From Parvibaculum sp. (lineage in GTDB: Bacteria > Pseudomonadota > Alphaproteobacteria > Parvibaculales > Parvibaculaceae), in NCBI RefSeq assembly GCF_030651915.1, contig NZ_JAUSBV010000010.1, positions 1 through 64,000 of the forward strand: a stretch of 64,000 bases of DNA, given 5' to 3'. The position numbers and the translations under genes were made by a program. The notes beneath the pieces were generated by a model. It saw only the letters and a program-made list of their open reading frames with translations, did not search any database and was not told where the DNA came from. Shown here one piece after another: positions 1 to 64,000 of the stretch (positions within the stretch are counted from its first letter, which is position 1; every line of letters starts with the position of its first letter).

Positions 1-141
1 GAGATGGTGATGCCGGGCGACAATGTGAAGATGAACGTGACGCTGATCGCGCCGATCGCGATGGAAGAGAAGCTCCGCTTCGCCATCCGTGAAGGCGGTC
101 GTACCGTCGGCGCCGGCGTCGTCTCGAAAGTGTTGAAGTAA
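1..141 (+). CDS. tuf: Elongation factor Tu, C-terminal end (partial)
   Basis: The first 46 codons read as the last part of EF-Tu domain III, including the [10 protein letters not shown] and [15 protein letters not shown] motifs and ending in SKVLK before TAA. EF-Tu delivers aminoacyl-tRNA to the ribosome in its GTP form. The gene begins outside the window. Its place directly before rpsJ is the usual alphaproteobacterial str/S10 arrangement. Identity is certain; the rest of the protein cannot be seen. Confidence 0.97.
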
Positions 142-224
142 ACGAAGTCGACGGGGCGCGGTCCGACCGCGCCTTCACTTTTCAAGTCGCGAAAGCGCAG
201 GGCCGAGAGGCACAGGGACCGAAA

Positions 225-533
225 ATGCAAAGGCAGAAAATTCGCATCCGGTTGAAGGGATTTGATCATCGTGTGCTCGACGTATCGACACGCGAGATCG
301 TCAACACGGCAAAACGCACCGGTGCTCAGGTGCTTGGTCCGATCCCGCTTCCGACCCGGCTCGAAAAGTTCACGGTGCTTCGCGGCCCGCATATCGACAA
401 GAAAAGCCGCGAGCAATTTGAAATTCGGACACACAAACGTGTGCTCGACATCGTAGATCCCACCCCTCAGACGGTCGATGCGTTGATGAAGCTCGATCTT
501 GCTGCCGGTGTGGACGTCGAGATCAAGCTTTAA
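225..533 (+). CDS. rpsJ: 30S ribosomal protein S10
   Basis: A full-length S10 of 102 residues, starting [16 protein letters not shown], with the conserved GPIPLPTR segment and an [10 protein letters not shown] stretch. S10 sits in the 30S head and in other bacteria also binds NusB in transcription antitermination. It is the first gene of the S10 cluster, 83 bp after tuf. Length and sequence match the family, so the call is safe. Confidence 0.98.
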
Positions 534-572
534 GACGTGCTTGCTCTCGAAACAGAACGAGGAATGGGACCC

Positions 573-1334
573 ATGCGTTCCGGTGTGATTGTCAAAAAGG
601 TCGGTATGACCCGTCTCTTCATGGAAGACGGTCGTCATGTCCCGGTCACGGTGCTGAAGCTCGACAACTGTCAGGTTGTCAGTCAGCGCACAGAAGATAA
701 GAACGGCTACACGGCTGTCCAGCTTGGTGCTGGTCGGGCCAAAGCCAAGAACGTGCCGAATGCGCAGCGCGGTCAGTTCGCGCGCGCCGAGGTGGAGCCG
801 AAGCTGGAACTCGTTGAGTTTCGTGTGACGCCGGACAATCTGCTCGATATCGGCGTGGAAATCACAGCCGATCATTTCGTGGCGGGACAGTATGTCGACG
901 TCAGCGGCACCTCGATCGGCAAGGGCTTTGCGGGCGTCATGAAGCGCCACAATTTCGGCGGCCTGCGCGCCACGCATGGCGTGTCCGTGAGCCATCGTAG
1001 CCACGGCTCGACCGGTCAGAACCAGGATCCGGGCAAGGTCTTCAAGGGCAAGAAGATGGCCGGCCACATGGGCGCGACGCGCGTCACCACGCAGAACCTC
1101 GAGGTCGTCCGCACGGACGCCGAGAAGGGCCTGATCATGGTCAAGGGCGCGGTGCCAGGTTCGAAGGGCGGCTGGGTGCTGCTGCGCGATGCGGTGAAGA
1201 GCAAGTTGCCGGACAGCGTGCCGATGCCGGGCGCGTTCCGCCGCAACGGCGAAGTGGCCGCGGCGCCGGCGACTGAAGAAGCGCCTGCCGCCGCCGATGT
1301 GGCGGATGCCGGTGCCGAGAAGGAAGGTGCGTGA
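573..1334 (+). CDS. rplC: 50S ribosomal protein L3, with long C-terminal tail
   Basis: L3 is an early-assembly 23S rRNA binder near the peptidyl-transferase centre. I place the start at ATG 573 ([16 protein letters not shown]), because GAGGA at 559-563 is spaced well for it; an upstream GTG at 537 would add 12 unconserved residues. The loop [14 protein letters not shown] contains the glutamine that PrmB methylates in E. coli. The 253 residues exceed the roughly 210 of E. coli L3, because of an alanine- and glutamate-rich tail of about 30 residues at the end. The stop overlaps the rplD start. Confidence 0.96.
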
Positions 1335-1954
1335 TGAAGGCCGACGTTAAAACTCTTGCGGCCAAGAGTGCCGGCACGGTCGAGCTGACGGACGACGTGT
1401 TCGCGCTCGAGCCCCGCGCCGACATCCTGCATCGGATGGTGACGTATCAGCTCGCCAAGCGGCAGGCCGGTACGCACAAGACCAAGGGCCGTTCCGAGAT
1501 CGCGCTGACGGGCAAGAAGTTCGTCAAGCAGAAGGGTTCGGGCGGTGCGCGTCACGGCGATCGCAAAGCGCCGCAGTTCCGCGGTGGCGGCAAGGCTTTT
1601 GGTCCGGTTGTGCGCAGCCATGCGATCGATATGCCGAAAAAGGTTCGGGCTCTGGCGCTGAAGTTGGCGCTGTCGGCCAAGGCCAAGAGCGATAACCTCG
1701 TCATTCTCGACGAAGCAAAACTCAAGGACCCGAAGACCAAGGCGGTGAAGGACGCGTTTGCCAAGCTCGGTCTCAAGTCGGCGCTGATCGTCGATGGTGC
1801 GGAGCTTGACGACAACTTCGCGCTCGCGGCGCGCAACGTTCCGAATGTGGACGTGCTGCCGGTCCAAGGCATCAACGTCTACGACATTCTGCGCCGTGAG
1901 ACGCTGGTGCTGACCAAGGCCGCGGTCGAAAGCCTGGAGGCTCGCTTCAAATGA
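1334..1954 (+). CDS. rplD: 50S ribosomal protein L4
   Basis: L4 of 206 residues, starting [18 protein letters not shown]. It contains the conserved basic loop ([20 protein letters not shown]) that reaches into the exit tunnel beside L22. In E. coli L4 also represses the S10 operon; I see no evidence about that here. ATG 1334 overlaps the rplC stop (TGATG), suggesting translational coupling. A GTG three bases upstream is a possible alternative start. Confidence 0.97.
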
Positions 1955-2241
1955 ACGCGCATCTTTATGACATCATCCTGTCGCCGGTGATCACCGAAAA
2001 GGCGACGATGGCTTCGGAAGCCAATCAGGTCATTTTCAAGGTGGCTCCGAAGGCAACGAAGCCGCAGGTCAAGGAAGCGGTCGAAAAGCTCTTCGATGTG
2101 AAGGTGAAGGCGGTCAATACGCTGATCCGGAAGGGCAAGACCAAGCGGTTCCGCGGCATTGCGGGACGGCAAAGCGATTTCAAGAAAGCGATCGTGACCC
2201 TTGAAGATGGTCATTCGATCGATGTGACGACCGGGCTCTGA
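1951..2241 (+). CDS. rplW: 50S ribosomal protein L23
   Basis: L23 of 96 residues, with the family opening ([16 protein letters not shown]) and the basic loop around [11 protein letters not shown]. It lies at the tunnel exit and docks trigger factor and SRP. The start overlaps the rplD stop by four bases (ATGA), so the two are probably coupled. Length and sequence are typical. Confidence 0.97.
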
Positions 2242-2245
2242 AACC

Positions 2246-3082
2246 ATGGCATTGAAAAAATATAAACCGACCAGCCCCGCGCAGCGCGGTCTTGTGCTTG
2301 TCGACCGTTCGGGCCTCTACAAGGGCAAGCCGGTCAAGGCGCTGACCGAAGGCCTGACGAAGTCGGGTGGCCGCAACAACCACGGTCGCATCACGGTGCG
2401 GTTCCGCGGTGGTGGGCACAAGCGTAGCTATCGCATGGTCGACTTCAAGCGCTCGAAGTTCGATATGCCGGCGACAGTCGAGCGGCTCGAATACGATCCG
2501 AACCGCACGGCGTTCATCGCGCTGATCAAATATGCGGATGGCGATCTCGCCTATATCCTGGCGCCGCAACGGCTTGCTGCCGGCGATACGGTCGTGTCGG
2601 GAAGCCGCGTCGACGTAAAGCCGGGCAATGCCATGCCACTGGCCAATATTCCAGTCGGCACCATCGTCCACAATGTGGAGATGAAGCCGGGCAAGGGTGG
2701 GCAGATCGCGCGGTCAGCGGGCACTTATGTGCAGCTCGTTGGGCGCGACCAGGGGTATGCGCTTCTGCGCCTTTCGTCAGGCGAACAGCGGATGGTCCCG
2801 GCCACATGCATGGCGTCGATCGGCGCGGTGTCGAACCCGGATCATTCGAACATCACGATTGCCAAGGCGGGTCGTAATCGCTGGCTCGGCAAGCGCCCAC
2901 ATGTGCGCGGCGTCGTGATGAACCCGGTCGACCATCCGCATGGTGGCGGCGAAGGCCGTACATCCGGCGGCCGTCATCCGGTCACGCCGTGGGGCAAGCC
3001 GACAAAGGGCAAGAAGACGCGTGCCAACAAGGCAACGGACAAGTACATCGTTCGTAGCCGTCATCAGAAGAAGAAGGGTTAA
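2246..3082 (+). CDS. rplB: 50S ribosomal protein L2
   Basis: L2 of 278 residues, a primary 23S rRNA binder needed for subunit joining. The C-terminal [14 protein letters not shown] segment carries the histidine important for peptidyl-transferase assembly, followed by [15 protein letters not shown] and a basic KKKG end. It follows rplW after a 4-bp gap. Confidence 0.98.
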
Positions 3083-3093
3083 GGGAGCTCGAT

Positions 3094-3372
3094 ATGGCGC
3101 GTTCTGTCAAAAAAGGCCCCTTCGTGGATGGCTACCTTCTGAAGAAGGCAGAAGCCACACGCGGTTCGGGCCGCAAGGAAGTCATCAAGATGTGGAGCCG
3201 TCGTTCCACGGTCCTGCCGCAATTTGTTGGTCTGACCTTCGGTGTCCACAACGGCAAGAAGCACATTCCGGTTCTCGTGACTGAGGACATGGTGGGGCAC
3301 AAGTTCGGTGAGTTCTCGCCGACGCGGACCTATTTCGGACACACGTCCGACAAGAAATCGAAGAAGGGCTAA
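3094..3372 (+). CDS. rpsS: 30S ribosomal protein S19
   Basis: S19 of 92 residues, starting [18 protein letters not shown], with [13 protein letters not shown] and a lysine-rich end (TSDKKSKKG). It forms a complex with S13 in the 30S head, near the A-site tRNA. GGGAGC lies just before the start. It sits between rplB and rplV as in nearly all bacteria. Confidence 0.98.
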
Positions 3373-3375
3373 GTC

Positions 3376-3756
3376 ATGGGCAAAGCTGCTACAAAGCGTC
3401 GCCTGCCCGAGAACGAAGCGCAGGCCGTTGGCCGGATGCTCCGGGTGAGCCCGCAGAAGCTCAACCTCGTTGCGCAGCTCATTCGCGGCAAGAAGGTCGA
3501 TACGGCGATCGCCGATCTCACTTTCTCACGCAAGCGGATTGCGAATGATGTGAAGAAGGTTTTGCAGAGCGCGATTGCGAATGCGGAAAACAACCACGAT
3601 CTCGATGTCGACGATCTCGTCGTCGCCGAGGCTTATGTGGGCAAGAATCTGGTCATGAAGCGCTGGCATGCGCGGGCGCGCGGGCGCGTCGGCCGTATCG
3701 AAAAACCGTTCAGCCAGATCACGATCGTGGTTCGGCAAGTCGAGGAGCAAGCCTGA
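3376..3756 (+). CDS. rplV: 50S ribosomal protein L22
   Basis: L22 of 126 residues, recognised by [19 protein letters not shown] and the C-terminal [20 protein letters not shown] hairpin that lines the exit tunnel. The start is three bases after the rpsS stop and the end overlaps rpsC by one base (TGATG), so this is one translational unit. Confidence 0.97.
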
Positions 3757-4466
3757 TGGGTCACAAGGTCAATCCGATAGGGCTGCGCCTGGGCATCAAC
3801 CGGACCTGGGATTCGCGCTGGTTCGCCGGCCGCCAGGAATACGGCAAGCTGCTGCACGAAGACATCAAGATCCGTGAGATGCTGAGCAGTCAGCTGAAGC
3901 AGGCTGGGGTCTCGAAGATCGTGATCGAACGTCCGCACAAGAAGTGTCGTGTGGCGATCCATACAGCGCGTCCGGGCGTCGTGATCGGCAAGAAGGGCGC
4001 TGATATCGAGAAGCTGCGCAAGGACATTGGCAAGATCACGGCATCCGAAGTGCATCTCAACATTGTTGAAGTGCGCAAGCCGGAAATCGACGCGACGCTG
4101 GTCGCCGAGAATATCGCACAGCAGCTCGAGCGCCGCGTGGCGTTCCGCCGGGCGATGAAGCGGGCCGTGCAGTCGGCCATGCGGCTTGGTGCGGGTGGTA
4201 TCCGCATCAACTGCGCCGGTCGCCTCGGCGGTGCCGAAATCGCGCGTACGGAATGGTATCGCGAGGGTCGCGTGCCGCTGCACACGCTGCGCGCCGATAT
4301 CGATTACGGCGTGGCAACGGCGAAGACGGCCTATGGCACCTGCGGTGTCAAGGTCTGGATCTATAAGGGCGAGATACTGGAGCACGACCCGATGGCTTCC
4401 GAGCGCCGTGCGCTCGAAGGCGGCGGCGATGGTGGTGGCCGTCAGCGTCGTGAAGAGCGGGCCTGA
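3756..4466 (+). CDS. rpsC: 30S ribosomal protein S3
   Basis: S3 of 236 residues, starting [18 protein letters not shown]. It has an N-terminal type-2 KH domain around residues 40-110 ([17 protein letters not shown]) and a conserved C-terminal half ([20 protein letters not shown]). It helps form the mRNA entry channel. The glycine-, arginine- and glutamate-rich tail of about 20 residues is a common, variable extension. Confidence 0.98.
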
Positions 4467-4499
4467 GCCCCGAAGAACTGAGCGAAGAGAGTTTCGACC

Positions 4500-4919
4500 A
4501 TGTTGCAACCGAAGCGCACGAAGTTCCGCAAGGCCCACAAGGGCCGTATCCATGGCAAAGCCAAGGGTGGAATGAATCTCGACTTTGGGGCTTTCGGCCT
4601 CAAGGCGCAGGAGCCGGCCCGCATCACCGCGCGGCAGATCGAGGCGGCGCGCCGTGCGATCACGCGTCATATGAAGCGCGCGGGTCGTGTGTGGATCCGG
4701 ATTTTCCCGGATGTGCCGGTGTCCTCGAAGCCGACCGAAGTCCGTATGGGCAAGGGCAAGGGCGCGCCGGAATATTGGGCGGCACGCGTGAAGCCGGGCC
4801 GGATCATGTTCGAGATCGACGGTGTGTCGCTCGCGGTCGCCGAAGAGGCGATGCGCCTTGGCGCCGCAAAGCTCCCGATCAAGACGCGCTTCGTTGCGCG
4901 TCCTGGCGAGCACGCCTGA
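4500..4919 (+). CDS. rplP: 50S ribosomal protein L16
   Basis: L16 of 139 residues, starting [16 protein letters not shown], with [19 protein letters not shown] in the loop whose arginine is hydroxylated in E. coli. It helps position A-site tRNA and is needed late in 50S assembly. It lies 33 bp after rpsC; the order S3-L16-L29-S17 is canonical. Confidence 0.98.
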
Positions 4920-4966
4920 GACTAACGACCCCCGCCGACAGGCGGATCGAATGAAAGGGTAAGGCC

Positions 4967-5173
4967 ATGAAGGCCAGTGAAGTGAAAGATATGACGCCGG
5001 ACCAGCTCGACGATGAGCTGCTCAAGCTGAAGAAGACGCAGTTCAATCTGCGATTCCAGGGCGCGAGCGGGCAGTTGGAGAAGGTTCACCAGATGCGTCA
5101 GGTGCGCCGCGACATCGCGCGCGTCAAGACCATCCAGCGCCAGCGCGACGCCGCGCAGGCGAACAAGGGCTGA
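4967..5173 (+). CDS. rpmC: 50S ribosomal protein L29
   Basis: A small helical hairpin protein of 68 residues ([22 protein letters not shown] ... [16 protein letters not shown]). It binds 23S rRNA at the tunnel exit next to L23. AAGGGTAAGG immediately upstream gives a ribosome binding site. Family and position agree. Confidence 0.96.
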
Positions 5174-5183
5174 GGATACCGAA

Positions 5184-5420
5184 ATGCCGAAGAGAATCCT
5201 TCAGGGTGTCGTGGTCAGCGACAAGAATGAAAAGACAGTCGTGGTGAATGTCGAACGCCGCTTCAAGGACCCGCTCCTTAAGAAGATCGTGCGCAGTTCG
5301 AAGAAGTATCACGCGCATGACGAGAACAAATCGGCGAAGGTCGGCGATCTGGTGAAGATTCGCGAGTGCCGCCCGATTTCGAAACTGAAGAAATGGGAAG
5401 TTTTTACGGACGAGGCCTGA
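5184..5420 (+). CDS. rpsQ: 30S ribosomal protein S17
   Basis: S17 of 78 residues with the OB-fold sequence ([42 protein letters not shown]). It is a primary 16S rRNA binder in the 30S body. It begins 10 bp after rpmC and closes the S10 part of the cluster. Confidence 0.97.
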
Positions 5421-5466
5421 TCCTTTTCGGATTTCAGGAACCGGTTCGAGCAAGGCGGATGAAGTT

Positions 5467-5835
5467 ATGATCCAGCAAGAGACAAACCTGGAAGTGGCCG
5501 ACAACTCGGGTGCGCGTCGTGTGATGTGCATCAAGGTGCTCGGCGGCTCCAAGCGGAAGTACGCTTCCGTTGGCGACATTATTGTCGTCAGCATCAAGGA
5601 AGCGATTCCGCGCGGCAAGGTTAAGAAGGGCGACGTCATGAAGGCGGTCGTTGTGCGCACGGCGAAGGATATCCGCCGCGCCGATGGCAGCGTCATTCGC
5701 TTCGACCGCAACGCGGCCGTTCTGATCAACGCCCAGGGCGAGCCGATCGGGACACGTATTTTCGGGCCTGTGACCCGCGAACTGCGCGCGAAGAACCATA
5801 TGAAGATCGTATCGCTCGCGCCGGAGGTGCTTTGA
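5467..5835 (+). CDS. rplN: 50S ribosomal protein L14
   Basis: L14 of 122 residues, starting [20 protein letters not shown], a near-invariant opening. It forms part of an inter-subunit bridge and is the target of the silencing factor RsfS. A 46-bp gap separates it from rpsQ, which marks the start of the spc section; I see no clear promoter in the gap. The stop overlaps rplX. Confidence 0.98.
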
Positions 5836-6152
5836 TGGCTGCGAAGATTAAAAAGGGCGACAAGGTCGTCGTTCTGACAGGCAAGGATAAGGGCAAGAAG
5901 GGCGCTGTGATCGCCGTCTTCCCGAAGGAAGAACGCGCGCTCGTGCAGGGCGTCAACATGGTCAAGCGCCACGAAAAGCCGTCGCAGACGACGACAGGCG
6001 GTATCGTGACGCGTGAAGCGAAGGTGCATTTGTCCAATCTGGCGATCCAGGATCCGAAGACGGGCGATGCGACGCGAGTTGGTTTCAAGACGCTGGACGA
6101 CGGCCGCAAGGTCCGCTTTGCCAAGGCGTCGGGAGAGACGATCGATGGCTGA
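5835..6152 (+). CDS. rplX: 50S ribosomal protein L24
   Basis: L24 of 105 residues with a KOW motif ([20 protein letters not shown]) at the N terminus. It starts 50S assembly by binding domain I of 23S rRNA. ATG 5835 overlaps the rplN stop (TGATG); a TTG three bases upstream is less likely. The end overlaps rplE by eight bases. Confidence 0.96.
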
Positions 6153-6702
6153 AGCTCAGTATATCCCGCGGCTCAAGGTTCAGTATCTGGACAGCATCCG
6201 TCCCGAGCTGACCGAGCAGTTCAAGTACAAGAACATGCTCCAGGTGCCGCGGCTCGACAAAATCGTGCTCAACATGGGTGTGGGCGAGGCCGTCGGCGAC
6301 TCGAAGAAGATCAAGAGTGCTTTCGAGGACCTGCAGTCGATTGCCGGACAAAAGCCGGTCGTCACCAAGGCAAAGACCTCGATCGCGACCTTCAAGTTGC
6401 GTGAGGAGATGCCGATCGGTGTCAAGGTCACGCTGCGCAAGGATCGCATGTACGAATTCCTCGACCGGCTGGTGACGATCGCGCTACCGCGCGTGCGAGA
6501 CTTCCGGGGCCTGAATGCGAAGAGCTTTGACGGGCGTGGCAACTTTGCCATGGGCCTCAAGGAGCACATCGTGTTCCCGGAAATCGACTACGACAAGGTC
6601 GATCAGGTTTGGGGCATGGATATCATCGTGTGTACGACGGCGAAGACGGATGACGAGGCGCGTGAGCTGCTTCGGAAGTTCAACTTCCCCTTCACGAAAT
6701 AA
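6145..6702 (+). CDS. rplE: 50S ribosomal protein L5
   Basis: L5 of 185 residues, starting [20 protein letters not shown], with [18 protein letters not shown] and the conserved [17 protein letters not shown] block. It binds 5S rRNA and contacts P-site tRNA. The start inside rplX was chosen by homology; reading further upstream in this frame only gives arginine-rich overlap with rplX. Confidence 0.97.
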
Positions 6703-6746
6703 GTTTTTTGAGCGGTTCGCGAATGGCGAATCCGACGGAGGTTTGA

Positions 6747-7052
6747 ATGGCTAAGAAGAGCGCCATAAATCGGGATCAGAAGCGGCGCAAGCTGACGGCA
6801 AAGTTTGCCGCCAAGCGGGCGAAGCTGAAGGCCGCCACGAAAGACGATGCGCTTTCGATGGAAGACCGGTTTCAGGCGCAGCTCAAGCTCGCCGAGTTGC
6901 CGCGCAATTCGTCCAAGACCCGTATTCACAACCGCTGCGAGATCACGGGTCGCAGCAAGGCCTATTACCGCAAGCTGCGCATGTCGCGTATCGCCCTCCG
7001 GGACCTCGCGTCCAAAGGGCAGATCCCCGGCATGGTGAAGTCGAGCTGGTAG
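6747..7052 (+). CDS. rpsN: 30S ribosomal protein S14 (long, zinc-free type)
   Basis: S14 of 101 residues, ending [16 protein letters not shown]. This is the long form without the paired CxxC zinc motifs of the short form: the only cysteine is in NRCEITGR. It binds 16S rRNA in the 30S head. GGAGG stands before the start. Confidence 0.97.
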
Positions 7053-7063
7053 GAGAGACACGA

Positions 7064-7462
7064 ATGACGATGACCGATCCTCTTGGCGATATGCTCACAC
7101 GCATCCGCAATGCTCAGCTTCGCGGCAAGAGCAAAGTGGTAACGCCGGCCTCGAAGCTTCGTGGCTGGGTGCTGGATGTGCTTGCCGACGAAGGCTTTAT
7201 CCGAGGCTATGCGCGTGTCGAATATCCGGGCGGCAAAAGCGATTTCGAGATCGAGCTGAAATACAATGAAGGCGCGCCGGTCATCCAGATGATCGAACGT
7301 GTTTCGACGCCGGGCCGGCGTGTTTATTCGTCGGTGAAGACCATGCCGACGGTGCACAACGGTCTCGGCATTTCGATCCTCTCGACGCCAAAGGGCATCA
7401 TGTCCGACAACGCGGCGCGGGAACAGAATGTTGGTGGCGAGGTGCTCTGCCGCGTCTTCTAG
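7064..7462 (+). CDS. rpsH: 30S ribosomal protein S8
   Basis: S8 of 132 residues ([16 protein letters not shown] ... [20 protein letters not shown] ... GGEVLCRVF). It is a central-domain 16S rRNA binder and, in E. coli, the spc operon repressor. GAGAG lies before the start. MTMTDP offers a second ATG two codons in. Confidence 0.97.
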
Positions 7463-7509
7463 AGGCGCGGGCGGCAATCGACGAATGCAGACGACAGGAA
7501 ACAGAGACC

Positions 7510-8043
7510 ATGTCGCGAATTGGTAAGTACCCCGTCGGAATCCCCAAAGGGGTGACGGTGACACTGAGTGGCCAGGAAGTGGCCGTGAAGGGTCCGAAGG
7601 GTGAGCTGAAGCTCACGCTGGTGGATGATGTTACGATCGAGCAGGGCGAGGCGGGGCTGACCGTGCGCCCGCGGGATGACTCACAGCGCGCCCGCGCGAT
7701 GTGGGGGCTTTCGCGCACGCTGGTCGAAAATCTGGTTGTCGGTGTGACCGATGGCTTTACGAAGACGCTCGAGATCAATGGCGTCGGCTATCGTGCGGCG
7801 ATTCAGGGAAAGAACCTGCAGCTCAATCTCGGCTTTAGCCATGATGTGATCTATCCGATCCCCGCGGGCATCGACATCAAGTGCGCCAAGCCGACCGAGG
7901 TCACGATCAGCGGCATCGACAAGCAGCAGGTCGGTCAGGTGGCGGCGGAAATCCGCGGCTATCGTGGTCCGGAACCCTACAAAGGCAAGGGCGTGAAGTA
8001 CGCCGGCGAATATATCTTCCGCAAGGAAGGCAAGAAGAAGTGA
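7510..8043 (+). CDS. rplF: 50S ribosomal protein L6
   Basis: L6 of 177 residues, a tandem duplication of one fold. It opens [15 protein letters not shown] and has the signature [15 protein letters not shown] near the end. It lies near the GTPase-associated region of the 50S subunit. It follows rpsH by 47 bp. Confidence 0.98.
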
Positions 8044-8047
8044 GCGG

Positions 8048-8413
8048 ATGCGCGCCATGAGCAAATTGAAAAACACCTCCCAACGCCGTGCGATGCGCAA
8101 TCGCAGCAAGCTCGCAAGGGTTGCGACCGAGCGGCCACGACTTTCGGTGTTCCGTTCGTCGAAGCACATCTATGCGCAGGTCATCGACGACCGGCGCGGG
8201 ATCACGCTGGCTGCTGCATCGACGCTCGACGAGAAATTCGGCAAGAAAGCCGGCGCCGATGTATCGGCAGCCGGAGAGGTTGGCAAGCTCGTCGCCGCGC
8301 GTGCGAAAGAAGCGGGTATCACCGATGTCGTCTTCGATCGCGGCGGCTACATCTATCATGGGCGCGTCAAGGCGCTCGCTGAGGGCGCCCGCGAAGGCGG
8401 CCTCAACTTCTAA
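8048..8413 (+). CDS. rplR: 50S ribosomal protein L18
   Basis: L18 of 121 residues from ATG 8048, or 118 from ATG 8057, which would begin [11 protein letters not shown]; the sequence does not decide between them. The arginine-rich N terminus and [24 protein letters not shown] end are typical. L18 brings 5S rRNA into the central protuberance together with L5. Confidence 0.96.
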
Positions 8414-8425
8414 GGGATTCAAGCT

Positions 8426-8980
8426 GTGGCACGTAAAGAAAACAGGGATCGGGACGAGCGCGACGGCGAATTTGTCGACAAGCTGGTCCACATCAATCGC
8501 GTCGCCAAGGTCGTGAAGGGCGGTCGGCGCTTCGGCTTTGCGGCGCTTGTCGTGATCGGCGACCAGAAGGGTCGGGTCGGCTTTGGCCATGGCAAGGCGC
8601 GCGAAGTTCCCGAAGCGATCCGCAAGGCGACGGAGTCGGCCAAGCGGGCGATGATCCGCGTGCCGCTGCGCGAGGGCCGGACGCTGCATCACGATGTCGA
8701 CGGACGTCATGGCGCGGGCCGCGTTGTTCTGCGCGCCGCACCGCCCGGCACCGGCATCATTGCCGGTGGCCCGATGCGTGCTGTGTTCGAGACTCTCGGT
8801 GTCCAGGACGTGGTGGCAAAGTCGCTCGGTTCGAGCAATCCCTACAATATGGTGCGCGCGACCTTTGACGCGCTGAAGAACGAGGAAAGCCCGCGCATGG
8901 TTGCGGCGCGCCGCGGCAAGAAGGTCAGTGAGATCGTTGGCCGCCGTACGGATGCCGCCACCGAGGCGAGCGCCGAGTAA
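8426..8980 (+). CDS. rpsE: 30S ribosomal protein S5
   Basis: S5 of 184 residues with a GTG start ([15 protein letters not shown]). It has the dsRNA-binding N domain ([20 protein letters not shown]), [15 protein letters not shown] and the [10 protein letters not shown] helix. It matters for translational fidelity and the mRNA entry helicase. The family identity is certain. Confidence 0.98.
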
Positions 8981-9003
8981 GGCCCGAGAAGAGGAAGCGA
9001 GCG

Positions 9004-9207
9004 ATGTCAGCGAAGAAGACCGGCGACAAGACAGTGACTGTGCAGCAGATCGGAAGCCCGCTTCGGCGCGAGCCTTCGCAGCGGCAAACGCTGATCGGGC
9101 TCGGCCTCAACAAGATGCGGCGTACACGGACGCTGGAAGATACCGCCGCCGTGCGCGGCATGATCAACAAGGTTGCCCATCTCGTCCGCGTCGTGGACGA
9201 GGCTTAA
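9004..9207 (+). CDS. rpmD: 50S ribosomal protein L30
   Basis: L30 of 67 residues, with [20 protein letters not shown] and a C-terminal [12 protein letters not shown] strand. It is a small 50S protein, dispensable in some bacteria, in its usual place between rpsE and rplO. GAGAAGAGGAAGCGAGCG upstream is purine-rich and can act as the ribosome binding site. Confidence 0.96.
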
Positions 9208-9247
9208 CCGGCAACAGGGTCGGACAACAGGCTCACGAGGCATTTCG

Positions 9248-9727
9248 ATGAAATTGAATGAAATCACCGACAACGAAGGCGCGCGCAAGTCGCGTATCCG
9301 CGTCGGCCGCGGCATCGGCTCCGGCAAAGGCAAGACCGGCGGTCGTGGCGTGAAGGGCCAGAAGTCCCGCACCGGCGTCGCGATCAAGGGCTATGAGGGC
9401 GGCCAGATGCCGATCCACATGCGCCTGCCGAAGCGCGGCTTCAAGAATCTCTTCCGGCTCGACTACAACGCGGTCAATCTCGGTCGCGTCCAGGTTGCGG
9501 TCGATGCCGGCAAGCTCGACAAGGGCGCGACGGTCGATGCGGCGGCGCTCGTCGCCGCTGGCGTCATTCGGCGCGCCAAGGACGGCGTCCGGTTGCTTGC
9601 CAAGGGCGAACTGACAACCAAACTTAATTTCGAAGTGGCCGGTGCATCCGCAAGCGCGGTGACCGCGGTTGAAAAGGCTGGCGGGTCAGTCAAAGTGAGC
9701 GTGCCGGCTCGGGTTGCCGCCGAATAA
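9248..9727 (+). CDS. rplO: 50S ribosomal protein L15
   Basis: L15 of 159 residues, starting [20 protein letters not shown], then a glycine- and arginine-rich stretch ([16 protein letters not shown]) that threads into 23S rRNA. Homology sets the start at ATG 9248; GAGG lies 8 bp upstream. It is a late-assembly protein just before secY. Confidence 0.97.
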
Positions 9728-9797
9728 GACGATCTGGGGAGCGGGCACTCTCTTTCATATGCGCGCACATGGTTCCGGTGTGCACAGGGTGAGATGA

Positions 9798-11129
9798 ATG
9801 GCATCAGCAGCTGAACAGCTCGCGGCAAATCTTAACTTTGCCGCCTTCGCGAAAGCGACCGAGCTGAAAAAGCGCATCTGGTTCACACTGGGTGTGCTGA
9901 TCGTCTATCGTCTCGGCACCTATGTGCCGCTGCCTGGCATTGACCCGCTGGCGCTGGCGCGTATTTTCGAGCAGCAGCAATCGGGCCTTCTTGGCGTTTT
10001 CGACATGTTTGCCGGCGGTGCTGTCGGCCGCATGGCGATCTTTGCTCTTGCGATCATGCCCTATATTTCCTCGTCGATCATCATGCAGCTGATGACGACG
10101 GTGTCGCCGCACCTCGCCCAGCTCAAAAAAGAGGGCGAACAGGGCCGCAAGCAGATCAATCAGTACACGCGCTACGGCACGGTTATCCTTGCCGCGCTTC
10201 AGGGCTACGGGATTGCCGTGGGCCTTGAAGGAGCGCAAGGCGTTGTCATCGATCCCGGGGTCTTCTTTCGCATGACCACGGTTATCACGCTGGTTGGCGG
10301 CACGATCTTTCTAATGTGGCTCGGCGAACAGATCACGGCACGCGGCGTCGGCAACGGCATTTCGCTGATCATCTTCTCCGGCATTGTGGCGGAGTTGCCG
10401 CGGGCATTGGCCGGCACGCTGGAGCTTGGACGTCAGGGCGCGCTATCGACCGTTATCATCCTTTTCCTCGCTGTGATGGTTGTGGTCGTCATCATGATCA
10501 TCGTTTTCGTCGAGCGCGCGCAGCGTCGGTTGCTGGTTCAATACCCCAAGCGCCAGGTCGGCAACAAACTCTATGGTGGCGACAGTTCGCATCTTCCGCT
10601 GAAGCTCAACACGGCCGGCGTCATCCCGCCGATCTTTGCGTCGTCGCTGTTGCTGTTGCCCATGACGATCGCCAATTTCAGCTCAGGTCAGGGGCCGGAC
10701 TGGCTCAACACCATGACGGCCATGCTCGGGCATGGTCAGCCGCTTTATATTGCGCTTTATGCGGCCGGTATCATCTTCTTTGCCTTCTTCTATACGGCGA
10801 TCGTTTTCAACCCTGCAGACACGGCCGACAACCTCAAGAAGTATGGTGGTTTCATTCCAGGCATCCGCCCCGGACAGCGTACGGCCGAGTATATCGACTT
10901 CGTGCTGACCCGATTGACGGCTGTCGGCGCCGTGTATTTGACCATTGTCTGTCTGCTGCCGGAGATTCTGATCTCGCAATACAAGGTGCCGTTCTATTTC
11001 GGTGGTACCTCGCTCCTGATCGTTGTCAGCGTGACGATGGACACGGTATCGCAAGTCCAGAGCCATCTGCTCGCGCACCAGTATGAAGGACTGATCAAGA
11101 AATCGAAGCTGCGCGGGGGCAAGCGATGA
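9798..11129 (+). CDS. secY: Preprotein translocase channel subunit SecY
   Basis: SecY of 443 residues, an inner-membrane protein with ten predicted helices, forms the SecYEG channel. Visible family marks are [14 protein letters not shown], a plug-region glycine stretch ([20 protein letters not shown]), [16 protein letters not shown], and the cytosolic loop [13 protein letters not shown] that contacts SecA and the ribosome. It is the usual last spc gene before adk, whose start it overlaps by four bases. Confidence 0.98.
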
Positions 11130-11716
11130 GGTTGATCCTGCTTGGACCGCCTGGTGCCGGCAAGGGGACGCAGGCGAAGCGTCTCGAAGACAAGTACGGC
11201 TTCATCCAGCTTTCGACCGGGGACATGCTGCGGGCGGCGGTCGCTGCCGGGTCCGATGTCGGCAAGCAGGCCGAGGCTATCATGGCGCGCGGCGATCTGG
11301 TGCCGAACGAGGTGGTCGTCGGGATTATTGCCGAGCGGATATCTCAGCCGGATGCGGTAAAGGGCTACATCCTCGATGGGTTCCCGCGCAATGTGGCCCA
11401 GGCTGAAGCACTCGATGCGATGCTGGCAGGCCGGGGTGCGGGGCTCGACGCGGTGGTGGAGCTTGGCGTCGATGACGGCATTCTGCTGCAGCGGATTGAA
11501 ACCCGCGCGGCGGAAACCGCCGGAGGCCCGCGGGCCGATGACAATGCCGAGGCGCTGGCGAAGCGCCTCAAGGTCTATCACGAGCAGACGGCGCCGCTGG
11601 TCGCCTATTACAAGACCAAGGGAACGCTTCGGACCGTGGACGGCATGAAGGATATGGATGAGGTGACCCGCCAGATCGAGGCGGCCCTCGGGCTTTCAAA
11701 CAGGAATGGGAAATAG
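11126..11716 (+). CDS. adk: Adenylate kinase
   Basis: It interconverts ATP + AMP and 2 ADP. The 196 residues carry the P-loop [14 protein letters not shown] at 7-20, the AMP-binding [10 protein letters not shown] and the [12 protein letters not shown] motif. The LID region is short ([16 protein letters not shown]) with no cysteines, so it is a short-LID, zinc-free form. The overlap with secY (ATGA) suggests coupling, as in many alphaproteobacteria. Confidence 0.97.
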
Positions 11717-11725
11717 CTTAAGCGG

Positions 11726-11753
11726 TTGACTGGGAAAAAGTAAATTCTATAAT
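11726..11753 (+). promoter_or_regulatory. Sigma-70-type promoter for rpsM-rpsK-rpoA-rplQ
   Basis: TTGACT (11726-11731) and a perfect TATAAT (11748-11753) are 16 bp apart in the 177-bp gap between adk and rpsM. The predicted transcript would start near 11760 and have a leader of about 135 nt. This is the best promoter match I saw in the ribosomal region and would uncouple the alpha section from spc. Confidence 0.75.
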
Positions 11754-11792
11754 CCCGGCCTTCGCGACGGTACTTTCAGGGCAAATGACGGT

Positions 11793-11838
11793 CTGGGCCG
11801 AAAAATGGCGGAATTCCGCGGTTTTCGGGCGCTCCCAG
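11793..11838 (+). promoter_or_regulatory. Structured leader upstream of rpsM
   Basis: Nested inverted repeats: CTGGG (11793-11797) with CCCAG (11834-11838); CCGAAAA (11798-11804) with TTTTCGG (11822-11828); and inside them the palindrome GCGGAATTCCGC (11808-11819). There is no T-run, so it is not a simple terminator. It lies in the predicted rpsM leader, where ribosomal protein autoregulation sites are often found. The folding is visible; the function is inferred. Confidence 0.5.
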
Positions 11839-11893
11839 TCGGCATTTTACGCAAGTGCCGTGTCAGGCGATTCCCGAAGTTTAGGAGAAGAAC

Positions 11894-12262
11894 GTGGCTC
11901 GTATCGCTGGTGTCAATATCCCGACCAACAAGCGGGTGGTCATTGCACTGACCTATATTCACGGCATTGGCGACACCAAGGCGGTGGAGATTTGCGGCAA
12001 GGTCGGTATTCCGGCCGAGCGCCGCGTCAACGAGCTGACCGATGCCGAGGTTATCCAGATCCGCGAAGCGATCGACAGCGATTATATGGTCGAGGGCGAT
12101 CTGCGGCGCGAAGTGGCCATCAACATCAAGCGGTTGATGGATCTTGGCTGCTATCGTGGCCTCCGGCACCGCAAGGGCCTGCCGGTCCGCGGCCAGCGGA
12201 CACACACCAATGCCCGCACCCGCAAGGGGCCGGCCAAGGCGATTGCCGGCAAGAAGAAGTAA
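11894..12262 (+). CDS. rpsM: 30S ribosomal protein S13
   Basis: S13 of 122 residues with a GTG start ([20 protein letters not shown]) and AGGAGAA upstream. It has a helix-two-turns-helix ([14 protein letters not shown]) and a basic tail ([21 protein letters not shown]) that contacts P-site tRNA. It is the first gene of the alpha section, behind its own promoter. Confidence 0.98.
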
Positions 12263-12330
12263 CGCCCTTAGGACATTAGAGCCGGGGCGCGTTTCTTGCG
12301 GCTCCCGCGTGACACGAAGGTTTAGGACGG

Positions 12331-12720
12331 ATGGCGAAGGAAAAGACGCGCGTCAAGCGCAAGGAACGAAAGAATATCTCATCGGGCGTTGCCCATGTGA
12401 ATTCGACGTTCAACAACACCATGATCACCATTGCGGATGCGCAGGGCAATGCGATTGCATGGTCGTCCGCCGGGATGATGGGTTTCAAGGGCAGCCGCAA
12501 GTCGACGCCCTTCGCCGCGCAGATGGCCGCGGAAGATGCGGGCAAGAAGGCCATGGAGCACGGCATGCGGACCCTCGAAGTCGAGGTTTGCGGTCCGGGT
12601 TCGGGCCGCGAGTCGGCGCTCCGCGCGTTGCAGTCGGTCGGCTTCACCGTCACGACGATCCGCGACGTGACGCCGATCCCGCACAACGGCTGCCGCCCGC
12701 CCAAGCGGCGTCGCGTCTAG
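12331..12720 (+). CDS. rpsK: 30S ribosomal protein S11
   Basis: S11 of 129 residues ([40 protein letters not shown], the basic end [12 protein letters not shown]). It sits on the 30S platform near the mRNA exit. rpsD (S4), found here in gammaproteobacteria, is absent, as is usual for alphaproteobacteria. Confidence 0.98.
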
Positions 12721-12873
12721 GCTGGTATCTGGCCGGCAGCCCCTCGGGGTCTTTACCGGTCACGTCCGCTCGCACGATTGAATGGTGGGGTGGACGTTAA
12801 AGAGATCAGGTGGCGGATGTCTCCCGCCCGGTGCGTTCGCAAGGCGCGCCGCAAACGACACGAGGTTATCAAC

Positions 12874-13890
12874 GTGATCCAGAAAAACTGGGAAGAGCTT
12901 ATCAAACCGAACAAGCTCGAGATCAATCCGGGCCATGACGCGCAGCGTTTTGCGACCGTCGTCGCCGAGCCGCTGGAGCGCGGCTTTGGCCTGACGCTGG
13001 GCAACTCGCTTCGCCGCGTTCTGATGTCGTCGCTGCAGGGCGCAGCCGTCACCGCTGTCCAGATCGACGGTGTGTTGCACGAGTTTTCGTCGATCGCCGG
13101 TGTGCGCGAAGACGTGACCGATATCGTTCTGAACATCAAGCAGCTGGCGCTGCGCCTTCACGCTGAAGGCCCCAAGCGCATGTCGCTGACGAAGAAGGGC
13201 CCGGGCGTTGTCACGGCTGGCGATATCACAGTCGGCGCCGACATCGAGGTGCTCGATCCCGATCTCGTGCTCTGCACACTCGACGAGGGCGCTGAAATCC
13301 GCATGGAATTCACCGTCGCACTCGGCAAGGGTTATGTAGCGTCGGATCGCAATCGTCCGGAAGATGCGCCGATCGGCCTGATCCCGGTCGACAGCCTCTA
13401 CAGCCCGGTGCGCCGCGTTTCCTACAAGGTCGAGAACACCCGTGAGGGCCAGATTCTCGACTACGACAAGCTGACCATGCAGATCGAGACCAACGGCGCC
13501 ATCACGCCGGAAGACGCGGTCGCCTATGCCGCGCGCATCCTGCAGGACCAGCTCCAGACCTTCGTCAATTTCGACGAGCCGGAGCAGAAGCATGTCGAGG
13601 AGAGCCGCCCCGAACTCGAGTTCAATGCGGCGCTTCTGAAGAAGGTGGACGAGCTCGAACTTTCGGTGCGCTCGGCCAACTGCCTGAAGAACGACAACAT
13701 CGTCTATATCGGCGACCTGATCCAGAAGACGGAAGGCGAGATGCTTCGCACGCCGAACTTTGGCCGCAAGTCGCTGAACGAGATCAAGGAAGTGCTGGCG
13801 CAGATGGGGCTCCATCTCGGCATGGAAGTGCCGAACTGGCCGCCGGAGAATATCGAAGAGCTGGCCAAGCGCTACGAAGACCAGTACTGA
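12874..13890 (+). CDS. rpoA: RNA polymerase alpha subunit
   Basis: The alpha subunit (338 residues) nucleates RNA polymerase assembly and binds UP elements and activators. I chose GTG 12874 ([17 protein letters not shown]), because that opening is conserved in alphaproteobacteria and CGAGG is eight bases upstream; an in-frame start at 12778 would add 32 unconserved residues. The N-terminal dimer domain has [20 protein letters not shown]. The C-terminal domain (about 250-338) has [15 protein letters not shown] and [14 protein letters not shown]. Confidence 0.97.
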
Positions 13891-13946
13891 GTTTCAAGAT
13901 GAACGCCGCGTCCCGGTGACGCCGCAGGTAACGAGGAGAAGGGCAC

Positions 13947-14366
13947 ATGCGTCACGGAAATTCCGGCCGCAAGCTCAACAGGACGGCAAGCCATCGCAAG
14001 GCCATGCTGGCGAACATGGCGATCGCGCTCATCAAGCATGAGCAGATCGTCACGACGCTGCCCAAGGCCAAGGAGCTTCGTCCCTATGTCGAGAAGCTGG
14101 TGACGTTGGGCAAGCGGGGCGATCTTCATGCACGCCGCCAGGCCTATGCGGCGTTGCCGGACAAGGTCTGGGCCGCAAAGCTGTTTGATGTGCTGGGCCC
14201 GCGTTACCAGGAACGCGCTGGCGGCTATATCCGCGTCCTCAAGGCCGGCTTCCGGCATGGTGACAGCGCGCCGATGGCCGTGATCGAGTTTGTCGATCGC
14301 GACGAGAGCGCCAAGGGTCAGGATTCCGGTCCGGTGCAGGTCGGGGCCGAAGACGAAGTCGCCTGA
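13947..14366 (+). CDS. rplQ: 50S ribosomal protein L17
   Basis: L17 of 139 residues, starting [20 protein letters not shown], with the conserved [18 protein letters not shown] and [14 protein letters not shown]. It lies near the tunnel exit. It is the last gene of the ribosomal superoperon: a strong terminator follows within 25 bp. Confidence 0.98.
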
Positions 14367-14389
14367 TCGGCCGTTCAATCGTTGAATTA

Positions 14390-14426
14390 AAAAGGGCAGC
14401 TCCCGGCATCTGGGTGCTGCCCTTTT
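14390..14426 (+). terminator. Terminator of the ribosomal superoperon
   Basis: A perfect 11-bp stem, AAAAGGGCAGC (14390-14400) with GCTGCCCTTTT (14416-14426), around a 15-nt loop, 24 bp after the rplQ stop. The A-run and T-run arms make it usable in either direction. It is a textbook intrinsic terminator. Confidence 0.93.
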
Positions 14427-14548
14427 CATTAACCGTGCCGTTTTCGGTCATTTCGGTCTTGTCAGCGCGGTCTTGAGCACACAGAATTTCGTCGGCGGTG
14501 TGTCCGGGCTGGGGATCGATTACCCGTCCTTTTGTAAGGGCGCGGGTC

Positions 14549-16006
14549 ATGGTGGTTGAGATGTTGTCCGAGTCTTCCTGGGCCGGTGTATTTTCGATGG
14601 CGCTGGCCGCAATCGTGCTGACGGCGGCCCTGGCGTTTCTGTCTTTCGGCGCAGCCGCGCAGGAGCGGCATTTGCCCGGTAGCCGCGCCGAAGTCCAGCT
14701 TTCCTATGCGCCGGTCGTCAAGCGCGTCGCACCCGCCGTGGTCAACGTTTACACCAAGCGCGTCGTGCAGGAGCAGGCCCGCTCGCCCTTCGCCAACGAT
14801 CCCTTCTTCCAGCAGTTCTTCGGCAACCGTTTCAGCTTTGGCGTTCCGCGCGAGCGCGTGCAGCAGTCGCTGGGCTCTGGCGTCATCGTCGACCCCTCGG
14901 GCCTTATCGTCACCAATCACCACGTCATCAAGGGCGGGCAGCAGTTCACGGTGGCATTGTCGGACCGGCGCGAGTTCGACGCGCAACTGGTGCTCGCCGA
15001 CGAGCGCACCGATCTCGCGGTGCTGAAGATCGACACCGGGCGGCAGCAACTACCGCATCTTGTCTTCAAGGATTCCGATACCATCGAAGTCGGCGATCTC
15101 GTGCTCGCGATCGGCAATCCGTTCGGCGTTGGCCAGACGGTGACGAGCGGCATCGTCTCGGCACTGGCGCGCACGCATGTCGGCGTTTCGGACTACCAGT
15201 TTTTCATCCAGACGGATGCCGCAATCAATCCCGGCAATTCGGGCGGTGCGCTGGTCACGATGGATGGCGGTCTCGTCGGCATCAACAGCGCCATCTATTC
15301 GCAGACCGGCGGCAGCATCGGCATCGGCTTTGCGATCCCCTCCAACATGGTCGAAAGCGTCGTCGCCTCGGCGCGCGACGGCGGTCATGTCAAACGGCCC
15401 TGGTTCGGTGCGCAATTGCAGGCCGTCGACAGCGATCTCGCGCAGTCGCTCGGGCTCGACCGGCCGGGCGGTGGCATTGTGCGCGATGTGCATCCGGGCG
15501 GTCCGGCCGACAAGGCAGGCTTACGCGTCGGCGACGTCATCCGCTCGATCGACGGCTTCGACGTCGATGATCCGCAAGCCGTGCGCTACCGGTTTGCGAC
15601 CAAAGGCCTCGGCGGTCAGGTGCGGATCGGCTATCTGCGCGACGGCCGGGCGCGCGAGGCGCAAGTGGCGCTGATCGCGCCGCCCGAGGAGCCGGCGGCC
15701 GAAGAGACCGAAATCACAGGGCGCAATCCCTTCGCCGGTGCGACGGCAGCCAATCTTTCGCCAGCCGTTGCCGATCGCCTGGGCCTCGATACGATGAGCG
15801 CACGCGGCGTTGTCGTCACCAATGTCGGCGTCGGCACGCCGGCGGGGCGCATGCAGCTGCAGCGCGGCGATATCGTTGTCGAGGTGGCGGGAACGCGGAT
15901 TGCGACCGTGCGCGACCTTGTCCGCGTCACGGCGACACCGCGCGCCCAATGGGATTTCTCGATCAAGCGCGGCGAGCGCACCTTCCAGGCGACGGTCGGC
16001 GGCTAG
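14549..16006 (+). CDS. Deg/HtrA-family periplasmic serine protease
   Basis: An ATP-independent protease for damaged envelope proteins. From ATG 14549 (AAGGG nine bases upstream) it has 485 residues: a hydrophobic export segment at 14-36; a trypsin-like domain with His125 (VTNHHVIK), Asp155 (RTDLAVLK) and Ser231 (NPGNSGGAL); then two PDZ domains, about 265-360 and 395-475. The LA loop is short. GTG 14498 and ATG 14561 are alternative starts. It is convergent with bacterioferritin, overlapping four bases. I leave out a symbol, because DegP, DegQ and DegS cannot be told apart by eye. Confidence 0.93.
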
Positions 16007-16485
16007 CTCGCGTCCCCGCCGCCCATCTGCGATTGCAGGTAATTCTCCAGCCCGACCTTCTTCACCAGATCAAGCTGCGTTTCGAGGAAGTCGATGTGCT
16101 CTTCCTCGTCCTCCAGAATGTCCTCGAAGATTTCGCGGCTGACATAGTCGCGCGCCTGCTCGCAATGGGCGATCGCTTCCTTGTAAAAGGCGTGGCCGGC
16201 ATATTCGAGCTTCAGGTCGCATTCCATGCATTCGACGACATTCTCGCCGATCAGCAGCTTGTCGAGGTCCTGCAGGTTCGGCAGGCCCTCAAGGAACAAG
16301 ATGCGCTCGATCAGCTTGTCGGCATGCTTCATCTCGTCGATCGATTCGTGATATTCGATCTCGCCGAGCTTCGTGAAGCCCCAGTTCCTGAACATCCGTG
16401 CATGCAGGAAATACTGGTTGATGGCCGTCAGTTCGAGCCTCAGGGCCTTGTTCAGATATTCGATGACCTTGGCGTCGCCGCGCAT
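16003..16485 (-). CDS. bfr: Bacterioferritin
   Basis: A haem-containing ferritin storing iron in a 24-subunit shell. The 160 residues keep every key site: ferroxidase ligands Glu18, Glu51, His54, Glu94, Glu127 and His130, and haem ligand Met52 ([10 protein letters not shown]). It carries the family end [15 protein letters not shown]. It lies downstream of bfd on the same strand with a 133-bp gap, and probably shares its iron control. Confidence 0.97.
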
Positions 16486-16579
16486 GTGCCGCTCCTTGTG
16501 ACTCGGGATGCGACATGGTCGTCCCGCGCGTGCGCGGCGTCAAACGCAATTCGAAAAAAATCGAACGGCGACAAATAGT

Positions 16580-16594
16580 TGCGAATGATCTTGA
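16580..16594. promoter_or_regulatory. Degenerate Fur-family-like half box before bfr
   Basis: TGCGAATGATCTTGA repeats the left half (TGCGAAT) of the two boxes found upstream of bfd and keeps CTTG on the right side. It lies 95 bp before the bfr start, so bfr may have its own iron-responsive site. The match is partial. Confidence 0.3.
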
Positions 16595-16618
16595 GAGTGT
16601 CTCGCGAAAGTGGCGGTG

Positions 16619-16825
16619 TCAGTCGGCGGCGGCCATCAGTCCGGCGAGTGTTTCGTCGGCGCGCGCTTCGGCGATCAGTTCGGCCAGAGAGGGCAGGCAG
16701 CGGCCACATTGCGGCTTGCAGCCCATGGCGCGGTGGAGCGCGGCGGGCGTGTCGACATGCGGCGCGCCAGCGAGCGTCTCGCGGACGGTCTGGCAGTTCT
16801 TGGCATTGCACACGCAAACGATCAT
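16619..16825 (-). CDS. bfd: Bacterioferritin-associated ferredoxin
   Basis: A [2Fe-2S] protein of 68 residues that in Pseudomonas and E. coli docks on bacterioferritin and reduces stored iron for release. It starts MIVCVCNAKNC and has Cys4 and Cys6, then GCKPQCGRC giving Cys36, Cys40 and Cys43, matching the BFD-like CxC ... CxxC arrangement. It is divergent from rarA and upstream of bfr. Confidence 0.93.
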   Translation of the reverse strand: MIVCVCNAKNCQTVRETLAGAPHVDTPAALHRAMGCKPQCGRCLPSLAELIAEARADETLAGLMAAAD

Positions 16826-16897
16826 CTGGGTCGTTTCCTGCCGGCTTGTCGCTTGTTGGCCCGGGGGAGTCCCGGGCGCCCTTCAAAGTGTCAAATC

Positions 16898-16940
16898 TGC
16901 GAATGGTTTGCAATATCGTTGTGAATGCGAATCCCTTGCA
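16898..16940. promoter_or_regulatory. Two Fur-family-like boxes upstream of bfd
   Basis: Two similar 15-bp near-palindromes, TGCGAATGGTTTGCA (16898-16912) and TGCGAATCCCTTGCA (16926-16940), have their centres 28 bp apart. They lie 72-115 bp upstream of the bfd start, in the bfd/rarA divergent gap. The TGC-R-A ... T-Y-GCA shape resembles Fur/Mur-type operators described in alphaproteobacteria. Iron control of bfd-bfr is the natural reading, inferred from sequence and context. Confidence 0.6.
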
Positions 16941-17011
16941 AAATTGTCGCAGGGGCAAGCGGGCCCTGCAGGGTCGATGAGGGCGGCCCCGAAACGTGCT
17001 AAACAGCGCCC

Positions 17012-18316
17012 ATGAGCAATCTTTTCGAGGCGGCGGGGATGGATGAGGGGGCGCCGCGCCCGCTCGCCGACCGGCTGCGCCCGAAGGTTCTGGAGGAGGT
17101 CGTCGGCCAGGAGCACCTGATCGGGCCGAAGGGCCCCCTGGGGCGGATGCTGGCCGCCGGGCACCTCTCCTCGATCGTCTTCTGGGGCCCGCCCGGCACC
17201 GGTAAAACCACCATCGCCCGCCTGCTGGCGGATCGGGTCGGCCTGCATTTCGAGCCGATGTCGGCGATCTTTTCGGGCGTTGCCGACCTCAAGAAGGTCT
17301 TCGAGGCCGCCCGCGCCCGGCGCTCGACCGGCAAGGGCACGCTGCTGTTTGTCGACGAGATCCACCGCTTCAACCGCGCCCAGCAGGACGGTTTCCTGCC
17401 GGTGATGGAAGACGGCACCGTCACGCTGGTCGGCGCCACCACCGAGAACCCCTCTTTCGAGCTCAATGCGGCGCTGCTGTCGCGCGCACAGGTGCTGGTG
17501 CTCAACCGGCTCGACGATGCGGCACTCGAAGAGCTGCTGACCCGTGCCGAAGCCTTCTACGAAAAGAAACTGCCGCTGACCGACGACGCCCGCGCCTCGC
17601 TTCGCGCGATGGCGGACGGCGACGGGCGCTATGCGCTCAATCTCGCCGAAGAAGTCTTCGCGCAGGCGCCCGAGGCGCCGCTCGATACCGGCGAACTGAT
17701 CGCCGCCGTCCAGCGTCGCGCGCCGCTTTACGACAAGGGCCGGGAAGGGCACTACAACCTCATCAGCGCGCTCCACAAGTCGATCCGGGGATCGGATTGC
17801 GATGCGGCGCTCTACTGGCTGGCCCGCATGCTGGCGGGCGGCGAAGATCCGCTCTATATCGCGCGGCGTCTGGTGCGCGCGGCGATCGAGGATATCGGCC
17901 TTGCCGACCCGGAAGCCGTGCATCAGGCGCTGGCCGCGAAAGACGTGTTCGATTTCCTCGGCGCGCCGGAAGGCGAGCTGGCGCTGGCGCAGGCGGTGAT
18001 CTATCTGGCCACCGCGCCGAAATCGAATGCCTCCTATGCCGCCTTTGGCGCGGCGAAGCGATCCGCGCGCGACACCGGCTCCGTCGCACCGCCGGCCCAT
18101 ATTCTCAACGCGCCGACGAAACTGATGAAAGACCTTGGCTACGGCGCCGGATATGAATACGACCACGATGCGCCGAACGCTTTTTCCGGGCAGGACTATT
18201 TCCCCGCGGAAGTCGGCCGCCAGAATTTTTACCGGCCCGAGGAACGCGGTTTCGAGCGCGAGATCGGCAAGCGGCTTGCTTACTGGCAGAAGCTGAGAGA
18301 GGAACGGCAGGGATGA
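17012..18316 (+). CDS. rarA: Replication-associated recombination protein A (RarA/MgsA)
   Basis: A clamp-loader-like AAA+ ATPase acting at stalled replication forks. The 434 residues show Walker A GPPGTGKTT at 59-67, Walker B LLFVDEIHRF with Asp-Glu at 115-116, the arginine-bearing sensor loop GATTENPSFELN, and the C-terminal MgsA region (HYNLISALHKSIRGSDCDAALYW) that makes tetramers. The stop overlaps crcB by four bases, so the two are probably co-translated. Confidence 0.96.
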   Translation: MSNLFEAAGMDEGAPRPLADRLRPKVLEEVVGQEHLIGPKGPLGRMLAAGHLSSIVFWGPPGTGKTTIARLLADRVGLHFEPMSAIFSGVADLKKVFEAARARRSTGKGTLLFVDEIHRFNRAQQDGFLPVMEDGTVTLVGATTENPSFELNAALLSRAQVLVLNRLDDAALEELLTRAEAFYEKKLPLTDDARASLRAMADGDGRYALNLAEEVFAQAPEAPLDTGELIAAVQRRAPLYDKGREGHYNLISALHKSIRGSDCDAALYWLARMLAGGEDPLYIARRLVRAAIEDIGLADPEAVHQALAAKDVFDFLGAPEGELALAQAVIYLATAPKSNASYAAFGAAKRSARDTGSVAPPAHILNAPTKLMKDLGYGAGYEYDHDAPNAFSGQDYFPAEVGRQNFYRPEERGFEREIGKRLAYWQKLREERQG

Positions 18317-18696
18317 ACAGTCTGTTTGCGGTCGCCGCCGGCGGCGCCATCGGCGCCTCGGCGCGCTATCTCTTCAACCTTCAGGCGCTGCGGCTGCTTG
18401 GGCCCAATTTTCCGTGGGGCACATTCGGCGTCAACATCGTCGGCTCGCTGCTGATGGGCCTTCTCGCCGGCGCCTTCGCGCTGAAATACGATTTCTCGCC
18501 CGAAATGCGCAGCTTCCTGACCACCGGCATTCTCGGCGGCTTCACCACCTTCTCGGCCTTTTCGCTCGACGCCGCCAACATGATCGAACGCGGCGACATC
18601 GGCCTTGCCGGTCTCTACATGGCAGGCTCGGTCGTTGGCGCCGTCGGCGCACTTTTCGTCGGCCTGTGGATCGCACGCATGTTGTTTTCGGCATGA
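18313..18696 (+). CDS. crcB: Fluoride channel CrcB/Fluc
   Basis: A four-helix inner-membrane protein of 127 residues that exports fluoride as a dual-topology dimer. It shows the family GGAIGASARYLFN, the FPWGTFGVNIVGSLLMG pore helix, and TTGILGGFTTFSAFSLD with the polar TTFSAF track. I see no fluoride riboswitch; the start overlaps the rarA stop and the end overlaps the next gene, so expression follows the operon. Confidence 0.95.
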   Translation: MNSLFAVAAGGAIGASARYLFNLQALRLLGPNFPWGTFGVNIVGSLLMGLLAGAFALKYDFSPEMRSFLTTGILGGFTTFSAFSLDAANMIERGDIGLAGLYMAGSVVGAVGALFVGLWIARMLFSA

Positions 18697-19685
18697 AAGA
18701 AGTCGCGCAGATCGGCGTCACCGCCGACGAGGACGGCATCCGCCTCGACCGCTGGTTCAAGCGGCGTTTCCCGGCGCTGACCCATGGCCGCCTTGAAAAG
18801 CTGCTGCGCACCGGCCAGGTGCGGGTCGATGGCGCACGCGCCAAGGCCAGCGCGCGGCTTGCCGCCGGCCAGACCGTGCGCGTGCCGCCTTTGGGAGAAG
18901 AGGCGGAGAAGCCGGCGCCGAAGACGGAGCCGGCGCTGAACGACAAGGATGCGGCCTTTGTCCGTTCGCTGGTGATCCACAAGGACAAGTCGCTGCTGGT
19001 GCTCAACAAGCCGGCCGGGCTTGCCGTGCAGGGCGGCACCAAGACCGAGCGTCACCTCGACGGCATGCTCGATGCGTTGCGCTTCGAGGCGAAGGAGCGC
19101 CCGCGCCTTGTCCATCGTCTCGATCGCGACACCTCGGGCGTCATCGTGCTGGCGCGCAGCGCCAAGGCTGCCGCCGCGCTTGGCCGTGCCTTCCAGCAGA
19201 AGGACGCGCGCAAGATCTACTGGGCGCTGGTCATCGGCACGCCAAGCCCGCTGCAGGGCACGATCGACCTTGCGCTGGCCAAGCAGGGCGGACCGCGCGC
19301 CGAGCGCGTTTCGCCGGCCGAACACGGCGATGAGGGCGCGCAGCACGCCGTCACGCATTATTCGGTCGTCACCAGCATCTCGACCAAGTTCGCCTGGGTT
19401 GCCTTCATGCCGCTGACGGGCCGCACGCACCAGATCAGGGCGCATGCGCGTGCCATCGAGGCGCCGATTGTCGGCGACGGCAAGTATGGCGGCATCACCG
19501 CGCATCCGGGCGGCGAAATCCCGCGCCAGCTTCATCTCCATGCCCGCTCGATCGACATTGCCCATCCCGAAGGCGGCCGCTTCTTCATCGAGGCCGAATT
19601 GCCGCCGCACATGAAGAAGAGCTGGAAGCTGCTCGGCCTTGAGGAGCGCGACGCCGAGGGCGCGTTTGACGGGCTGGAGGGGTAG
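18693..19685 (+). CDS. RluC/RluD-family 23S rRNA pseudouridine synthase
   Basis: From ATG 18693 (overlapping crcB by four bases) this has 330 residues. An N-terminal S4 domain (IRLDRWFKRRFPALTHGRLEKLL, with VRVDG) is followed by the RluA-type catalytic domain with LVHRLDRDTSGVIVLA, where the Asp of HRLDRDTSG is catalytic, and GRTHQIRAHA. It isomerises uridines in 23S rRNA. RluC is my best guess over RluD because of the alphaproteobacterial context, but position specificity cannot be read. Confidence 0.93.
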   Translation: MKEVAQIGVTADEDGIRLDRWFKRRFPALTHGRLEKLLRTGQVRVDGARAKASARLAAGQTVRVPPLGEEAEKPAPKTEPALNDKDAAFVRSLVIHKDKSLLVLNKPAGLAVQGGTKTERHLDGMLDALRFEAKERPRLVHRLDRDTSGVIVLARSAKAAAALGRAFQQKDARKIYWALVIGTPSPLQGTIDLALAKQGGPRAERVSPAEHGDEGAQHAVTHYSVVTSISTKFAWVAFMPLTGRTHQIRAHARAIEAPIVGDGKYGGITAHPGGEIPRQLHLHARSIDIAHPEGGRFFIEAELPPHMKKSWKLLGLEERDAEGAFDGLEG

Positions 19686-19692
19686 CCAATGT

Positions 19693-19721
19693 TTGACATT
19701 ATCCTTGAAATGGGATATCTA
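19693..19721 (+). promoter_or_regulatory. Possible promoter of the toxin-antitoxin pair
   Basis: TTGACA at 19693-19698 is a perfect -35. The best -10 at 17-bp spacing, TATCTA (19716-19721), is weak and touches the start codon, which would make the message leaderless or push the start downstream. TATCC/GGATA inverted repeats (about 19700-19717) could be an autorepressor site. All of this is tentative. Confidence 0.35.
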
Positions 19722-20104
19722 TGGCCCGCAATCCCGTAGACGGCGAAAAGCCGCTCGACTGGGTCGGATCGTCCAAGAAGGACTTTCTGGCGTTCCCGGC
19801 ACCCGTCAAGGACGAGATGGGCAACGCGCTGGGGCTGGCGCAATTTGGCGGCAAGCATCCGAAAGCGAAACCGTGGAAGGGGTTGGGCCCGGGCGTTCTC
19901 GAGATCGTCGAAAGCTATGACGGCGACACTTACCGCGCTGTCTACACGATCAGTTTCAAGGAAGTTGTGTACGTGCTTCACGCCTTCCAGAAGAAATCGC
20001 CGAAAGGCATCAGGACGGCGCAAGTCGATGTGGATTTGATCGAGCGGCGGTTGAAGGCTGCACGACAGGACTACGAGGTTCGTCATGGCAAAAGCAAAAG
20101 CTGA
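19721..20104 (+). CDS. RelE/HigB-like (Gp49 family) toxin
   Basis: A protein of 127 residues with the phage Gp49/DUF891 pattern: WVGSSKKDFLAFPAPVKDEMG, LGLAQFGGKHPKAKPWKGLG, then ILEIVESYDGDTYRAVYTI and VYVLHAFQKKSPKGI. Such proteins are HigB-like mRNA interferases that cleave ribosome-bound mRNA. The basic KKSPKGI stretch holds the usual catalytic lysines. It overlaps the next gene by 20 bases, and the order is toxin first as in higBA. The family is clear; activity is not. Confidence 0.87.
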   Translation: MARNPVDGEKPLDWVGSSKKDFLAFPAPVKDEMGNALGLAQFGGKHPKAKPWKGLGPGVLEIVESYDGDTYRAVYTISFKEVVYVLHAFQKKSPKGIRTAQVDVDLIERRLKAARQDYEVRHGKSKS

Positions 20105-20420
20105 AAAAATTATCCGCGGGAGTGACAACGTCTTTGCCGACCTTGGCTATGCAGACGCGGATGAACGGCAGACGAAGCTCCGCCTTGCCTTCGAACTCAA
20201 TCGGGTGATCGGCGAGCGTGGACTTGTGCAGGCGACAACTGCCGATCTGCTCGGGATCAACCAGCCGAAGGTCTCCGCGCTCGTCAACTACAAGCTTGAC
20301 GGCTTTTCGGTGGAGCGCCTGATGGCGTTCCTGACGCAGCTCGACCGCGACGTCGAGATCGTCGTCAGGAAAAAACCAAAATCACGACAGGCGGGACGCA
20401 TTACCGTGGTTGCCGCTTGA
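20085..20420 (+). CDS. HigA-like XRE-family antitoxin
   Basis: A protein of 111 residues with a helix-turn-helix at about 50-85 (QATTADLLGINQPKVSALVNYKLDGFSVERL) and a C-terminal FLTQLDRDVEIVVRKK, as in the antitoxins partnered with Gp49-type toxins. It should bind the toxin and repress the pair. Its start lies inside the toxin gene and its TGA overlaps the TTG start of the HAD gene. Confidence 0.88.
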   Translation: MAKAKAEKIIRGSDNVFADLGYADADERQTKLRLAFELNRVIGERGLVQATTADLLGINQPKVSALVNYKLDGFSVERLMAFLTQLDRDVEIVVRKKPKSRQAGRITVVAA

Positions 20421-21145
20421 CCGCGCCCCTCCGCCTCATCGTCTTCGATTGCGACGGCACGCTGATCGACAGTCAGCACATGATCGTGGCGGCGATGGCG
20501 CATGCCTTTGCGGCGCACGGGCTGGCCGAACTACCGCGCGAGCGGGTGCTCTCGATTGTCGGCCTCTCGCTCGACGAGGCGCTGGCGGCGCTGCTGCCGC
20601 AAGCGGAGGCGGGCTTTCGTCGCCGCGTCACCGACAGCTACCGGGACGCCTTTTTCGAAGTTCGCCAGCGCGCCGATCTTGCCGAGCCGCTTTTCCCCGG
20701 CGCGCGCGAGGCGATCGATGCGCTGCATGCGCGTGGCGACGTGCTGCTCGGCATTGCCACCGGCAAGTCGCAGCGCGGTCTGGCCCATGCGCTCGAAACG
20801 CACGGCCTTCGCGATTATTTCGTGACGCTGCAGACCGCCGACGATGCGCCCTCCAAGCCCCATCCCGAAATGCTCCATCGTGCGATGCGGGCCGCTGGCG
20901 CCGGGGCCGCCGACACGGTGCTGATCGGCGATACCAGCTACGACATCGAGATGGCGCGCGCGGCGGGGACCCATGCATTCGGCGTCGATTGGGGTTATCA
21001 TCCAGCCGAAATGCTCCGGCAGAGCGGCGCGCATCAGGTTCTGTCCAGTTTTGCCGCGCTGGCGCCCGCGCTCGACACGCTCTGGGACGAAGCCGGGGTG
21101 CCGGAGACCGCCCGGATGGCCGTTCAGGGGAGGCAGAAGCCATGA
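20417..21145 (+). CDS. HAD-IA hydrolase, phosphoglycolate-phosphatase-like
   Basis: A protein of 242 residues starting at TTG 20417, four bases into the antitoxin stop (TTGA). No later start keeps motif I, FDCDGTLID, with Asp11 and Asp13. Motif III is in SKPHPEM and motif IV is VLIGDTSYDIEMARAAG. The helical cap at about 20-90 is of the phosphoglycolate phosphatase kind. Substrate is unknown; gph-like is a reasonable label. Confidence 0.9.
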   Translation: MTAPLRLIVFDCDGTLIDSQHMIVAAMAHAFAAHGLAELPRERVLSIVGLSLDEALAALLPQAEAGFRRRVTDSYRDAFFEVRQRADLAEPLFPGAREAIDALHARGDVLLGIATGKSQRGLAHALETHGLRDYFVTLQTADDAPSKPHPEMLHRAMRAAGAGAADTVLIGDTSYDIEMARAAGTHAFGVDWGYHPAEMLRQSGAHQVLSSFAALAPALDTLWDEAGVPETARMAVQGRQKP

Positions 21146-22908
21146 GGAAGTTGCTGCGTTTCATTGTCGTTGTCGCGCTGCTGCTCGCTGGCGCGCTTTA
21201 TGCGCTGACCTTTGTCGATCTCGGCCGTTTCGCCCCGCAGATCGAGGCGGCGGCGAAAGAGGCCACCGGCCGCACGCTGAAAATCGAGGGCGGCATTCAC
21301 ATCGGCTATTCGCTGGTGCCGACGGTGGTTGCCGAGCAGATCCGTTTCAGCAACGCCGATTGGGGCACGAAGCCGCAAATGCTGACGGCCGAAAAGCTGT
21401 CATTGCAGCTGGCGCTGCTGCCGCTTTTCTCGGGCAATGTCGATCTGCGCGAGGTGGCGCTGTCGGGCGCCGACATTTATCTCGAGACGGATCGCCGCGG
21501 CCGCGGCAACTGGGTGTTCGGCGATGCCGCAACAGCGCCCGCCGAAGCCCCGGCCGGCAGCGGCATGGCGCTGGCCGGCATTCCCCAGATCGAAATCTCC
21601 GACATCCGCATTGCCTATCGCGACGGCACGACGGGGCAGGTGACGGAAGCCGCTTTCCGTGAAATCACCGCACGGCCGAAAGGCGCCGGTGTCCATGCCG
21701 TCATCGAGGGCGACGTCAATGGTTCGGCGGTCGCCTTTGCGGCCGATATCGCCGGTGATGCGACGAAGATCGCGCTGGCCGATGCGGCGCTGACGGTTGC
21801 CGGCACCAGTGTCGGCGGCGATCTCATCCTCGATCTGACCGGCCGGCCGACACTGACCGGCGCGCTCGCGAGCCCGAATTTCGACGTGACGCCCTTTCTC
21901 GGTGGCGGTTCTTCGGGCGCGAAGGGCGGGCCGGTCTTCAGCCGCGATCCGCTGCCGCTCGACGCGCTTGAGGCGTTCGATGCCGATCTCGCCTTTGCGC
22001 TGGGCGAACTTCGCTACGGCAAACTGGTTCTGACCGACATGAAGCTGCCGCTGACGATCAAGGGTGGCAAGCTCAATGCGCCGCTCGCTGCCGTCTATCG
22101 CGGTACGCCGCTGACGCTGGCCGTCACCGCCGACGGCAAGGCGAAGTCGGTCGCGGTCGATGCCGGGGCGCTGAATTTCGATCTTGGCAGCCTCCTCACC
22201 GATCTCGATCTCACCACCATGCTGGTGGCGCGCGCCGATTTCGGGGCGAAGCTTTCGGGCCGCGGCAATTCGCTTCATGCGATTGCATCGTCGCTGGGCG
22301 GTCAGACCAATCTGGCGATCGGGAAGGGCACCATCAATTCGCGCGCCTTCGCGGTTGTCTCCGACGATCTCGTCAATGTGCTGATCCCCGGCGGCAAAAC
22401 CGGCGACACGGCGCGCCTGACCTGCGCCATCAGCCGCTTCGATTTTTCCGGCGGCGTCGGCACCTCGAAGGCGCTGGCGCTTGAAACCGACAGCCTGGTC
22501 ACGACCGGCACCGGCACGGTCGATCTCGGCCGCGAACGGATCGACCTCTTGTTCAAGCCGAAGCCGAAAAACGCCAGCCTGCTGAGCGTCGCCTTTCCGG
22601 TTCGCCTGTCGGGTCCGCTCTCGGCGCCGACCGCCGGGCTCGACCGGATGGGGGTTGCGACCGGCGTTGCCACGGCGTTTGGCGGCGCGGCGCTGACCGG
22701 CGGCGTCGGCCTGTTGCTGCCGCTGATGAGCACCGGCGCGGGCTCGGTTGCCGGCAGCGGCGATTGCGGCGCGGCGGCGGCCGCGGCACAGCAGGAATCC
22801 GGCGGCGTCACCGGCACCGTCCGCGATGTCGGCGGCGCCATCGGTGGCGCGGCCGAAGATGCCGCCAAGGGCGTCGGCGATGCGGTGCGCGGGATATTCG
22901 GACGGTGA
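21142..22908 (+). CDS. AsmA-family envelope protein
   Basis: A protein of 588 residues with one N-terminal membrane helix (about 5-25, MRKLLRFIVVVALLLAGALY) and a large periplasmic body with the AsmA pattern: GRTLKIEGGIHIGYSLVPTVVAEQIRFSN and a later TGTGTVDLGRERIDLLFKPKPK. AsmA/TamB-like proteins form lipid-carrying bridges between inner and outer membranes. The C-terminal 70 residues are glycine- and alanine-rich. It overlaps both neighbours by four bases. Confidence 0.88.
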   Translation: MRKLLRFIVVVALLLAGALYALTFVDLGRFAPQIEAAAKEATGRTLKIEGGIHIGYSLVPTVVAEQIRFSNADWGTKPQMLTAEKLSLQLALLPLFSGNVDLREVALSGADIYLETDRRGRGNWVFGDAATAPAEAPAGSGMALAGIPQIEISDIRIAYRDGTTGQVTEAAFREITARPKGAGVHAVIEGDVNGSAVAFAADIAGDATKIALADAALTVAGTSVGGDLILDLTGRPTLTGALASPNFDVTPFLGGGSSGAKGGPVFSRDPLPLDALEAFDADLAFALGELRYGKLVLTDMKLPLTIKGGKLNAPLAAVYRGTPLTLAVTADGKAKSVAVDAGALNFDLGSLLTDLDLTTMLVARADFGAKLSGRGNSLHAIASSLGGQTNLAIGKGTINSRAFAVVSDDLVNVLIPGGKTGDTARLTCAISRFDFSGGVGTSKALALETDSLVTTGTGTVDLGRERIDLLFKPKPKNASLLSVAFPVRLSGPLSAPTAGLDRMGVATGVATAFGGAALTGGVGLLLPLMSTGAGSVAGSGDCGAAAAAAQQESGGVTGTVRDVGGAIGGAAEDAAKGVGDAVRGIFGR

Positions 22909-23714
22909 GCGACAAGGGCGCCGACACGGCATCGGGTATCCTGTTCGATCTGGCGCGCAACCGCACGCTCGACGAACAGCCGCCGCATCCGGGCCGCGAG
23001 GCGCCCCGCCTGCCGAAACGTTTCTACAAGCGCGCCGAAGCGGGAGCGGTCGAAACCGGCCATGCGATCCTGCTCGACGGGCGCTCGGTCAAGACGCCGT
23101 CGAAACAGGTGCTGGCGGTGCCGCATCCGGCACTGGCGCGCGCCATGGCGGCGGAGTGGAACGCGCAGGGCGAATATATCGACCCGCGCTCGATGTGGCT
23201 GACCAAACTCGCCAACACCGCGCTCGATCTTGTGGCGCCGCGCCGCGATGCGGTCATTGCCGAAATCGTCACCTTCGCCGGCAGCGATCTCCTCTGCTAC
23301 CGCGCCGAGGCGCCGGCGGCGCTTGTCGCGCGTCAGGCGGCGGTCTTCGATCCGCTGCTCGAATGGGCGGCGGCGGCGCATGGCATCCGGATGAAGGTCA
23401 CGACCGGCATCGTCCATGTCGCGCAGGACGAGGCGGCGCTGGCGGCTTATGGCCGGGCGCTGGCCGCGCTCGATCATTTCCGCCTCGCCGCGCTCCACAA
23501 TGCGGTCACGCTGGCCGGTTCGGCGGTCATCGGCCTCGCCTTGATCGAAGGCCGGATCGATGCCGCCGCCGCCTTCGAGGCGGCCTATCTCGACGAGGCC
23601 TGGCAGATGGAGATTTCGGGCCGCGACGAGGAGGAGGAAGCCCGTCTGGCGCGCCGCCGCGCCGAGCTTCTCGAAACCGCCCGGTTTCTCGATCTTCTTG
23701 CTGACGCAACGTAA
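22905..23714 (+). CDS. ATP12-family F1-ATPase assembly chaperone
   Basis: A protein of 269 residues from a GTG overlapping the AsmA stop (GTGA). It shows the ATP12 pattern: [70 protein letters not shown] and a C-terminal [15 protein letters not shown]. In mitochondria Atp12 escorts the F1 alpha subunit; alphaproteobacteria carry the ancestor. No ATP synthase genes lie nearby. Confidence 0.93.
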
Positions 23715-23862
23715 GCCCCACCCATCGGAATGGCGGCCAAGCCATTGGCAAAAAGCAGATTTCGGTGCTATTCAAAGCCCGCAACAGCCGGTTTGCGGGA
23801 TATTTTTTGGCAACGGTTTCAGGCCGCGCAAGCGCGCGGATTCTCCGGTTTCAGGGGGCGGT

Positions 23863-25395
23863 ATGAAGGACATTCTTCGTCGGCTTGAGGAGCGGCGCGC
23901 GGTGGCGCGGCTGGGCGGCGGGCAGAAGCGCATCGATGCGCAGCACGCCAAGGGCAAGCTGACGGCGCGCGAGCGCATCGAGCTCCTGCTCGACGAAGGC
24001 TCCTTCGAGGAGTTCGACATGTTCGTCGAACATGACTGCAACGATTTCGGCATGGAGAAGCAGAAGATCCCCGGCGACGGCGTCGTCACCGGCTGGGGCA
24101 CGGTCAATGGCCGTCCGGTCTATCTCTTCGTCAAGGACTTCACCGTCTTCGGCGGTTCGCTGTCGCGCAATCACGCGAAGAAGATGACCAAGGTCCAGGA
24201 CATGGCGCTGAAAACCGGCGCCCCGATCATCGGATTGTTCGATGCCGGCGGCGCCCGCATCCAGGAAGGCGTCGATGCGCTGGGCGGCTATGGCGACGTC
24301 TTCACGCGCAATGTGATGGCGTCGGGCGTCATCCCGCAAATCTCGGTGATCATGGGCCCCTGCGCCGGCGGCGACGTCTATTCGCCGGCCATGACCGACT
24401 TCATCTTCATGGTCCGCGACACCTCCTACATGTTCGTCACCGGCCCCGATGTCGTGAAGACGGTGACCAACGAAACCGTGACCTCCGAACAGCTCGGCGG
24501 CGCCTCGATCCACACCGCCAAATCCTCGGTCGCCGACGGCGCCTTCGACAATGACGTGATCGCGATGACGCAGATCCGCCGCCTTGTCGATTTCCTGCCG
24601 TCCTCCAACAAGGACGAAGTGCCGGAGCGCCCCTTTTTCGACGAGCCGAACCGCATCGAGGCGTCGCTCGACACGCTGATCCCGGCCAATCCCAACATGC
24701 CCTACGACATGAAGGAACTGATCCTGAAGGTCGTGGATGAAAGCGACTTCTTCGAAATCCAGGAAAGCTTCGCCAAGAACATCATCACCGGCTTTGCCCG
24801 CATCGAGGGCCGCACGGTCGGCGTCGTCGCCAACCAGCCGATGGTGCTGGCGGGCGTGCTCGATTCCGATGCCAGCCGCAAGGCGGCGCGTTTCGTCCGC
24901 TTCTGCGATTGCTTCTCCATCCCCATCGTCACCTTTGTCGATGTGCCGGGCTTCCTGCCGGGCACGGCGCAGGAATATGGCGGGTTGATCAAGCACGGCG
25001 CCAAGCTCTTGTTCGCCTATACCGAAGCCACCGTGCCGAAAGTCACCGTCATCACCCGCAAGGCCTATGGCGGCGCCTATGACGTGATGGCCTCGAAACA
25101 TATCCGCGGCGACCTCAACTATGCCTGGCCGACCGCCGAGATCGCGGTGATGGGCGCCAAGGGTGCGGTCGAGATCATCCACCGCGCCGACATCGGCGAT
25201 CCCGACAAGATTGCGGCCCATACCAAGACCTACGAAGACCGCTTCCTCAATCCTTTCGTCGCCGCCGAACGCGGCTATATCGACGAAGTCATCATGCCGC
25301 ATTCCACGCGGCCCCGCATCGCGCGGGCCCTTGCGCTCCTCCGCCACAAGGAGCTCGAGAACCCGTGGAAGAAGCACGACAACATTCCGTTGTGA
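23863..25395 (+). CDS. pccB: Propionyl-CoA carboxylase beta subunit
   Basis: The carboxyltransferase subunit moves CO2 from carboxybiotin to propionyl-CoA, giving methylmalonyl-CoA. From ATG 23863 (AGGGGG upstream) it has 510 residues, the usual length. Marks include [37 protein letters not shown] and a second oxyanion loop [25 protein letters not shown], then [18 protein letters not shown]. pccA follows 246 bp on; the match is strong for PccB over acetyl-CoA carboxylase. Confidence 0.96.
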
Positions 25396-25438
25396 GGATG
25401 AGAGGGTGACGGTTTTGTATTCGCCACGGCATCACACT

Positions 25439-25593
25439 TCCCACCCGCCCCTGGGGGGCGGGTCGACAAAATTCGAGCGGGACGCGAAGAATTTTTCGGG
25501 GCGGGGGCTGGACCTTACGGCTCACCCCACCCCGAAATTTGTGCCGCTGACGCGCCTCAAATTTCGACCCTCCCCCAAGGGGAGGGTGGGGAA
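25439..25593. repeat. Long imperfect palindrome between pccB and pccA
   Basis: The 246-bp gap is mostly one palindromic element. Its ends CCCACCCGCCCC and GGGGAGGGTGGG are inverted, each holding a small hairpin (CCCGCCCC/GGGGCGGG and CCCTCCCC/GGGGAGGG). The inner arms, about 25462-25508 and 25527-25573, also pair imperfectly (AATTCGAGCGGGACGCG against CGCGCCTCAAATTT). It has no coding capacity and looks like a MITE-sized intergenic repeat of alphaproteobacteria. Confidence 0.7.
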
Positions 25594-25641
25594 TGTGCTC
25601 CGCCTCCCGTCATTCGATTTCGCTTCGCAAGGTTCCCGCTG

Positions 25642-27657
<2,016 letters not shown>

Positions 27658-27673
27658 AGGGGCAGGGGCCGCC

Positions 27674-27874
27674 GCGCCCCTCACCCTTCCGCGGGCTGAC
27701 GCCCGCTCCCTCCCTCTCCCCGGAGGGGAGAGGGAATAGAGTGTCGACCCTTATCTCCCTCTCCCCAGCGGGGAGAGGGGTGAGAGGGCACAGGAAAAGG
27801 TCCAGAGGACCTTTTCTTCCTCGAACGCCCGCCGAAGCAGCGAAGCTGCGCAGGTGGGAAGGGTGAGGGGGCGC
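27674..27874. repeat. Composite palindromic repeat after pccA
   Basis: The 306-bp gap after pccA is filled by a mosaic repeat. GCGCCCCTCACCCTTCC (27674-27690) is inverted at 27857-27874. Inside are CCCTCTCCCC-gga-GGGGAGAGGG (27712-27734), a second copy of that hairpin with loop agc (27757-27779), and a perfect 9-bp stem AAAAGGTCC/GGACCTTTT (27795-27815) that could end pccA transcription. The rest of the gap has no gene. Confidence 0.75.
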
Positions 27875-27963
27875 CGCACCCGCTTCCACCCCCCAATCCA
27901 TGCACCCGCCACATTCTCACGCTATAGTCCTTTCCGGGGCTAAATGAATCGCAAGGAGAGACC

Positions 27964-28989
27964 ATGCGCGGCGCAATCCGGTCGACACTCGTCATTCTGG
28001 CCCTTGCTTTCGGCGCCGGCGCCGCCCAGGCCGAGCCTGCCTCCGGCCGCAGCGTCGAATGGGTCAGCGGCAAGGATGTCTTCGCCGCGGCCGAGGAACT
28101 GACCATCGATCGCCAGATCGAGGGCGCGCTGACGGCCGCCGGCCAGATCGTGATCCTGACCCGCGATGCCCATGTCAAGGGCGACGCCTGGATCGCGGCG
28201 CGGCGCGTGGCCATCGAGGGCGAGTTCGAGGGCGACCTCTCGATCCGCGCCCAGGAAGCGCTGATCAACGGTCATGTGCAGGGCGATGTCACCTTTTACG
28301 GCCTCCAGCTCTCGCTCGGGCCCGATGCGCGCATCGACGGCGATGTCGACTATTATTCGGCCTCGGCGGCGAAGATCGACAAGGGCGCGCGGGTCAAGGG
28401 CGAGGTCAACGGCCATGCCTTCCGCGCCACCGATGACAGGGTCACGCGCGACACGCGTGAGCACTGGCGCGAAAGCCATATGCGCGACCGCCGCGGCGGC
28501 TTTTCGGCGCCGGGCTATCACATGTCGGCCGGCGGTGCGGTCGTCTTTGGCGGCCTGGCGATCCTGCTTGGCCTGCTTGCGCCGGGTGCGGCGGCGCGGA
28601 TGCGCGACGCTGCCACCGCCGAACCCTGGCAGGCGCTCGGTCTCGGCTTCGTCTGGCTGGTCGGTGTGCCGGTGCTGGCCATCGCCTCGGCGATCACGCT
28701 GGTCGGCCTGCCGGTCGCCTTCCTGCTGATGCTGCTTTACCCGCTCGGCATCGTTTTCGGTCTCGTCGCGGCGCTTGTGGCGCTGGGCGGTCTCATCGCG
28801 GCGCGCCTCGGCGCGGCCGGCGAGGGCGCGCTCGGCCTGGTCGTCGGCATTGTGCTCGCCGCCGCCATTCTCTGGATCGCCATCTCGATCCCCGCCATCG
28901 GCGCCATCGTCTGGCTCGCCGCCGTCGCCGCCGGTCTCGGCCTCGTCGTCATGGCGCTGTGGGGGCCGCCGGTAACGGCCCCCGCCTGA
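27964..28989 (+). CDS. Bactofilin-like membrane protein, unknown function
   Basis: A protein of 341 residues. A signal peptide (to about residue 23, ending AAQA) precedes a region of short beta-helix-like repeats (about 50-155: HVKGDAWIAARRVAIEGEFEGDLSI, NGHVQGDVTFYG, ARIDGDVDYYS) of the polymer-forming type. Then come five or six membrane helices (about 185-335) rich in glycine and alanine. This suggests an exported surface or scaffold domain tethered to the inner membrane. I know no assigned function. Confidence 0.75.
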   Translation: MRGAIRSTLVILALAFGAGAAQAEPASGRSVEWVSGKDVFAAAEELTIDRQIEGALTAAGQIVILTRDAHVKGDAWIAARRVAIEGEFEGDLSIRAQEALINGHVQGDVTFYGLQLSLGPDARIDGDVDYYSASAAKIDKGARVKGEVNGHAFRATDDRVTRDTREHWRESHMRDRRGGFSAPGYHMSAGGAVVFGGLAILLGLLAPGAAARMRDAATAEPWQALGLGFVWLVGVPVLAIASAITLVGLPVAFLLMLLYPLGIVFGLVAALVALGGLIAARLGAAGEGALGLVVGIVLAAAILWIAISIPAIGAIVWLAAVAAGLGLVVMALWGPPVTAPA

Positions 28990-28993
28990 GACG

Positions 28994-29200
28994 CTATTCC
29001 TCGACGGGCACGCCCTCGCCGGGATCTGGCACATCCGGCGGCGGTTCGCCGGGGAAATGCGCGCCGCTGTCGTCGGTTTCGATGCAGGTCTCGGCAACGC
29101 CGTCATCGTCGAAGTCGACGCAGGTCATGCCGGCTGCCGCGGGACCGGCGGCAAACGCCGCGGCCAGCGCGGCAAGCAATGGCCATATCGCTCTTGTCAT
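28994..29200 (-). CDS. Small secreted Asp/Glu-rich protein
   Basis: A protein of 68 residues: an N-terminal signal peptide (MTRAIWPLLAALAAAFAAG, cleavage after AAA), then about 45 acidic residues with CVDFDDDGVAETCIETDDSG and a proline-rich, negatively charged tail. The DxDDDGVxE stretch resembles an EF-hand or dockerin calcium loop, with one cysteine on each side. Export bias and length suggest a real gene; function is unknown. Confidence 0.6.
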   Translation of the reverse strand: MTRAIWPLLAALAAAFAAGPAAAGMTCVDFDDDGVAETCIETDDSGAHFPGEPPPDVPDPGEGVPVEE

Positions 29201-29224
29201 GGGTTTGCTCCTTTGCCGAAGGGC

Positions 29225-29428
29225 CTATTCGTCGCTCTCGATCGGGCCGCCGTCCGGCGGGTTGCAGCGTTCGGGCGCGAGCGTGCAGGGATCGATGGGC
29301 GGGCAGTCGGCCGGGTCGCAAGGCAGCGGCACGGGATCGGCGGTGGCGATGCCGTCTGCAAGCCAGATCGCGCCGCCCAGCGCGACGGCGGCAAGAATGA
29401 CCGCCAGTTTTCTTGTAAACTTCGACAT
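29225..29428 (-). CDS. Small secreted Cys/Pro/Asp-rich protein
   Basis: A protein of 67 residues from ATG 29428, with GGAGGG upstream. One membrane or signal segment (about 8-28, LAVILAAVALGGAIWLADGI) is followed by a short, acidic, proline-rich tail with three cysteines (PLPCDPADCPPIDPCTLAPERC makes four with the last). It lies 24 bp upstream of the other small secreted gene on the same strand, and both have the same layout. Function unknown. Confidence 0.6.
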   Translation of the reverse strand: MSKFTRKLAVILAAVALGGAIWLADGIATADPVPLPCDPADCPPIDPCTLAPERCNPPDGGPIESDE

Positions 29429-29591
29429 GGTGGACCCTCCCTTTTCCATGCGGGAGCACGGGATGGATCTCCGCCCGGGGCGGCCCCCGTCGCGCGGGAG
29501 CGGAGCATTTTCACCAGGGTCGCAAGCGGTATCGGCATTCATTCTATCAGCCCGTCGGGCCTTTGCCTATCGGTTCTCCCGACGCCCCTCG

Positions 29592-29789
29592 TCACGCCGC
29601 CGGAAACAGATGCCGGTAGGGCGCCGCTTCCTCGAAGACGCGGGCGAAGGAGGGGCGTTTCATCAGCCGGTCGAAATAGACGGCGAGGTTTTTGTATGCG
29701 TCGAAGGGGACAATGCGGTTGGCATAATAAAGCGTCGGCGCGGCGGCGCAGTCGGCCATGCTGAAATCCGTGCCCGCCGCCCACAAGCA
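29592..29789 (-). pseudogene. Glutathione S-transferase remnant (C-terminal part only)
   Basis: Only about 65 codons remain: [20 protein letters not shown], then [18 protein letters not shown] and a C-terminal PYRHLFP, a typical GST C-terminal helical domain. The thioredoxin-like N domain that binds glutathione is missing, and the frame runs straight into the HxlR remnant on the other strand. It cannot encode a working GST. Confidence 0.85.
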
Positions 29790-30075
29790 GAAAGTCATCT
29801 ACAGCCTCACCGAACGGGGCGTCGAGCTCTTGCCGATCCTCGCCGCCATGTCGGCCTGGGGTGTCAAACACATGCCTGTCACCGAGGAACTCGGCATCCG
29901 CGCCAAACTCCTCACCGATGGCGGCCCCAAACTTGTCGCCCGCTTCATGGACGAACTCCGCGCCGAGCATCTCGGCACCGCGAAGAAGGGCAGGCGGGGT
30001 CCCACCGTGCGCGCGGCGTTGCAGGCGGCTTATGAAGCGGTGGTGGCGCGGAAGGGACGGCGCGCGAAGCGCTGA
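29785..30075 (+). pseudogene. HxlR-type regulator remnant (C-terminal part)
   Basis: The reading frame carries [27 protein letters not shown], the wing and C-terminal helix of HxlR-family winged-helix regulators, then a tail (AEHLGTAKKGRRGP) to the stop. The recognition helix and N-terminal half are absent; an ATG at 29758 only adds residues from the opposite GST frame. It faces the GST remnant head to head. Confidence 0.8.
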
Positions 30076-30080
30076 TCATT

Positions 30081-30130
30081 CCCCCGGGGACAAGTTTTTT
30101 CGCCTCGGGAGACAAAAAAACTTATCCCCG
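30081..30130. terminator. Long hairpin between convergent genes
   Basis: CGGGGACAAGTTTTTT (30085-30100) pairs with AAAAAACTTATCCCCG (30115-30130): 15 of 16 positions match, with a 14-nt loop. T-runs and A-runs on the arms make it a bidirectional terminator candidate between the HxlR remnant and lipB. Its arms are also copies of the ACTTrTCCCCG motif seen at 59,094-59,152. Confidence 0.6.
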
Positions 30131-30157
30131 CCCTTTGTCCCTGGCAGCCGGTGCCGG

Positions 30158-30275
30158 CCGGGGATTCGTTGCGGGGGCAATAAAACCGGGGATAAGTTTC
30201 TTCTTCATCCGTACACGGATATTCATTTTCGCGGTTTGTGACAGTTTTATGACTGTTTTGTGACAGAAGGGGGGT
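30158..30275 (-). repeat. Pho-box-like repeat element, copy 1
   Basis: Read on the minus strand: a C-run (30269-30274), then three tandem 11-bp units (30235-30267), CTGTCACAAA, CAGTCATAAA and CTGTCACAAA with one-base linkers, then ACTTATCCCCGG (30186-30197) and ACGAATCCCCGG (30158-30169). The 11-bp TGTCA units match the direct-repeat layout of PhoB boxes. A related element lies at 59,051-59,161, also between convergent genes. I see no gene start directly downstream. Confidence 0.6.
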
Positions 30276-30365
30276 CCGCTCTTCAGCCATCGTCTGTGCA
30301 TTCCGGCGCAAGCCGTTGATGCGGCCGGGAAATCCGGCCTGGAGGCTGTTTAGTCTGTAGACGGA

Positions 30366-31049
30366 TTATTCGCTGTCGCGGTTGAAGACCGTGTCGAAGG
30401 TCGATCGGAGGGCGATGTCGACATCGGCCATCGTCGCTGTCAGGCCGAGATCGGCCAGGCTGGTGACGCCATGTTGTGCGATTCCGCACGGCACGATCCC
30501 CGAAAAATGATCGAGGTCCGGATCGACATTGAGGCTAACCCCATGAAACGTCACCCATTTGCGGATGCGCACGCCGATGGCGGCGATCTTGTCTTCGGCT
30601 GTCAGCCCGCGCTCGGGGCGGCGGACCCAGACGCCGACGCGGTCGGGTCGCGTCTCGCCGGTGACGTTGAACTGTGCCAGCGTGGCGATCAGCCAGGCCT
30701 CGAGGTCCTGCACGAAGGCGCGCACATCGGGCCTGCGCCGCTTCAGGTCGAGCATCACATAGGCGACCCGCTGGCCGGGCCCATGATAGGTGTATTGCCC
30801 GCCGCGTCCGGTCTGGAAGACGGGAAAGCGTTTGGGATCAATGAGATCGGCGGTGTCGGCGCTGGTGCCGGCGGTATAGAGGGCCGGGTGTTCGAGCAGC
30901 CAGACCAGCTCCGGCGCGCTCCCCTCGGCGATCGCCGCCACGCGTGCCTCCATCTCCGCCACCGCCATTTCATAAGGCACCGGCGCATCCGAGACACGCC
31001 ATTCAACGGCGTGGGCCAGCATGTCGGCAAGGGGCAGGGGCTTAACCAT
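30366..31049 (-). CDS. lipB: Octanoyl-[acyl carrier protein] transferase LipB
   Basis: It transfers octanoate from ACP to lipoyl domains, the first step of lipoate synthesis. The 227 residues show [26 protein letters not shown], Lys154 ([12 protein letters not shown]) and the acyl-thioester cysteine Cys188 (FSGIVPCGI). It is transcribed towards the repeat element and divergent from the FliN-like gene. Confidence 0.96.
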
Positions 31050-31130
31050 CGGGTAACTCTAGCATGGCAATTTGGTTGGCTGGTAAAGCACTTGGGACCG
31101 GTCCGGTCTCTGGTTCAGGTGGAGTTGCGC

Positions 31131-31379
31131 GTGAATTCGGTCAACAACGTCTTCGTCGAAATTACCGTCGTTCTGGGCCGGACGACGCTGCCGATCCATC
31201 AGCTTCTGCGGATGGGCCGCGGCGCGATCATCGAACTCGGCACCATCCAGGACGAAGAAGTCTGGATTCTCGCCAACAACGTGCCGATCGCGCGCGGCGA
31301 GATCATCGTCAAGGGCGAGCGCCTCGCGGTCTCGGTCACCTCGGTCATCTCCAGCGCCATGGCCGAAGCACGGGGCTGA
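31131..31379 (+). CDS. FliN-like SpoA (C-ring) domain protein
   Basis: A protein of 82 residues from GTG 31131, with AGGTGGAG upstream. It is essentially one SpoA domain: VFVEITVVLGRTTLPIHQLLRMGRGAIIEL ... NNVPIARGEIIVKGERLAVSVTSVI. This is the FliN pattern (flagellar motor switch), also shared with type III secretion C-ring proteins. No other flagellar gene is in the window. A terminator follows. Confidence 0.83.
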   Translation: MNSVNNVFVEITVVLGRTTLPIHQLLRMGRGAIIELGTIQDEEVWILANNVPIARGEIIVKGERLAVSVTSVISSAMAEARG

Positions 31380-31402
31380 AATCATTCGATTTTTCGTTCG
31401 GG

Positions 31403-31430
31403 ACGGGCTCCTTTCGGGGCCCGTTTTTTT
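31403..31430 (+). terminator. Terminator after the FliN-like gene
   Basis: ACGGGC (31403-31408) pairs with GCCCGT (31419-31424), followed by a run of seven T (31424-31430), 24 bp after the FliN-like stop. It is a standard intrinsic terminator. Confidence 0.88.
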
Positions 31431-31548
31431 GTTCTACCATTCTTTTTGTGTGAATTTTAGAATTATACGGACGTGAGTTGAATTATTCGTCACAATTGCT
31501 ATCTCTAACGGGAATTGGAAGACCTGCTGCCTTCTGGAGGTGCGCGCC

Positions 31549-32109
31549 ATGTTTCCAGTCATGCTCGATCTTGGCACGCTGAAAGCGATGCTCATCGGCG
31601 AGGGCGAAGTGGCTGAAAAGCGGCTGGCGGCGCTGGATGCCGCCGGTGCGGCCCATCTGGAGGTTTATTCGGGCGCGCCGACGCCGGTTCTGGTCAAGCA
31701 GGCCGGCAGACGGCTGAAGGGCGCGCGGCCCACAGGCGAGGCATTCCGGGGCGCTCGCGTCGTGTTTATCGCCGGTCTGGGCGATGCCGAAAGCGTGGCG
31801 CTGGCCGGGCTGGCGCGGTCGGCCGGGGCGCTGGTCAACACCGAGGATGTGAAGCCGCTCTGCGATTTTCACGTGCCCTCGGTGATGCGGCGCGGCGAGC
31901 TGACGATCACCGTCTCGACCGCCGGCAAGTCGCCGGGGCTGGCGCGGCGCCTGCGGCGGCATCTGGAAGGGTTGTTCGGGCCCGAATGGGCCGGGCGGCT
32001 CGACGAACTGGGCCGGCAGCGCAAGCTCTGGCGCTCTCAGGGTCTCGAAATGGCCGAAATCGGCCGCCGTGTCGATGCCTATATCGAAGAGAAAGGCTGG
32101 TTGTCATGA
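31549..32109 (+). CDS. Siroheme synthase N-domain protein (precorrin-2 dehydrogenase/ferrochelatase)
   Basis: A protein of 186 residues from ATG 31549, with GGAGG upstream. It matches the CysG N-terminal Rossmann part: MLIGEGEVAEKRLAALDAAGA (NAD-binding), ALVNTEDVKPLCDFHVPSVMRRGELTITVSTAGKSPGLARRLR. It would oxidise precorrin-2 and insert iron into sirohydrochlorin. There is no SAM-methyltransferase half, so it needs a separate uroporphyrinogen methyltransferase. It is coupled to cysH. Confidence 0.88.
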   Translation: MFPVMLDLGTLKAMLIGEGEVAEKRLAALDAAGAAHLEVYSGAPTPVLVKQAGRRLKGARPTGEAFRGARVVFIAGLGDAESVALAGLARSAGALVNTEDVKPLCDFHVPSVMRRGELTITVSTAGKSPGLARRLRRHLEGLFGPEWAGRLDELGRQRKLWRSQGLEMAEIGRRVDAYIEEKGWLS

Positions 32110-32930
32110 CCGCACTGGATTTGAGCCGGCGTCCCGCTGGCGTCGCGGTCACCGAAAGCCGCGCCGCCGCCATGGATACGCCGACGCTGGTGTCGCCGCG
32201 GCTGACGGCCTTGCGCGAAGCCCATCAAGGGCTGACCGGGCGGGCCTTGCTCGAGCAGATGATCCGCACCGAATTTAAGGGCCGCATCGCGGTCGTTTCG
32301 TCCTTTGGCGCCGAATCTGCGGTGCTTCTGCACATGGTCGCCGAGATCGATCCGTCGACGCCGGTGATTTTTCTCAACACCGGCAAGCTCTTCGGCGAAA
32401 CGCTGCGCTATCGCGACCGGCTTCAGGAGAAATTCGGCCTGACCGATTTACGCGCTGCCGGTCCGCATCCGGCCGACCTTGCTGCAGTGGATCCCAATGG
32501 CGGGTTGTGGAACAGCGATCCCGATGCCTGCTGCCATGTCCGCAAGGTGCTGCCGCTCGAGCGCGCGCTGCAGGGTTTCAATGCCTCGATCACGGGCCGC
32601 AAGCGTTTCCAGACCTCGACACGGGCCACGATGCATCCGATCGAGGAAGAGCGTGTGCGCGGCACCGGCGAGCCGGGGTCGGCCGCCGGAACCCGCTTCA
32701 AAATCAACCCGCTAGCCTATTGGGGCGAGGCGGAGCTCGACGCCTATGTCGACGCGCACAAGCTGCCGCGCCATCCGCTGGTCAAGGACAACTACCTCTC
32801 GATCGGCTGCATGCCCTGCACCGAGCGCGTGCCTGAAGGCGGTTCCTATCGCGACGGCCGCTGGGTCGGTCGCGACAAGGACGAGTGCGGCATCCACCTG
32901 CCGGCCAATCTGGATGGCGACGGGATTTGA
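32106..32930 (+). CDS. cysH: Assimilatory adenylyl-sulfate (APS) reductase
   Basis: It reduces activated sulfate to sulfite. The 274 residues start at ATG 32106, overlapping the previous stop. SSFGAESAVLLHMV is the nucleotide loop. The cysteines Cys142-Cys143 (DACCHVRKVLPL) and Cys235/Cys238 (SIGCMPCTE) bind a [4Fe-4S] cluster, the mark of APS rather than PAPS reductases, and Cys261 (DECGIH) is catalytic. cysI is not beside it. Confidence 0.94.
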   Translation: MTALDLSRRPAGVAVTESRAAAMDTPTLVSPRLTALREAHQGLTGRALLEQMIRTEFKGRIAVVSSFGAESAVLLHMVAEIDPSTPVIFLNTGKLFGETLRYRDRLQEKFGLTDLRAAGPHPADLAAVDPNGGLWNSDPDACCHVRKVLPLERALQGFNASITGRKRFQTSTRATMHPIEEERVRGTGEPGSAAGTRFKINPLAYWGEAELDAYVDAHKLPRHPLVKDNYLSIGCMPCTERVPEGGSYRDGRWVGRDKDECGIHLPANLDGDGI

Positions 32931-33017
32931 GCTTATTGCGCTAAACCCCCGTCCGGCCTCAATTTGCAGCTTGAGCAAGCCATCCGGATTTGTTACATCG
33001 GCGCGGCTTGCGAACAT

Positions 33018-33104
33018 GCGGTCGTGGCGGAATTGGTAGACGCGCAGCGTTGAGGTCGCTGTGGGGTAACTCCCGTGGAAGTTCGAGTCTTCTCGACCGC
33101 ACCA
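33018..33104 (+). tRNA. tRNA-Leu (anticodon GAG)
   Basis: The acceptor arms GCGGTCG (33018-33024) and CGACCGC (33094-33100) pair, and CCA is encoded at 33102-33104. The anticodon stem CAGCG/CGCTG (33045-33049, 33057-33061) frames the loop TTGAGGT with anticodon GAG at 33052-33054, reading CUC and CUU. A long variable arm and GTTCGAGTC T-loop fit a class II tRNA-Leu. No integrase or repeat of the tRNA end is nearby. Confidence 0.97.
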
Positions 33105-33149
33105 TCGCAGGGCCGGGCCAAGGCCCGGTACGACGGACGAACCGACAAG

Positions 33150-33190
33150 ACCGGTGGCCGGTCGCTGACAAAGCGCAGGCGCCGGTTTTT
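33150..33190 (+). terminator. Possible tRNA-Leu terminator
   Basis: ACCGG (33150-33154) pairs with CCGGT (33182-33186), with CGCT/AGCG (33163-33166, 33171-33174) inside, then a run of five T. It is 45 bp after the tRNA. The lower stem is short, so this is modest support. The rest of the gap up to mgtE shows no gene. Confidence 0.45.
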
Positions 33191-33305
33191 CATTTCGGCC
33201 ATGGCCGTCCGATTCAAAGGCGTTTCAGACCGCGCGCGGTGGCGGGACCCGGCCAAATAACGCACACTCGCGGCCTGTTCGACGAACCAGATTCGCAGGC
33301 GCCGA

Positions 33306-34691
33306 ATGACCGATACCTCGACACCCACCCCAGCGGAAGATGCCGTCGACGACGCCTTGTCGCCGGCCTATGTGCGTTCCGTTGTCGATGCCGTGGACCG
33401 GGGCGACAAGGCGCAGGCGCGCGAGCTGGTTTTGCCCCTGCGCCCGGCCGATACCGCCGAACTCCTTGAATTGTTGCGCAGCGACGAGCGGCGCGATCTG
33501 GTCGATATGCTCGGCTCCGATCTCAATCCGGAGGTGCTGAGCGAGCTTGACGAAGGTGTCCGCGACCACTTGATGGAGCTGCTTGACCCGAAGGACATTG
33601 CCGCCGCGCTGACGGAAATGGATTCGGACGACGCCGTCTATCTCCTCGAGGACATGAACGAGGCCGAGCAGCGCGAAATTCTCGACCAGCTTCCGGCCAG
33701 CGAGCGCGCCGTGCTCGAGCAGTCGCTCGATTATCCGGAATACAGCGCCGGCCGTCTGATGCAGCGCGAACTGGTCGCGGTGCCGCCCTATTGGGATGTC
33801 GGCCAGACGCTCGACTATCTGCGCGAGGCGCCGGATCTGCCGCATGAATTCTACGAAATCTTCGCCGTCGATGCGGCCCACAGGCCGATCGGCACCGTGC
33901 CGCTGTCGCGGGTCACGCGATCGAAGCGCCCGGTCCGGATTTCCGAGATCATGGAGACCGAGCAGACGCTGATCCCGGTCGAGATGGATCAGGAAGACGT
34001 GGCGCTGCAGTTCAGCAAATACGATCTGATCTCGGCTGCCGTGGTGGATGAGGACGGGCGGCTTGTCGGCGTCATCACGGTTGACGACATCGTCGAGGTT
34101 ATCAGCGAGGAAGCTGCCGAGGATATCCGCCTGCTCGCCGGCGTCGGCGAGGAATCGATTTCGGATACGGTGCTGCAAACCAGCCGCAGCCGCATTCCCT
34201 GGCTCGCGGTCAATCTTGTCACGGCTGTTATTGCGGCCTCGGTGATTGCCCTTTTTGATGCCGCGATCGAAGAGATGGTGGCGCTTGCCGTGCTGATGCC
34301 GATCGTTGCGTCGATGGGGGGCAATGCCGGCACCCAGACCATGACCGTGACGGTGCGGGCGCTGGCGACCCGCGATCTCGTTCATTTCAATGCGCGGCGC
34401 ACGATTTTGCGCGAGGTGCTGGTCGGCTTTCTGAACGGTATGGTTTTCGCGGTCATGCTCGGCTGCCTCGGTGGCTTGATCTTCCAGAGTGTTTGGCTGG
34501 GCGGGGTGCTGGCGGCGGCCATGATGATTAATCTTGTGGTTGCGGGGTTGACGGGCATTCTCGTTCCGCTGGGCCTTGATAAGCTGGGTGCCGACCCGGC
34601 TGTGTCATCGGCCGTGTTTGTGACGACGACCACGGATGTCGTGGGATTCTTCGCGTTTTTGGGACTCGCGGCGCTGGTCCTGTTTTACTGA
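33306..34691 (+). CDS. mgtE: Magnesium transporter MgtE
   Basis: A channel-like Mg2+ importer gated by cytosolic Mg2+. The 461 residues run: N domain of helical repeats (ELLELLRSDERRDLVDML ... PKDIAAALTEMDSDDAVYLLEDMNEAEQREIL), a CBS pair (about 140-265, with SAAVVDEDGRLVGVITVDDIVEVI), then five membrane helices with PIVASMGGNAGTQTMTVTVRAL, the pore region. I see no leader riboswitch. Confidence 0.95.
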   Translation: MTDTSTPTPAEDAVDDALSPAYVRSVVDAVDRGDKAQARELVLPLRPADTAELLELLRSDERRDLVDMLGSDLNPEVLSELDEGVRDHLMELLDPKDIAAALTEMDSDDAVYLLEDMNEAEQREILDQLPASERAVLEQSLDYPEYSAGRLMQRELVAVPPYWDVGQTLDYLREAPDLPHEFYEIFAVDAAHRPIGTVPLSRVTRSKRPVRISEIMETEQTLIPVEMDQEDVALQFSKYDLISAAVVDEDGRLVGVITVDDIVEVISEEAAEDIRLLAGVGEESISDTVLQTSRSRIPWLAVNLVTAVIAASVIALFDAAIEEMVALAVLMPIVASMGGNAGTQTMTVTVRALATRDLVHFNARRTILREVLVGFLNGMVFAVMLGCLGGLIFQSVWLGGVLAAAMMINLVVAGLTGILVPLGLDKLGADPAVSSAVFVTTTTDVVGFFAFLGLAALVLFY

Positions 34692-34721
34692 GCGTGTCGG
34701 CGAGTGTGGGAGAGTTGAGCG

Positions 34722-35735
34722 ATGCGTAGCGCGATCCGTTCCGGCGTTTCGGGGTTTCTACTGGCGACGGGCCTCTGTCTTGCGACAGCGACGGCCTCGG
34801 CGCAGGGCTGGCGCGACGGCACGCCGATGACGACAGCGCGAGCCTTTGCCGGCGCGGCATTGCTTGGAGACGACCTCTATGTCGTCGGCGGCGACAGTAC
34901 GTCGGGTCCACGCTCCGTGGCGGAAATCTACGATGTGCGCGGCAATATCTGGCGTCCCGCCGTTGCCTTGCCGGTGGGGCTGCAGCATTTCGGCATGGCC
35001 GAACTCAACGGCCGGCTCTTCATCGCCGGCGGGCATGAGGCGCCGCCGCCCCGGCGCGCCGACGATTTTGGCGGTCCGGGCGCCACCGCGTCCAGCGCGG
35101 TTTCGGATGGCGCCGACACGGGCAATGTGTGGATATTCGATCCGAATGTCGGAACCTGGCTTTCCGGCCCGTCGATGCCGGCCGCACGCGCTGGTCACGG
35201 CCTCGTCGCCGCAAACGGCCAGCTCTACGCAATCGGCGGGCGCGGCGACGGCGCCTCGCGGGTTTTCGTCTACGATCCGGGTCGCGACCGCTGGAGCGTG
35301 TCGGGGTCGCCGATGCCGTCGCCGCGCGTTGCCTCCGCCTATGTGGCCGGTGGCGGGCTCATCTACGCAATCGGCGGGCTCGACAGTGCCGGGGCGGCGT
35401 CGTCGCGGGTCGATATTTTCGATCCGTCGAACGGTAGCTGGCGAACGGGCCCCTCATTGCCCGAGCCGCGCGCCGGCCATGTCGCGGCCGTTCTCGACGG
35501 GCGGCTTCATGTGACAGGCGGCGAGCAGCGGCGGCCGTTGCGCACCTATGGCGATCACTTCGTGCTCGATCTGGCAACTAATGTCTGGCGGCGCGCGCCG
35601 TCGATGCCGACGCCACGCCACGGCGCGGTGGCGACCGCCACCGCTGACCGGTTCATCGTCGTGGGCGGTAGCCCCGGCGCCGGCGTCTACACGGTTTTCA
35701 CCGAGTCCGACGTGGTCGATATCTACTCCGAATAA
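34722..35735 (+). CDS. Secreted kelch-repeat beta-propeller protein
   Basis: A protein of 337 residues with a signal peptide (cleavage after about 28, ATASAQ) followed by about six kelch repeats. Each carries a GG pair after hydrophobics (LYVVGGD, LFIAGGH, LYAIGGRG, IYAIGGLD, LHVTGGEQ, FIVVGGSP), with tryptophan spacing. This should fold as a six-bladed propeller in the periplasm or outside. Its ligand cannot be read from the sequence. It follows mgtE closely (30 bp) but need not be related. Confidence 0.88.
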   Translation: MRSAIRSGVSGFLLATGLCLATATASAQGWRDGTPMTTARAFAGAALLGDDLYVVGGDSTSGPRSVAEIYDVRGNIWRPAVALPVGLQHFGMAELNGRLFIAGGHEAPPPRRADDFGGPGATASSAVSDGADTGNVWIFDPNVGTWLSGPSMPAARAGHGLVAANGQLYAIGGRGDGASRVFVYDPGRDRWSVSGSPMPSPRVASAYVAGGGLIYAIGGLDSAGAASSRVDIFDPSNGSWRTGPSLPEPRAGHVAAVLDGRLHVTGGEQRRPLRTYGDHFVLDLATNVWRRAPSMPTPRHGAVATATADRFIVVGGSPGAGVYTVFTESDVVDIYSE

Positions 35736-35757
35736 GCGGTTAGCGTATTCGGTTCAT

Positions 35758-36648
35758 CTATTTCATCAGCTTCAATGCCCGGAAGCCCATCGGCGCGAGA
35801 CCGGTCATGTAGAAGCCGAGAATGGCCGCACCGAGGAACAGAATGGCGGCCGGCGGCAGACCAATGGCCGCGCCACCGGTTTCGACCGCCCAGCGCAACG
35901 CGAACAGCACCACGATGCCACAGACAACCATGATGGCCTGCTGCCAGAGGGCTGTACGGGGCCCGCGGACCGGCGCGAGGCGGTAGTCGAGCGTCTGACC
36001 GGCGACCCAGCCAAACAGCAGGAACAGAACCGATGTGTGGCCGTAAAAGCTGCTGCCCGCGGGGCCTTCGGGCGGCCAGATGAACCACAGCGCCGGCACC
36101 AGGGCCAGAATGACAGCCAGATGAACAATGGCAGGCAGGCGCCGCCAGAAGTCGAACGAGGGGCCGAGCAGCCAGATGAAAAGCACGATGCCGGCAAGGC
36201 CGAGCACGCTGCCCGTCAGGATATCATCGACGTCGTGGACGCCCACATAGAGGCGGCTCAGTCCGACACCGGCGGCGATGACGATGGCCACGATCCAGGC
36301 CCAGCTCTTCCTGATTTCATAGGCAAGCCACAGCCACATGGCGACCGCCACCTGTGCATGGCCGGACGGGCGTCCGGGTGAGCCTTCGACGCGGTTGTCG
36401 ATCCAGTAGCGCGGGTCGGGGCGGGCGTCCTGCCAGAAATCCTTCAGCCAGCCGTTGACGACGGCGGTGATTGCGATCAGGACCGCGAGCCGCGTGAAGA
36501 TGGCGCGATCCCACAGCCAGTAGCCGAGCGGCAGGAACATCAGGAAAAACGGCGTATAGCCGAGCCAGGTGAAGCCGTTGGCGATGGGCGTCGCCCAGTC
36601 GCTGCGCAGAGGCAGCACCCAATCCATGTTGTGCAGGAAATCTTCCAC
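35758..36648 (-). CDS. PAP2-family membrane phosphatase
   Basis: A protein of 296 residues with about seven membrane helices. The three PAP2 motifs are intact: KDFWQDARP (motif 1), GRPSGHAQ (motif 2) and SRLYVGVHDVDD (motif 3), with the catalytic histidines. Such enzymes remove phosphate from lipid phosphates such as undecaprenyl-PP or phosphatidate. The substrate is not decidable here. It is divergent from the thiolase and convergent with the kelch gene. Confidence 0.9.
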   Translation of the reverse strand: MEDFLHNMDWVLPLRSDWATPIANGFTWLGYTPFFLMFLPLGYWLWDRAIFTRLAVLIAITAVVNGWLKDFWQDARPDPRYWIDNRVEGSPGRPSGHAQVAVAMWLWLAYEIRKSWAWIVAIVIAAGVGLSRLYVGVHDVDDILTGSVLGLAGIVLFIWLLGPSFDFWRRLPAIVHLAVILALVPALWFIWPPEGPAGSSFYGHTSVLFLLFGWVAGQTLDYRLAPVRGPRTALWQQAIMVVCGIVVLFALRWAVETGGAAIGLPPAAILFLGAAILGFYMTGLAPMGFRALKLMK

Positions 36649-36754
36649 CGAGCATCCCCCATAGGCGCGGCCTGTTTGGCGGCCACTAGTTTTAGGCTAG
36701 GGTTCTGCCCCGAATCCCGGCCTCGATCGCCAGTCTAAACGCGGAAACAGCTCA

Positions 36755-37954
36755 ATGTCACATAACCGTCATGAAACCGATCCCGTCGTCATCGTCAGCG
36801 CGGCGCGCACGCCGATGGGCGGTTTTCAGGGCGCATTGTCTGGCCTCACCGGCCCTGAGCTTGGTGCGGCCGCTGTCAAGGGCGCGGTCGCGCGTGCGGG
36901 CGTCGGACCGGCCGAAATCGACGAAGTGCTGATGGGGTGCGTTTTGTCCGCAGGTGCGAAACAGGCGCCGGCGCGTCAGGCGGCACTCAAGGCAGGGCTG
37001 GACGAAAGCACGCCCTGTACGACCGTCAACAAGATGTGCGGCTCGGGCATGAAGGCGGTGATGATGGCGCATGACGCCATTGTCGCTGGTCACGGCGATG
37101 TCATCGTGGCCGGCGGCCTCGAGAGCATGACCAATGCACCCTATCTGCTGCCCAAGGCGCGGGGCGGCCTGCGGCTCGGCCACGGCGAGGTCAAGGATCA
37201 CATGTTCCTCGACGGGCTCGAAGACGCCTATGAGGGGCGGCTGATGGGTTCTTATGCGGAAGATACCGCGCGGCACTACCAATTCACGCGCGGCGCGCAG
37301 GACGCCTATGCGGTCGAATCCCTCAAGCGGGCCAAACATGCGGTTGAGGGCGGCGCGTTCGCGCCGGAAATCGTGACGGTCAGCGCGCCGGGCCGGAAGG
37401 GTGCGGTCGATGTCGCGCAGGACGAACAGCCGCTGACGGCGGATGCGTCGAAAATCCCGACGCTGAAGCCCGCCTTTGCGAAGGACGGCACGGTGACGGC
37501 CGCCAATTCGAGCTCGATTTCGGATGGTGCCGCGGCGCTGGTGTTGATGCGTTTGTCGGAAGCCGAAAAGCGTGGACTTTCGCCGCTTGCCGCCATTCGC
37601 GGACATGCGATGCATGCGCAGGCACCGGCCTGGTTCTCGACCGCGCCGGTCGGTGCGATCTCAAAGCTGTTGGAGCGCGCCGGCTGGAGCACGAAGGATG
37701 TCGATCTCTGGGAGGTCAACGAGGCCTTTGCCGTCGTCGCCATGGCCGCGATCAAGGAACTCAACCTCAGCCACGACAACATGAACATTTATGGCGGCGC
37801 CTGCGCGCTCGGCCATCCGATCGGTGCTTCGGGGGCGCGCATTCTCGTGACGCTGCTCAATGCGCTTCAGCGGACCGGCGGCAAGCGCGGCGTCGCTTCG
37901 CTTTGCATCGGCGGCGGCGAGGCGACGGCGGTTGCGGTCGAACGGCTGAACTAG
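36755..37954 (+). CDS. Acetyl-CoA C-acetyltransferase / thiolase
   Basis: A protein of 399 residues of the thiolase II fold. The acyl-binding Cys95 lies in NKMCGSGMKAV; His354 (GHPIGASGAR) and Cys384 (LCIGGGEATA) complete the active site. The sequence is closer to the biosynthetic or degradative acetyl-CoA thiolases (AtoB/PhaA) than to FadA. It could serve polyhydroxybutyrate or ketone metabolism; no phaB is near. It overlaps the opposite gene by four bases. Confidence 0.94.
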   Translation: MSHNRHETDPVVIVSAARTPMGGFQGALSGLTGPELGAAAVKGAVARAGVGPAEIDEVLMGCVLSAGAKQAPARQAALKAGLDESTPCTTVNKMCGSGMKAVMMAHDAIVAGHGDVIVAGGLESMTNAPYLLPKARGGLRLGHGEVKDHMFLDGLEDAYEGRLMGSYAEDTARHYQFTRGAQDAYAVESLKRAKHAVEGGAFAPEIVTVSAPGRKGAVDVAQDEQPLTADASKIPTLKPAFAKDGTVTAANSSSISDGAAALVLMRLSEAEKRGLSPLAAIRGHAMHAQAPAWFSTAPVGAISKLLERAGWSTKDVDLWEVNEAFAVVAMAAIKELNLSHDNMNIYGGACALGHPIGASGARILVTLLNALQRTGGKRGVASLCIGGGEATAVAVERLN

Positions 37955-38346
37955 GCGGCGGCTTGCCCGAGCGATGCCTTCACGTGTTCGGCGAGCGCAA
38001 TCAGGCCGTTCAGCGGGCGTATCAGCACCTCAATGTGGCTCATCCGGCCGTCGGCGTCGACGGTGATCCGGTCGATGCCCTTCAATTTCGTTGCACCGAT
38101 GCGTGACTCGAATTCGAGAATGATCTCGTTGCCGTCGGTCCATTGCTTCGTATAGGTGAAATCCTCGAAGCCGTCGGTGACGGTCGTCAGGATCGCAATC
38201 ACATAGTCTTTTGAGGTTTTGGGCTTGTAGAAGGCGGGCGAAGAAATGGTCGCACCGTCGGCGACAATGGTCTGCAGCAACGCCGGGTCGTGGCTCTCGA
38301 CATAGGCGTACCAGCGGGTCAGAAAGGTCTGGGCGGGATCGCTCAT
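37951..38346 (-). CDS. NTF2-like (SnoaL/ketosteroid-isomerase fold) protein
   Basis: A protein of 131 residues: FLTRWYAYVESHDPALLQTIVADGATISSPAFY ... GIDRITVDADGRMSHIEVLIRPLNGL, the usual NTF2 cone fold. Such proteins range from isomerases and dehydratases to carriers; the function is not decidable. It is divergent from the DUF1489 gene, with a palindromic site between them. Confidence 0.75.
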   Translation of the reverse strand: MSDPAQTFLTRWYAYVESHDPALLQTIVADGATISSPAFYKPKTSKDYVIAILTTVTDGFEDFTYTKQWTDGNEIILEFESRIGATKLKGIDRITVDADGRMSHIEVLIRPLNGLIALAEHVKASLGQAAA

Positions 38347-38371
38347 CTGTCAGGCTCCTGTCCGATGTTTT

Positions 38372-38386
38372 TATAACGGTGTTATA
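38372..38386. promoter_or_regulatory. TATAAC-N3-GTTATA palindrome, probable operator
   Basis: A perfect 6-bp inverted repeat with a 3-bp spacer lies in the 63-bp gap between the divergent NTF2-like and DUF1489 starts. It has the size and symmetry of TetR- or MarR-type operators and is placed to act on both genes. The regulator is unknown; none lies next door. Confidence 0.45.
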
Positions 38387-38409
38387 GATTGAGAAGAGAT
38401 AGCCCGTCA

Positions 38410-38844
38410 ATGCCTCTTCACCTGATCAAGCTTTGCGTTGGCGCCGAAGATATTGCGGATCTGGCGACATGGCAGGCGGCGCGGCTCGCCGAAATGAAAA
38501 AGCGTCGGCAGCCGCAGAAGCTCGTTCACGTGACGCGCATGACGCCGAAGCGCGCCGACGAGATTCTGGCCGGCGGCTCGCTTTACTGGGTGATGAAGGG
38601 TGTCATTCGCTGTCGCCAGCGTCTGATCGGCATCGAGCCTTTCAAGGACGGAGAGGGCGTCGGTCGCTGCCGTCTTGTGCTCGACAAGGAGATCGTCACG
38701 ACGCGGCGCCAGGATCGCCGGCCCTTTCAGGGCTGGCGCTATTTCGAGGCGAAGGACGCGCCGCCCGACGTGAAGAAGGGCGATCCCGGCGAGGACATGC
38801 CGGACGAGATGCGGCGCGAACTGGAAGAGCTCGGGCTGATCTAG
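38410..38844 (+). CDS. DUF1489 family protein
   Basis: A protein of 144 residues from ATG 38410 (MPLHLIKLCVGAEDIADL). Conserved features include HVTRMTPKRADEIL, GGSLYWVMKGVIRCRQRLIGIEPF and RPFQGWRYFEAKDAPPDV. This family is confined largely to alphaproteobacteria and has no assigned role. It is convergent with panC, overlapping four bases. Confidence 0.88.
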   Translation: MPLHLIKLCVGAEDIADLATWQAARLAEMKKRRQPQKLVHVTRMTPKRADEILAGGSLYWVMKGVIRCRQRLIGIEPFKDGEGVGRCRLVLDKEIVTTRRQDRRPFQGWRYFEAKDAPPDVKKGDPGEDMPDEMRRELEELGLI

Positions 38845-39707
38845 ACCGGCATGTTGTCGATCAGGCGCGTCCTTCCGATTTTCGCCGCGACCAGAATGCG
38901 TGCGGGGCTTGTCGGACGGTCGTCTGGAAAAGCGGCCAGCGAGGCGGCGTCGCGGATTTCGAGATAGTCGAGTTTGTCGAAGCCGAGAGCGAGGATTTTT
39001 TCAGCGCCGTCTCTTGTTGCATCGGAAATAATCCTGCCGCTGGAGACGCTTGCGGCGGTTTCCTTGAGGATAACATTGAGCTTTCCCGCCGCCTTGCGTT
39101 CGGCGGGCGTCAGATAGACGTTGCGCGACGACATGGCGAGACCGTCGGCTTCGCGCATGATCGGGCCGCCCAGAATTTCGACCGGGATGTCGAGATCGGC
39201 AACCATGCGGCGGATGACCATCAGCTGCTGCCAGTCCTTTTCACCGAAGATTGCGATGTCGGGCATGGCGCGCAGGATCAGCTTGGCGACCACTGTCGCA
39301 ACGCCGGCGAAATGCGTCGGGCGGAACTGTCCCTCAAGCGGTTCGGTGACACCGGTCAGCGAGATCGTCGTCGAAAAGCCTTCGGGGTACATATCGGCGG
39401 CATCCGGCGCGAAAATCAGGTCGGCCTTGCCTTCGAGCTTGGCGGCGTCGGCGGCCTCGGTGCGGGGATAGGCCGAGAAGTCCTCATGCGGGGCAAACTG
39501 CGTCGGGTTGACGAAGATCGAGACGACAACGCGATCGGCTTTTGTCCGCACCAGATCGACAAGGGAAAGATGCCCCTCGTGCAGCGCGCCCATCGTCGGC
39601 ACCAGCGCAACGGTGCTGCCCTCGGCGCGCCATGCGGCAACAGCCGCGCGGAGGTCTGCGGTGTTGCGGGCGACGGGGACTTTGTGGCTCGTGGTGTCGA
39701 GCGACAT
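38841..39707 (-). CDS. panC: Pantothenate synthetase (pantoate-beta-alanine ligase)
   Basis: It joins pantoate and beta-alanine with ATP to make pantothenate. From ATG 39707 it has 288 residues, with VPTMGALHEGHLSLV (the HIGH-like motif), VSIFVNPTQF, FRPTHFAGVATVV, FGEKDWQQLMVI and MSSRNVYLTPAER. Starting further upstream (39752) would overlap the previous gene. Only one base separates it from the alcohol dehydrogenase stop, so it looks like the last gene of that operon. panB is not in the window. Confidence 0.96.
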   Translation of the reverse strand: MSLDTTSHKVPVARNTADLRAAVAAWRAEGSTVALVPTMGALHEGHLSLVDLVRTKADRVVVSIFVNPTQFAPHEDFSAYPRTEAADAAKLEGKADLIFAPDAADMYPEGFSTTISLTGVTEPLEGQFRPTHFAGVATVVAKLILRAMPDIAIFGEKDWQQLMVIRRMVADLDIPVEILGGPIMREADGLAMSSRNVYLTPAERKAAGKLNVILKETAASVSSGRIISDATRDGAEKILALGFDKLDYLEIRDAASLAAFPDDRPTSPARILVAAKIGRTRLIDNMPV

Positions 39708-39708
39708 G

Positions 39709-40887
39709 TCAGGCGAGCTTGCCTTCGATCGCCCGCGCGAACAGGTCTTCATAGACCGGCACGCTCATCGGCAGCGGGTTGCCGCCGGTGCAGGGGTCTT
39801 CGAGCGCCATCGCTGCCAATTGCGGGATGATGCCGCTATCGACGCCGATCTCGCTCAGCGTGTTCGGGATACCGATCTCCTCGCGCAGCGCCAGAACCCA
39901 GTCGACGAAGCCATTGAAACTACGGTCCTTTAGCGCCAGGTAGTTGGCCGCCGCGACGATCTTTTCTTCAATAGCTTTGCGGTTGTGCAGCAAGACATAG
40001 GGCATCACCACGGCGTTGGTGAGACCATGATGCGTGCCCCGCAGCGACGAGCAGGGATGGCTCATCGCATGCATCGAACCGAGACCTTTCTGGAAGGCCG
40101 TCGCACCCATCGACGATGCGGCGAGCATGAACGAGCGCGCCTCGATATTGCTGCCGCGCTTTACCGCTTCCGGCAGCCATTCCTTGCAAAGCCGCATGCC
40201 TTCAAGCGAAATGCCTTGCGCCAGCGGATGCCAGAAGGGCGCGCAATAGGCTTCGAGATTGTGGGAGAGCGCGTCCATGCCTGTGGCCGCGGTGATGCTC
40301 GGCGGCAGGCCGACGGTCAATTCCGGATCGCAGATCACGTCGACCGGCATCATCTTCGGATGAAAGATGATTTTCTTGGTGTGGTCGCTCTCGTCGGTGA
40401 TGACAGCGGCGCGGCCGACTTCGGAGCCGGTGCCGGCGGTCGTCGGCACCGCGATGACCGGCGCAATGCCGTTGGGGTCGGCACGTGTCCACCAGTCCTC
40501 GCGATCCTCATAATCCCACATCGGCCGCGTCTGGCCCGACATGAAGGCGACCGCCTTGCCGGCGTCCATGGCGCTGCCGCCACCGAAAACGATGACGCCG
40601 TCATGCTTGCCGCGCTGGAATGCCTTGAGGCCCGCGTCCACGTCCGCGCTCACGGGGTTGGGATGAACATCGGCGAAAAGCGCGGCGGCGAGGCCGTTCT
40701 TTTCCAGGAGCGCCAAGGCTTCGGCGATCATCGGCAAGGGCTTGAGGCCGGGATCGGTGACCAGCAGCGGCCGTTCGATACCGGCTGTGCCGCAGGCCTC
40801 GGCCAATTCCTTGATGCGCCCGGCGCCGAAGCGCATTTTGGTGGGGAAGTTCCAGTTGCCGGTGAGGCTTGGATAGGTATCGATCAT
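39709..40887 (-). CDS. Iron-containing alcohol dehydrogenase
   Basis: A group III metal ADH of 392 residues. NAD-binding is in VIVFGGGSAMDAGKAVAF and PTTAGTGSEV; metal ligands fall in DALSHNLEAYCAPFWHP and SMHAMSHPCSSLRGTHHG. It oxidises or reduces an alcohol/aldehyde pair. In this operon it sits between an aldehyde dehydrogenase and panC and follows a glutamine-synthetase-like gene, which suggests an amino-alcohol or gamma-glutamyl derivative as substrate (inference). Confidence 0.93.
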   Translation of the reverse strand: MIDTYPSLTGNWNFPTKMRFGAGRIKELAEACGTAGIERPLLVTDPGLKPLPMIAEALALLEKNGLAAALFADVHPNPVSADVDAGLKAFQRGKHDGVIVFGGGSAMDAGKAVAFMSGQTRPMWDYEDREDWWTRADPNGIAPVIAVPTTAGTGSEVGRAAVITDESDHTKKIIFHPKMMPVDVICDPELTVGLPPSITAATGMDALSHNLEAYCAPFWHPLAQGISLEGMRLCKEWLPEAVKRGSNIEARSFMLAASSMGATAFQKGLGSMHAMSHPCSSLRGTHHGLTNAVVMPYVLLHNRKAIEEKIVAAANYLALKDRSFNGFVDWVLALREEIGIPNTLSEIGVDSGIIPQLAAMALEDPCTGGNPLPMSVPVYEDLFARAIEGKLA

Positions 40888-42278
40888 TTTGTTTGCGTTC
40901 TCAGGTGATAGCTCTTGGGCCGCGTCAGGCTTTCATAGCCGACGGGCGACAGCGTGGCGCCCCGGCCCGTATTCTTGACGCCGGTCCATGCGAGTGCGGG
41001 ATCGAGATAGTCGCAGCGATTGAGAAAGAAGGTGCCGGTTTCGAGGCGTTCGCCAAGCTTTTCTCCGGTTTCGGTATCTTCCGTCCAGACGGAGGCGGTC
41101 AATCCGTAGGGGCTGTCGTTCATCAGTGCGATAGCCTCGTCGTCCGACGCGACTTTCATGATGCCGATCACGGGGCCGAAGGTTTCCTCGCGCATCACTT
41201 CCATCTGGTGGTTGACGTCCACCAGTACTTCGGGGCCGAGATAGGGCGAACCGGGCCGTGAAGCCGGGAAATGTGCCTCGCCGATCAATGCCTTTGCGCC
41301 GCCGCGGACGGCCTGGGCGATCTGACCGCGTACAAAGGTTGCGGCGGAGGTGCGGACCATCGGGCCAATCGTCGTTTCCGGGTCGAGCGGGTCGCCGAGC
41401 CTGTACTTCTTCGTCAGGTCGACGAAACCTTCAACGAAATCGTCATAGACGTCGGCATGGACGTAAAGCCGTTCCTTGCCGCAGCAGGACTGCCCGGAGT
41501 TGAAATAGGCGCCGTCGACCAGATTTTCGACCGCGAAGGGCAGGTTGGCGTCGGCGCGGACATAGGCCGGATCCTTGCCACCAAGTTCGAGGCCGATGCC
41601 GATGAAACGGTTGACTGCTGCCTTCACAACCGCGCGGCCGCCGGCCACCGAGCCGGTGAATTGCACGAAATCGACGCGTGGGTCGCCGATCGTTTTCTCG
41701 GTCATTTCGTGGCTCATATGGACCGCCTGGAAGAGACCGTCTGGCGCCCCTGCCTTTTCAAAAGCCATGGCAAAACGCTCGGCGCAAAGCGGCGTCTGGC
41801 CGGAATGCTTCAAGATGATTGCATTGCCGGCCATGATTGCCGGGACGACCGAATTGACGGCGATCAGATAGGGGTAGTTCCAGGCGGCGATGGCGAGCAC
41901 GGTGCCGACCGGCTCGCGGCGCACCCAGCGGCGGAAGCCCTCTTTCGGTCCCGCGTCGATGTCGGCCAGTGTCTCGGGCGCAATGCCGATCATGTAGCGC
42001 GCTCGTTCCTCGAAGCCGCGCAGTTCGCCGGCTCCATAGGCGACGGGACGACCCATCTGCCACGCAAGTTCCGGCACGATTCCGTCTTTCATCGCGACAA
42101 AGGCTTCGATGAAACGGGTGCAGAGAGCGGCGCGTTCGGCGAGGGGAACGAGTTTCCATGCGGCTTGTGCGGCGCGTGCAGCGTTCAACGCGCCGTCGAC
42201 CTCTTCCCACGAGGCGAGGGGCCGTTCGGCATAAACACTGCCGTCAACAGGGGAAATGACCTTCAATATGGCACTCAT
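40884..42278 (-). CDS. Aldehyde dehydrogenase
   Basis: An NAD(P)-dependent ALDH of 464 residues from ATG 42278, which overlaps the previous stop (ATGA). It shows AAWNYPYLIAVNSVVPAI, the base in LELGGKDPAYV, the catalytic cysteine in NSGQSCCGKERLYV, and EETFGPVIGIM. The C terminus differs from the betaine-aldehyde type. It ends overlapping the next gene by four bases. Substrate inferred only from the operon. Confidence 0.93.
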   Translation of the reverse strand: MSAILKVISPVDGSVYAERPLASWEEVDGALNAARAAQAAWKLVPLAERAALCTRFIEAFVAMKDGIVPELAWQMGRPVAYGAGELRGFEERARYMIGIAPETLADIDAGPKEGFRRWVRREPVGTVLAIAAWNYPYLIAVNSVVPAIMAGNAIILKHSGQTPLCAERFAMAFEKAGAPDGLFQAVHMSHEMTEKTIGDPRVDFVQFTGSVAGGRAVVKAAVNRFIGIGLELGGKDPAYVRADANLPFAVENLVDGAYFNSGQSCCGKERLYVHADVYDDFVEGFVDLTKKYRLGDPLDPETTIGPMVRTSAATFVRGQIAQAVRGGAKALIGEAHFPASRPGSPYLGPEVLVDVNHQMEVMREETFGPVIGIMKVASDDEAIALMNDSPYGLTASVWTEDTETGEKLGERLETGTFFLNRCDYLDPALAWTGVKNTGRGATLSPVGYESLTRPKSYHLRTQTK

Positions 42279-43642
42279 CCGCGTTCGAAGCCTCTCTTCA
42301 ATTCCCAATCGGTGACCCGGCGGTCATATTCGAACTGCTCCCAGCGACCGGTGTGGAGATAGTGTTCCACCACGTCATTGCCCAGAGCGGCGCGGAGCGT
42401 ATCCGACTTTTCCAGTTCGGTCAGGGCGTCACGCAGGTTCTTTGCCAGTGACGGAATGCCGCTGCTGACATAGGCGTCGCCTGAAAACTCGGGCTCAAGA
42501 ACCATCTTGTTCTCGACGCCGTCAAGACCGGCGGCCAGAAGTGCGGCATAGGCCAGATAGGGGTTCAGGTCGGCACCGCCAATACGGCATTCGATGCGCA
42601 GGCTCTTGCCCTGGCCGCACATGCGGAAGCCGGCCGTCCGGTTGTCGTTGGACCAGACGATGTTGGTGGGGGCGAAGGAGCCGTTGACGAAGCGCTTGTA
42701 GGAATTGACCTGCGGCGCAAGGAAATAGGTCAGTTCGCGCGCGTGCCGAAGCTGACCCGCCAGGAATTGCTGACACAGTTCCGACATGCCGTGGGGCTTG
42801 GCGTTCTTGTCGAAAAAGTGCGCCTCCTTGGCCTTTTCGTCCCAGAGCGACATGTGGATATGGCAGGACGAGCCTGCCTGCTCGTAGTTCCACTTGGCCA
42901 TGAAAGTTATCGCCTTGCCGTGCAGCCAGGCGATTTCCTTGATGCCGTTCTTGAGGATGGTATGCCGGTCGGCCATTTCGAGCGCCTCGGCATAGCGGAT
43001 GTTGATTTCCTCCTGACCGGGCCCCCACTCGCCCTTCGAATTCTCGACCGGGATACCGGCGCCTTCCAGCCCGTTGCGGATGGCGCGCATGATGCCTTCC
43101 TCTTTCGAGGTGGCGAGCACGTGATAGTCCTCGATATACCAATTGGCGGTTTTCAAGCCTTGGTAGCGCTTCTCATGCGCCGCCTCGTAAGTGTCATCGA
43201 ACAGGTAGAATTCGAGTTCCGACGCGGTGAAGGCTTTCATCTTCATCGCCGCGATGCGCTTCAGTTGCTTTTTCAGAATGGCGCGCGGTGCATGGGGCAC
43301 GTCTTCGCCGTGATGATCGAGCGTATCGCAAAGTACGAGGGCGGTTGCCGGAAGCCAGGGAATACGGCGCAATGTCGCGAGGTCCGGCTTCAACACGAAG
43401 TCGCCATAGCCCTGCGCCCAGCTCGCGGCCTTGTAGCCGGGGACCGGCTCCATGTCGGTGTCGACGGTCAGCAGATAGTTGCAGGCATGGGTTTCATGTA
43501 CCGCCGTGTCGAGGAAATATCCGGCGGCCATGCGCTTACCGACCAGGCGACCCTGCATGTCCGGCATCGCCATGACCACAGTGTCGATTTCGCCGGCGGC
43601 GACGAGGTCGGAAAGCTGGTCGAGAGTAAGCATGCCATTCAT
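42275..43642 (-). CDS. Glutamine-synthetase-family ligase (GlnT/PuuA-like)
   Basis: A protein of 455 residues. Metal and ammonium site residues are visible in ASELEFYLF, GPGQEEINIRYAEAL and ITFMAKW, with the ATP/phosphate arginines in NRTAGFRMCG and RIECRIGG. The adenylylation-loop tyrosine of housekeeping GlnA is absent. Proteins of this type attach glutamate to amines (gamma-glutamylpolyamine or ethanolamide synthetases). It heads an operon with ALDH, ADH and panC. The amine is unknown. Confidence 0.85.
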   Translation of the reverse strand: MNGMLTLDQLSDLVAAGEIDTVVMAMPDMQGRLVGKRMAAGYFLDTAVHETHACNYLLTVDTDMEPVPGYKAASWAQGYGDFVLKPDLATLRRIPWLPATALVLCDTLDHHGEDVPHAPRAILKKQLKRIAAMKMKAFTASELEFYLFDDTYEAAHEKRYQGLKTANWYIEDYHVLATSKEEGIMRAIRNGLEGAGIPVENSKGEWGPGQEEINIRYAEALEMADRHTILKNGIKEIAWLHGKAITFMAKWNYEQAGSSCHIHMSLWDEKAKEAHFFDKNAKPHGMSELCQQFLAGQLRHARELTYFLAPQVNSYKRFVNGSFAPTNIVWSNDNRTAGFRMCGQGKSLRIECRIGGADLNPYLAYAALLAAGLDGVENKMVLEPEFSGDAYVSSGIPSLAKNLRDALTELEKSDTLRAALGNDVVEHYLHTGRWEQFEYDRRVTDWELKRGFERG

Positions 43643-43858
43643 TCGGAAGGACTCCTCGGGATTGCCACGTCAGGGGGAACGGCGGAAATGTCGAATTCGT
43701 GTGGGCCGCCGGCCGCGCGGGCCGAGTGTAGCCGGTCGGACGGGGGGGACTGCAAGAGTGGTGCGCAGGGGCTGCCGCCGCGCGGGGCCAGTTGACGCTC
43801 ATGGCCGCACTACCCAAACTCCGCTCGCGATTCGGACGGCGGGATTTCTGGGGGATAT

Positions 43859-44704
43859 ATGACTGAATCCGGGGACGGGCGGCGGCCCGCCCATGTGGTC
43901 GTTCTGGGCAATGAAAAGGGCGGGTCGGGCAAGACCACGACCGCCATGCATCTGATTGCCTTGCTTTTACATGAGGGCATGCGCGTCGGATCGGTCGATC
44001 TCGACGGGCGCCAGCGGTCGCTGACGCGCTATGTGGAGAACCGCAAGGCTTGGGCCGATGCTGCCGGGGTCAAGCTTGTGATGCCGGACCATGCCGTCAT
44101 CGCCCGCTCGACGCTTGGCACCGTCAGCGAAGCCAATGCGGCGGATGAACTGGCGCTTGATGCCGTCATGACGCGGCTTGAGGCCGAAAACGACTTCATC
44201 GTTATCGATTGCCCGGGCAGCGACAACCATTTGTCGCGGCTTGGGCATGCGCGCGCGGATACGCTGGTGACGCCGATGAATGACAGTTTCGTCGACTTCG
44301 ATCTGCTCGGCCGGGTCGATCCGCAAACCTACCGCATCAAGGGTCCAAGCGTTTACAGCGAGATGGTTTGGGAAAGCCGGAAGCGCCGTGCCATGCGCGA
44401 TGGCGGCGAGATCGACTGGGTGGTTATCCGGAACCGGCTTTCGCATCTCGATGCCAAGAACAAGCGGCGTGTCGAGGCGGTGCTCGGTGCGCTGGCGGAC
44501 CGGATCGGTTTTCGCACAGGGCCGGGCTTTGGCGAACGCGTGATCTTCCGCGAGATGTTTCCCTCGGGACTGACGTTGCTCGATCTTCGGGAAGAGGGGG
44601 TCGACGCCCAGATGTCGATGTCGCATGTGGCGGCGCGGGCCGAAGTCCGGGCATTGATCGATGCGCTGGTGTTGCCGGTCGAGGAACGGCGCGCTTCCGC
44701 CTAG
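43859..44704 (+). CDS. mipZ: Division-plane positioning ATPase MipZ
   Basis: A ParA/MinD-type ATPase of 281 residues that forms a gradient from the ParB-bound poles and blocks FtsZ there. The deviant Walker A KGGSGKTT lies at 20-27, then DLDGRQRSLTRYVENR and FIVIDCPGSDNHLSR, typical of MipZ rather than ParA. The end overlaps the carboxypeptidase gene by four bases. It marks the alphaproteobacterial cell cycle. Confidence 0.95.
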   Translation: MTESGDGRRPAHVVVLGNEKGGSGKTTTAMHLIALLLHEGMRVGSVDLDGRQRSLTRYVENRKAWADAAGVKLVMPDHAVIARSTLGTVSEANAADELALDAVMTRLEAENDFIVIDCPGSDNHLSRLGHARADTLVTPMNDSFVDFDLLGRVDPQTYRIKGPSVYSEMVWESRKRRAMRDGGEIDWVVIRNRLSHLDAKNKRRVEAVLGALADRIGFRTGPGFGERVIFREMFPSGLTLLDLREEGVDAQMSMSHVAARAEVRALIDALVLPVEERRASA

Positions 44705-46320
44705 CCGCGGCTCTCGGCCTTGGCCGTCTGCGGCATGGCCCAATTTGCGGGCGGAATGGCAATGCAGGGAATGCTCTGGCGCGCGAGACGGCCGCAGGCG
44801 GTCTTTGCCAGGGTTTCGTTGTCGAAGCCGCCGAAGCGCGAACGATAAAGCGTTCTGTTGTCGGCGGTCTTGACCGGAATGGTGACGGGCACGGCTGTGC
44901 CGAGTTCGCCCGGCGCGGCGCGCAGTGCCTTGCGGATACTGCCGACGGCATCAGCCTGGTCGGCATAGGCGCCGATCTGGATGATCCATGTGCCCTCGGG
45001 AATAAGGGGGTCGCCTTCGCGCCATGACTGTCGTGCGGCAGGTGCTGTGCGTGCGGGGTCGTCAAGGGCTGCTTCGCGTATCAGCGGGCTGGCCGGGGCG
45101 TCCGGGCTGATACTCGCATTGGCCGGGGCAACAAGGAAGTTGCCGATTTCGCGTCCCGCCTGACGACCTGCGTCCTCGGCTGTGCGCAAGGCGGCCATTG
45201 TATAAGCGGTCACGTTGTCCACGGGCGCCGACGGCTTTTTCGTCGCGGCAACAGGTTCAGACAGGGTGGCCAGGACGACCGGCGCGGCCGTCGTCGTGCC
45301 GCTGGCGTCACCCTCGGCATAACCCGCCGTGTCGGCGCCATCGTCGATCATGGCCGCAAGCTGCGCCAATGCGGCGCGGTCTTCGGCGGGAGCGACTGTG
45401 AACTGGGTCTCAGGCCTCACAACCGGAACGGGCGGCGGCGCGGCTGCGAATTGTGTCCGGCTTGTCTTCATCGCGACGGCTTGCGGGAGGGCGCGGTCCA
45501 GAATCTCGATCATGTGCTGGTCGCGCGATTTGGCCTTTTCGCCTCCGATAACAACGCCAATCAGGAATTTATCGTCGCGCTCGACTGTGGCTGTCAGATT
45601 GAAGCCGGATGCGTTGGTGTAACCGGTCTTGAGGCCTGTTGTGCCGCGATATTCGCCGAGCAGGCGGTTGTGATTGCGGATGTTGGCCTTGCCCCAAACG
45701 AACTGTTCGGTGCTGAAATAGTGATAATATTGCGGGAAATCGCGATGGATGCGTTGCGCCAGCGTGGCCTGGTCCCGGGCGGTCGTCTTTTGCGCACTGT
45801 TCGGGAGGCCCGAGGCATTCTTGTAGGTCGTACGGGTCATTCCGAGATCGCGCGCCTTCTTGGTCATGGCGTTGGCGAAATTTGCTTCGGAGCCGGAGAT
45901 AAAGGCACCGGTCGCCGAAGCAACGTCATTGGCGGAGCGGGTGACGAGGGCGAGGATCGCGTCCTCGACGCGGATCGTTTGACCCGGACGAAGGCCGAGT
46001 TTCGATGGCGGCTGGTTGGCGCCGCGCTGGGTCATCGTGATCCGGGTATCGAGCGTGATTTCGCGCTTTTCGAGCTTCTCGAAGAGGAGATAGAGCGTCA
46101 TCACCTTGGTCAGGGAGGCCGGATAACGGAGTTCGTCGGCGTTCCGGGAATAGAGAACCTTGCCGGTGTGGGCGTCCATGACGAGGGCGGCGGTTTGCGG
46201 CTTTGCCGCATGGGCGGGGAGGGCGGTGACGGCCATCATCAGGACGGCTGCCATTATGGCGGCTACCCCCCTGAATCCATGAGAGATGCGCACGATACTC
46301 ACAAGCGCAGACCCCGACAT
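44701..46320 (-). CDS. D-alanyl-D-alanine carboxypeptidase with SPOR domain
   Basis: A DD-peptidase (S11) that trims peptidoglycan stem peptides. From ATG 46320 it has 539 residues: a membrane/signal segment (about 20-38), the transpeptidase-like domain with SLTK at 69-72, SAN at 129-131 and KTG at 231-233, a long alanine- and proline-rich linker (about 300-450) and a C-terminal SPOR domain (GTWIIQIGAYADQADAVG ... RFGGFDNETLA) that binds denuded glycan at the septum. TTG 46356 is a less likely start. Confidence 0.94.
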   Translation of the reverse strand: MSGSALVSIVRISHGFRGVAAIMAAVLMMAVTALPAHAAKPQTAALVMDAHTGKVLYSRNADELRYPASLTKVMTLYLLFEKLEKREITLDTRITMTQRGANQPPSKLGLRPGQTIRVEDAILALVTRSANDVASATGAFISGSEANFANAMTKKARDLGMTRTTYKNASGLPNSAQKTTARDQATLAQRIHRDFPQYYHYFSTEQFVWGKANIRNHNRLLGEYRGTTGLKTGYTNASGFNLTATVERDDKFLIGVVIGGEKAKSRDQHMIEILDRALPQAVAMKTSRTQFAAAPPPVPVVRPETQFTVAPAEDRAALAQLAAMIDDGADTAGYAEGDASGTTTAAPVVLATLSEPVAATKKPSAPVDNVTAYTMAALRTAEDAGRQAGREIGNFLVAPANASISPDAPASPLIREAALDDPARTAPAARQSWREGDPLIPEGTWIIQIGAYADQADAVGSIRKALRAAPGELGTAVPVTIPVKTADNRTLYRSRFGGFDNETLAKTACGRLARQSIPCIAIPPANWAMPQTAKAESRG

Positions 46321-46524
46321 ATCCTGAAGACCCCTCTTGCTGACACGTCCGGCCAAAGCCTCAAACGCGCCATCCCGAATATTCGCCCACGCGAACTGTA
46401 GCGCCGGAACCAGAGTTTGCGAAGGCCCTTTGACCCGAAAACGACAAAAAACCGTATATTTTCCCGATGCTTGAGCCGATCAGGTCAAGATTAAGCCGTA
46501 GGTGTTACAGTTTGGTTAACGACG

Positions 46525-46539
46525 TTAAGGGCGCGTTAA
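46525..46539. promoter_or_regulatory. CtrA box TTAA-N7-TTAA
   Basis: A perfect TTAAGGGCGCGTTAA match to the CtrA consensus, with a further TTAA at 46516-46519 and one at 46491. It lies in the 281-bp gap between the divergent carboxypeptidase and DUF1499 genes, 63 bp before the DUF1499 start. A GANTC site (GAATC, about 46560), the CcrM methylation target, follows. The gap has no gene. Cell-cycle control of one or both genes is inferred. Confidence 0.65.
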
Positions 46540-46601
46540 CAGGCTGGCCGATGGCGCCAGAATCGACGTATCCAAGTAAACGGGGCATTGGGCGAGGCAA
46601 A

Positions 46602-46994
46602 ATGGATTTTCAGACGCTGAGACTGACGGCCAAGCCGAACCAATATCTCGTTGCCCCTGCCGGCTTCTGCGCGCAGGCTGAACCCCATCGCATTGCTCCC
46701 GATTTTGGTCTCGAACCGGCGGCGCTCAGGCGCCGATTTCGCGACCTGGCGCTTGCGCAGCCCCGGGTCGTCCAGGTCGACGCGGATGATGGGCGCTTGT
46801 TGGACACCTATGTGCAGCGAAGCGCGCTTCTTGGCTTTCCGGACACCATTTCGGCCCAGTTTTTGGCCGCCGGGGCCGCAAGGTCAAGCATCGCGATCTA
46901 CAGTCGCTCGCGTTACGGCTATTCGGATTTAGGTGTCAACAAGGCACGGATCGATGCCTGGTTGCGGGATCTCGCTGCCACATGCCCGGTTTGA
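46602..46994 (+). CDS. DUF1499 family protein
   Basis: A protein of 130 residues from ATG 46602, with GAGG upstream. It shows KPNQYLVAPAGFC, VQVDADDGRLLDTYVQRSALLGFPDTISAQ and a C-terminal SRSRYGYSDLGVNKARIDAWL, as in DUF1499 proteins. These are often membrane-anchored; this one has no clear helix. Role unknown. A CtrA box lies just upstream. Confidence 0.82.
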   Translation: MDFQTLRLTAKPNQYLVAPAGFCAQAEPHRIAPDFGLEPAALRRRFRDLALAQPRVVQVDADDGRLLDTYVQRSALLGFPDTISAQFLAAGAARSSIAIYSRSRYGYSDLGVNKARIDAWLRDLAATCPV

Positions 46995-47006
46995 TTGGGT
47001 TGGGCT

Positions 47007-47035
47007 TTGAAATTCGATATGTTCGACTATGTAAT
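47007..47035 (+). promoter_or_regulatory. Candidate promoter for clpS-clpA
   Basis: TTGAAA (47007-47012) and TGTAAT (47030-47035) stand 17 bp apart, about 100 bp before clpS. The -35 matches five of six positions and the -10 four of six. It is plausible but not outstanding. Confidence 0.4.
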
Positions 47036-47135
47036 AGAGGGTGTTGTTGTCAGCCGGGACGGCCGTTGCCCTGCAATAATGCTCGTCGGCACCTGTCCGG
47101 CCGGGACGGACGCGATGAATTGGCAGGAACGGGGA

Positions 47136-47468
47136 ATGTCGGACGACAAGCGGCGCGGCGGTGAAGATGGTGGCGCAGGCACCGGCGTCATCACCAAGAC
47201 GAAACCGAAGACGAAGAAGCCCTCGCTCTACAAGGTTCTGCTCCTCAACGACGACTACACACCGATGGAGTTCGTCGTTCATGTACTGGAGCGGTTCTTT
47301 AGCAAGGGGAGGGACGAAGCGACGGTCATCATGCTCCATGTGCATCAGCATGGTGTCGGCATCTGCGGTCTCTATACCTATGAGGTGGCGGAGACCAAGG
47401 TGACGCAGGTGATGGATTTCGCGCAGCAGCATCAGCATCCGCTGCAGTGCACGATGGAGCGAGAATAG
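47136..47468 (+). CDS. clpS: ClpS adaptor protein
   Basis: ClpS delivers N-degron substrates to ClpAP. From ATG 47136 it has 110 residues. The N terminus is flexible (residues 1-30); the core [24 protein letters not shown] and [20 protein letters not shown] contains the pocket that reads N-terminal residues. In-frame ATG 47115 is an alternative start. clpA follows 39 bp on. Confidence 0.94.
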
Positions 47469-47507
47469 CGCGTTCAGGCTGTAGCCCAGCAGAAGGGAAG
47501 GTTCGGA

Positions 47508-49898
47508 GTGCCGACGTTTTCACGCAGTCTCGAGGAGGGGCTTCACCGCGCGCTGGCGCTCGCCAATGAACGCAACCACGAGTACGCGACACTTGAACAT
47601 CTGCTGCTGTCGCTGGTCGATGACCAGGACGCAGCGGCCGTCATGCGGGCCTGCAATGTCGACATGGAGTTGCTGCGTCACCAGTTGACCAATTATGTCG
47701 ACAACGAACTTTCAAGCCTTGTTGTCGACGACGGACAGGAATCGAAGCCGACGGCCGGCTTTCAACGCGTGATCCAGCGTGCCGTCATCCATGTTCAATC
47801 GTCGGGACGTGAGGAGGTGACAGGCGCGAATGTGCTTGTTGCGATGTTTGCCGAGCGCGAGAGTCATGCCGCCTATTTCCTGCAGGAGCAGGACATGACG
47901 CGTTACGACGCCGTCAATTACATCAGCCACGGGATTGCCAAGCGAGCGGACATGACCGAGGCGCGGCCGGTGCGCGGTGCGCAGGAAGAACCGGAAGCGA
48001 ATGAGCGTGGCCGCAAGGAGCGCACGACCGAGGCGCTCGACAATTACTGCGTCAATCTCAATGAGAAGGCCAAACAGGGCAAAATCGATCCGCTGATTGG
48101 GCGCACGCGCGAGGTTGAGCGCACAATCCAGATTCTTTGCCGCCGTTCCAAGAACAATCCGTTGTTCGTCGGTGATCCCGGCGTCGGCAAAACGGCGATT
48201 GCCGAAGGTCTGGCGCGACGGATCGTAAAGGGCGAAGTGCCCGACGTGTTGCGGAATGCCACGATCTTCTCGCTCGACATGGGGACGTTGCTGGCAGGCA
48301 CACGCTATCGTGGCGATTTCGAAGAGCGCATCAAGGCGGTCATCAAGGAGATCGAAGCCTATCCTGGCGCGATCATGTTCATCGATGAAATCCACACGGT
48401 GATCGGCGCCGGGGCGACCAGCGGCGGCGCGATGGATGCGTCCAACCTGTTGAAGCCGGCGCTTGCCAGCGGCAATGTGCGGTGCATCGGGTCGACGACC
48501 TACAAGGAATACCGGCAGCATTTCGAGAAGGACCGGGCGCTGGTGCGGCGCTTTCAGAAGATCGATGTGGCTGAACCATCCGTGCCTGACACGATCAAGA
48601 TACTGAAGGGGCTCAAGCCCTATTTTGAGGACTTTCACAAGGTTCGGTATACCAACGACGCTGTGAAAGCGGCTGTGGATTTGTCGGCGAAGTACATGCA
48701 TGACCGGAAGCTACCGGACAAGGCGATCGACGTGATTGACGAAGCCGGCGCGTCGCAAATGCTGCTGCCGGAGTCGCGGCGCAAGAAGACAATCGGCGTC
48801 GCGGAGATCGAGGCTGTGGTGGCGACGATGGCGCGCATTCCGCCGAAGTCGGTGTCAAAGAGCGATACGGAGAAGCTGAAAGACCTCGATACCGAGCTGA
48901 AGCGCGTCGTATTCGGGCAGGACGCCGCGATCGAAGCATTGGCGGCATCGATCAAGCTGGCCCGGGCCGGACTGCGTGAAGCGGAAAAGCCCATCGGTTG
49001 CTATCTGTTCTCCGGCCCGACCGGGGTTGGCAAAACAGAGGTTGCACGGCAGCTCGCGTCCGTGCTCGGCGTCGAGATGCTGCGCTTCGATATGTCCGAA
49101 TATATGGAGCGGCATACGGTGTCGCGTCTGATCGGTGCGCCGCCTGGATATGTCGGCTTCGATCAGGGCGGCCTTCTGACCGATGGTGTCGATCAGCACC
49201 CCCATTGTGTGCTTCTGCTCGATGAAATCGAAAAAGCACATCCCGATCTCTTCAACATTCTTCTGCAGGTTATGGATCACGGGAAGCTCACGGATCACAA
49301 CGGCAAGAAGATCGATTTCCGGAATGTCGTTCTCATCATGACGACCAATGCAGGCGCTGCCGATATGGCGAGAACGCCGATCGGATTTGCGCGTACAAAA
49401 CGCACAGGCGACGACGAAGATGCCATCAAGCGGTTGTTCACGCCGGAATTCCGCAATCGTCTCGACGCCACCATACCTTTCGGCCATCTGCCGGAAGATG
49501 TGATCTCGCGGGTGGTCGAGAAATTTGTGCTGCAACTCGAGGCGCAACTGGCGGATCGCAACGTGACAATCGAACTGACGCCGGATGCCAACAAGTGGTT
49601 GGCAACGCGCGGCTACGACGAGCAGATGGGCGCGCGTCCGCTCGCGCGCGTCATTCAGGAACACATCAAGAAGCCTTTGGCCGACGAGGTGTTGTTCGGG
49701 CGACTCGTGAAGGGTGGGCATGTCCGCGTTGCGGTCAAGGACGATGCTCTCGACTTCGATATCGAAGCAGCACCGCCGCGCAGTTCGGGGCATTCCGGAA
49801 ATGAAGGGCCAAAGAAGCCCCGCGTCAGGAAACCGAAAGACCGGCCGGACGATGGTTCGGGCGGTAGCGTGCCCAAAGTGCCTTTGCTAGCGGAATAG
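47508..49898 (+). CDS. clpA: ClpA unfoldase ATPase
   Basis: A hexameric AAA+ that feeds ClpP. The 796 residues start at GTG 47508 and have an N domain that ClpS binds, D1 with Walker A GDPGVGKTAIAEG (about 222), D2 with SGPTGVGKTEVARQL (about 501), and LLDEIEKAHPDLFNILLQ. The tail after about 760 is basic and proline-rich. clpP is not in the window. Identity is certain. Confidence 0.96.
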   Translation: MPTFSRSLEEGLHRALALANERNHEYATLEHLLLSLVDDQDAAAVMRACNVDMELLRHQLTNYVDNELSSLVVDDGQESKPTAGFQRVIQRAVIHVQSSGREEVTGANVLVAMFAERESHAAYFLQEQDMTRYDAVNYISHGIAKRADMTEARPVRGAQEEPEANERGRKERTTEALDNYCVNLNEKAKQGKIDPLIGRTREVERTIQILCRRSKNNPLFVGDPGVGKTAIAEGLARRIVKGEVPDVLRNATIFSLDMGTLLAGTRYRGDFEERIKAVIKEIEAYPGAIMFIDEIHTVIGAGATSGGAMDASNLLKPALASGNVRCIGSTTYKEYRQHFEKDRALVRRFQKIDVAEPSVPDTIKILKGLKPYFEDFHKVRYTNDAVKAAVDLSAKYMHDRKLPDKAIDVIDEAGASQMLLPESRRKKTIGVAEIEAVVATMARIPPKSVSKSDTEKLKDLDTELKRVVFGQDAAIEALAASIKLARAGLREAEKPIGCYLFSGPTGVGKTEVARQLASVLGVEMLRFDMSEYMERHTVSRLIGAPPGYVGFDQGGLLTDGVDQHPHCVLLLDEIEKAHPDLFNILLQVMDHGKLTDHNGKKIDFRNVVLIMTTNAGAADMARTPIGFARTKRTGDDEDAIKRLFTPEFRNRLDATIPFGHLPEDVISRVVEKFVLQLEAQLADRNVTIELTPDANKWLATRGYDEQMGARPLARVIQEHIKKPLADEVLFGRLVKGGHVRVAVKDDALDFDIEAAPPRSSGHSGNEGPKKPRVRKPKDRPDDGSGGSVPKVPLLAE

Positions 49899-49934
49899 CG
49901 GTATCGGGTTTTACCCGATGCCAGTGAATTGAAG

Positions 49935-49969
49935 ACGGCCATGAGGCATGCGTGCTTTGTGGCCGTTTT
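49935..49969 (+). terminator. Terminator after clpA
   Basis: ACGGCCA (49935-49941) pairs with TGGCCGT (49960-49966), followed by T residues. A smaller hairpin, ATCGGGT/ACCCGAT (49905-49920), stands just before it. Together they would end the clpS-clpA message. Confidence 0.6.
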
Positions 49970-50017
49970 CGATGCAAACGACCAAGAGAAACGTCCAACC
50001 CCAGGGAGATTGAAGAG

Positions 50018-50386
50018 ATGATCGGTTACGTAATGGTGGGAACCAACGACCTCGACAAGGCAACGAAGTTTTATGATGAGCTGCTCGGTGAAATTGGGGC
50101 CAAGCGTGCGATGTCGGATCCGGGCCGGTTCGTCGGCTGGAGCAATGGCGGTCCGATGCTCGCGGTGACGAAGCCGCATGACGGCAACAAGGCGAACTTC
50201 GGCAATGGTACGATGGTGGCGTTGGCAGTCGGGTCGCGCGCCAATGTCGACAAGGTTCACGCGAAGGCAATGAGCCTCGGCGGCAAGGACGAGGGCGCGC
50301 CGGGTGTGCGCGGCGGTAGTTTCTACGGCGGTTATTTTCGCGATCTGGACGGCAACAAGTTTGTTGCCTTCCATATGGGCGAATAG
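50018..50386 (+). CDS. VOC (glyoxalase/dioxygenase fold) family protein
   Basis: A protein of 122 residues with one VOC domain: YVMVGTNDLDKATKFYDELLGEIGAKR and FRDLDGNKFVAFHMG. The usual first metal histidine is replaced (MIGYVMVG), so it may not be a classic metal enzyme. Function is undetermined. GGGAG lies upstream. It is monocistronic, followed by a strong terminator. Confidence 0.88.
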   Translation: MIGYVMVGTNDLDKATKFYDELLGEIGAKRAMSDPGRFVGWSNGGPMLAVTKPHDGNKANFGNGTMVALAVGSRANVDKVHAKAMSLGGKDEGAPGVRGGSFYGGYFRDLDGNKFVAFHMGE

Positions 50387-50405
50387 GGAATCGTCACTCG
50401 GCATG

Positions 50406-50436
50406 AAGGCCGCCGTGTGAACACGGCGGCCTTTTG
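50406..50436. terminator. Bidirectional terminator between convergent genes
   Basis: AAGGCCGCCGTGT (50406-50418) pairs perfectly with ACACGGCGGCCTT (50421-50433), a 13-bp stem (a 4-nt loop if the top pairs open), then TT. It serves both the VOC gene and the minus-strand lipoprotein gene that ends at 50449. Confidence 0.9.
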
Positions 50437-50448
50437 CGTTTCCGGATG

Positions 50449-52059
50449 TCAGTTTTTCTTGAGTCGATAGATGGCGACGTCGATGTCGGACGAGTAGTAG
50501 ATGTCGCCATTGGCTGCGACTGCGACGCCGGTTGGAATGAAGAGGTCGGGGGCACCGTCGGGCGCCTCGAAGCCGATCGGAAGGTTGGACTTCAGAACGG
50601 TTGACTTGCCATTCGCAGGATTGATTGCCGAGATGCGTTTTGCGCCAACCTCGGCGACGACGATCCGGCCGTCGGGCGCGATGTCGAAGCCCTCCGGTTC
50701 GGCGAGACCTTCGGCGATCACTGTGCGTTCGCCGGTATCTGTGTTGATGAGCGAAATGCGCCCGCCCGTTCTCTCGCCGACATAGACGGAGCCGTCGAGT
50801 CCGAGCTTCATCATGGCCGGCCCGGAGAGGCCCGTGGCGAGGTCGGTGCGGCTGGACCAGTCCGCAGCGTCGACGCGAACAATCGCGCCGCGCGTATATT
50901 CGGTGACCAGAACGCTGCCGTCCGAGAGCACCAATGCCTCTGCCGGTGTTGTGAAGCCATGATGGAGGCCAAGCGAAGCGCCTGTTTCTTCGTCGAACAG
51001 CTGCACTGCACCTGCTGTCAGCGCGGCAAACGCGATGCGTCCATTGGCAACTGAAACGCTCAGCGGGTAGTCGATGTCGGAGGCAAAGACACGCCCAAGC
51101 TCCGTCACTTCGCCCGAGGCCGGATCGACCATGCGCGCGGCAAAAAGATCGGCCACATAGAGGGCGCCGGCATCTGACATTTCAATGTCCCCGGCGACGG
51201 CCAGAGCGCCGGAGACAATTGTCCGTGTTTCGCCAGTGTCCGTATCGATGGCAATGACGGCGTTGTCCGCCATATTGGTGATGTAGAGATTGTCTTCGGC
51301 GTCGAGCGCCAGGTTATCGATTGCCGGCGCGACCTCCGCGATCAGTGTCTTCTCGCCGCTTGCCACGTCGATGCGATAGACATGACCGGCAGCTGTATCG
51401 ACTGCGTAGAGATTTCCTTTTGAATCGAAGTTCACAGCCGCGGGGACGTTGAAGCCAGTGGCAACGATCTCGATCGTGGCCGCCTCGACATCGACACGAA
51501 CGACCTGCTTCTTGAACCAGAGTGGCCCGTAAAGCTTGCCGTCGGGACCGAAGTCGAAGCCGTTGAGTCCGCCCATGCCTTCCATGATCTTGCGCGGCGG
51601 GTTTGTGCCGGAGGGATCGAGTTCGTAGAGCGCGTCGCCCAGGAAAACCTGCGTTGCGAACAGGCGGCCGTCATCGGTCCAGGCCAGCGAATTCATGCCA
51701 GGCAGGCCTTCGGCCAGCGTCAAAAGGCGACCGTCCGGTTTGCGGGCGTAGACCTTGCCATCGAGGAAAGCCGTCCAGGCGATGGTGCCGTCCGGTCCTT
51801 GTTCGACATCGTCGGCCATGCCTTCGGGTGGCCCCTCGGCGATGCTGGTCTCGCCTGTGTCGCGGTTCACCTCATAAAGCGCGCGGCCGACGACGCTGCC
51901 GGCAAGCAATCGTCCATCGGAGGTAAATGTCAGCCCGTGGATGCCGTGGAACGGCGAGGGCGCGACGACGGTCTCTTGCGTGTAGCTCTCGCTTTCCGAG
52001 CAAGCCGTCGCCAACGAAAATGCGACGGCCAGCGCCGCCGCTGTGCGGACGATCTTCAT
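50449..52059 (-). CDS. SMP-30/NHL-type beta-propeller lipoprotein
   Basis: A protein of 536 residues. A signal peptide ends in a lipobox (LATAC, Cys20), so it is probably a lipoprotein. The body is a set of repeats of the gluconolactonase/NHL type: HGIHGLTFTSDGRLLAGSV, GLNGFDFGPDGKLYGPL, AIDNLALDAEDNLYITNM, PEGFDIAPDGRIVVAEV, GVAVAANGDIYYSSD. There may be two propellers of five or six blades. Ligand unknown; it is on the same strand as the HIT gene. Confidence 0.8.
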   Translation of the reverse strand: MKIVRTAAALAVAFSLATACSESESYTQETVVAPSPFHGIHGLTFTSDGRLLAGSVVGRALYEVNRDTGETSIAEGPPEGMADDVEQGPDGTIAWTAFLDGKVYARKPDGRLLTLAEGLPGMNSLAWTDDGRLFATQVFLGDALYELDPSGTNPPRKIMEGMGGLNGFDFGPDGKLYGPLWFKKQVVRVDVEAATIEIVATGFNVPAAVNFDSKGNLYAVDTAAGHVYRIDVASGEKTLIAEVAPAIDNLALDAEDNLYITNMADNAVIAIDTDTGETRTIVSGALAVAGDIEMSDAGALYVADLFAARMVDPASGEVTELGRVFASDIDYPLSVSVANGRIAFAALTAGAVQLFDEETGASLGLHHGFTTPAEALVLSDGSVLVTEYTRGAIVRVDAADWSSRTDLATGLSGPAMMKLGLDGSVYVGERTGGRISLINTDTGERTVIAEGLAEPEGFDIAPDGRIVVAEVGAKRISAINPANGKSTVLKSNLPIGFEAPDGAPDLFIPTGVAVAANGDIYYSSDIDVAIYRLKKN

Positions 52060-52101
52060 TGATTGTTCCCCCTCCCATGTGGCGACAGACGCGCCTGGCG
52101 T

Positions 52102-52521
52102 TCAGTTCATCGCCGCCTTGATGCGTTCGGCATGTTTCTTAAGTTCATCGAAGTCGGCCATCTGACGCGCATGCAGCTTGAGATCGATACCTTGCGAGCG
52201 CGGGATGATATGGGTGTGAATGTGAAAGACGGTCTGGCCGGCTGGCGCGCCGTTGAGCTGCGCAACCAGTATGCCCGGAGCGGCGAAAGCCTTCTTCACC
52301 GCTGCGGCGATCTTCTTGACGGTTTTGGCCATGGCGCCGGCATATTCGGGATCGAGGTCGAGCAGGTCTTCGGCCGGGTATTTGGGGATCACCAGCGTAT
52401 GTCCCTCGGCTTGCGGCATGACGTCCATGAAGGCGAGCGTCATCTCGTCTTCATAGACTTTGAAGCACGGCGCTTCGCCCCGGAGAATTTTTGCAAAGAT
52501 ATTGTTTGGATCGTAGGCCAC
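52102..52521 (-). CDS. HIT family protein (nucleotide hydrolase/transferase)
   Basis: A protein of 139 residues with the histidine triad HIHTHIIP at the C-terminal half and the opening DPNNIFAKILRGEAPCFKVYED. It is of the bacterial Hint type, hydrolysing AMP-lysine-like bonds. It begins two bases after the acyltransferase-like stop on the minus strand. Confidence 0.93.
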   Translation of the reverse strand: MAYDPNNIFAKILRGEAPCFKVYEDEMTLAFMDVMPQAEGHTLVIPKYPAEDLLDLDPEYAGAMAKTVKKIAAAVKKAFAAPGILVAQLNGAPAGQTVFHIHTHIIPRSQGIDLKLHARQMADFDELKKHAERIKAAMN

Positions 52522-52523
52522 GG

Positions 52524-53723
52524 TCAGAAATCATCCTCTTGATGTTCGTTGTTGGCACTATCGTGCCGGAACGGGGCGTATTCGCCAAGGGCGGCGATGT
52601 CCCGATCGACATATTGGCGCTCGCGGCACAGATATTCGGCCACGGCTTCGCGGAACGACGGGTTGGCAATCCAGTGTGCCGAATGGGTTCGCGCCGGCAG
52701 GTAGCCGCGGGCCAGCTTGTGTTCACCCTGCGCGCCGGCCTCGACTCGCGCCAGACCCCTGACAATGGCGAATTCGATCGCCTGATAGTAACAGCACTCG
52801 AAATGCAGGAAGGGGTGGTGCTCGATGGCACCCCAGTTGCGGCCATAGAGGGCATCGCCGCCGATGAAGTTCAGCGCGCCGGCGATGAGACGCCCATTGC
52901 GGCGGGCCATCACCAGAAGCGTCTCCCGCGACATCCGCTCGCCGATCAGACTGAAGAATTCGCGACTGAGATATGGAGACCCCCATTTGCGCGCTCCTGT
53001 GTCCATGTAGAACGCAAAAAACGCGTCCCAATGATCCTCGGTGATGTCGGCGCCGGTAACCCACTCGACGGCGACGCCGTTTTCCCGCGCTCGCTCGCGC
53101 TCCTTGCGGATCATTTTGCGTTTGCGCGAAGAGAGATCGGCCAGGAAGTCGTCGAACGAGCCATAGCCGCGATTGTGCCAATGGAACTGCTGGTCGGTGC
53201 GCTGCAGAAAGCCGAGCCGGCCGAGCCGGTCCCATTGCCGCTGTGCGAGGAAGGTGATGTGGAGCGACGAGACGGAGAGGCGTGTCGCGAGTTCAATTGC
53301 GCCGGCTGCGAGTGCGTCTTCCACCGCTTCGCAGCCGAGCCCCGGCGGCACCAGCAGGCGCGGGCCCGTTGCGGGCGTGAACGGAATCGAGGCTTGCAGT
53401 TTGGGGTAGTAGCGGCCGCCGGCATTTTCAAGCGCGTTGGCCCAACCGTGATCGAAGACGTATTCGCCGCGGCTGTGACTTTTCAGGTAGAGCGGCATGG
53501 CGCCGGCCAGCCGGCCTCGATCGTCTTCCAGCAGCAGGTGTTGCGGCAGCCAACCGGTGCGGCGTGTCGCCGATCCGCTTTCCTCAAGCGCCGAGAGGAA
53601 GGCGTGCGACACGAATGGATTGGCCGGTTCGCCCGGCGGGTTGGCGCAGGCATCCCATGCGACTGCATCGACGCCAGTGAGGCTGTCGGCGACGCGGATG
53701 ATGGCCTGCTCGCTATCTCCCAT
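52524..53723 (-). CDS. GNAT-fold protein of the DUF482/peptidogalycan family
   Basis: A protein of 399 residues. It resembles the FemAB-like/DUF482 group: ANPFVSHAFLSALEESGSA, GWLPQHLLLED, a central SSLHITFL and YGSFDDFLADLSSRKRKMIRKERERA, and a late GGDALYGRNWGAIEHHPFLHFECCYYQAIEFAI. This points to an acyl- or aminoacyl-transferase acting on an unknown acceptor. It lies in a minus-strand run with RidA and HIT. Confidence 0.8.
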   Translation of the reverse strand: MGDSEQAIIRVADSLTGVDAVAWDACANPPGEPANPFVSHAFLSALEESGSATRRTGWLPQHLLLEDDRGRLAGAMPLYLKSHSRGEYVFDHGWANALENAGGRYYPKLQASIPFTPATGPRLLVPPGLGCEAVEDALAAGAIELATRLSVSSLHITFLAQRQWDRLGRLGFLQRTDQQFHWHNRGYGSFDDFLADLSSRKRKMIRKERERARENGVAVEWVTGADITEDHWDAFFAFYMDTGARKWGSPYLSREFFSLIGERMSRETLLVMARRNGRLIAGALNFIGGDALYGRNWGAIEHHPFLHFECCYYQAIEFAIVRGLARVEAGAQGEHKLARGYLPARTHSAHWIANPSFREAVAEYLCRERQYVDRDIAALGEYAPFRHDSANNEHQEDDF

Positions 53724-53750
53724 GCGGTAATTCTAGAGAAGGGTTCCGCT

Positions 53751-54218
53751 TCACGCGATCTCGAAAATGGCCTCAATTTCGACTGTGATCTGGAAGGGGA
53801 GGCTCGGCGCGGCGACTGCCGAGCGGGCATGGCGTCCGGCGTCGCCGAATATCTCGACAAGGAGGTCGGACGCCCCGTTGATGACGGCCGGTTGCTGGTC
53901 AAATTCGGGTGTTGCGTTGACGAAGCCGAGAATTTTTACGGCGCGCTTCACGCGATCGAGATCGCCGCCGCAAGCGGCCTTCAATTGTGCCAGCACATTG
54001 AGCATGGTCAGCCGGGCGGCCGCCTTGCCGGCATCAATGTCGTGATCCTTGCCGAGCTTGCCCTGATAGGCGATGCCTGAGCCGCCCATCGGTCCCTGAC
54101 CGGAAATGAAGACCAGATTGCCGGTGACAACATAGGGCACGTAGGTGCCCGCGGGCCCGGCCGGCGCCGGCAACTCAATTCCCAATTCCTTCAGGCGTCC
54201 GTCGATTTTTCCAGTCAT
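53751..54218 (-). CDS. RidA family protein (YjgF/Rid)
   Basis: A protein of 155 residues from ATG 54218 (GGGAG seven bases upstream; ATG 54224 is too close to it). It has a Rid domain: YVPYVVTGNLVFISGQGPM and an arginine near KRAVKILGFVNATPEF. The usual RidA enamine deaminase is about 130 residues; here the N terminus is longer (GKIDGRLKELGIELPAPAGP), as in the RutC-like/Rid6-7 group. It is divergent from agmatine deiminase. Confidence 0.88.
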   Translation of the reverse strand: MTGKIDGRLKELGIELPAPAGPAGTYVPYVVTGNLVFISGQGPMGGSGIAYQGKLGKDHDIDAGKAAARLTMLNVLAQLKAACGGDLDRVKRAVKILGFVNATPEFDQQPAVINGASDLLVEIFGDAGRHARSAVAAPSLPFQITVEIEAIFEIA

Positions 54219-54324
54219 TCGCATTCTCCCGTCTGTGCCCGTGCTTGCCGCGCGTATTCCAGAAGCTATACCTAACCGTTCGGACGAACCGGCGAAAGCC
54301 CGACGGGCATGGGAGAGGCCGCAA

Positions 54325-55365
54325 ATGAGCGAAACGCGCAGGCCGATGGACGATGGGCTATTCATGCCGGCCGAATGGGAGCCGCATGAGCGCTGCTGGA
54401 TGCAGTGGCCGAGTCGCGGCGAGGTGTGGGGCGAACGTCTGCCACAGGCCTATGCCGCCTATGCCCAGGTAGCGCGGACGATAGCGGGCTTTGAGCCGGT
54501 GTCGATGATCTGCCGTCCGGAGGATGAAGCCCAGGCACGGCTTGCCTGCGGCCGTGACGTCGAGATCGTTCCGCTGCCCATCGACGATAGCTGGGCACGG
54601 GATTCCGGTCCGATTTTCGTTGCCGATGGCAAGGGCTGTGTCGCCGGCACACATTGGCGCTTCAACGCCTGGGGCAACGCCTATCAGAACTACGATCACG
54701 ACGCGGCGGTCGGCGGCCTCGTTCTAGAGCGGCTCGGTATGCGTGTCTACAAGGGCGGCATGGTGCTGGAGGGCGGTTCGATATGCGCGGATGGATACGG
54801 AACGCTTCTGACGACCGAGGAATGCCTGTTCAACGACAATCGCAATCCGGAGCTGACACGTCAGCAGATCGAGGAAAATCTTGCATTGAACCTTGGCGTG
54901 TCGCGGATCATCTGGCTCGATCGAGGGCTTCAGGATGATGAGACGAGCGGTCATGTCGACATGATCGCCTGTTTTGCTGGCGCGGGCCGTGTGTTGCTGC
55001 ATATGCCGGAGGATCGCAACGATCCAAACCATGCCCGTATGCAGGACAATCGCGCGCGGATCGAAACGGCGCGCGATGCGCGCGGGAAAAAGCTCGAGAT
55101 CATCGAAATTCCACAACCCCGGCGCAATCTGCTGCGGCCCGACGGACGTCGGCTCTGCACATCCTATGTCAATGCCTATATCGCAAATGGCGGCGTCGTC
55201 ATGCCGACCTATGACGATCCGAACGACGGCAAGGCAGCCGAGATCATGGCGGCGGCTTTTCCGGGGCGTCAGGTGATGCAGGTGCCGGCGCTTGAAATTG
55301 CGCAAGGCGGCGGTTCGATCCACTGCATCACGCAACAGCAGCCGAAGGGAACTTCGATAAAATAG
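54325..55365 (+). CDS. aguA: Agmatine deiminase
   Basis: It converts agmatine to N-carbamoylputrescine. From ATG 54325 (GAGAGG upstream) it has 346 residues, with FMPAEWEPHERCWMQWP, the substrate-binding DDSWARDSGPIFV, GGMVLEGGSI, GHVDMIACF and the nucleophile Cys334 (AQGGGSIHCITQQ). The carbamoylputrescine amidase aguB is not adjacent. RidA is divergent. Confidence 0.94.
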   Translation: MSETRRPMDDGLFMPAEWEPHERCWMQWPSRGEVWGERLPQAYAAYAQVARTIAGFEPVSMICRPEDEAQARLACGRDVEIVPLPIDDSWARDSGPIFVADGKGCVAGTHWRFNAWGNAYQNYDHDAAVGGLVLERLGMRVYKGGMVLEGGSICADGYGTLLTTEECLFNDNRNPELTRQQIEENLALNLGVSRIIWLDRGLQDDETSGHVDMIACFAGAGRVLLHMPEDRNDPNHARMQDNRARIETARDARGKKLEIIEIPQPRRNLLRPDGRRLCTSYVNAYIANGGVVMPTYDDPNDGKAAEIMAAAFPGRQVMQVPALEIAQGGGSIHCITQQQPKGTSIK

Positions 55366-55370
55366 GCGGG

Positions 55371-56090
55371 TTATCCGTGCGTGGTCAGGCGCGCGGCGCG
55401 TCCACCATTCTTCTTGTCCGCATACATGGCGCGGTCGGCGCGGTCGAGCAGCTCCTTCGGCGAGGTTTCGCCCGTATATGAGGCAAAGCCGAGGCTGGCG
55501 CTGACCGAGATCGTGTGCGACTTGCAGGCGATTTCGAGCTGTGCGGTGCCGCGCAGCATTTCGCGGGCACGCTCGCGCGCACGCTTGTGGTCGGCGCGCA
55601 CGAAGAGAATGGCGAATTCGTCGCCGCCAAGGCGTGCGGCGTAATCTGTGGCACGGATGCTCTTGCTGAGAAAAGCGCCGACCGTTCGCAAGACTTCGTC
55701 GCCCGCCACGTGTCCACAACGATCATTGATGGTCTTGAATCCGTCGAGGTCGATATAGGCGAGCAGCCCGGCTTCCTCGTAACGTGCGGCGCTCAGCAGG
55801 TTGCGGCGCAAAACTTCGTCGAAGCCACGCCGGTTGAGCAGGCCGGTCAACTCGTCAGTCTGCGTCAGCGCTTCCAGCCGGCGTACACGTTCGTTCAGTT
55901 CGGCAATGCGTATTTCGGCCTCGTCGGCGAACGCGAGCGCCCTGTCGACCAGGTCGCGGCTTGCCGGTCCGCGCGAGACGGCGCCGATGCTTCGGCGGAA
56001 CCGCTCCGTTGGCGGATCGACTTGCAGCACCCCTTCGCCCAGCGAAGACGGCCGCGTTCCAGTACCTGCCATGCGTTTCACGTAGCCCAT
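55371..56090 (-). CDS. Diguanylate cyclase (GGDEF)
   Basis: A protein of 239 residues that would make c-di-GMP. A short N-terminal region (about 1-45) and a heptad-like stretch (about 46-75) precede the GGDEF domain with ARLGGDEFAILFV (intact catalytic motif) and an upstream RxxD-like site not clearly present. There is no membrane helix or sensor domain; the coiled coil may drive dimerisation. Convergent with aguA, six bases apart. Confidence 0.9.
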   Translation of the reverse strand: MGYVKRMAGTGTRPSSLGEGVLQVDPPTERFRRSIGAVSRGPASRDLVDRALAFADEAEIRIAELNERVRRLEALTQTDELTGLLNRRGFDEVLRRNLLSAARYEEAGLLAYIDLDGFKTINDRCGHVAGDEVLRTVGAFLSKSIRATDYAARLGGDEFAILFVRADHKRARERAREMLRGTAQLEIACKSHTISVSASLGFASYTGETSPKELLDRADRAMYADKKNGGRAARLTTHG

Positions 56091-56268
56091 CGTTCCCCTC
56101 GCAATTTTCTTGCGATCCCCTTCAAGGCCTGCTCATCCCGCTATGGGAAATGCAAGGGCTTTGCCAAAGGAAAACCCTTTTAAAATCAATGCATTGGGGG
56201 CGTGGAGCCATGTTGGCGCCCGGCAAAATATTCCCGTGTGACTCAGCTTTGCCGGGTCAACCGGGCCG

Positions 56269-57162
56269 TTATTCGAGGTCGCGAACGAGGCGGAATCCGG
56301 CAATCGAAAGCCGCTCGTCCGGGAGGCGGTTCTCTCTGGCGCCAATCCGCACGGGCCCTGGTGTGTCCGTCCAAGAGCCTCCGCGGAGGATGCGGATGCC
56401 GCAATTTTCGGCCACGTTCGGGCTGCCGTCGCGCGGTCCGAGTCTGTAGTCGCCCAACCAGCAGTCGGCGAGCCAGACCCATGCGTTTCCGACCATGTCG
56501 TAAAGGCCGAATGGATTGGGAAGGAAACTGCCTACCGGACTTGTGTACATGAAGCCGTCGTCGCAGGGCTCGGCGACCTTTGCCGCCTTGTTCTTGGCGG
56601 TCAGGTCGTTGACGCTGGCGTAGTCGCAGGTGAGACTGTCGTCGTCGCCCCAGAAATTCATGCCTGTCGTGCCGCCGCGCGCTGCATATTCCCATTCGGC
56701 CTCGCTCGGCAGGCGATAGTTTTTTCCGGTTCGTTCTGTCATCCACGCTGCATATGCGTTTGCGTCGTGCCATGAGACGCAGACGACGGGATGCGACGGA
56801 TCTTGCGGGAAGCCGGGGGCGCGCCAGCTCGCGGTTTCGTCGACGCGCCAGCCGTCGTCGGTGAAGGCGAAGCAGCCTTGCTCCGGTTCGTGGTTTGTAG
56901 CGTCGGCGAAGGCTGCAAATTCCGCCACCGTGACGGCGAGGGTTGCCATCGCGAAGGGCTTTGAAATGGTAACTTCGTGGCGTGGGTATTCGCTGATGTC
57001 GGCGGCCGGGTCGTCTTCGTCGGCACCCCGCATGAACGACCCCGTCGGCAGGACGATGAGCGTGGGGCAATCGTCGCAGTCGCGCATCGTCTTGAAGGAA
57101 TCGGGCGCATCGCCGCACGCGGAGAGCCCGATCAATGCGCCTGCCAGCAAAACACGAATCAT
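56269..57162 (-). CDS. Formylglycine-enzyme-like (SUMF1 domain) lipoprotein
   Basis: A protein of 297 residues from ATG 57162. It has a lipoprotein signal (LIGLSAC, Cys16) and an FGE-sulfatase domain (about 45-295): GSFMRGADEDDPAADISEYPRHEVTI, YRLPSEAEWEYAARGG, NPFGLYDMVGNAWVWLADCW, RILRGGSWTD, SIAGFRLVRD. The Cys pair that true formylglycine enzymes use for catalysis is not at the RGGSW region, so another role is likely. Its start overlaps the dehydrogenase stop. The 178-bp gap towards 56090 holds no gene. Confidence 0.85.
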   Translation of the reverse strand: MIRVLLAGALIGLSACGDAPDSFKTMRDCDDCPTLIVLPTGSFMRGADEDDPAADISEYPRHEVTISKPFAMATLAVTVAEFAAFADATNHEPEQGCFAFTDDGWRVDETASWRAPGFPQDPSHPVVCVSWHDANAYAAWMTERTGKNYRLPSEAEWEYAARGGTTGMNFWGDDDSLTCDYASVNDLTAKNKAAKVAEPCDDGFMYTSPVGSFLPNPFGLYDMVGNAWVWLADCWLGDYRLGPRDGSPNVAENCGIRILRGGSWTDTPGPVRIGARENRLPDERLSIAGFRLVRDLE

Positions 57163-58124
57163 GGCGCCACCCGATCGCGCGGCGGGCGTCCGGCGAAGAA
57201 ATCGTCGAGATTGTCGAGCGCGCGGAAACCCATTGCGTTGCGCGTTTCGAGCGTCGCGCTTCCCAGATGCGGCAGCAGAAAGGCGTTCGACAATCCGAGA
57301 TAACCCGGATGCAGGTTCGGTTCGTTGTTGAAAACATCGAGTCCGGCAGCGCCGATGCGGCCGGAGGAAAGCGCGGCAATCAACGCGTCGTCGTCGACAA
57401 TGTCGCCGCGTGCCGTGTTGACGACGATGGCGCCGGATGGCAGCAGCGCCAGGGTTTCGGCGTTGACGATGCGGCGCGTTTCGGGTGTCGACGCGCAATG
57501 GATCGACAATATGTCCGAGGCGCGGAACAGCGATGCGGCGTCCGCGTGGAAGACCGCGCCTTCTTCGGCATCGGGCCGCAAGCGGTTGCGATTGTGATAG
57601 TGGATCGTCATGTTGAAGGCGCGCGCGCGGCGGGCGACGGCCTGACCGATACGCCCAAGTCCCAGAATGCCGAGACGCTTGCCCGAGATTTCGCGGCCGA
57701 GCATGCCGGTTGGCGCCCAGTTCTTCCAGCGTCCCTCGCGAATGGTTGCGGCGCCGGCCGTTGCACCGCGTGCGGCGCCGAGCATCAGCAGCATTGCTAT
57801 TTCGGCCGTTGCGTCGGTCAGCACGTCGGGTGTGTTGGTGACAGTGACGTCGCGGCCCGTGGCCGCGGCGACATCGATATGGTCGTAGCCGACCGAAAAC
57901 GTAGCAATAACGCGGATTTCTGCCGGAAGGGCGGCGATCAGCTTGGCGTCGATCCTGTCCGTTACAGTGACGAGGAGGCCGTCCTTGTCCGCTGCGCGGG
58001 CGAGCAGCTCGTCGCGTGCATAAAGACGATCATCCGTGTTCAGGTCGGCTTCGTAGTCGCGCATGGCGCGCGCTTCGACCTCTGTCGGGAGCTTGCGGGT
58101 CAGGAGAATGCGGGGACGGGACAT
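57159..58124 (-). CDS. D-isomer 2-hydroxyacid dehydrogenase (glyoxylate reductase-like)
   Basis: A protein of 321 residues. NAD(P) binding is in LGILGLGRIGQAVARRARAF (about 150-170), substrate and catalytic residues in VVNTARGDIVDD (Arg) and LLPHLGSATLETRNAM (His, with Glu in DVFNNEPN). It resembles glyoxylate/hydroxypyruvate reductases. It is coupled to the FGE-like lipoprotein gene. Substrate unproven. Confidence 0.92.
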   Translation of the reverse strand: MSRPRILLTRKLPTEVEARAMRDYEADLNTDDRLYARDELLARAADKDGLLVTVTDRIDAKLIAALPAEIRVIATFSVGYDHIDVAAATGRDVTVTNTPDVLTDATAEIAMLLMLGAARGATAGAATIREGRWKNWAPTGMLGREISGKRLGILGLGRIGQAVARRARAFNMTIHYHNRNRLRPDAEEGAVFHADAASLFRASDILSIHCASTPETRRIVNAETLALLPSGAIVVNTARGDIVDDDALIAALSSGRIGAAGLDVFNNEPNLHPGYLGLSNAFLLPHLGSATLETRNAMGFRALDNLDDFFAGRPPRDRVAP

Positions 58125-58219
58125 TGAGGGCCCTTGGCGTTCGATTGATTATCCGGTTTAGCCGATGGTGTAGGATTACAAAAGGCCGGACACGATGACG
58201 GGAAGGAAAGCCGGAAGCC

Positions 58220-59047
58220 ATGCGAACGACAAGCTCGAGTTTTGTTGCCGTCCTGCTGTGGACCGTCGCAATGCATTCAACTGCCGCAGCGGTCGAAGCC
58301 GAATTGCAGATGCATCGCGCCGTGTACGAACTGTCGCTGGGGCGATCGCAGGCGGTCAGCGATGTTGCCGGTATTGAAGGGCGGATGGTCGTGGAATGGC
58401 GCGGCGGACGCGAATGCGGCGGCTATACGTCGATGCAGCGGGTCGTGACGCAGGTGACGGGGGACGAGGACAGGGCGGTCAGCAACGATGTCCGGCTGAG
58501 CACCTGGGAGGCGGCGGATGGCGGCGAATTCCGGTTCACGCGGACGGAATATGTAAACGGCCAACTTGTTGAAACTGAAAGCGGAATCGCCCGCCGCGCG
58601 GCGCCGAAGGGCGCGGTGACGGTCGAGCGCGAGGGTCTGCCTCCGATCGAAATACCAGGCGAGGTGCTGTTTCCGGTTGCCTATAATCTGCAGTTGATGG
58701 CAGCGGCGAAGGCCGGCCGGCAGCTCTTCAGCGCCCCGATTTTCGATGGCACCGAGGAGGGCGAGAATCCGACAAATGCCTTTATCGGCAAGACCTTAGC
58801 GATACCGGACGACGCTCTTTCGGCGGCTGTGAGCGGCAGCGTAGCGCCGCTGCTGTCCGAAATGACGGCGCGGCCGGTCAGGCTGAGCTATTTCGACCGC
58901 GACGCGCGCGAGGGCCTGCCCAATTTCGAAATGGGCTATGTCCTTCTATCCAATGGCGTTTCGGCGTCGCTGGTGCTCGACTATGACGATGTGGTGATGA
59001 ACGGACGGCTGAGCGAGGTTCACTATTTCGCAGCAGGCAGTTGCTGA
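58220..59047 (+). CDS. DUF1849 / EipB-type periplasmic protein
   Basis: A protein of 275 residues with a signal peptide (about 1-25) and the DUF1849 pattern: AVYELSLGRSQAVSDVAGIEGRMVVEW, EFRFTRTEYVNGQL, IPGEVLFPVAYNLQLMAAA, FDGTEEGENPTNAFIGK. Brucella EipB folds as a beta-spiral with a disulfide between an early and the last cysteine; here Cys66 (ECGGY) and Cys275 (the final residue) match. The role is in envelope integrity. Confidence 0.9.
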   Translation: MRTTSSSFVAVLLWTVAMHSTAAAVEAELQMHRAVYELSLGRSQAVSDVAGIEGRMVVEWRGGRECGGYTSMQRVVTQVTGDEDRAVSNDVRLSTWEAADGGEFRFTRTEYVNGQLVETESGIARRAAPKGAVTVEREGLPPIEIPGEVLFPVAYNLQLMAAAKAGRQLFSAPIFDGTEEGENPTNAFIGKTLAIPDDALSAAVSGSVAPLLSEMTARPVRLSYFDRDAREGLPNFEMGYVLLSNGVSASLVLDYDDVVMNGRLSEVHYFAAGSC

Positions 59048-59050
59048 AGA

Positions 59051-59152
59051 CCCCCCCTCTGTCACAAATCTGTCAAAAAACTGTCACAAATCGACTTATC
59101 CCCGGCCGGTGCCACGACTTGTCCCCGGGGCGAAGTCCGACTTATCCCCGGG
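59051..59152 (+). repeat. Pho-box-like repeat element, copy 2, with 23-bp iterons
   Basis: After a run of seven C come three tandem 11-bp units at 59059-59091: CTGTCACAAAT, CTGTCAAAAAA, CTGTCACAAAT. Then three copies of GACTTrTCCCCGG begin at 59093, 59116 and 59139, exactly 23 bp apart; the last ends just before the dinB stop at 59153. The 11-bp units look like PhoB boxes. No promoter or coding gene follows on this strand: it runs antisense into dinB. Confidence 0.65.
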
Positions 59153-60421
59153 TCAGCGCGGCAGGCCACGACCCTTGCCGATCGACTTGTCTCCGAATCG
59201 CGCTCTCAGCCGGTCCATCGCGCGTTCGGCGGTGGCGCGCCGCGTCGCCGCCGGGTCGAGCATGTCGGGCGGGTCGGCGAGATCGGCGGGGCCGAGTTGC
59301 GAGATGCCGACGCCGAGCAGGCGGAAGGCGGTGCCGGTCGCTTCCTTCGCCAGCAGGGGGGCGGCGATGCGATAGACCACATCGGCCAGCTGCGTCGGAT
59401 CGTGCAGGGTCTGGTTGCGGGTGCGGGTCTTGAAGTCGGCGGTCTTCAGCTTCAGCACCACGGTCGCGCCGGACAGGCCGGCCGCCTTGGCGCGGCGGGA
59501 GACCTTTTCGCAGAGCGGCCAGAGGATGCGGTCAAGCGCGGCAGCGTCCGAAATATCATCCGTGAACGTCGTTTCGGCCGAAATGCTTTTGGCGCCCTGG
59601 GACGGTTCGACGGTGCGGACATCGAGGCCGCGGGCGAGGCGCCAGAGTCGACTGCCCATCGAGCCGTAACGCGCCATCAACTCGTTTTCCTCCATGCGCT
59701 GGAGCTGCGAAATTCGGGTGATGCCGTCGCGGGCGAGCCTGGCCTCGAAGGCCTTGCCGACGCCCCAGATCAGCGAGACGGGTTTTGCGGCCAGGAAGGC
59801 GAGCGTTTCGGCGCGGCCGATGACCGAGAAGCCGCGCGGCTTGTCGAGGTCGGAGGCGATCTTGGCCAGAAACTTGTTGTGACTGAGGCCGACCGAGACG
59901 GTGATACCGATCTCCTTCTCGATGCGGTTGACGAGGCGGGCCATGCTGAGCGCCGGCGCGCCGTGATGCAGGCGCTCGGTGCCGGACAGGTCGAGAAAGG
60001 CCTCGTCGATCGACAGCGGCTCGACCAGCGGCGTCAATTCCTGCATCAACTGCCGAACCTCGCGGCCGACTTTCGCGTATTTGGCCATGTCGGGCGGCAT
60101 GACGACGGCTTCGGGACAGGCCGCCATGGCCTTGAACATCGGCATGGCCGAGCGGACGCCGCGCACGCGGGCGATGTAGCAGCAGGTCGAGACGACGCCG
60201 CGCTTGCCGCCGCCGATGATCAGCGGCTTGTCGCGCAGGGCGGGGTCGTCGCGCTTTTCGACGGCGGCATAGAAGGCGTCGCAATCGAGATGGGCGATCG
60301 AAAGTTCGTGCAGCTCGGGATGGAATTTCAGGCGCGGCCGCTTGCAGGACGGACAACGCACCGCGCCTTCGGGGGCGGGCGAGAGGCAGTCGCGGCAGAA
60401 GCCTTGCGGGGCGGCGGTCAT
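59153..60421 (-). CDS. dinB: DNA polymerase IV with N-terminal zinc ribbon
   Basis: A Y-family polymerase for translesion synthesis, 422 residues. The catalytic residues are Asp46 and Asp48 ([12 protein letters not shown]) and Asp139-Glu140 (LSIDEAFLD). A CxxC ... CxxC pair (Cys9, Cys12, Cys23, Cys26) before the palm suggests a zinc ribbon common in alphaproteobacterial DinB. The C-terminal little-finger region ([14 protein letters not shown]) is intact; no clear clamp-binding end was sought. The stop lies against the repeat element. Confidence 0.95.
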
Positions 60422-60549
60422 GGGTACGAGCCAGGTAGCGGAATTTTGCTGCAGTCTAGCATAGTGCGTGCCGCTTTTTGCTTGGTGGCTCCGAACGTCG
60501 CACCTACAGTTGGGAAGTTGTGAGCTGCCACGCCGGTTCGGGGGAATCG

Positions 60550-61446
60550 TTGAAAAAGCTGTCGTCTTTGGCGCTCTGCGCGACCGTTACTTTCATTGCC
60601 ATGGCGCTGGCCGCCTGCGCCGCGAAAGCACCACCACCAGTGAAAACCGCGCTTGCGGCGGCGGAAGCTCCCGCTTCAACGCCTGAAGCTCTAACGGCAT
60701 CCATTCGCGGCTCGCGGGAACGCAATGTGTTCGACAGCGAGGGCGTCTATGTGGCGGGGATTGACGGGAAGATGATCCGCCAGTCGGGGCGCACCTATGA
60801 AAACCCCATCGCCATTGCGCCAGGACCCCATTCCCTGCTGATCGGTTCCAGCAGGGCAGCCTATGGGACGCTGCACACGCGGCTTGAGGCGAAAGAAGGC
60901 GCAAGCTATGTGCTCCGCTGGGAAAGCGATGCGACCGGCATCCCGATCTATGGCGGCACGATGACTGTATGGATCGAGGACGAGGCGAGCGGTGAACTCG
61001 TCATGCCCAAGCGCAATATCTGGGGCGAGATTTCGAAGAATGCCACCTATGTAAGCCCGGATATTCCGGAGCAGGAGGCGGCGCTGATTTCAGGCGTGAA
61101 GCCTGAAGGCTTTCCTGGTGTCGATCACACCTACCTCGCGGCTGTGGACGGCGTCTATACGGCTGACAACAAGGCATCCAGAATGCCGATCAAGGTGAGG
61201 CCCGGAAAGCGAGCACTGCTTCTTGGCTATTACAGCGGCGGGATTGCGGAGTACCCAGTGCTGGTCGATCTGCAAGCAGGGCACAGCTATGTTATCGGCT
61301 TCGTTTCCGATTTGGGGGCAGTGCCGGGGCTGGCAAATGAACGTCTCTCGATATGGCTCGACGATCAGACAACGGGCGTGCGCGTGGTGCCGGCCCAACG
61401 CGTGATGGTGCAGCGTATTCGGCGTGGAGCGATCATTCTGCCGTAG
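60550..61446 (+). CDS. Lipoprotein with two homologous halves, unknown function
   Basis: A protein of 298 residues from TTG 60550 (GGGGGA upstream), giving a clean lipoprotein signal [20 protein letters not shown] with lipobox AAC. The body duplicates: [16 protein letters not shown] ... [15 protein letters not shown] ... [10 protein letters not shown], and [16 protein letters not shown] ... [15 protein letters not shown] ... [10 protein letters not shown]. No later start keeps the signal peptide. I do not recognise the family. Confidence 0.72.
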
Positions 61447-61529
61447 GAGAGAGGAGCCCGGTATTGTTCGATCCTCCACAGCAGGAGGGCGGGAAGCGGC
61501 GTTCGCGGCAGAAGCCGTCGCTCATGTGC

Positions 61530-62549
61530 CTAGCGTCCAATTTTGTCGAGAAGGCGATCTCTCTTGATGTCAAAGAAAGTATCCATATCAAAGTAGTTGA
61601 AGATTTTCTTGACGGAAAAGCGTTGTTGTAGGCGCCTCTGAATATCGACAGCATCTGGATTTACAAGAACTATCGCTGGATCATTTTTCCGAATTGCGAG
61701 AACTGATCGAAGGACGGATGAGAAATACAAATCTGCTACTGGAAACGAGTATCCGATGAACACGAATGCCTTCGCAGATTGCATCTCGCGTTCCATTTGT
61801 TCCCAAATGGACTTAATTTCCTCAGAATGGTTCAGCGTTCCTAAGTGCTTGTTCCCATCATTCTCGGAACCGACGAACTTAAGGTGAGTTGGCGCAACAA
61901 TAAGAGATTGGTCTGGGTTGTCCCTTACATCGATTTTGTTTTTGGTCAGCGTCCAATTGATGGAACCATGCGGCTTTAGGACCTTCAACCCATTGCTTGC
62001 TTTGTTGAGGCCAACATAGTGCCACGGCTTTTGCTTCGGCATTGAGCGTTCAAAAATTATGTCGTAATTGAAGGAGACCATGGCATCGCGAGATCTGATG
62101 TGATTCAGCAAAAGCTGACCGTATGAATGTCGGGTGCTTTTGTTGGCTCTATAGCGTCCAAATACGTTCCCAATTTCCGAAACTAGATCACCCCAAATTT
62201 GGGTTGTGTAAGTTCGAAGCTGTGCGCTGGTGCCCGGCGCTTGGATTCGCTCAGAGAGAAATGTGAATACTTCCTCTACGTCAATATCGGAAAGGGATTG
62301 CCGTCGCTGTTTGGTGCTATGCCTAGCGGGAACCTTGGCGTAGTTGAGAAAATACCGAAATAGGAATGCCTCGATGCGCTTGGACTTTTCTTTGTTCGTA
62401 CAGAATCGCAGAAAAGTGGGCCAAAATTCTTTTTGGATTGGGATTGGTACTTTTCCGCCGCCTTGAACTGCAGCGGTCGCTCCGGCACCGTACGAAGCTC
62501 CAGCACCGATAAAATATACAATCTTTCGGCTTGGCTTTTGCTTTGCCAT
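61530..62549 (-). CDS. SIR2-domain protein, low GC
   Basis: A protein of 339 residues from ATG 62549 (AGGAG nine bases upstream). It shows the SIR2 NAD fold: GAGASYGAG at 15-23, SFNYD with Asn161 and Asp163, KPHGS with His194, the likely base, and FIGYSFPVADLYF near 264-276. No second effector domain is visible. GC is far below its surroundings (25 of 60 bases are G or C at 62041-62100; 47 of 60 at 62821-62880), which suggests transfer. SIR2 proteins often work in antiphage defence by draining NAD; that role is inferred. Confidence 0.8.
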   Translation of the reverse strand: MAKQKPSRKIVYFIGAGASYGAGATAAVQGGGKVPIPIQKEFWPTFLRFCTNKEKSKRIEAFLFRYFLNYAKVPARHSTKQRRQSLSDIDVEEVFTFLSERIQAPGTSAQLRTYTTQIWGDLVSEIGNVFGRYRANKSTRHSYGQLLLNHIRSRDAMVSFNYDIIFERSMPKQKPWHYVGLNKASNGLKVLKPHGSINWTLTKNKIDVRDNPDQSLIVAPTHLKFVGSENDGNKHLGTLNHSEEIKSIWEQMEREMQSAKAFVFIGYSFPVADLYFSSVLRSVLAIRKNDPAIVLVNPDAVDIQRRLQQRFSVKKIFNYFDMDTFFDIKRDRLLDKIGR

Positions 62550-62560
62550 TCGTGCAACTC

Positions 62561-63493
62561 CTAAAGTTCTTTTGTTCCAATGTCTCGGTACAAGCGATCT
62601 TCCGGCCACAGCCATGCGGCGCCGCGGACGCCGCTGGCGTCGCCGTGCTGGTGGGGGCGCAAGCGGGTGGCGACGGTGTCGGAGAAGACGTAAGCGCCCC
62701 AGCGGGCAGGCACTTCGTCGTAGAGGGCTTCGATGTTGGACATGCCGCCGCCCAGGACGATCACTTCGGGGTCGAGAATGTTGATCGTGTGGGCCAGCGC
62801 GCGGGCGAGGCGGTCGGCGTAGCGGCGGAGCGCCAGGCGGGCGGGGCGGGCGCCCGTTTGCGCCGCGGCGACGATTTCTTCGGGCGTCAGCGCCTCGCCT
62901 TCTTCCTCCTTGTAGAGGCGGGCGAAAGCGGGCCCCGAAGCCCATGTTTCGATGCAGCCCTTCTTGCCGCAATAACAATCCGTACCCGGATATTCGTCCG
63001 GGTGCATCCAGGGCAGCGGATTGTGGCCCCATTCGCCGGCAATCGCGTTGGGGCCCGCCAGCAGCCTGCCGCCGATGACAATGCCGCCGCCGACGCCGGT
63101 GCCGAGAATGACGCCAAAGACCGAGGCGGCGCCGGCGCCCGCGCCGTCGGTTGCTTCGGAGAGCGCGAAACAATCGGCGTCGTTGGCGAGGCGGAGGGGG
63201 CGGGCCAGCGCCGTTTCGAGATCGCGCCCGAAGGGATGGCCGATCAGCCAGGTGCTGTTGGCGTTTTTGACGAGGCCTGTCGCCGGCGAGATCGTGCCCG
63301 GCATGCCGATGCCAACCGTGCCTTGTTGTCCGGTCTCGGCTTCGAGGGCGGCGACCAGATCGCGGATCGCGGCGACGGTGGCCGCGTAGTTGCCCTGTGG
63401 GGCGGCGATGCGGCGGCGCGTCAATTCGCGGCCTTCAGCGTCGAGGGCCAGGGCTTCGATTTTGGTGCCGCCGAGGTCGATGCCAATGCGCAT
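62561..63493 (-). CDS. ROK-family sugar kinase
   Basis: A protein of 310 residues, N-terminal phosphate loop IGIDLGGTKIEALAL, sugar-binding ENDADCFALSE-like NDADC segment and GEWGHNPLPW, plus the zinc motif CYCGKKGCIET typical of ROK kinases. Related to fructokinase/N-acetylglucosamine kinase. The SIR2 gene starts 11 bp downstream, so the two may be co-transcribed. Sugar specificity is not decidable. Confidence 0.93.
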   Translation of the reverse strand: MRIGIDLGGTKIEALALDAEGRELTRRRIAAPQGNYAATVAAIRDLVAALEAETGQQGTVGIGMPGTISPATGLVKNANSTWLIGHPFGRDLETALARPLRLANDADCFALSEATDGAGAGAASVFGVILGTGVGGGIVIGGRLLAGPNAIAGEWGHNPLPWMHPDEYPGTDCYCGKKGCIETWASGPAFARLYKEEEGEALTPEEIVAAAQTGARPARLALRRYADRLARALAHTINILDPEVIVLGGGMSNIEALYDEVPARWGAYVFSDTVATRLRPHQHGDASGVRGAAWLWPEDRLYRDIGTKEL

Positions 63494-63549
63494 GGGGAGA
63501 TTTCACGATTCAGGTTGTGCGGGGTGTTTATATTACGATGAAGGAAGGC

Positions 63550-63580
63550 GTGGATGGCCCGAATAAATCGGGCCATGACG
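63550..63580. repeat. Alphaproteobacterial intergenic palindrome
   Basis: ATGGCCCGA (63554-63562) and TCGGGCCAT (63568-63576) form a perfect 9-bp hairpin flanked by GCGTGG and GACGG. This GTGGATGGCC ... GGCCATGACG form is a frequent intergenic repeat in Hyphomicrobiales. It lies in the 106-bp gap between the ROK kinase and the CapA-like gene, whose ribosome site it may affect. Confidence 0.75.
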
Positions 63581-63599
63581 GCTTTGGGGGATCGGGTGC

Positions 63600-64000
63600 A
63601 TGGCGTTTGTTGCTTGCTGGCTGCTTGCCTTTGTACTTCTCGCACTTCCCGCCCAGGCGGATGACCGCCTGACGGTGGTGCTGGTGGGGGATACCGGGCT
63701 TAACGCCGGCGGGGCGCCGGTCGATGCGCGGGGCGGCTGGAAGGGCGGGCGGCTGGTGACGACGGCGGAAGCGCTGGAGGAGATCGCGCCGTGGCTTCAG
63801 GGCGATGTCGTGTTCGCCAATCTCGAAAGCGTGGTGACCGACCGCAACGACATTCCGGCGCGCGAAAAGATGTTCGTATTCCGCATGCATCCCCAAGGCG
63901 TGCGGGGGCTGGCGGCGGCAGGGATCAATGTGTTCTCGCTCGCCAATAATCATGCGCTCGACTACGGGACGCGCGGGGCCGGCGAGACACTGGCCCATGT
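63600..64000 (+). CDS. CapA-family (PGA capsule-like) metallophosphatase-fold protein, partial
   Basis: From ATG 63600 to the window edge, 133 codons are visible. A signal peptide (ending LPAQA) is followed by LTVVLVGDTGLNAGG, DVVFANLESVVTDR, and INVFSLANNHALDYGTRG, the signature of CapA-type proteins, with the metal-site Asp, Asn and His. These are associated with poly-gamma-glutamate or exopolysaccharide. The end of the gene is outside the window. Confidence 0.88.
   Translation, partial: MAFVACWLLAFVLLALPAQADDRLTVVLVGDTGLNAGGAPVDARGGWKGGRLVTTAEALEEIAPWLQGDVVFANLESVVTDRNDIPAREKMFVFRMHPQGVRGLAAAGINVFSLANNHALDYGTRGAGETLAH

Follow-up and report, generated by a model that had tools for sequence, protein, structure and literature searches.

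Two related elements in the window

Two short sites in a 64-kb stretch of Parvibaculum DNA (hereafter the window, which lies on contig C5 of the 3.5-Mb host genome, G000) carry the same succession of repeats and raise the question of what these elements are and what might read them. Our comparisons suggest that both belong to a single family of putative protein-binding stations spread over the whole chromosome.

Site 1 extends over positions 59051-59151 on the forward strand. The letters of the window give a C-run (59051-59057), then an array (59059-59090) with CTGTCA at 59059, 59070 and 59081 followed by CACAAA, and then the boxes ACTTATCCCCGG (59094-59105), ACTTGTCCCCGG (59117-59128) and again ACTTATCCCCGG (59140-59151), all on the forward strand, where the pattern ACTTRTCCCCGG is found at 59094, 59117 and 59140. 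The site lies between a convergent EipB-like gene (58220-59047, forward; PF08904) and a gene of DNA polymerase IV type (59153-60421, reverse; PF00817 and PF11799), and a degenerate fourth box (59183-59196, forward, 79% to the reference copy) falls within the end of the latter gene. The sister species, G001, has an array at the equivalent locus.

Site 2 (30084-30274) is read on the reverse strand, again with a C-run in the letters of the window (30269-30274) and an array (30235-30266) consisting of CTGTCA (30266-30261), CAGTCA (30255-30250, one mismatch to CTGTCA), CTGTCA (30244-30239) and CAAA. The palindrome TCCGTGTACGGA (30208-30219, reverse) is located 47 bp past the array start and is followed by the boxes ACTTATCCCCGG (30186-30197, reverse), ACTTATCCCC (30120-30129, forward, the strand opposite to the array) and ACTTGTCCCCGG (30084-30095, reverse). 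Two opposed boxes form a hairpin (30085-30130, unstranded) with 22-nt arms that are 86% complementary. The convergent neighbors are an ORF with a partial HxlR-type match (29758-30075, forward; PF01638, profile positions 58-88 of 91) and a gene of lipoyl ligase A/B type (30366-31049, reverse; PF21948).

The order of C-run, three units with an 11-bp period and boxes is the same at both sites, and the original prediction of two related elements built in this way is borne out. It had placed site 2 at 30,158-30,275, and while the order within that interval stands, the end does not, as the box cluster extends past 30,158. In the window we counted nine box matches (3.5 expected, one mismatch permitted) and six two-unit matches (2.5 expected, two mismatches permitted), and this excess over chance, coming from the window alone, is weaker than the genome-wide evidence. 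The predicted RNA of site 1, which is without an inverted repeat, folds no better than its shuffled versions (z = -0.12); the opposed boxes of site 2 give a strong hairpin (z = -2.99 against shuffles). The sole Rfam match in the window is a tRNA gene at 33018-33101.

A dispersed family found in Parvibaculum

The exact pattern of three CTGTCA units with an 11-bp period occurs 73 times in the host genome, and its reversed control once. Permitting up to two mismatches gave 84 matches, which is uninformative with 80 in the reversed control, and the two-unit pattern gave 153, with 65 in the control. The reversed control cannot always count as independent, in our opinion because ACTGTC repeats sit within the same arrays, and the overlap of these repeats with the arrays would explain the high reversed controls in some relatives (26/65 in G013, 25/52 in G022 and 12/60 in G001). 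Our scan of the fetched host loci returned 77 rows. We removed six of them: the pstS array, one row in a second register, two rows for an array of four units next to an RNase E/G-type gene, one array lying at the margins of two coding genes and one additional array 5' of another array. This left 71 family sites.

The array consensus in the host genome is ACCCCCCCT-CTGTCA-CAAAA-CTGTCA-WAAAA-CTGTCA-CAAA, a direct repeat that is not palindromic, and 70 of the 71 family arrays are preceded by five or more consecutive C. The exact pattern ACTTRTCCCCGG was found 53 times (control 0). An array is no more than 300 bp away from 49 of these matches, of which 47 are downstream of it and 41 share its strand. 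Of 70 arrays, 59 have TTRTCCCCG boxes between +28 and +280 and five have one upstream, with the farther flanks almost devoid of them. By raw count, a loosely defined inverted half-site, e.g. GACAGC, stands 5' of the C-run in 64 of 71 arrays. The palindrome TCCGTNNACGGA lies exactly 47 bp past the array start in five host arrays, site 2 included; counted up to 300 bp from the 70 arrays, it occurs 14 times.

Across the order, the general pattern matched in 18 of 40 genomes, every one of them Parvibaculum, with a single match of the reversed control across the 40. Among the 27 Parvibaculum genomes, 14 have at least 16 matches, four have one or two and nine have none. The original prediction had raised the possibility of a dispersed element, and it passed the copy part of its own refutation test, as further copies were indeed found, both in the host genome (71 family arrays) and in its relatives. 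An extension beyond the genus is rejected, since neither pattern occurs in the 13 non-Parvibaculum genomes of the family and the exact triple is absent from 16 genomes of other families. A strict element pattern, which requires the C-run, retrieved 32 stretches from a contig database, all in one Parvibaculum MAG. In the PhoB tree, the 13 array-rich genomes having a PhoB row share one fork of 15 rows (86/87), and the deeper forks are weak. A phage origin was also rejected, as the viral scan gave one AT-rich contig that we judged to be a chance match.

The element is present in the genome G014, taken as P. lavamentivorans DS-1, and its reader and function are therefore directly testable in that strain, a completely sequenced type strain (PMC3368416).

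Gene context

With ORFs called by an in-house caller based on codon usage, 73 of the 77 host rows are intergenic and four overlap a called ORF. The intergenic rows comprise 29 between convergent genes, 18 in the +/+ arrangement, 15 in the -/- arrangement and 11 between divergent genes (-/+). Convergent placement, which had been noted for both sites and holds for these two, is thus the commonest context but no rule for the family. In the sister species, 17 of 55 rows are convergent, compared to 105 of 633 neighboring gene pairs in the sampled stretches. A sense 3'-UTR or terminator element was rejected, because the upstream gene is oppositely directed in 26 of the 73 intergenic rows. Three family arrays are found inside coding genes, for a MutY-type glycosylase (L066), an NTP-transferase fusion (L053) and citrate synthase (L063), and at two further loci (L130 and L049) the array ends 1-13 bp ahead of a called ORF start.

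Conserved loci and genome-specific spelling

To the sister species, which was sampled around exact triple arrays plus eight more stretches, we matched the host loci by 1.4-kb flanks. For 43 of the 77 host rows (41 distinct arrays, 40 of them family) G001 has an array at the same locus and in the same orientation, a share which, given this sampling, is counted over array loci only. The remaining rows comprise one inverted locus, two matched loci without an exact array and 31 without a two-sided match; site 1 has a counterpart and site 2 is among the 31. At the inverted locus (L071, C8:879341 in the host; L193 in G001) the array orientation is opposite in the two species.

The loci are inherited, but the letters follow the genome. 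In 39 ungapped orthologous pairs, for which the identity of the cores is given by construction because G001 was sampled at exact triple arrays, the flanks are 34-49% identical. Identity in spacer 1 is 0.37 between orthologues and 0.36 between non-orthologues, compared to 0.79 within G000 and 0.69 within G001; the corresponding values are 0.74, 0.73, 0.85 and 0.75 for spacer 2, and 0.42, 0.42, 0.91 and 0.37 for the eight bases 5' of the array. Over the 22 non-core positions taken together, the advantage of orthologues over shuffled pairs is slight (0.524 vs 0.511, P = 0.015). The homogeneity within genomes ceases at the array edges, and in the flank from +40 to +80 orthologues are closer (0.46 vs 0.30). 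The arrays thus undergo concerted change and form species dialects.

As read from the listed places only, the dialect of the host genome and the MAG is a C-run with CTGTCAC (31/31 in the MAG, where the arrays were retrieved by that pattern), and that of G001, and mostly of G013, is CTGTCATCGA. For the middle unit, ACGTCA prevails in G017 and G052, and ATGTCA prevails in G005 and G009. Judged by eye, the gain of the C-run left the length unchanged in both mutY and the NTP-transferase gene. The arrays at L066, L053 and L063 obey the genome dialect at the DNA level even within coding sequence. The dialects provide a natural experiment on the joint change of some 70 dispersed sites.

Four host loci have, some 100 bp 5' of the family array, a second array that departs from the host dialect, with two units at C6:102971 (L017), C7:484469 (L026) and C8:21560 (L123) and three units at C4:65912 (L043). 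A comparable array pair occurs at L227 and L212 of G001.

Spacing and orientation

In G000 and G001 the family sites are more evenly spaced than random sets. For 62 intervals on seven host contigs the mean is 47 kb with a coefficient of variation (CV) of 0.54 (random 0.94), and no interval is below 10 kb where 11.8 are expected; for 54 sites in G001 the mean is 66 kb and the CV 0.59 (random 0.98). Among 20,000 random sets, no set reached this evenness in either case. DS-1, from an incomplete list of 37 sites, is near random (CV 0.88).

The parS sites lie near the replication origin, and parS-like sequences served as our guide to the origin, the GC skew being too weak. Clusters of them are found at 2.00 Mb in G001, at C7:219-222 kb in G000 and at 1.40 Mb in DS-1, with single-mismatch matches elsewhere. 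The distance from the cluster to dnaA is about 130-140 kb in G000 and G001 and 1.4 Mb in DS-1. With the terminus set at the contig ends, 41 of 54 arrays in G001 point to parS (P = 1.8 × 10-4), and two alternative guesses for the terminus give 39 and 42 arrays (P = 0.0015 and 5 × 10-5). The shared sites contribute 29 of 40 (P = 0.006) and the rest of G001 12 of 14. For sites found only in the host, placed by their nearest neighbor, 20 of 29 point to parS (P = 0.06). In DS-1 the count is 25 of 37 (P = 0.047), with 17 of 20 for one arm but 8 of 17 for its counterpart; the polarity is incomplete and in DS-1 restricted to one arm. Since G000 and G001 have most loci in common, they are not independent tests of spacing or polarity. 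Gene direction as the cause of the polarity is rejected by the right arm of G001, where 0.54 to 0.62 of the sampled coding bases are directed away from parS and 19 of 25 arrays are directed to it.

Likeness to the Pho box

The dispersed arrays have at least two TGTCA half-sites with an 11-bp period, as Pho boxes do. In G000 and G001 the pstS promoter carries three CTGTC units with this period; a degenerate fourth unit follows them, and CTAGCG stands 49 bp past the array start. The Pho-box-like build that had been proposed for the two sites appears sound, their units matching those upstream of pstS here and in the pstS arrays of the genus. The arrays differ from the pstS promoter in having no -10-like signal, in the C-run (in G000), in the downstream boxes and in their number, with about 70 copies at fixed loci. 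A three-unit array, whose units the dispersed arrays likewise match, also stands 104 bp ahead of the called start of a metallophosphatase gene, with CATATT at +50, and is probably a genuine Pho-type promoter; it lies at L142:1988-2015 (C2:53387 in G000), between that gene and a divergent gene for an OmpR-type response regulator. We infer that CTAGCG at pstS and CATATT at the metallophosphatase gene are -10 elements. TTRTCCCCG boxes are absent from both loci. At the place of these -10 candidates, the 70 dispersed arrays have hexamers like TATAAT or CTAGCG no more often than control stretches, and promoter action of these arrays is unlikely.

We recovered the pstS promoter in 13 of the 21 loci tried (the match in G007 was spurious, and seven gave none). 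Its third unit is CTGTCG in G000 and G001 and CCGTCG in 11 other species, in ten of which the position of CCGTCG in the array agrees, G018 being arranged otherwise. The change from CCGTCG to CTGTCG parallels the shift of the arrays to CTGTCA, and this single event would speak in favor of a shared reader. G011 and DS-1 have retained CCGTCG as the third pstS unit though their arrays hold CTGTCA, and pstS has no counterpart of the middle-unit changes in G017, G052, G005 and G009 or of the C-run in G000.

PhoB itself was found in 24 of the 27 Parvibaculum genomes (at E = 1e-60, 23 genomes gave a single match, one gave two of which the second fell below the cut-off, and three gave none). The stretch VEARTVDVHVGRLR, which we take to be its recognition helix, is identical in all 24 sequences, and PhoB is therefore not the explanation of the dialects; a change in PhoB specificity as their driver is rejected.

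Candidate function and alternatives

We tentatively favor, as a possibility that falls short of probable, the reading of the arrays as vertically inherited, non-promoter stations for a regulator of the PhoB class that serve as chromosomal landmarks. An OmpR/PhoB-class response regulator, most likely PhoB, would bind the three-unit array head to tail; as no -10 element follows the dispersed arrays, this binding would start no transcription. A second factor may bind the TTRTCCCCG boxes. The arrays could then act in nucleoid organization or as distributed holding stations for the regulator, a landmark role suggested by their fixed loci, even spacing and polarity. The dialects may be driven either by co-evolution with a reader or by re-copying from a master sequence. 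A more specific version, a chromosome-wide ruler of about 70 evenly spaced, origin-directed arrays at fixed loci with a reader of the response-regulator type and a dialect in step with it, is in our view doubtful; if true, it would be a new class of chromosome-organizing element made of transcription-factor half-sites.

If bound as we propose, the arrays would link phosphate-type signaling to chromosome layout. In E. coli, transcriptionally inert PhoB sites that are mostly intragenic and not conserved have been described, and tolerated noise has been proposed for the promoterless ones (PMC10294691). The arrays would likewise be PhoB-type sites without promoter work, but they are mostly intergenic and common to two species at 40 loci, and would, unlike those E. 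coli sites, be conserved.

The same landmarks could have a dedicated reader other than PhoB: a relative of the OmpR type, some different protein, or a guide nucleic acid that would read the whole 30-40 bp. The likeness to the Pho box would then reflect common descent or chance, and the dialects co-evolution with that reader. This fits the position-specific, genome-wide dialects without a pstS parallel in G017, G052, G005 and G009, the C-run that precedes nearly every host array (70/71) and is absent at pstS, and orthologous spacers that are no closer than random pairs. It fits less well with units that equal those of the pstS array and with the one parallel shift at pstS; no candidate was found, PhoB being the sole one searched for. 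We consider it unlikely, though the likeliest of the alternatives.

Alternatively, the family could be a short mobile or copied element, similar to REP or MITE sequences, which spread early and had its copies rewritten afterwards from a master copy. The polarity would then stem from single-strand transposition on the lagging strand, and the spacing from immunity or from selection against repeats close to one another. Concerted letters, the orientation bias, arrays within coding genes and opposed boxes able to form hairpins all agree with such an origin. It is nevertheless improbable, as loci are kept across species, the C-run arose in mutY and the NTP-transferase gene at constant length (by eye), homogeneity ends at the array edges and the arrays are non-palindromic.

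The arrays could also be decoys, which by titrating PhoB would fix the threshold of the Pho response. This would account for the lack of a promoter signal in about 70 Pho-type arrays and for their location, which is most often at the end of genes, but here number alone would matter, and number alone requires no fixed loci, even spacing, polarity or boxes, which makes decoys very improbable. Least probable of all are phosphate-induced small or antisense RNAs starting at the arrays, a PhoB-driven form of which had been suggested originally: the half-sites resemble those of pstS and site 2 forms a strong hairpin, but -10-like hexamers are not in excess, Rfam gave no match at either site, the fold of site 1 is not unusual (z = -0.12), some arrays lie in or against coding genes, and the flanks are poorly conserved.

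Comparison with known elements

Our literature search gave nothing recognized as the Parvibaculum array element. DNA uptake sequences, KOPS and Ter sites are dispersed and vary among lineages, and KOPS and Ter sites are polar to replication. The arrays are also dispersed and lineage-variable but have far fewer copies than DNA uptake sequences, a three-unit build, a weak polarity and no known reader. Protein binding is known for some REP/BIME elements, such as the IHF-binding RIBs. The arrays are, with 71 sites and 73 of 77 rows intergenic, dispersed intergenic repeats in the REP/BIME sense. The ChvI motif of Caulobacter, TTGC-N3-GCAA (PMC9731502), is unlike the array. REP/BIME elements, including the CGTC-tagged REPs of alphaproteobacteria, are, like the arrays, dispersed, mostly intergenic and often found between convergent genes (PMC3733652). 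The array differs from these elements in being a direct repeat and not a palindrome, although its boxes are sometimes opposed and capable of forming a hairpin.
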